This document shows, one piece after another, positions 1 to 25,148 of a stretch of DNA of 25,148 nt. Below the pieces are notes generated by a model. The model was not told the DNA's origin. It worked only from the letters and a program-made list of their open reading frames with translations, and did no database searches. Location: positions 2,233 through 27,380 of the forward strand of contig FLMG01001674.1 of the NCBI GenBank assembly GCA_900088475.1. The letters are read 5' to 3'. Within the stretch, counting starts at the first letter, position 1, and the number at the start of each line of letters is the position of its first letter. Made by a program: the position numbers and the translations under genes. This DNA comes from Hyphochytrium catenoides (Eukaryota > Sar > Hyphochytriomycetes > Hyphochytriales > Hyphochytriaceae).

Positions 1-74
1 TCTCCCTCCCTCTCTCTCTCTCTCCCCCCCTCTCTCTCTCTCTCATCCTCCCCTCTCTCTCTTTCTTCCCCTAG

Positions 75-359
75 CGGTGTCCTGGCTTTCGCGCGGGATA
101 TTTGCTGCTCCACGAAGAGAGAGAAGAAGCGAGCAATGTCACTCTTTGGGACTCCTCTTCCTCTCTCGAAGAAGCCACAGCGTCCCCTCAATACCAGGAA
201 ACAATGAAAGAACTGGGAGAGATTGTAGATCTCTCTTCTTCTCTCTCTTCGTCTCTCTCTCTCTCTCCCTCTCTCTCCCCTATATCCGGGTTTATTTCCC
301 CTGATATGGAGGGACAAAGAGACGCGCTGTTGGAGAAAATGAGGAAAAGATGGCAATAA
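75..359 (+). CDS. 3' end of a gene for an ABM-like dimeric alpha/beta-barrel protein (partial)
   Basis: An exon opens at 75 after a pyrimidine-rich acceptor ending in ccctag. It encodes a block (PGFRAGYLLLHEE, then NVTLWDSSSSLEEATASPQY, then MKELGEIVD) with the pattern of antibiotic-biosynthesis-monooxygenase/YgiN-type domains: a strand after 'PG', a 'W-(D/E)S' strand end and the 'A-S-P-x-(F/Y)-Q' helix. Such proteins are small heme- or quinone-linked oxygenases or stress proteins; the substrate here cannot be told. The frame stays open through a CT tract to TAA at 357-359. Alternatively a CT-rich 87-nt intron (225-311, gtagat to atggag) is removed; it keeps frame and joins GEI to GQRDALLEKM, which avoids a run of Ser-Leu residues. 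The 5' part of the gene lies outside the window. Family assignment rests on a short motif match and is moderate. Confidence 0.5.
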   Translation, partial: RCPGFRAGYLLLHEEREEASNVTLWDSSSSLEEATASPQYQETMKELGEIVDLSSSLSSSLSLSPSLSPISGFISPDMEGQRDALLEKMRKRWQ

Positions 360-360
360 A
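355..360 (+). promoter_or_regulatory. AATAAA poly(A) signal overlapping the stop codon
   Basis: AATAAA overlaps the TAA stop (357-359) of the upstream ABM-like gene. If used, the 3' UTR would be only about 10-30 nt. Confidence 0.45.
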
Positions 361-806
361 AGGCTATTTTGATTTCCTTTCAATCTCTCTTTCTCTTTCT
401 TTCTCTCTCTCTCTCTCCCTCTTTCTTTCTCTCTCAAGAGAGAGAGAGCAATTTCTCTTCAGCTTCCAAGAGAGAGAAGGCGCTTAGCATTTATAACTCC
501 GGAAGGTGAACCAGATAGGAGAGAAAGAGAGAGATACACAGGCAAGAGAGAGAGAGCAAGAAAGAGAGAGGAAGACAAGGACTAAGAGGAAACATAGAAC
601 AATAAAGAGAGCAAGAGCGAGCGAGGGAGAGAGAGAGAGAGAAGGAGGGAGAGAGAGAGAGAGAGAAGGAGGGAGAGAGCGAGAGAGAGAGATGGAGAGA
701 GAGAGAGAGGGAAAGAGAGAGAGAGGAAGAGCTGGTCCATTGCAAAGAGGACATAGTGCTCATGAAAGATATCTCGAATTTGAGTCGCATTGGAGAAGAC
801 GCTGAA
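361..806. other. Convergent intergenic region, microsatellite-rich
   Basis: This lies between the 3' end of the plus-strand ABM-like gene and the 3' end of the minus-strand SOD gene. It is CT-rich to about 430, then GA-rich (about 520-735) with the interruptions GGAGG and GAGCAAG. The switch from CT to GA on the plus strand coincides with the change of transcription direction. I see no conserved coding block; the open frames are Arg-Glu or Ser-Leu runs. Confidence 0.6.
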
Positions 807-812
807 TTTATT
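807..812 (-). promoter_or_regulatory. Poly(A) signal of the SOD gene
   Basis: AATAAA on the minus strand (tttatt on plus), 37 nt downstream of the SOD stop codon at 849-851. It is the only canonical hexamer I found in this short 3' flank. Confidence 0.5.
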
Positions 813-848
813 ATTTGTTTCTCTCTCTTTCTCTCTCTCTCTCTCTTT

Positions 849-1188
849 CTAGGTAGACTGTGCGATGCCGATCACTCCGCCCGCAATCCGAGCGCCAGAG
901 TTTCCATTTTGAAGAGAGAGCTCGTGGCCACCCTAGAGAGAGAGAGAAAGGGTGTGAACATAAAGAAAAAGAGACAGAGAGAGTGAGAGAGAGACATAGA
1001 GCAAGGCATCGAGAGTGACAGAGAGAGAGAGAGAGAAAGAGGCAATGAGCGAAAAAGAGAGAGGGGAATCGGAGACAGAGAGAACAAGAGAGAGAGAAAT
1101 TGAAGACCCAGGGTTAGCAGAAGAGAGAGCAAGAAGAATAGAGACATAGAGAGCACCAAAGGCTATAGCAAACAGTCTCCCAAACACA

Positions 1189-1232
<44 letters not shown>

Positions 1233-1382
1233 AAGACCGCATTACCTTGCCAAGATCATCCTCTCTCTCCTTAACTACGAGGGATCTTCCAATGACGGAG
1301 TGTGGGCCAATGAGCTTGACGCCCCTGTCCTCAATCTTCACCACCGCAGTACCATCAGTGTCAGCCTCAATGTTCCCTGGGG

Positions 1383-1423
<41 letters not shown>

Positions 1424-1445
1424 GAAGAAAGAGAGAGAGAGAGAG

Positions 1446-1489
<44 letters not shown>

Positions 1490-1619
1490 TAAAACAAAGA
1501 AGAAAGAGAAGCAGGTCAGGACAATAGAGTAAAGACATGTTGGACAGAAAGAAGTCAGAAAGATAAGAGGAAGATCGGGGAACATAGAAAGTAGCAAGAA
1601 AGACATAAAAAAGGCAGAG

Positions 1620-1668
<49 letters not shown>

Positions 1669-2867
1669 AAAGAGAGTCCAACATCCTTTAGGCATCTCGT
1701 TTTCAAGCAGAAATGCTTGAATGGAGAGACTTCAAAACCAAACCAGTGCAAAAAGAGAGAAAGAGACTCATAAGAGAAAGGAAGGAACCTTGGGAGCACA
1801 GCCTCTCCAGAGAGAGAGAGAGAGAGAAAGACGGAGAGGGAGAGAGAGAGCAAGAGAGAGCACGGACAGACCTAGGTCTCCGGCTCTGCGCTCCTTGTCA
1901 TCGGGGCCTCCATGGTTCTTTAGGTGTGGGTTGAAAATATTGCCTAGGAAAGGAGAGAGAGAGAAAGAGAGTGAGCCCGAGAGAGAGAAGAGAGAAAAAA
2001 ACAAGAGAGACACGAGAGTAAAGGCACGGTATATAGATAAAGACAAAAGAGAGACAGGGAGAGACTGCAAGGGAGAAGTAGTGTAGATCATAAAGTAAGA
2101 GCCACCCTACTTTCAGGATCTACGTGAAAGAACCAGAAGAGAGAGAGAGAAAGAGAAAGAGAAAGAAAAGGAAAAAGAGCGCGCGGACAGAATGGGGGAG
2201 AGAGAGAGAGAGAGAGAGAAGGAGACAGACGGAGAGAGAGAGAAAAGAGGACATATAACAGAATACGAGAGAGAGACCTTGACGGCAGAGAGCGAGAAAG
2301 CAGGAAGGGCATTAAGAAGTACATAGAAAAGAGAGAGAGGGAGAGAAAGAGAGAGAGAGAAAGTGCAAGATAGGTAAAGAAGAAAGAAAGGGAAACAAAG
2401 GACTCACCACAGCTGACAAAGTTCTGGGAGAGATCTCCGAATGTGTGGATGTGGAAGCCGTGCTTGCCCTGGAGAAGAGAGAACAGCCATAAGTGGCCTT
2501 GGAGAGAGAGCCTTTATATTTTCTCTCTCTTTCTCTCTCTTTCCTTCCTGCATTTCCCTCTCTTTCCTGGGAGTAGTCAGCACTTTTTTGTCTCTCTCTC
2601 TTTGTTCACAACTATTTTCTCTCTCTCTCTGCTGAATCTCCCCTATCTTGCTTGCCGTCTTTCACTTTTGAACGCACAGCTCTCTTTCGCACTTCTCTCT
2701 CTCTCTCTCTCTGTGTCTCTCTTCTTTTCTCTCTCTTGAAAATGACATACCGCGGTGAGGCCCTTAATGGTCCCAGAGATGATGGTAGGAGCATCTTCCT
2801 GTGACTGAGTCAGCAGAATCTCTCCGCTGATGCCGTCGCCAGTGAGAACACAGATAGCGCGAGCCAT
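849..2867 (-). CDS. Cu/Zn superoxide dismutase family protein with degenerate metal sites
   Basis: Five exons on the minus strand: 2867-2751, 2468-2408, 1943-1872, 1376-1246 and 932-849. All introns are GT-AG and the phases join cleanly to 154 aa, the same length as human SOD1. Conserved blocks in order: AICVLTGDG (residues 5-13), [21 protein letters not shown] (31-51), [21 protein letters not shown] (69-89), [20 protein letters not shown] (107-126) and [17 protein letters not shown] (136-152). Aligned without gaps from HGFHIH to VIGIAQ, copper ligands His45 and His47 are kept. The bridging His63 equivalent is Ile62, the copper ligand His120 equivalent is Lys119, and the zinc ligand His80 equivalent is Arg79. 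Zinc ligands His70 and Asp82 and the active-site Arg142 remain. Both disulfide cysteines are lost (Phe56, Gly145). There is no signal peptide and no CxxC chaperone domain. The fold is probably kept but normal dismutation is unlikely. The ATG lies in ctataaaATGGCT. Confidence 0.93.
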
Positions 2868-3045
2868 TTTATAGAGAAAAAAGTGCAAAAAATCTGTCTG
2901 AAAAGCTTCGAAATGCGCCGGGAAAAGCTTCAGAATTGCGGCGATGGAGCTCTAAAGAGGTGAGGAGAGAGAAAGGAGGAAGGATCTTCCAATGTCCAGA
3001 GGAATTGTGTGGTGTCTAGAGAACGGAGAGAACAGAGAGGAGAGG

Positions 3046-3089
<44 letters not shown>

Positions 3090-3502
3090 AGAGAGAGAGA
3101 CAGACAGAGACAGACAGAGAGAGACTGAGAGGGAGAGAGAGAGAGACAGAGAGAGAGGAAAAAGGAGAGAAAGGGAGAGAGAGCTTGAGAGCGGCAGACA
3201 GAGGGGGAAAGAGAGATAGAGGCAGAGAGAGAAAGAAAGAAAGAGAGAGAGAGAAAGGAGAGAGAGAGAAAGTAGGAGAGAAAGAGAGAGCTTGAGAGAG
3301 GTGATAGAGAGAGAGAAAGAAAGAGGCAAGACATGAAGGTAATGAGGGCAGTGCGCACACTGTAAGAACAGACGGACATTTTGGAATAGACAGAGAGGAG
3401 GAGAGATACAGAGAAATAGGCGTAAAGCAAATAATGAAGAAAGACAGAGGAGGTTTGAGGCATATGCCCCATGTATCGAATCCTTAGCCGGTATAGTCAA
3501 TC

Positions 3503-3527
3503 TAACGCTATAAATCTGAGAGCGTTA
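3503..3527. repeat. Inverted repeat TAACGCT / AGCGTTA
   Basis: Perfect 7-bp arms (3503-3509 and 3521-3527) with an 11-nt spacer, in non-repetitive DNA upstream of SOD. Confidence 0.5.
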
Positions 3528-3634
3528 CCCAATCATAAACCGCCATGGATATATGGAGAGTTTTGCATTGTGAAAAAGGGAGGACTAGCGAGACAGAGTA
3601 ATAGCGACCAGAGAGAGAAGAGAGCCTCTGTTTG

Positions 3635-3665
<31 letters not shown>

Positions 3666-3720
3666 TGACTCGAATGCTTGTTCCCTTTCCCTTCTTTCTC
3701 TCTTTCGTCTTCTCATTCAA

Positions 3721-3756
3721 CGCTATCAGTCTTTGACAGCGCAGTCTTCGATAGCG
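3721..3756. repeat. Inverted repeat CGCTATC / GATAGCG
   Basis: Perfect 7-bp arms (3721-3727 and 3750-3756) around a 22-nt spacer. The left arm belongs to AACGCTAT (3719-3726), the same octamer as at 3504-3511. Confidence 0.45.
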
Positions 3757-3924
3757 GCTCTGTGCCATGGTCCAGTTAGAAAAACATGTCTCTTCATGAG
3801 ATCTGCATACGAAGCGTCTTTCTCTCTCTCTCTCTACACCTAATCCCCTCCTCGTCTCACCTAATCCCTCCTTCCTCTCTCTCTCTCTCATTCTCTCTCT
3901 TCCTCTTTCTTTCTTTTGCCTTAA

Positions 3925-4403
3925 TTATCCGCTTTCTGTCGCTATCCAGCGAGGAGAGAGAGAGGAAGAAGCGTTAAGAAGAGAGGGAGAGATATCGTTT
4001 GCTCTTTCTTCCCTTCCCAGCTTTGCAAACGCTTCTTTCAGGACCAGCTTGTGGTCAAAGGCGAGAGAAGGGGGAGAGTCAATGGAGAACCAACGCGCGT
4101 CTTTCGCATCATCCTGGAACAGGCAGCAGAGGAGAGAGAGGGAGAGAAAGATAGAGAGAGAGAGACCGTCAAAGAAGAAAGAGACTTGAGAGAAAGAGAG
4201 AAAGAGGAGGAAGAAGAGACATGGCAGATAATAAGGAACGGAAAGGCATTTCGAGCTAGCTGAGTCCCTAACTTTATCATCAGGACGCACCTATCCAGAG
4301 AAACAGAGAAGCAGACAGAGAGACTAAGAAAGAGAGACAAAGAAAGAAAGAGAGATAAAAAGAGAGAGAGTAAGTAAGAAAGACGGTGGCAGAGCGGAGA
4401 GAG

Positions 4404-4436
<33 letters not shown>

Positions 4437-4736
4437 GTTTCTTTACCGCTGCCTTGACTCCAATGTCCGTGCTCTCCACCAGCGCGGCGTAAGCCACAGT
4501 GACAGTCCAACCGCGAGGGTCCCGACCCTTTGCACCGAAGGCACCGACCTAGAAAGTCAAAGAGAGAGAGAGAGAGAGAGAGAGACAGAAAGCGAGACAG
4601 AGAGAGAGACAGAGAGAGAGACAGGGTTGGCGACAAGCAAGAGAAACTAAGAAAAAGAAAGAGAGAGGACCTTAAACCTGAGGAAAGATCTACGAACTTA
4701 GAGAGAGAGAGAAGGCAAAAAGACAGAAAGAGAGTG

Positions 4737-4770
<34 letters not shown>

Positions 4771-5640
4771 TGCCTGCACGAGTAGCACCTGCGATGGGTC
4801 TACTGACGTCTCTTCCTGCAGCTCTCTGGCAGCTGCAGCCTCCAAAGGCTCTTCTTCATCCACAAACCCTCCAGGAAGGGCCCAGCATCCCTACCCAAGA
4901 GAGAGGAGAGAGAGAGAGAGAGAGAGAGAGACAGGCGGGCGGCAGAGTAAAAACAGGAAGGAAAAAGGAGAGAGAGAGAGAGAGAGAAGTTAGAACTTGT
5001 AAGTGTGAGATAATGGAATGAGGGGGAGGATGAAGAGAGAGAGAGAGAGAAAGGGGGAGAGAAGGGGGGAGAGAGAGAGAGGAAATGAGAAAGAGACAAA
5101 TAAATCTCTATAAAGTAGCAGTGCACCCTTGAGGGGAGAGGAGAAGGAAGAGCTAACCTTGAACGGATCATTCTTTCTTTGGATAAGGAGAACTTTTGGG
5201 ACGCCTCTCTCTCCTTCTTTGGGCACTTTCTCTTCCTCTCTCTCTCCCTCTCTCTTGGCCACGATAATAGTGTCTACCGTGAGAGAGGGGCGCGGATATC
5301 TTGGAGAAGAAGAGTCAGAAGAGAGAGAGAGAGAAGGACAGGAAGAAGAGGATGTGTAAGAGAGAGGAGAGAGTATGAGGAGAGAAAGGATACCCAGGAA
5401 ACGGAAGAGGACCATTGAAAACCTATACCAAATAAGAAGACAGTGTTAGGAGAGAGAGAGAGAGTGGTGGAGACAAAAGATAAAAGAAAAGCACAGAGAA
5501 AGAGAGAGAAGGAGATGGAAGAGAGAGAAAAGACTGAAAGAGAGAGAGAGGAGACCGTCGTTGGGGAGAGAGATAAGCTGACTCCAAAACGGGGGGAAAG
5601 AGAGAGACAGAAGCATCTCTTACTGATATGTGTGCACCAT
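3925..5640 (-). CDS. Nudix hydrolase, ADP-ribose pyrophosphatase-like
   Basis: Five minus-strand exons: 5640-5624, 5299-5158, 4890-4774, 4548-4447 and 4113-3925. All phases join, giving 188 aa. The N-terminus MVHTYQYPRPSLTVDTIIV is typical of the family. Residues 42-59 read VLLIQRKNDPFKGCWALP, and the Nudix box is at 61-83 (G-x5-E-x7-RELQEETSV), which binds Mg2+ and cuts nucleoside diphosphates linked to another moiety. The box matches the consensus except that the usual Gly after EET is Ser82. Later GAFGAKGRDPRGWTVTVAYAAL (94-115) and DDAKDARWFSID...LAFDH (127-147) match ADP-ribose or related pyrophosphatases. A charged 20-residue insertion (about 19-38, rich in Glu/Lys/Arg) precedes the VLLIQRK strand. 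The intron after residue 92 appears to use a GC donor (CAG|gcaaga). The start is the first Met of the conserved N-terminus; an upstream targeting exon is possible but not seen. The substrate is inferred from motifs only. Confidence 0.9.
4549..4773 (-). other. GC-AG intron in the Nudix gene
   Basis: The exon ends CTCGTGCAG|gcaaga and the next opens ctag|GTCGGT. The join gives LLVQ-VGAFG, the expected L-x-Q-x-x-x-F-G strand. The nearest GT donors upstream (CAG|gtgcta, CTC|gtgcag) delete part of it. Confidence 0.6.
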
Positions 5641-6152
5641 CTTCAGCGCGGTCTTGCTCTTCTGACGGGAAGAGAAAAGTGAGAAAGAGCTGATGTTGGG
5701 CGTACAACACCGGAGATGCGAGGAGCGGAGACAAAGACAGCGCTTTGCTAGGGAAGACACCTGCATTCACCAAGCACTCTACCCTTATTTTCTTTCTTTC
5801 TCTCTTTCTCTCTCTCTCCTGCTGTTTTATGATGGTGTGACTTCGTTTTCTCGGTGTCTTGCCCGTCAATGCAAAAAAGCTTCGCCGGTGGAGTTTCTGC
5901 TTGGGTATGCAAAAGAGGAGTTGATAAACAGAGGAAGAACGAGAGAAGTGGACCGATAGCGAAGGAGAGAAAGAGACAAGAAAGAGGAAGACAGAGAACG
6001 TAAGATGAGAGAACACATTGGTGCATTGTCTGCATGCAGTGAGAGAGAGAGAGAGAGGAGAGAGAGAGCCTAAGAAGCTAGCCGCCGAAGTGAGGAAGAC
6101 AGAGGAGCTGAAGAAAATACCGGGGAGGAGCGAGAGAGAGAGAGAGAGAGAG

Positions 6153-6204
<52 letters not shown>

Positions 6205-6615
6205 AAGAGAGAGTGAAAGGAGAGAGAGAGAGACAGTGAGAGAAAGGAGAGTTGAAAACGGCTCAGAACCTTGCCTGGCAAGATCCCCAGAAGATCTTGA
6301 ATCTTGAATCCTGAGATCTGACCGTACCAGTGATAATCAATAGAGGATCAACAAAATATTTGTGTCCTTGATATTCCTATAGTGATCTGACGAGCTTCCT
6401 GTGATACTGAACTCCGTACTGGTGATTTTTATAACAACAGTTATTTGAGTCAACTACAACAAGACCAGGGGCAGATCTTCAAACTGAATTATCCGGAACA
6501 CTGAGTACCTTTATGCCGTATACACCGCCTAATTACCTATCATATGACGAATAGCTCTCCTCAGCAGGTGATCCAGTCACAAACTACTGATAATCTATAA
6601 GAAATAACTAATTGC
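5641..6615. other. Upstream flank of Nudix and of the next plus-strand gene
   Basis: Directly upstream of the Nudix ATG, the minus strand reads ttctcttcccgtcag then AAGAGCAAGACC; it could be 5' UTR or an acceptor for an unrecognised 5' exon. An open minus frame (5423-6016) runs through non-repetitive islands at 5690-5770 and 5840-5970, but I recognise no domain. A plus-strand frame around 6069-6130 reads PKKLAAEVRKTEELKKIPGR, charged and possibly helical, then becomes pure (GA)n at 6131-6241. From about 6290 to 6615 the DNA changes sharply to AT-richer, repeat-free sequence with frequent stops; this is probably the promoter and 5' region of the gene at 6616. Confidence 0.4.
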
Positions 6616-7772
6616 ATGCCAATTATAGCCGGTAGCGGTCTTATGGGTGAGAAGAAAAGGTATGATGAAGCTTTTGGGAAGATCATCGCGAAGTGGACGA
6701 GATGGACAGAGCTTGCCCAGCATCTCCTCATTTTAGGAAGCTTTAGCAGAGCTTATCGTGGCCATTCTGCCTTAAGGACGGTGGAACTGTTTGAATCTAA
6801 GTGCGGTAGTTGGCTTGCTGTCCTTGGCTTCAACATTGACGGTTCCTAGGTCGCGATTACACCTGGCACACACTCTGACCCTCCTCGAGCCTTACGGCGG
6901 GGTTTCTGCTGCCGGTAGCGCTTGCTTCTCATCAGCACACGAAGAGGACTAAGTACGGTAGTTGGCTTCCTGTCCTTGGCTTCAAAGTTGACGGCTCCAA
7001 GATTGCGATCACACCTGGCACCCACTCTGACCCTCCTCGAGCCTTACGACGGGGTTCCTGCTGCCGGTAGCGTTTGCTTCTCGTCAGCTCACGAAGAGGA
7101 CCACGTTTCTTTCTTTTCTTGGGACCTCTCCTATGCTACTCAAACGTCATTGGTGGCGTCTGTTCCTTATCTGAAAGGCATAACATCTTCCATATACCGA
7201 CTGTGCCCAAACCGTTCGTGGTATATTGCCTTGAAGATGCTGCGAGATCTCGTGGGAACCACTGTTTACGCCATTGGATCTATTTTCATAGTCTTTCTTT
7301 GCTTGGCTGTCGGTAAGAGGACCTATTCAACCAGCCTGTGTCCGATTTTTTAAGAAACAACTCTCTTTTTGCCATCATCCAGTCCTCATTTATAGTCAAG
7401 TTCTCACGTTTGCTTCTGTGGCTGTGTCTCACTCTTCTCCTATGTATCTTAGGGTGGTGGATTGTCTGGAAGAGCATCCTGTCTCATCTTCCTCTTATTC
7501 AAGAACTCATGGGCGTGACAGAGCAGAGCGCTGGCAGAAAAGAGAAGAGTCGCAAGCCGTCCAGAAGAGTAAGTGCAGACAGATCTATGCTCTGAACGAA
7601 TCAGAGGAAACCGAATCTCTCTAACCGTCTTCATGTTCCTCTCTCTGCCATGCAGTTACCGTCCAATCTCGCATCGGCAGTGGACGACAGTCCGACAGCC
7701 ATTGATGGCAGTGCCTGGGGCATTGGACGAGATCTAGACGGGTCTCGCCCACAGCCGGTGAGAAGGAGATGA
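6616..7772 (+). CDS. Predicted two-helix membrane protein, unknown function
   Basis: Proposed exons: 6616-6805, 7088-7312, 7396-7568 and 7656-7772, giving 234 aa with every junction in frame. Donors are gtagtt, gtaaga and gtaagt; acceptors are tcgtcag, tttatag and catgcag. The N-terminal part (residues 11-63) is basic and helix-like (RYDEAFGKIIAKWTRWTEL). Two adjoining hydrophobic stretches follow, about 118-139 (TVYAIGSIFIVFLCLAV) and 143-163 (LLLWLCLTLLLCILGWWIVW), separated by a short KFSR turn, so a membrane hairpin is likely. The tail is polar and basic (GRKEKSRKPSRR, ending PQPVRRR). I recognise no family. The last two exons are the best supported; the first exon and start are less certain, with a second Met at residue 10. 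Introns 2 and 3 are short (83 and 87 nt) and lack CT microsatellite, unlike the rest of the window. Intron 1 is duplicated. Confidence 0.55.
6799..7102 (+). repeat. 152-bp tandem duplication spanning an intron and its splice sites
   Basis: Units 6799-6950 and 6951-7102 are diverged copies with an exact 152-bp offset. Each holds the last bases of exon 1 (TAAGTGCG or TAAGTACG), a 130-nt intron (gtagttgg to tcag) and the first 14 bases of exon 2 (C-A/T-CACGAAGAGGAC). The intron is not pyrimidine-repetitive. Confidence 0.85.
6936..6957 (+). other. 22-nt candidate poison mini-exon
   Basis: The duplication leaves a second acceptor (catcag at 6935) and a second donor (gtagtt at 6958) flanking 22 nt. 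Included in frame, these read Ala-His-Glu-Glu-Asp and then TAA, and 22 nt also shifts frame. Skipping (6805 joined to 7088) keeps the full frame open. Confidence 0.45.
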
Positions 7773-8059
7773 AGGGCCAAGAAGAAGGAAGGCTTTTAGA
7801 ATTGGCAACCCGTGGGAATTTGTTAGAGGAAAAGGACAGAAGGACATCCGTGCGGTTAGTAGTGCCGTGGGCACGATATTGACCTGGAGGACCTGAACAT
7901 TTTAACCTATTTATTGGTCCACCTGGATGATCAAGGGACCTCTTTTCCTCCACTTGCAACATTCTAAACCGTCACTTTCTTTCTTTCCGCGCCTCCACCT
8001 CCCTCTCTGTTCTCTCTCTCTGTCCCTTTTTGCCTCTCCCTCTCTACCTTTCTTGCACC

Positions 8060-8290
8060 ATGCTCACATGTTGCATAAGAAGCTCCCTTGCAGCTCCGCT
8101 TCCTCATCCTCAATCCACTAAGCTGCTGCTTACCTACATAGCACTAGAAGGGAGAGGCTATCAGCAATATCGCATGTTCTTCCTCTTCGTCCTTCCCTTT
8201 CTGTTTTATTTCTCCTTAGTCGTTTGTGCTGCCTTTCTGAGGCTCGACTTCTCTGTCTCTAGAGCCCTTCTGATGACGGCACGCTGCTGA
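8060..8290 (+). CDS. Possible small membrane protein or exon, hypothetical
   Basis: An ATG-started frame of 76 aa. Its second half (KLLLTYIALEGRGYQQYRM then FFLFVLPFLFYFSLVVCAAFLRL) holds one strong hydrophobic segment with basic flanks. The first half is low complexity. No homologue is recognised, no splice partner is evident, and there is no codon evidence beyond the open frame, so it may be chance. Confidence 0.2.
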   Translation: MLTCCIRSSLAAPLPHPQSTKLLLTYIALEGRGYQQYRMFFLFVLPFLFYFSLVVCAAFLRLDFSVSRALLMTARC

Positions 8291-8533
8291 CCTCTGGCAT
8301 AATCGTGGCCAGATGATGCTTCCGCCTCCACGTCCTAACGCAACCGTGGACCTTACCGAGAGAGGAGGAAAAGAGTAATGAGCTCAACTTGAAGGGTTAA
8401 AGACTGAGAGTAAGAAGGAAAAGAAGATAGAAGAGAGAGAGGGGACAGAGAGAGAGACACACACGAAGAGAGAGAGAGAGAGAGAGAAAGAAGACAATCA
8501 GAGACTGATGAGGAAGCAGGACAGCAGGACTCT

Positions 8534-8571
8534 CAAGTACAAGTACAAGTGCCAAGTACAAGTATACTTGT
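8534..8571. promoter_or_regulatory. CAAGTA hexamer cluster ending in a perfect palindrome
   Basis: Nearly contiguous CAAGTA units (one is CAAGTG) end in ACAAGTATACTTGT (8558-8571), a perfect 14-bp palindrome. It lies about 250 bp upstream of the eIF2B epsilon start. A similar cluster occurs at 16844-16965. Confidence 0.45.
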
Positions 8572-8676
8572 AACAGTTCGCTAAGGATAGCCGTTAGCGC
8601 CCATCTTGTCTACTACGTTAGCCGTTAGAGGCTACATGAGGTTTTCCGTCCAGGTCTCCAGTCAGATCTCTCAAAT

Positions 8677-8710
8677 GATTTTCTGAAGCTTCATGAACCA
8701 TCAGAAAATC
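8677..8710. repeat. Perfect 10-bp hairpin in the eIF2B epsilon 5' flank
   Basis: GATTTTCTGA (8677-8686) and TCAGAAAATC (8701-8710) are exact reverse complements around a 14-nt loop, 107 bp before the ATG. It could be a dyad protein-binding site or a 5' UTR stem. Confidence 0.55.
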
Positions 8711-8816
8711 CAATAAATGGAGACTTCCTTCTGCTGAAGATTCTGAAGCCCATCACAATAGAAGAAGAGACAAGGAGAGAGCAACGCCTTTCGTACATCT
8801 CCATCATAAGGCCAAG

Positions 8817-9822
8817 ATGGCGAAAAAGAAGGCCGGAGCTCAAGGCGGAGGGGGTAGCGCCAATGACGTACAGAATGAGCAGCGGCTGCAGGCAGTGGTG
8901 CTGGCTGATTCCTTCACTAGGAATTTCAGACCGATCACGCTGGAGTCTCCTAAGGTTCTCCTGCCCCTGGTCAACGTTCCAATGATAGAGTATACGCTAG
9001 AATTTCTGATCTCCAATGGCGTGGAAGAGGTAAGATCAACGGAGAGAAACGAGAAGAAGGATGCGATAGTCTGCTAGCGGTGCCACTCCCTCAATTGCTC
9101 TGAAAGATTGGCTCTCCGTACACTTTGACTGTTAGAATGACCACTGTTCCCTCCCTATTTCTTTCTCTTTCTTTCTCTTCTTTCCTATTTCTGGATGTTT
9201 TGTCGGATGAGCAGCTCTTCGTGTTCTGTGTGGCTGGGGCAGAGGAGATCCGCGAGTATTTGAAGAACTCTCCCACAAGCTCGCGCGCTGAGATCCATTG
9301 CATCTCTTCTTCCACCTGCCTCACCGCCGGTGATGCACTTAGAGAGCTGGATGCCATGGCCGTCATACGATCAGGTGATTGGTCGGTCGGAGTACTTTCG
9401 AAGATAGAGAGTTAGGGTCGAAGGGAGAGAGAGAGAGAGTATGAGAGAGAGAAAGAGAGACAAGAGATGTGCTTCGCAGAAGAAAGCCCTTTCTTAAGAT
9501 TGCACGACTCTCCTCAACCTTGCTCTGCCTCTTTCGTTCCTGTCTATTTCTTGCTCTCCTATCCCTCTCTCCTCCTTTTCCCTTTCTCTCCCTGTTTCCC
9601 CATCTTTCTCTGTCCCTCTCCATCTCTCTCTCTGATCTGTTCTCTCCCTTCTCCATTGTTTCTCATTTCTTCCTCTTTGCGTTGACCTTTCCTCTCTCTC
9701 TCTCTCTGTCTTTTTACTGGTTACCTTAGGCCTCTCCCCATAGGTCTATAGACTCACATTCTACCTCAACGTATCTCTAACATACACCATGCTCCTCTCT
9801 CCTGCTCTCTTTCTTCTCATAC

Positions 9823-9870
<48 letters not shown>

Positions 9871-10500
9871 TCTCGCTGCTTCCTCTCTCCCGCAGACCCG
9901 TTCATCCTCATCAGCGGCGATGTTATCTCCAACATGAACCTGGAGAAAGTGATCTCGGTGCACAAGGAGAGAAAGAAGAAGGACCCGTCCAGTATATTAA
10001 CTATGGTCTTCAAGACTGCGGACATTGAACATCCGACGCGCTCTCTTCGCGATGACCTCGTCGTAGCTGTAGATAATGTCACCGGACAGGTAGCAATCTC
10101 TCTATCTCTTCTCTCTTTCTGCCTTTTTCTCTCTCTTTTTCTGTCTCTCTCCCTCCCCCTTTCTCTCTCTCTCGCGCGGGCGTTCTCCTATCCTATCTAT
10201 CTCTTTCCTTCTTCTTCATGTCTTCTCTCTCTCTCTACTTTTCCAAGTCCTCGCTATTAAAGAAAAATTTTGAGTATATAAACTCTTGCTTCTGGCAAAC
10301 GGTTGCCGCTGCGTCTATTCTGCTTTGATCACTCGTCGCGGAATTGTCGCTTTTCTTCCTCCTTCTGGTCTCGCTTTGGATTACTCTCTTTCTCTTTGCC
10401 AGTCGATTTGCCTGCTCTCTATATAGTAGCAGCAGCAGCTTTTTCTCCCGTCTATGTTGTCTCTTTTTCTTGAAGAGAGTAGTAGGTAGACAGAGGACAG

Positions 10501-10538
<38 letters not shown>

Positions 10539-11892
10539 TGCCACAGTGACACTGACAGCACTTCCCACTTTCTTATAGATTCTGCTGTATAGCGATAACA
10601 GCTCGGACCCTAATGTTACGATGGACATCTCAGAGCGATATGCCGAACATCCGGAGATACGCTTTCACTACGATCTGCTTGACTGCAATATAGACATCTG
10701 CTCCCCAGAGGTAAGAGAAGAGAAAGAGAGAGAGAAAGAGAGAAAGAGAGAAAGAGAGAACACAGGGACCAGCGGGAAACAGGGTCAACATAAGGAGATA
10801 TTTCCTTGCAGAGAGAGACAGAAGATAACTCTCGGCACTATCATAGGTTTGCTTATCTTCTATCTTTCCCTTTCTCTCCTCCTCCTCCTCTCTCTCTCTC
10901 TCCCTCTCTCCTCGCGCTACAGGTGTTGGTCAAATTCAGTGATAACTTTGACTATCACGACATCCGCAAGCACTTCATCAGCTACGAAGTGGTCAACACA
11001 GAATTAGGAGACAAGGTCTTCTCCTACCTCATACAGAATGGTAAGGACCAGACCGGCCGGCGAGCTTTTCTCTCTCTCTCTTCTCTCTCTCTCTCTCTCT
11101 CTCTTCTTCACTGTCTCTCTCTCTTGCTCTCTCACTCCCTCTATCTCTTTCTGACCGCTTTCTTTTTTTTTTTCCTTCTCACTCTTGTGCCGTCCACTCA
11201 TACTCTCTCTCTCTCGCTCTCTTTCGTTCGTCGTTCGTCGTACTCTTCTCTCGTTCGTTTCGTCGTTCTTTCTATCAAACCTTGTCTGTTTTCTCTCTCT
11301 TTCTGTGTCTCTCTGTTCTCTCGTCCTCTTCTTCTTATCCGCTCCTCCTCTCGTTGATATCCACTCTAACCTTTTCTGTCTCTACCACTCACTTTCTCCC
11401 AAATTTCTCACCACTCTCACTTTCCCTTCGTCTCTCTCCCTCTCGTTCTCTCTTTCTGTTCTTCTCTCTCCCGAAAGAGTACGCGGCCCGAGCACATGAT
11501 CCTCGGACCTACAAATCAATCTGCCAGGACATTATCCACCGCTGGACCTTTCCTCTGGTCCCTGACAGCAATTTCCTAGGACGATCTTCGTACTATTATC
11601 AGAGGAGAGGAATCTATAAAGAAGAGAATGTCTCTCTCTCCCGCTCTTCTCGCCTTCTCGAGGATGTCGTCATTGGCAGCAAGACTGTCATTGGAGCAGA
11701 AACCGTAGTTAGCTCTTCGGTTATAGGGCGAGACTGCAAAATTGGTAAGGGCAAGGGAATAGTACTCTCTCTTTCTCTCTCTCTCTCTCAGAGTCTGTCT
11801 GTCAGTCCGTCTGTCTCTCTCCCGCTCCCTCTTCTTCTCTCTTTTTTTCTCCTTCCTCCACTCCACCCCCACCCCCAGCCCCAACTTTCCTC

Positions 11893-11936
<44 letters not shown>

Positions 11937-13054
11937 TTTTTTCTTTCTTTCTTGTCTCCCTCTGCTGACTGATATTTCCTATTCTGCCTTATAAGACTCT
12001 CTTCGTTTGCTGGAAAGGAAATGTTACTGCTCTTTCTCAGCCTGAGTTATAGTCAGACAGGAAAGGATGTACCCTGCTTTGGCTTGGAATTGTGTCTCTT
12101 CTTCATTGATGTGACCTTTCCCTTCTTTTTCCTCTCTCTCTCTCTCTCCCCCAATATTTGTCTCTCTCACTTGCTCTTGCTTTCTTTTTTTTTCTTGCAG
12201 GCAACAACGTGGTAATAATCAACAGTCTCTTATGGGATGGATGCGTCATTGAGGACAATGCGAGGATTGAGTCTGCCATCCTCTGTTCAGGAGTCAAGGT
12301 AGAGCTCTCTTTTTTTCTCTCTCTCTCTCTCTCTCTCTCTACCTTTTCTCTTTCTTTCTTGTATATGGTTGAGCATTCTTCTATCCCAGTCCCTTGTTCC
12401 TGCCATAGTCCCTTCTTGTCTCTCTCTTCCTTTTCTACCTTTGACTGCCTCCTGCCACCCGCTCTCTCACATTCTTGCTTCTGTCGGTCGGTGTATCTGT
12501 CTGCCTCTCTCTCTCTCTCTCTTTCTCTCTCTTTCTTTCTCTCTCTCTCTCTCGCTCTCTCTCTGTCTCTCTCTGTCTCTCTCTTTTCTCTATCTAGGTC
12601 CTCAAAGGCGCGCGTGTAGGTCGTGGGAGTATTTTAGGATATAATGTTATCATTGGGAGAGACTTCTCTCTTCCTGATTTTTCATTTCTCACAAAATCAA
12701 AAAAGAGAGAAGAGGACGAAGACGATGATTTTGGAGACGATGCAGATGAAGAAGAGGAGGAAGAAGATGGAGAGGGAGGCAATGAAAGAGAGAGAGAGGA
12801 ATGGGATGAAGAAGACGTAGGCCCAGGAGGAGAGGGAAGAATCTGGAAGATAAGACAGCCCGAGGAAGAGGAAGACGACGAAGAGGATGAGCTCGAAGAG
12901 TTGAGAAGAAAGTTTGTCCAGCAAATTTCTTTAGGAGGAAGAGAGGCAGAGAGAGAGAGAGCAGAGGCCTGGAATGAATGGCAGCTCTCAGAAGAAGAAG
13001 ACGAAGAGGAGGAAGAGGTAGACTATTGGCTGCGTATTGACTTTCTCTCTCTCA

Positions 13055-13113
<59 letters not shown>

Positions 13114-13777
13114 TCCTGCACCAATCTTTCTATGTTATACTCTCTCCTTTATTCTCTCTCTCTTCCTTTCTCTCTTTTCCTGTCTCTTCCCATAATATCC
13201 TCTGTCCGACTTTTTTTTACTTGCATGACTCTCTTTCACACACCCGCTTTCTCTATCCTCTTGCCTCCTGCAGGAAGAAACTCCTCAAGAGAGATTCCAC
13301 CGTGTCGTATGCGAAATGGTGAAGACAGCGGAGGCAGAGGTAATCTTTCCTTCCCCTCCGTTTCTCTGTTCTTCCTCACCTATTTCCCTCTTTTGTCTCT
13401 CTCACTCTCTTTTTCTCTCTCTCTCTGTGTCTCTCTCGTGTGTCGGAGTATTCTTTCCTGAAGAGCCCGAGCCTCCATTTCTTCAATCTCATTGGCCAAG
13501 TTTTGACTCTCTTACCCAAATGCTTGACACTCTGTCGGCTATCCATCTTCTTTGACTCTTTCTCTCTCTCTCTCTCTTCTCGTCCTGACTGGACCCGGTG
13601 GAGTTCCTTCCATAAGACAGTCCACGGACAGTCCAGTCCACTGACAGAGATAGCTCTACATTTAGCCCTCTATCTCTCTTTTTGTCTTTCTGTCTCTCTC
13701 CCTCTCTCAGTCTCTCCCCGCCTTTCGATCGGACTCATGCTCACCGTCTCTCCCTCTTCCTCTATCTCCCAACCCCA

Positions 13778-13828
<51 letters not shown>

Positions 13829-14253
13829 TCTCTCTTTCTCTCTCTCCCTCTCTCTCCTATTCTCTTGATGCTTGTGTCCAGCGTCAATCCATTGAGAATG
13901 TCGCTATAGAGATCAAAGGCTTCAAGTTCGCGCAAGATTGTTCTTTCATTGACTGTCTCCGGGCCATCGTGCCCACTCTCCTATCGACTATCAGCACCGC
14001 CGGTGAGGCCTCACTCCTAGTTTATTTTTACTCTCTCTCTCTCGCTTTCTCTCTCTCCCATTTTGCAATGGTTCCTGCATTCTCTCTCTCTCTCTCTGCC
14101 TCTCTCTCTCCCATTCACCCCACACACACTTTCTCTTGATCTCTCTCTCTCTGCCTCTCTCTCTCCCATTCACCCCACACACACTTTCTCTTGATCTTTC
14201 TCTCTCACTCTCTCTCTTTCTCACACTCTCACTCTCTTTCTCCACTCTCTCTC

Positions 14254-14300
<47 letters not shown>

Positions 14301-15367
14301 GCTCTCTTCTATAGGCAAATCTGACATGCAAGTTGTCCAAGAAATGAAGACGAAACTTCTTCGCTGGCGGCCGATGCTTGAGAGCTGTCTCAAGGGAGGG
14401 GCAGGGGGAGAAGAGAGAGAACTCATCAATATCGTTGACAACGTATGCAGAGAAAGAGAGAATGCTCCTCTCTTCCCGAAGCTCTTCCGCTTTTTGCTAC
14501 AGGTGAGCATCAGCAAGAGGAAAAGAGAGGGAAGAAGAGTGTTGAAACAGCTCTTGTTCTCTTTCTCTCTCCTTCTGTTGTCCTCCTCTTCTCTCGTGGC
14601 ACGGTGTAACTTTTAGGGCTGTTGCCTAAGCATCGCCTGTTTTATCTATTGAGAGCGTCGTATCCCTTCTTCTTTGTCACCCTTTCTTGTCTTTCTTCTC
14701 TCTCTCTCTCTCTCTCTTTTCTTTTTTTTTAATCTTCTTGCCTCTGCTTCTCTTCTCCCCATGCCGGAGTCTTTCTCTCTTCTCCCTGGGTGGTGTTCTA
14801 CTTACACTTTCTCCCTATCTCGGTCTCTGCACCTCTTACCGGCACTTCTCTTTCTCTCTTTTCGATTACCTCTTGCCCTCTCTTATTTCGCTCTTTCTTC
14901 TTTTTCTTTCTTTCTCTCTCTCTCTAGATTCTGTATGATGAGGAACTGGTAGGAGAGGAGGTACTGATAGAATGGGCGGCCGCAAGAAAGAGTCTTCCCT
15001 CCTCCAGTCCCGAGAGAGTACTCGTAGACCGTGAGGATGTAAGTCAGCAATGTCTGTCTCTCGCATACCTTTTCTCTCTCTGTCTCTCTCTCTCTCTCTC
15101 TCGGTGTGTCTCCGTCCATGAAGATGTGGATCTCTTTTTTTTCTTTCTTCAGTGTGCAATCTCTCTGCTCAAGTGAATTGTGCTTTTCTCTAACATTGGT
15201 CTCTCTCTCTCTTTCTTCTTCTCCTGCGCTAATGTCTATGCCTTCTCTCTCTCTCTTTTTCTCCCTCTTTCTCTTTTTGCTTATAGGTCACAGAGTTTAT
15301 AGAGTGGCTAGAAGAGGAAGAAGAAAGTGACGAAGAGGAGGACGAGGACGAAGAAGACGAGGATTAG
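8817..15367 (+). CDS. EIF2B5: Translation initiation factor eIF2B subunit epsilon
   Basis: Thirteen exons: 8817-9029, 9215-9374, 9896-10089, 10579-10710, 10923-11040, 11478-11744, 12201-12298, 12598-13017, 13274-13339, 13882-14002, 14315-14502, 14928-15038 and 15287-15367. Every phase joins, giving 722 aa against 721 in human. It is the catalytic subunit of the guanine nucleotide exchange factor that recharges eIF2 with GTP in the cytosol. Domains: a nucleotidyltransferase-like fold (about 20-330: [52 protein letters not shown]); the catalytic Asn-Phe pair in SDNFDY (Asn241-Phe242); hexapeptide beta-helix turns (about 324-415: [35 protein letters not shown]); an acidic linker (about 424-534); and a C-terminal W2/HEAT domain (about 535-722) ending [20 protein letters not shown]. 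The start ATG sits in gccaagATGG. Exon 8 carries GA-repeat-encoded ERERE runs. No missing motif is seen. Confidence 0.97.
9030..15286 (+). other. Introns of eIF2B epsilon, pyrimidine-repeat rich
   Basis: Twelve GT-AG introns of 185, 521, 489, 212, 437, 456, 299, 256, 542, 312, 425 and 248 nt. All end in CT-rich tracts. Introns 2 (9421-9468), 3 (10501-10538) and 4 (10711-10770) also hold GA tracts upstream of the CT tract. Intron 3 has a repeat-free island (10255-10500) and intron 9 another (13440-13670); no exon is recognised in either. Confidence 0.85.
14088..14197 (+). repeat. 55-bp tandem duplication in eIF2B epsilon intron 10
   Basis: Two near-identical 55-bp units, each carrying GCCTCTCTCTCTCCCATTCA followed by CCCCACACACACTTTCTC; the GCC anchors sit at 14098 and 14153. 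Confidence 0.8.
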
Positions 15368-15499
15368 GCATCTCTCTTCTTTCTCTCCCCTCTCTTCCCG
15401 TCTCTTCACTATTATGAACTCCCATTTCGGCCCGTTTCAAATGTATTTGGGCAGTACTAACTAACTTATAAAGTTCCTTTTATTACGGTGAGATCTTTA

Positions 15500-15531
<32 letters not shown>

Positions 15532-15532
15532 G

Positions 15533-15580
<48 letters not shown>

Positions 15581-16191
15581 TCTTATAAGCCTAGAGCAGT
15601 CTGAAAAGGACTAGAAGACCAAAATCTACGAGAGAGAGTAAAAGAAGGCAGAGAGAGAATTTTGAGACGGAAATGCCACGAGAGACAGAAACAGAAAAGT
15701 TTTCTCCAAAACATATTTCGAAAGCGGACAATCGTCCATACCGCAGCCTTTCGTCCACCGTGGTCGACCAAGAGAGAGAGAATGAAAGAAAACGACACGG
15801 AGAGAGACAGAAAGGCATGCACAAAGAAGAGAGAGAGAGAGCTGTAGTCCTACAGAAGAGAAGAAGGGTGGGGGCGTAGGAAATGAGAAGAAGGGAACGC
15901 AACCCTCTTACCATTTTTATCTTCGAGGAAGGAGAAACAGAGAGAGAGAGAGAGAGAGCAGGAGAGAAGGAGTGCGAGAGAAAGGAGAGACATATGGAAA
16001 CATTGGTTAACAAAAGAGCCAGTTTCCATCATGTCTCTAGAGGAATGCTCCTGTGCTAGAGGAGAAGCAGCGATATCTCAAAGCAAGGCATCCATCGCTG
16101 AGAAGGAGAGATATTTCTAGACCCAAGCAGGAAGAGAGAAGGCGAGAGGACCACTCCCGCTGAGAGAGAATTATCATGTTGAGGCCGGGTG

Positions 16192-16243
<52 letters not shown>

Positions 16244-16564
16244 AAGCATAAGAGAGACGATGGCACTCGTCTTTCTTGGCCAACTGGTCATCCTCTTAAG
16301 AGTGTTTCTAGCGGGAAGAGAAAGAGATGAAGAAGCCAACCGTCGGCGGGGAAGGAGAAAGATAGCCTTTAGAGCAAGACAGAGACAGAGAGGAGAGGAT
16401 GAAGACGAGGAGGAGGAGGAAAGGAGCGAAATGAGAGAAAGAGGGAGAGGGAGGGAGAAAGGACGAGATTGAGAGAAAAGGAAAGGGAGAGAGAAAGAGT
16501 GAGAGAGAGGAAAGGAAGGGAGAGAAAGAAAGAAAACGAAAGGAAAAAGAGAGCAATGGAGGGA

Positions 16565-16757
<193 letters not shown>

Positions 16758-16843
16758 ATGATAAAGAGAGAAGAAGAGAGTGTGGGAGGGGGAAAGAGGA
16801 GAGGAAGAGAGAAGAAAGGAAAGAGCGAATGCCGTTCAACCTC

Positions 16844-16965
16844 CAAGTACATGAAGATCTCAATCACGCTTTCTCCAAGTACTCAATTACTGCAGAATAG
16901 CTCTAAGAAAAACGATGCACATCTGCCTCTTCCATGGAACCAAGTACAGCTTCAAGTATACTTAC
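16844..16965. promoter_or_regulatory. Second CAAGTAC cluster with an AAGTATACTT palindrome
   Basis: CAAGTAC occurs at 16844-16850, 16876-16882 and 16941-16947, and CAAGTATACTTAC at 16953-16965. It sits where plus-strand composition switches from GA-rich to CT-rich, as expected of a divergent promoter. Confidence 0.4.
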
Positions 16966-17060
16966 TTACAAACCCAACAGAACTGGAGGTAAAACAGTAG
17001 TGCGATTCTGATAGTAACACTATAAGCGTGACTCTACTGTATGGAACAGTGAGGTAAACA

Positions 17061-17172
17061 GAGGATGGCAGGGCTGCTGGTTAATAATAGTAGTGCCTGC
17101 ATTTTTGTTTCTCTTTCTCTTTCTGTTTCTCCCTCTCTCTCTCTTTTTCTCTCTCTCTTTCTCTCTCTGTCA

Positions 17173-17211
<39 letters not shown>

Positions 17212-17579
17212 CCTCTCTCTCTCTCTGTCTCCCTCTCTCTTCCTTTCTTTTTCTCTCTATATATGTCTCTCCTCTCTCTATATGTCTCTCTTCTCTTTAT
17301 TATATGTCTCCCTGCGCGTCCCTCCTCTTGATTTCTTGCCTTTCTTTTTCTCCCCTTCTCTCCCTTTGTCTGTCTCGCTCTCAATTCTTTCTCTCTCTCT
17401 TCCGTCCTTCTTGTTAGGTCTACTTCTTCAATCTTCCCCTCTCATTTCTGGTACGGGGAGAGCGAGTACCTTGAGACTTCAGACTTTTCAAGCCTATTCG
17501 ACCTAAGAAATGGAGCATTGTAGTTCTATGTCATGCCACACTTTCCTCTTCCCTGAACAGTCTAAGAAGGAGTCTCTCC

Positions 17580-17644
<65 letters not shown>

Positions 17645-17946
17645 CAACAAATAAACGAGGCCGCCAGAACCGGCAACCTCTTCACAAGCTGCAGGGACAG
17701 GCGGGTCCTTACTAGCTCTCGGGAGAAGAAAGAGAGTAATGACCTCCTGCCTATTTTCTCTCTTCTTCCCACGGCGTAAGGCGCGTACAGCCACCCCCAA
17801 GACCAACACTTTTCTCTCGCGATTCAGATCCCCTGAGATCTCTAGGAAATAAAGGAACGAGGCAGAAGTGGCGCAAAGATGGCGCTGTGACAGACGTCAA
17901 CTCGACCCAATGCACCTGATCATTGTCTTCTGCATGTCTTGTCCAG
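17061..17946 (+). other. CT-rich region, probable upstream part of a plus-strand gene
   Basis: CT tracts at 17100-17260 and 17580-17641. A possible exon 17418-17465 follows ttcttgttag and ends before gtacct; it reads VYFFNLPLSFLVRGER. A further open stretch before 17849 reads FPRRKARTATPKTN and so on, ending SRK then TAA within AAATAAAG, which could be a separate 3' end. Neither can be tied to a recognised family. Confidence 0.3.
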
Positions 17947-18341
17947 GACTTCATCCTGGCACTTTTGTTTCGCACAAAGTAGTCGTCTTCTCTCTCTTGC
18001 CTTTCTTTATCTCGCTCGCCTTTTTCTCTCTCTCTCTTTCTCTATTGAGTACAGTGTGCCCTCTCTCTCTCCTCTCTCTCCCCCTGCTCCTCTCTCTTTC
18101 TCTCTCTCTCTCTCTTTTTTCTCGCTTCTATTTGTTCTCTCTTTCTCTCAGTGCAGGTAGTTCTATGATGTCTCTCTCTCTCTCCTCCTCCCAATCGTCC
18201 ACAGATGCTGCATCCACCTGGACTCAAAGGAAAGAAAAGTTGCACAATAAACTTGTGACTTCCCACTTCCGGGCCGCTGACCTACAAATTTTAGTGAACC
18301 GGGAGGAAGAGAGAGGAGAAAGGCAGGGAAAGAAGTCTTGA
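17947..18341 (+). CDS. Terminal exons of an unidentified plus-strand gene (partial)
   Basis: Two exons are proposed: 17947-17978 (after tgtcttgtccag, donor gtagtc) and 18152-18341 (after ctttctctcag). Joined in frame they read DFILALLFRTN, then AGSSMMS, a Ser-rich stretch, and a charged C-terminal block with AASTWTQRKEKLHNKLVTSH and FRAADLQILVNREEE, ending GKKS and TGA at 18339-18341. That block is varied in composition and unlike repeat translation, so it is probably truly coding. I do not recognise the family, and the 5' exons are unresolved. Confidence 0.45.
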
Positions 18342-18416
18342 CCGGGCTCCATAAAGAGAGCGCAGCCCTCCTTGGGAACTTCTCCTCCCTATGAGAAGAG
18401 CGTCCGGTACTTCCTT

Positions 18417-18477
<61 letters not shown>

Positions 18478-18524
18478 CTCCCTCTCTCTCTCTCTCCCTC
18501 TCTCCCTCTCTTTTTCTCTCTCTC

Positions 18525-18674
18525 CTGTTTACTGCTCTCTCTCTCTGTTTCTCTTTCTCTCTAACTCTCTCTCTCTCTCTCTTCCTCTTTCCTTTTTGCC
18601 TGTTTACTGCTCTCTCTCTCTGTTTCTCTTTCTCTCTAACTCTCTCTCTCTCTCTCTTCCTCTTTCCTTTTTGC
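18525..18674 (+). repeat. Perfect 75-bp tandem duplication
   Basis: Units 18525-18599 and 18600-18674 appear identical, each starting CTGTTTACTGC and ending CCTTTTTGC. Perfect identity suggests a recent duplication or a collapsed longer array. Confidence 0.9.
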
Positions 18675-18852
18675 CAAATTACTCTCTCTTCCTTCATCCT
18701 CTCTCCTTCTTCCTTTCCTGATGGCGGCTGCCCTTCTCTTCTGGGTGCTCTCTTCCCGACCTCACTCTCTTGAGAATGCTCACTTTACTTCTTTCTCTAC
18801 TCAAAAAGAGAGAGAGAGAGATCGAAGAGCGCACTGTCCGCCGCCCGCGCCA

Positions 18853-18877
18853 CCAGGATAATCTCCACCTATCCTGG
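18853..18877. repeat. 8-bp inverted repeat CCAGGATA / TATCCTGG
   Basis: Perfect arms with a 9-nt spacer, about 80 bp upstream of the ATG of the glycine-rich gene; a candidate dyad binding site. Confidence 0.5.
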
Positions 18878-18958
18878 CCGAGCGCCTTGAGCACCTCATA
18901 GTTTGACCACAGAGAGAGAGAGAGAGAGTCCTACATCTCACTCTTCCCTACGGAGAAT

Positions 18959-21058
18959 ATGGCACTCATGAAGACCGCTATTTCTCTCTCTCGTCTTGGC
19001 CTCCTTCTTCTCTTTGTCTCTCTCGCAGCAGCGCAGAGAGAGACTGGAAAACTCCCTCTCTCTTCCTCTGCTGGATGGCAAGGGAGAGAGAACGATGCTC
19101 TTTCCCGGAGTGAGAGCCTTCCAGGGACAAAGAGTCCTCAAGGGAAGACGACTCTGGCAGGAGGAAAAGCTTCGACAGTAGAAGAAGAGAGAACGGGAGA
19201 CAGAGAAAGGAAAGAGTGTACTCTCTCTCTTCCTTCCTCTTCCCTAACAGCAAAAGGACTCTCTCAACCTTTTCTTCTCTCTTCCGATTGCCCAAGACAG
19301 AGTGTCTTTCTCTATGGCTACTTCATAGACAAGGACTCCATAGAGATGTTCTATCCCGTTCTCATAAGTGAGGGAGAAGAGATCCCTCGGATCATTCCTC
19401 CCTCTCTCCCTCAAAACGCGGTTGTGGCTTTCTTCCTAGCGACAGACAGAACGACCGCCCTGACAGTGGAAGAGAACAAAGAGACGAAAGAAGGAGAGAG
19501 AGCGCTTTGTGCCTCTCAGACAAAAGAAGGGCTTATGGCATGCAACGCTCTCTCTTTCCAGGAAAAACTAGCTGCCTCTAGGGTGTGGAGAAAGTCTCTC
19601 TCTCCTTCTCCTTCGTCTTCTTCTCTTTCTTCTTGCCCCGACTTGATGGACTTTGAATCCGTCTCTCTCTCGTCCATGAAGAAACTGAGCAGTGAAGAAG
19701 AGAAAGCAAAGAGAAGACAGTCTTTCATGAAAGCCGTTATCGCGTGCAAGTCCTTCTTCCCTCATGCAAACTCTTCTTCTCCCTTGTCAGAAGAAGGAAA
19801 AGAGGGAGATCAGGGGAGAGAGATTCAGGGAACAGCAGGAGAGGAAGACAGTCTCTTGGCTGCGGATACCGCGAGCCAGAGTGGCGAGAATGCCCTTGTA
19901 GCAGGAGGACAGGTGCGTGGAAGAGTTGGAAAAGGAATATCTCCTTCACCTCCTCTAGGAGACGGAATGTCAGGAGAAGGCGTGGGAGACTCTCTCTCTC
20001 TTCCTCCCTCTCCCGCGGAGGCAGGATCTGCATCCGGCGCAATGGGAGGAGCAGGAGGAGGAGACATGATGGGCGGCGGCGGCGGAGGAGAAGCAGGAGG
20101 CTTTGACGCCATGGGAGGCGGAGGAGGCGGAGGAGACATGATGGGCGGCGGCGGCGGAGGAGGAGAAGCAGGAGGCTTTGACGCCATGGGAGATGGAGGA
20201 GGCGGAGGAGGCATGATGGGCGGCGGCGGTGGAGGAGGAGATGCACTCAGTGCGCTGGTGACCGCAGGGACCAACGCCTTACAGACCTTGATTGGCAGTC
20301 AAGGAGGAGGAGGAGGAGGAGGCATGATGGGCGGAGGAGGAGGAGGAGGAAGCGGAGACTTTGACGCTATGATGGGAGAAGGAGGAGACATGATGGGCGG
20401 CGGCGGAGGAGGAAGCGGAGGCTTTGACGCTATGATGGGAGAAGGAGGAGAAGGAGACATGATGGGCGGCGGCGGAGGAGGAGAAGGAGGCTTTGATGCT
20501 ATGGGAGGAGGAGGAAGAGGAGGAAGCGGAGCGGGGAAGGATCTCTCTTCTCTCTCTTCTAAAGAAAATAATGGCTCAGGAGGACAAGGAGGAAGACAAT
20601 CTTCTTCTTCTTCCCCTGACGCTCTCTCTCAATTGACTGGAGGAGGAGGAAAAAAACCGAAACAGCCGGCCCAGGCCGAAGGACCCAATACTAAGACCAC
20701 GGCGGCCGCGGTAGACCCGAAAACGGCGGTAACGGCTAAACCCACATCTAAGACAACGTTAGCCGCCACCGGTGGGACCAAAACTACGGCCACAACCCCG
20801 AAACCGGCCGGCCGAGGAACTGCCGCAACGAAGAAAGCCAGCTCGTTGTACCCCTCCAGCGGCAGCAGCAGTTCTACTCAGAAAATATCAGGCGCTAGTA
20901 AGAACAAGGCAAGCGGCGGAGGAGGAAAGAGTGTCCAAGGTGTCCAGCAGCCAGTGCAGAAGAAGAAGAAGACAGAGGCGCAGGCGCAACAAGGAGCCGC
21001 AGGAGGAAAGAAGAGAGAGAGAGAGAGAAGACACTTGCGAAGAGACAGAAGAAAATGA
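18959..21058 (+). CDS. Secreted glycine-rich repeat protein, intronless
   Basis: A single uninterrupted 699-codon frame from ATG at 18959. Residues 1-25 form a signal peptide (basic start, LGLLLLFVSLAAA, likely cut near Gln26). Residues 80-270 form a unique domain with six cysteines (87, 111, 184, 195, 226, 263), including VFLYGYFIDKDSIEMFYPVL. Residues 360-525 are glycine-rich, built of about six MMG(6-7) modules, five of them followed by a (G/D)FDAM motif. In the middle is a non-repetitive helix-like insert (DALSALVTAGTNALQTLIGS, 428-447). Residues 575-625 are Thr/Ala/Lys/Pro-rich and could be O-glycosylated or bind polyanions. The tail is strongly basic (KKKK at 668, then KKRERERRHLRRDRRK). 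No membrane anchor follows. A wall, mucilage or biomineral matrix role is possible but inferred from composition only. No known family is recognised. Confidence 0.8.
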   Translation: MALMKTAISLSRLGLLLLFVSLAAAQRETGKLPLSSSAGWQGRENDALSRSESLPGTKSPQGKTTLAGGKASTVEEERTGDRERKECTLSLPSSSLTAKGLSQPFLLSSDCPRQSVFLYGYFIDKDSIEMFYPVLISEGEEIPRIIPPSLPQNAVVAFFLATDRTTALTVEENKETKEGERALCASQTKEGLMACNALSFQEKLAASRVWRKSLSPSPSSSSLSSCPDLMDFESVSLSSMKKLSSEEEKAKRRQSFMKAVIACKSFFPHANSSSPLSEEGKEGDQGREIQGTAGEEDSLLAADTASQSGENALVAGGQVRGRVGKGISPSPPLGDGMSGEGVGDSLSLPPSPAEAGSASGAMGGAGGGDMMGGGGGGEAGGFDAMGGGGGGGDMMGGGGGGGEAGGFDAMGDGGGGGGMMGGGGGGGDALSALVTAGTNALQTLIGSQGGGGGGGMMGGGGGGGSGDFDAMMGEGGDMMGGGGGGSGGFDAMMGEGGEGDMMGGGGGGEGGFDAMGGGGRGGSGAGKDLSSLSSKENNGSGGQGGRQSSSSSPDALSQLTGGGGKKPKQPAQAEGPNTKTTAAAVDPKTAVTAKPTSKTTLAATGGTKTTATTPKPAGRGTAATKKASSLYPSSGSSSSTQKISGASKNKASGGGGKSVQGVQQPVQKKKKTEAQAQQGAAGGKKRERERRHLRRDRRK

Positions 21059-21391
21059 GAGAGAAAGTGAGGCGACGATGGCGATGAGAATAGCCTTTCT
21101 TTTTCATGATGTTCTCTCTTCTTTCTCTTCTTCCCCGGTCTCCTCTTTTTTTTCTTATCTCTTGAGCTATCTCTATTTACTGGTGGGGAGAGAGGAGGAA
21201 GAAAGACGACAAGAGAGAAGAGAAGGACACGGGAAGGAAGAGACAAAGAAAGACAGCTCCGTCTCTCTTTGTGATCTATTATTACTTTTATTATTCATTT
21301 ACTGCTGCTTTCATTCATAAGTTGCTCCTCCAAGAATTTTGCTTCTTTTCTCTTCCTTTTTTCCTCCTGGCTCAAGCTCACTTCTTCCTTG

Positions 21392-21430
<39 letters not shown>

Positions 21431-22069
21431 GGCAAGGAGCTAGTAAGTAGCGATGAAGCACAAACGAGATCCTCTCTCTCTCTCTTCCTCTGTTCAATCA
21501 GAAGGAGGAGAGAAGAAAGAGTAAAAGGATTGATGCTAGGAAGGACGGGGAGGAGCGAGAAGGAGAGAGGCCATGAAATGGGAAGAGGGATGCAGAAAGA
21601 GAGGAGGAGAGAGAAGAAGAGAGCTGGAGAAGGAGGAAGAGGGAAACCCAGTTGACTACCGCCTGACGTATCGTGGACAACAAACGGGCATCAGAGGAGA
21701 GACAGAGGGTTCCACATATCAAGAAGAAGAAGAAGGGAGAGAGAGAGAGAGAGAGAGAGAGGCGAGCTAGTCCGGTTATGAGGACTGCAATCTGATCCTT
21801 GATTATTCTCTGATCCTTGATTATTCTCGCCTCTATCTCTTGTTCTCTCTCTGGCTCTTCACTCTCTGGATGGCCTCTCTCTCTCTCTCTCTCTCTCCCT
21901 CTTTCTCTCCCCCTCTCGGGTGTTTGTCAAGCTGCGCCTTTCTTCCCTGTTGCCTTCTTACTATGGAAGCAGAAGATTGTCTTTCTCCCTGGACGCTATG
22001 TCTCTCTCTTCTCTTTCTGCCTTTACTCCCCTGGATGTTGGCTCTCCGGTGCTTTTTCCTCTCCTTCTC

Positions 22070-22108
<39 letters not shown>
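21059..22108. other. 3' flank of the glycine-rich gene and unresolved sequence before the gap
   Basis: Likely 3' UTR to about 21370, with no AATAAA seen. GA tracts follow (21395-21428). A plus-strand frame at 21573-21770 contains NPVDYRLTYRGQQTGIRGET, which is non-repetitive but flanked by Glu/Arg repeat. An 18-bp tandem repeat lies at 21792-21827. Non-repetitive DNA at 21910-22060 reads VCQAAPFFPVAFLLWKQK in one frame. The upstream exons of the gene ending at 22774 may lie here or in the gap. Confidence 0.35.
21792..21827 (+). repeat. 18-bp direct tandem repeat
   Basis: CTGATCCTTGATTATTCT occurs twice back to back (21792-21809, 21810-21827). Confidence 0.9.
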
Positions 22109-22648
22109 NNNNNNNNNNNNNNNNNNNNNNNNNNNNNNNNNNNNNNNNNNNNNNNNNNNNNNNNNNNNNNNNNNNNNNNNNNNNNNNNNNNNNNNNNNNN
22201 NNNNNNNNNNNNNNNNNNNNNNNNNNNNNNNNNNNNNNNNNNNNNNNNNNNNNNNNNNNNNNNNNNNNNNNNNNNNNNNNNNNNNNNNNNNNNNNNNNNN
22301 NNNNNNNNNNNNNNNNNNNNNNNNNNNNNNNNNNNNNNNNNNNNNNNNNNNNNNNNNNNNNNNNNNNNNNNNNNNNNNNNNNNNNNNNNNNNNNNNNNNN
22401 NNNNNNNNNNNNNNNNNNNNNNNNNNNNNNNNNNNNNNNNNNNNNNNNNNNNNNNNNNNNNNNNNNNNNNNNNNNNNNNNNNNNNNNNNNNNNNNNNNNN
22501 NNNNNNNNNNNNNNNNNNNNNNNNNNNNNNNNNNNNNNNNNNNNNNNNNNNNNNNNNNNNNNNNNNNNNNNNNNNNNNNNNNNNNNNNNNNNNNNNNNNN
22601 NNNNNNNNNNNNNNNNNNNNNNNNNNNNNNNNNNNNNNNNNNNNNNNN
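22109..22648. other. Assembly gap (540 N)
   Basis: A run of 540 N flanked on both sides by (CT)n. The assembler probably failed inside a long microsatellite, so the true size may differ. Confidence 0.98.
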
Positions 22649-22689
<41 letters not shown>

Positions 22690-22709
22690 GTCTTTCTCTC
22701 TCCTTCTAG

Positions 22710-22774
22710 CCGTTGCTGTGCCTGTGTCTTTCTCTCACGACGGTTCAACTGGATATATCCCTGATTACCCATAG
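22710..22774 (+). CDS. Orphan last exon of an unidentified gene (partial)
   Basis: After a long CT tract and the acceptor ccttctag, an exon opens at 22710 in phase 1 and reads (A)VAVPVSFSHDGSTGYIPDYP to TAG at 22772-22774. Strong acceptor context and varied residues suggest a real C-terminus. The rest of the gene would lie in or before the N gap. Family unknown. Confidence 0.35.
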
Positions 22775-22810
22775 ACCTTATGGGTATCATGGGCTCCAGA
22801 GAAGCCCCAT
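22766..22810 (+). repeat. Two consecutive hairpins at the 3' end of the orphan exon
   Basis: TACCCATA (22766-22773) and TATGGGTA (22779-22786) form a perfect 8-bp stem with a 5-nt loop that spans the stop codon. ATGGGCT (22789-22795) and AGCCCCAT (22803-22810) form a second stem with one bulge. Confidence 0.5.
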
Positions 22811-22955
22811 ATAATCAAGGTTGAAGGATACATTTCTCATACAAGACCTGGGTAACCTAGAGAGGAAGGATATTAAGGGTGGGTGGGTAAAGGTTTCTTT
22901 TTCTCCCTTGAAAAGAGCATTTTTTTCTTGTCAACGTTACTCGGCGCAACAGTCA

Positions 22956-23000
<45 letters not shown>

Positions 23001-23148
23001 TTCTCCGCCCCTACAACCCAGCATCAATCACAGTCAGACGCCACCCGCCCAAAATCTTCACAATCCAAATCTCCGTCTGCAGACAACGTTCCCTAGGACA
23101 CATCTCTTCTCTCCGCCTAATATTAACACAGGGAAAACGCACCGCGCC
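22811..23148 (+). other. Upstream region and 5' UTR of the GME gene
   Basis: Non-repetitive to 22955, a (CT)n tract at 22959-22992, then probable 5' UTR. The start context is gcgccATGG. No TATA-like box stands out. The CAAGTAC cluster seen upstream of eIF2B epsilon is absent. Confidence 0.5.
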
Positions 23149-24348
23149 ATGGCTCCTGTCGATAACAAGCCCCACCCTCCACCTTCTCCTACAAAGAAGC
23201 GCACGGCCAGCACGGATAGCGCATCTTCTCCTTCTTCCAAGGCAAAGAAGACCAAGGCTGGGAGCAAGGGGAAGGTCCTCGTGGCTGGTGGAGGAGGATT
23301 CATCGGCTCTCATCTGGCCAAGCGGCTGAAGGAAGACGGCTACTATGTCATCGTCGCGGACTGGGCGGAGAATCCTTACTTTGAAGAGTCAGAATTCTGC
23401 CATGAGTTCCATAATGTGGACCTGCGCTCACAGGAGAACTGCGACAAGGTGACCAAAGGCGTAGATGAGGTCTATGACCTTGCTGCCGGTAAGGAGAGAG
23501 TGGATGCATTGAACTTCTTTGTGACGTTTCTTCTTTCTCTCTCTCTCTCTGTCTCTCCCTCTCTCTTTCTCTGTCTCTGGGAGCTCTCATTGGGCCTCGT
23601 GCCATCTGTCTCTCCCTTGTTCAACGTGGTTTTGGTGTATGCTTGTGCCTCCTGCCTGTGAAAAGAAGTTCTCTTTCTTTTCTCCTCGCTCTCTTTCTCG
23701 TTTGGCCTGTCTTTTCCTAGTCCTCTTCTACTTATCTTCACATTCTCTTCTCTCTATTCAACTCAAAGGATCGATATCTTCTTCTCTCTTACCCGTTCTT
23801 TCTATAGAGTTCGAGCTTCAACTGACTCCATTTGACTTCGTTCTCTCTCTCTCTCTCACTTTCACTCCCTCTTTCCCTCTCTCTTTCCTTCTCTCTTCTC
23901 TCTTTCTCTCTCTCTCTCTTGTGGCTTGCAGATATGGGCGGCATGGGCTTCATTCTCTCCAACCACTCCGTCATTCTGCAGAACAACCTTCGGATTGGAC
24001 TCTGTCTCCTCCAATCTGCAGCAAAATACGGCGTTAAGCGTTTCTTCTTCGCCTCTTCGGCCTGCGTTTACCCTGATTATAAGCAGGAAGAGGCCATCAT
24101 CCCAGCTTTGAAGGAGGAAGACGTCTGGCCCTCAGATCTTAGGAGTAACGCGTAAGTGTCTTATCTATCGAGGGAGAGAAGAGAGACGAAGAGAGAGAGA
24201 GAGAGAGAGAGAAGTGAATTGAATTGACAGGAAGTATCTTGCTTCTCTGTCTCTTAGCCTTTTTTGGATCGCTACCACGGAAGAATACTGTTGCACCTTG
24301 GTCTCCTTTCTTCATACACAAACTGACACTCCGGAACTCTCTCTCCTA

Positions 24349-24379
<31 letters not shown>

Positions 24380-24905
24380 CCTATCTCTCTTCTTTCTCTC
24401 TTCTCTCTCCCCCAGCTATGGCTTTGAGAAGCTTGTCATGGAGGAAGCTTGCCGCTGGCACGCCCACGATCACGCGAAGATGGAGGTGCGCATCGGGCGC
24501 TTCCATAACATATACGGACCTCAGGGCACCTGGAAGGGAGGGAGAGAGAAGGCTCCCGCAGCCTTCTGCCGCAAGGTCATCACCAATGACAAGGAGTTTC
24601 CTATGTGGGGAGACGGAGAGCAAACGCGGTCTTTCTGCCTGGTGAGTCTTCTCTCTCTTTCTCTCTCTTCTCTCCCTATCTCTCCCTTCCAGTGGTGGAG
24701 TTGGGGCTTGCTAGACTTCTCTCTTTCGATTCAGGCCTGTCATTCGTTCTTCGTAGTTGCCTGCACGATGATAACTCTCTCTCTTCCCTCTCTCTCTCTC
24801 TCTCTCTCTCTGTGGTGTGCAGGTGGATGACTGTGTGGAGGCTGTGCTTCGGCTTATGAGAAGTGACTGCAGTGATCCGATCAACATTGGCTCCGACCGC
24901 CTCAT
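23149..24905 (+). CDS. GME: GDP-mannose 3,5-epimerase (5' part, truncated by window end)
   Basis: Exons 23149-23488, 23932-24151, 24416-24641 and 24823-24905 join in frame to 289 residues. The plant enzyme has about 377, so roughly 85-90 are missing beyond the window. It converts GDP-D-mannose to GDP-L-galactose (and GDP-L-gulose) in the cytosol, feeding vitamin C and wall polysaccharide synthesis. It is an extended short-chain dehydrogenase: Rossmann loop GGGGFIGSH (47-55), FCHEFHNVDLR (83-93), DMGGMGFILSNHSVI (114-128), SSACVYPD with catalytic Cys158, the YGFEK Tyr188/Lys192 pair, RIGRFHNIYGPQGTWKGGREK with Lys232 (equivalent to Arabidopsis Lys217), MWGDGEQTRSF and INIGSD. Residues 1-40 are a Pro/Ser/Lys-rich extension with a KAKKTK patch, unlike the enzyme core and possibly nuclear-targeting or disordered. 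All catalytic residues present in this part are intact. Confidence 0.96.
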
Positions 24906-24935
24906 GTAAGAATAGAGATATCATCCAACTCTCTC

Positions 24936-24966
<31 letters not shown>

Positions 24967-25148
24967 TCTTCTCTTTGCGTCACACCAGCAGGTTATAGCG
25001 GAGTGATATATCTTGGTCTCCCTCGCTCTCTCGTATCTTTCGTTTCCAACTCAATTTTTGCGCTCTCTCTCTGTCATTCTCTTTGCACTCCTGTCTCTTG
25101 TCTATGACATCAACACTTTTACCCTTTGACTGACACCTCTCTCTCTCT
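24906..25148 (+). other. Start of GME intron 4
   Basis: The gtaaga donor at 24906 follows CTCAT. CT-rich sequence continues to the window end. An apparent acceptor (caccagcag at about 24993) would give an immediate TAG in frame, so the intron probably continues beyond the window. Confidence 0.65.

What the first reader, a model, noticed from the sequence alone, without database searches (positions are those of the whole stretch)
849..2867. A SOD1-length Cu/Zn SOD homologue that has lost half its metal ligands
The hand-spliced 154-aa protein aligns to SOD1 without gaps across the metal-site region. The bridging His is Ile62, copper ligand His120 is Lys119, zinc ligand His80 is Arg79, and both disulfide cysteines are gone. 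The hydrophobic core, the GDLG and DDLG turns and the active-site Arg remain. Exons, splice sites and frame are all intact, so this is not an obvious pseudogene. The pattern also differs from Cu-only SODs, which keep the copper histidines. It may be a maintained pseudoenzyme (regulator, metal buffer or SOD partner).
Basis: partly seen in the sequence, partly recalled or inferred. Interest (0 to 1): 0.75.

Follow-up and report, generated by a model that had tools for sequence, protein, structure and literature searches.

The report
Ancient metal-free superoxide dismutase look-alike
This gene encodes a protein shaped like the common antioxidant enzyme SOD1 but lacking the metal-holding residues that do the chemistry, and relatives in diatoms, brown algae and water moulds share the loss, so it looks like an old protein kept for some other, still unknown job.

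Summary
Five GT-AG exons at 2867-849 (minus strand) encode an intact 154-aa Sod_Cu protein (Pfam 147.9 bits). His63 is Ile62, His80 Arg79, His120 Lys119; Cys57 and Cys146 are Phe56 and Gly145. No exon in the window would restore them.

Of 111 related rows examined (110 database proteins and the window; five odd rows set aside), all lack His63 and His80, 89 lack His120, none shows Cys57 and one shows Cys146. The 37 database members with a readable organism label are all stramenopiles. Change is concentrated at metal and disulfide sites (63% against 12% at other canonical-invariant sites). Two diatoms carry both forms. In the window's genome no other Sod_Cu locus was found; Fe/Mn-SOD matches lie on four contigs.

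Best reading: an old, metal-free, non-dismutase SOD1-fold pseudoenzyme, probably a binding or scaffold protein with an unknown partner. Missing histidines in most diatom "Cu-ZnSODs" are already in print (PMC4460010). A single origin is likely, not shown.

The parts
2751..2867 (-). exon 1, ATG, residues 1-39
   Evidence: matches SOD proteins and profile
2408..2468 (-). exon 2, residues 40 to 60 (60 split); retained His45, His47 (SOD1 46, 48); Phe56 in place of Cys57
1872..1943 (-). exon 3; Ile62 (codon 1938-1936) for bridging His63, retained His70 (His71), Arg79 (1887-1885) for His80, retained Asp82 (Asp83)
1246..1376 (-). exon 4; Lys119 (1272-1270) for His120, retained Asp123 (Asp124)
   Evidence: matched
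849..932 (-). exon 5; retained Arg142 (Arg143), Gly145 for Cys146, TAG stop
2469..2750 (-). intron 1, GT-AG
1944..2407 (-). intron 2, GT-AG
   Evidence: repeats counted over the four introns together
1377..1871 (-). intron 3, GT-AG, with GA arrays 1383-1486 and 1616-1676
933..1245 (-). intron 4, GT-AG

Best explanation
The gene encodes what I call the stramenopile pseudo-SOD: an old relative of cytosolic Cu/Zn SOD that keeps the SOD1 barrel but has given up the binuclear metal site and the Cys57-Cys146 disulfide. Shown: gene structure, ligand losses, a family with the same losses, one Sod_Cu locus found in this genome. Inferred: it cannot hold copper and zinc as SOD1 does and is no dismutase; dismutation is left to Fe/Mn-SODs. 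Inferred and less sure (about even odds): it works as a small cytosolic dimer that binds a partner protein, a scaffold or regulator that keeps a non-dismutase role ancestral SOD1 already had.
For: All 111 rows, the window included, lack His63 and His80; all keep His71, Asp124, Asp125 and Arg115. Loss is targeted: in the window 5 of 9 metal/disulfide sites are changed against 4 of 46 other canonical-invariant sites (Fisher p 0.0034), and over 111 rows 63% against 12% (the seven ligand columns are constant in the canonical set by construction). Against four canonical rows near them in the tree, the only residues carried by 60% or more of the family and by none of the four are L18, K42, I63, M80 and R128; the window itself has K42 and I63 of these. 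With ligand and cysteine columns left out, a 119-row tree separates canonical from altered rows with two changes (shuffled mean 30.5). Predicted fold of P0002 (same seven ligand letters as the window) has pLDDT 94.5 and TM 0.96 to human SOD1 structures, cysteine-free apo 2gbu among them; the diatom P0034, five ligands changed, 91.5. Members come from MMETSP transcriptomes, P0001, P0003, P0005 and P0007 for example, so relatives are transcribed. Two diatoms hold both kinds: P0047/P0052, same MMETSP1175 label and taxid, 56% identical, and Stephanopyxis turris (P0034; a five-histidine copy reported in PMC4460010). Own genome: only this locus with three SOD proteins at E up to 10 and Pfam; Fe/Mn-SOD C-domain on four contigs.
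Against: No activity, metal content, partner or phenotype is known; dN/dS could not be computed. Single origin is weakly supported: altered rows without P0058 are one side of a branch at 58/83; all altered rows are one side in 24% of 200 bootstrap trees, and the bootstrap had not settled. The Ile/Val63-type rows alone are not one side of a branch in the best tree (held together: 14.5 log units worse, p 0.18). Family members lie on average further from outside SODs than the intact relatives (2.02 against 1.48-1.57), so constraint may be somewhat relaxed. His46, His48, His71 and Asp83 remain in the window protein, so weak metal binding is possible. The dimer and the cytosolic site are assumed from the kept C-terminal strand and the lack of an N-terminal extension, not tested. 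AlphaFold would be expected to return the SOD fold for any close homologue.
Confidence: 0.72

Rival explanations
1. Anion- or ligand-binding protein: the emptied active-site channel, with Lys119 and Arg142 near its base, now binds a small anion or metabolite and the protein senses or carries it.
For: Lys at position 120 is the commonest state (49 of 111) and Arg143 is kept in 91 of 111.
Against: Position 120 is also Tyr 22, His 22, Phe 10, Thr 5, Cys 3 of 111, and Arg143 is Ile or Val in 17 of 111, so the pocket is not constant over the family. No coordinates were available to me to measure a cavity.
Confidence: 0.15
2. CCS decoy or SOD1 regulator, like the leporipoxvirus SOD homologues that bind the copper chaperone and block SOD1 activation.
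For: A described pseudodismutase mode (PMC10211241, table passage citing Teoh 2003); two diatoms carry both canonical and altered forms.
Against: In the window's genome no other Sod_Cu locus was found, so neither SOD1 nor the SOD-like domain of a CCS (completeness unknown, and the tool scores only its best candidates).
Confidence: 0.05
3. Residual or re-invented metal site: a metal-binding or buffering protein using His46, His48, His71, Asp83 and, in relatives, Met80 or Cys.
For: His46, His48, His71 and Asp83 remain in the window; Met80 is frequent (83 of 111); three rows have Cys120 and two of these also Cys48.
Against: His71 is constant but no set of two or more old ligands is: His46 kept in 78, His48 in 71, Asp83 in 82 of 111; in the window position 80 is Arg.
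Confidence: 0.06
4. Decaying pseudogene or assembly artefact.
For: Only one copy found, in a repeat-rich region; no transcript of this very gene was available.
Against: Open frame, four good splice-site pairs, repeat-poor exons, multi-base codon changes, and the same losses in a whole family.
Confidence: 0.02

Closest known systems
Cytosolic Cu/Zn superoxide dismutase (SOD1, Pfam PF00080)
   Same: Length, fold, turns, Arg143, Asp124, C-terminal GVIGIAQ strand; 53% identical to human SOD1
   Different: His63, His80, His120 and both disulfide cysteines replaced
Diatom 'Cu-ZnSOD' transcripts of Groussman et al. 2015 (PMC4460010; abstract, passages, sections 9 and 14 read)
   Same: [quoted passage not shown] diatom members of the present family come from the same transcriptome project
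   Different: It counts them as Cu-ZnSOD and treats diatoms; in what I read it does not name an inactive family shared by other stramenopiles
Leporipoxvirus SOD homologues (decoys that bind CCS; seen only as a table row and a reference in PMC10211241)
   Same: SOD homologue described as catalytically inert
   Different: Viral; here no SOD1 or CCS domain was found in the genome. Their sequences were not fetched or compared
Cu-only SODs (e.g. Candida SOD5; recalled, not compared here)
   Same: Loss of zinc ligands
   Different: Cu-only SODs keep the copper histidines (recalled); here His63 and His120 are gone

Membership tests
Sod_Cu fold family (PF00080) | Score above Pfam's curated cut-off over the whole domain | tested here: met
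   147.9 bits against 28.9, profile 2-133 of 133
Active Cu/Zn SOD | Cu ligands His46, 48, 63, 120 | tested here: not met
   H, H, I, K
Active Cu/Zn SOD | Zn ligands His63, 71, 80, Asp83 | tested here: not met
   I, H, R, D
Active Cu/Zn SOD | Cys57-Cys146 disulfide | tested here: not met
   Phe and Gly
Active Cu/Zn SOD | Active-site Arg143 | tested here: met
   Arg142
Active Cu/Zn SOD | Dismutase activity | not testable with these tools
   needs protein
Cu-only SOD | All four Cu histidines kept (recalled definition) | tested here: not met
   two of four lost
CCS-decoy pseudo-SOD | A CCS/SOD1 system in the same cell to act on | tested here: inconclusive
   no second Sod_Cu locus found in own genome, but assembly completeness is unknown
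CCS-decoy pseudo-SOD | Binding to CCS | not testable with these tools
   needs protein
Stramenopile pseudo-SOD (family proposed here) | No His at 63 (Ile or Val in 108 of 111) nor at 80, no Cys57/Cys146 pair, otherwise SOD1-like | tested here: met
Stramenopile pseudo-SOD (family proposed here) | Single common origin | tested here: inconclusive
   58/83 support without P0058; 24% of 200 bootstrap trees with all altered rows; not rejected by AU test

The most novel reading that the evidence does not exclude
One duplication of cytosolic SOD1 early in stramenopile evolution gave a metal-free pseudoenzyme that has been under strong constraint since before diatoms, brown algae and oomycetes parted, often outlived the true Cu/Zn SOD, and does an essential non-dismutase job; many 'Cu/Zn SOD' annotations in these lineages are then wrong.
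Probability: 0.5. Interest if true: 0.75.

Novelty: new variant of a known kind. Interest (0 to 1): 0.6.

Why it matters
'Cu/Zn SOD' genes in algae are used to infer metal use and oxidative-stress capacity (PMC4460010 does so for diatoms). If the altered ones are metal-free pseudoenzymes, such inferences need correcting. It would also be a natural, long-lived SOD1 fold that needs neither metals nor disulfide, of use to those who study SOD1 stability and its non-enzymatic roles.

Tried and rejected
Alternative exons restoring the histidines: a six-frame profile search of the window gave the five known exons (E 1.4e-7 or better) and three further matches at E 1.3 to 9.9, taken as chance; motif searches gave no other plausible exon. 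Second Sod_Cu gene: none in own genome with Pfam PF00080 or three proteins. NiSOD search of own genome was empty, but its control rang nowhere, so it says nothing. A viral relative: 148 pattern matches, none confirmed. Bacterial and archaeal genomes: 287 pattern matches, 3 confirmed loci; only L015 was read, and it has His at 63, 80 and 120. Rfam on the window: no match. Organism: COX1 (8000 candidates scored, 120 listed) gave among named hits Heterosigma 84%, Discosporangium 84%, Nannochloropsis 82%, Saprolegnia 81%, and an unnamed 97% hit; RuBisCO large subunit not found; so a stramenopile that I could not place further. Literature: nine searches; searches matched 144 and 562 papers of which 20 and 10 were listed. 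Among the listings only PMC4460010 bears on the point by title, abstract or what I read of it; other listed papers, except passages of PMC10211241, were not opened. dN/dS: no orthologue DNA was reachable.

Rows dropped: 8 of 169 SOD proteins (260 aa or longer) were left out of the alignments; five odd rows (P0058, P0064, P0087, P0103, P0168) were set aside from the 111, because their ligand losses differ in kind: all five keep His80, and all but P0103 (Asn) keep His63. The rows are best hits (120 listed of 4110, and 120 of 6154), so proportions are not a census. In one search, 4 rows have a gap at Cys57 and 1 at Cys146. Trees used 119 and then 66 rows thinned by identity.

Full report
What is there. 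On the minus strand, exons 2867-2751, 2468-2408, 1943-1872, 1376-1246 and 932-849 join through four GT-AG introns into a 465-base frame of 154 residues and a stop. The product is a full-length Sod_Cu protein (147.9 bits, cut-off 28.9) that aligns to mammalian SOD1 from residue 3 to 152 and is 53% identical to human SOD1. No exon in the window could put the histidines back. The exons are nearly free of the GA/CT repeats that are common in the introns (17 of 465 against 460 of 1554 bases).

The best hits in a 5.8-billion-sequence collection are mostly 58-71% identical and mostly carry the same losses. Two searches gave 169 SOD proteins; the 161 shorter than 260 aa were aligned with the window and human SOD1, 163 rows. 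Of these, 47 have all seven ligands (human included). Five odd rows were set aside, leaving 111 rows with the window among them. In these, His63 and His80 are absent from 111 of 111, His120 from 89, His48 from 40, His46 from 33, Asp83 from 29; Cys57 is in none and Cys146 in one; His71 and Asp124 are in all. For 37 of the 110 database members the listings give an organism name or taxid that I could read; all 37 are stramenopiles: raphidophyte, bolidophyte, xanthophyte, brown algae, pelagophytes, eustigmatophyte, diatoms, oomycetes and others. Five taxids were looked up; the other placements are from general knowledge of the names. The remaining 73 have no readable organism.

Constraint. At 55 positions that are at least 95% constant in canonical rows, the window differs at 5 of 9 metal/disulfide sites and 4 of 46 others (p 0.0034); across the 111 rows the figures are 63% and 12%. 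That is not random decay, though the ligand columns are constant in the canonical set by definition. Set beside four canonical rows near the family in the tree (P0020, P0039, P0040, P0052), the residues that 60% or more of the family carry and none of the four has are only L18, K42, I63, M80 and R128; the window shares K42 and I63. Mean tree distance to 24 outside canonical rows is 1.69 for the window, 1.48-1.57 for those four and 2.02 on average for the 33 family rows in that tree: somewhat faster, not free, evolution.

Origin. With ligand and cysteine columns removed, a quick tree of 119 rows needs two changes between canonical and altered, the stray being P0058, which among the ligands lost only His120, and both cysteines. 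In a careful tree of 66 rows the altered rows other than P0058 lie on one side of a branch with weak support, 58/83; all altered rows together do so in 24% of 200 bootstrap trees (bootstrap not settled) and are not rejected (p 0.45), nor are the Ile/Val63-type rows alone (p 0.18, though 14.5 log units worse than the free tree), while a control union of diatom and animal rows is rejected (p 0.0001). So one origin is likely but not shown, and P0058 and perhaps the P0064 group (His63 and His80 kept in P0064 and P0087, His46, Asp83 and His120 changed) suggest that related SODs have lost ligands more than once. Two diatoms carry both kinds: Pseudictyota dubia (P0047 altered, P0052 canonical, same MMETSP1175 label and taxid, 56% identical) and Stephanopyxis turris (P0034 here; a copy with five canonical histidines reported in PMC4460010). 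In those species the altered form is thus a paralogue beside an intact enzyme.

The cell it sits in. The genome (42.5 Mb, 1105 contigs) gave no other Sod_Cu locus to Pfam or to three proteins at E up to 10, and Fe/Mn-SOD C-domain matches on four contigs. Superoxide can therefore be handled without it, and a SOD1 or CCS partner appears to be missing; completeness of the assembly is unknown and the tool scores only its best candidates. COX1 points to a stramenopile without a close named relative; no RuBisCO large subunit was found.

How it probably works. AlphaFold models of P0002 (same seven ligand letters as the window) and of the diatom P0034 keep the SOD barrel (pLDDT 94.5 and 91.5), the first at TM 0.96 to human SOD1 structures, with a cysteine-free apo form (2gbu) and one without Cu ligands (2xjl) among the listed matches. 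I infer that the fold does not need the metals, that dismutation is very unlikely, and that the protein acts by binding something. A scaffold or regulator that keeps a non-dismutase role of SOD1 is my first choice, a ligand or anion carrier using the emptied channel the second; a CCS decoy is unlikely here.

What is known. Groussman et al. 2015 (PMC4460010; abstract, passages and sections 9 and 14 read) say that in a majority of diatom Cu-ZnSOD transcripts only His71 and Asp83 of the ligands are fully conserved, yet count them as Cu-ZnSOD. Pseudodismutases of leporipoxviruses are cited in PMC10211241 (three passages seen). My searches (listed under Tried and rejected) showed no paper naming a stramenopile-wide inactive family; the library holds open-access papers only, and two listings were capped.

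Noticed in passing
window 1-25148: High density of GA/CT simple repeats: 3894 of 25148 bases lie in runs of four or more units.
   Followed up: partly
window 8697-9074 and 11045-11965, + strand: Pieces of a probable eIF2B epsilon gene: LbH_EIF2B 55.2 bits (cut-off 54) in the second; nucleotidyl transferase 19.7 bits, below its cut-off, in the first.
   Followed up: partly
window 22912-24827, + strand: Exons of an NAD-dependent epimerase (PF01370 in three frames; GDP_Man_Dehyd also matches the first).
   Followed up: partly
window 4693-4890, - strand: NUDIX domain piece (41.9 bits).
   Followed up: no
window 18902-21055, + strand: 718-codon open frame with Gly/Met-rich repeats, a hydrophobic stretch near its first Met (by eye) and no Pfam match.
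   Followed up: no
window 6797-7101: 152-base unit present twice, 90% matches.
   Followed up: no
window 22109-22648: A run of N between CT repeats.
   Followed up: no
L015 3001-3462: Nocardia jinanensis contig encodes a eukaryote-like SOD with Ala at the His46 position and the other ligands present by eye.
   Followed up: no
P0159, P0160, P0162: Members with Cys at position 120, two of them also at 48, beside Met80: a possible thiolate copper site. P0159 is Stauroneis constricta.
   Followed up: no
P0058; P0064, P0087, P0103, P0168: Other Sod_Cu proteins with different partial ligand losses, perhaps separate events.
   Followed up: partly
L014 31-1305: Open frame upstream of cox1 that reads as cox2 (by eye) with a long, polar C-terminal extension.
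   Followed up: no
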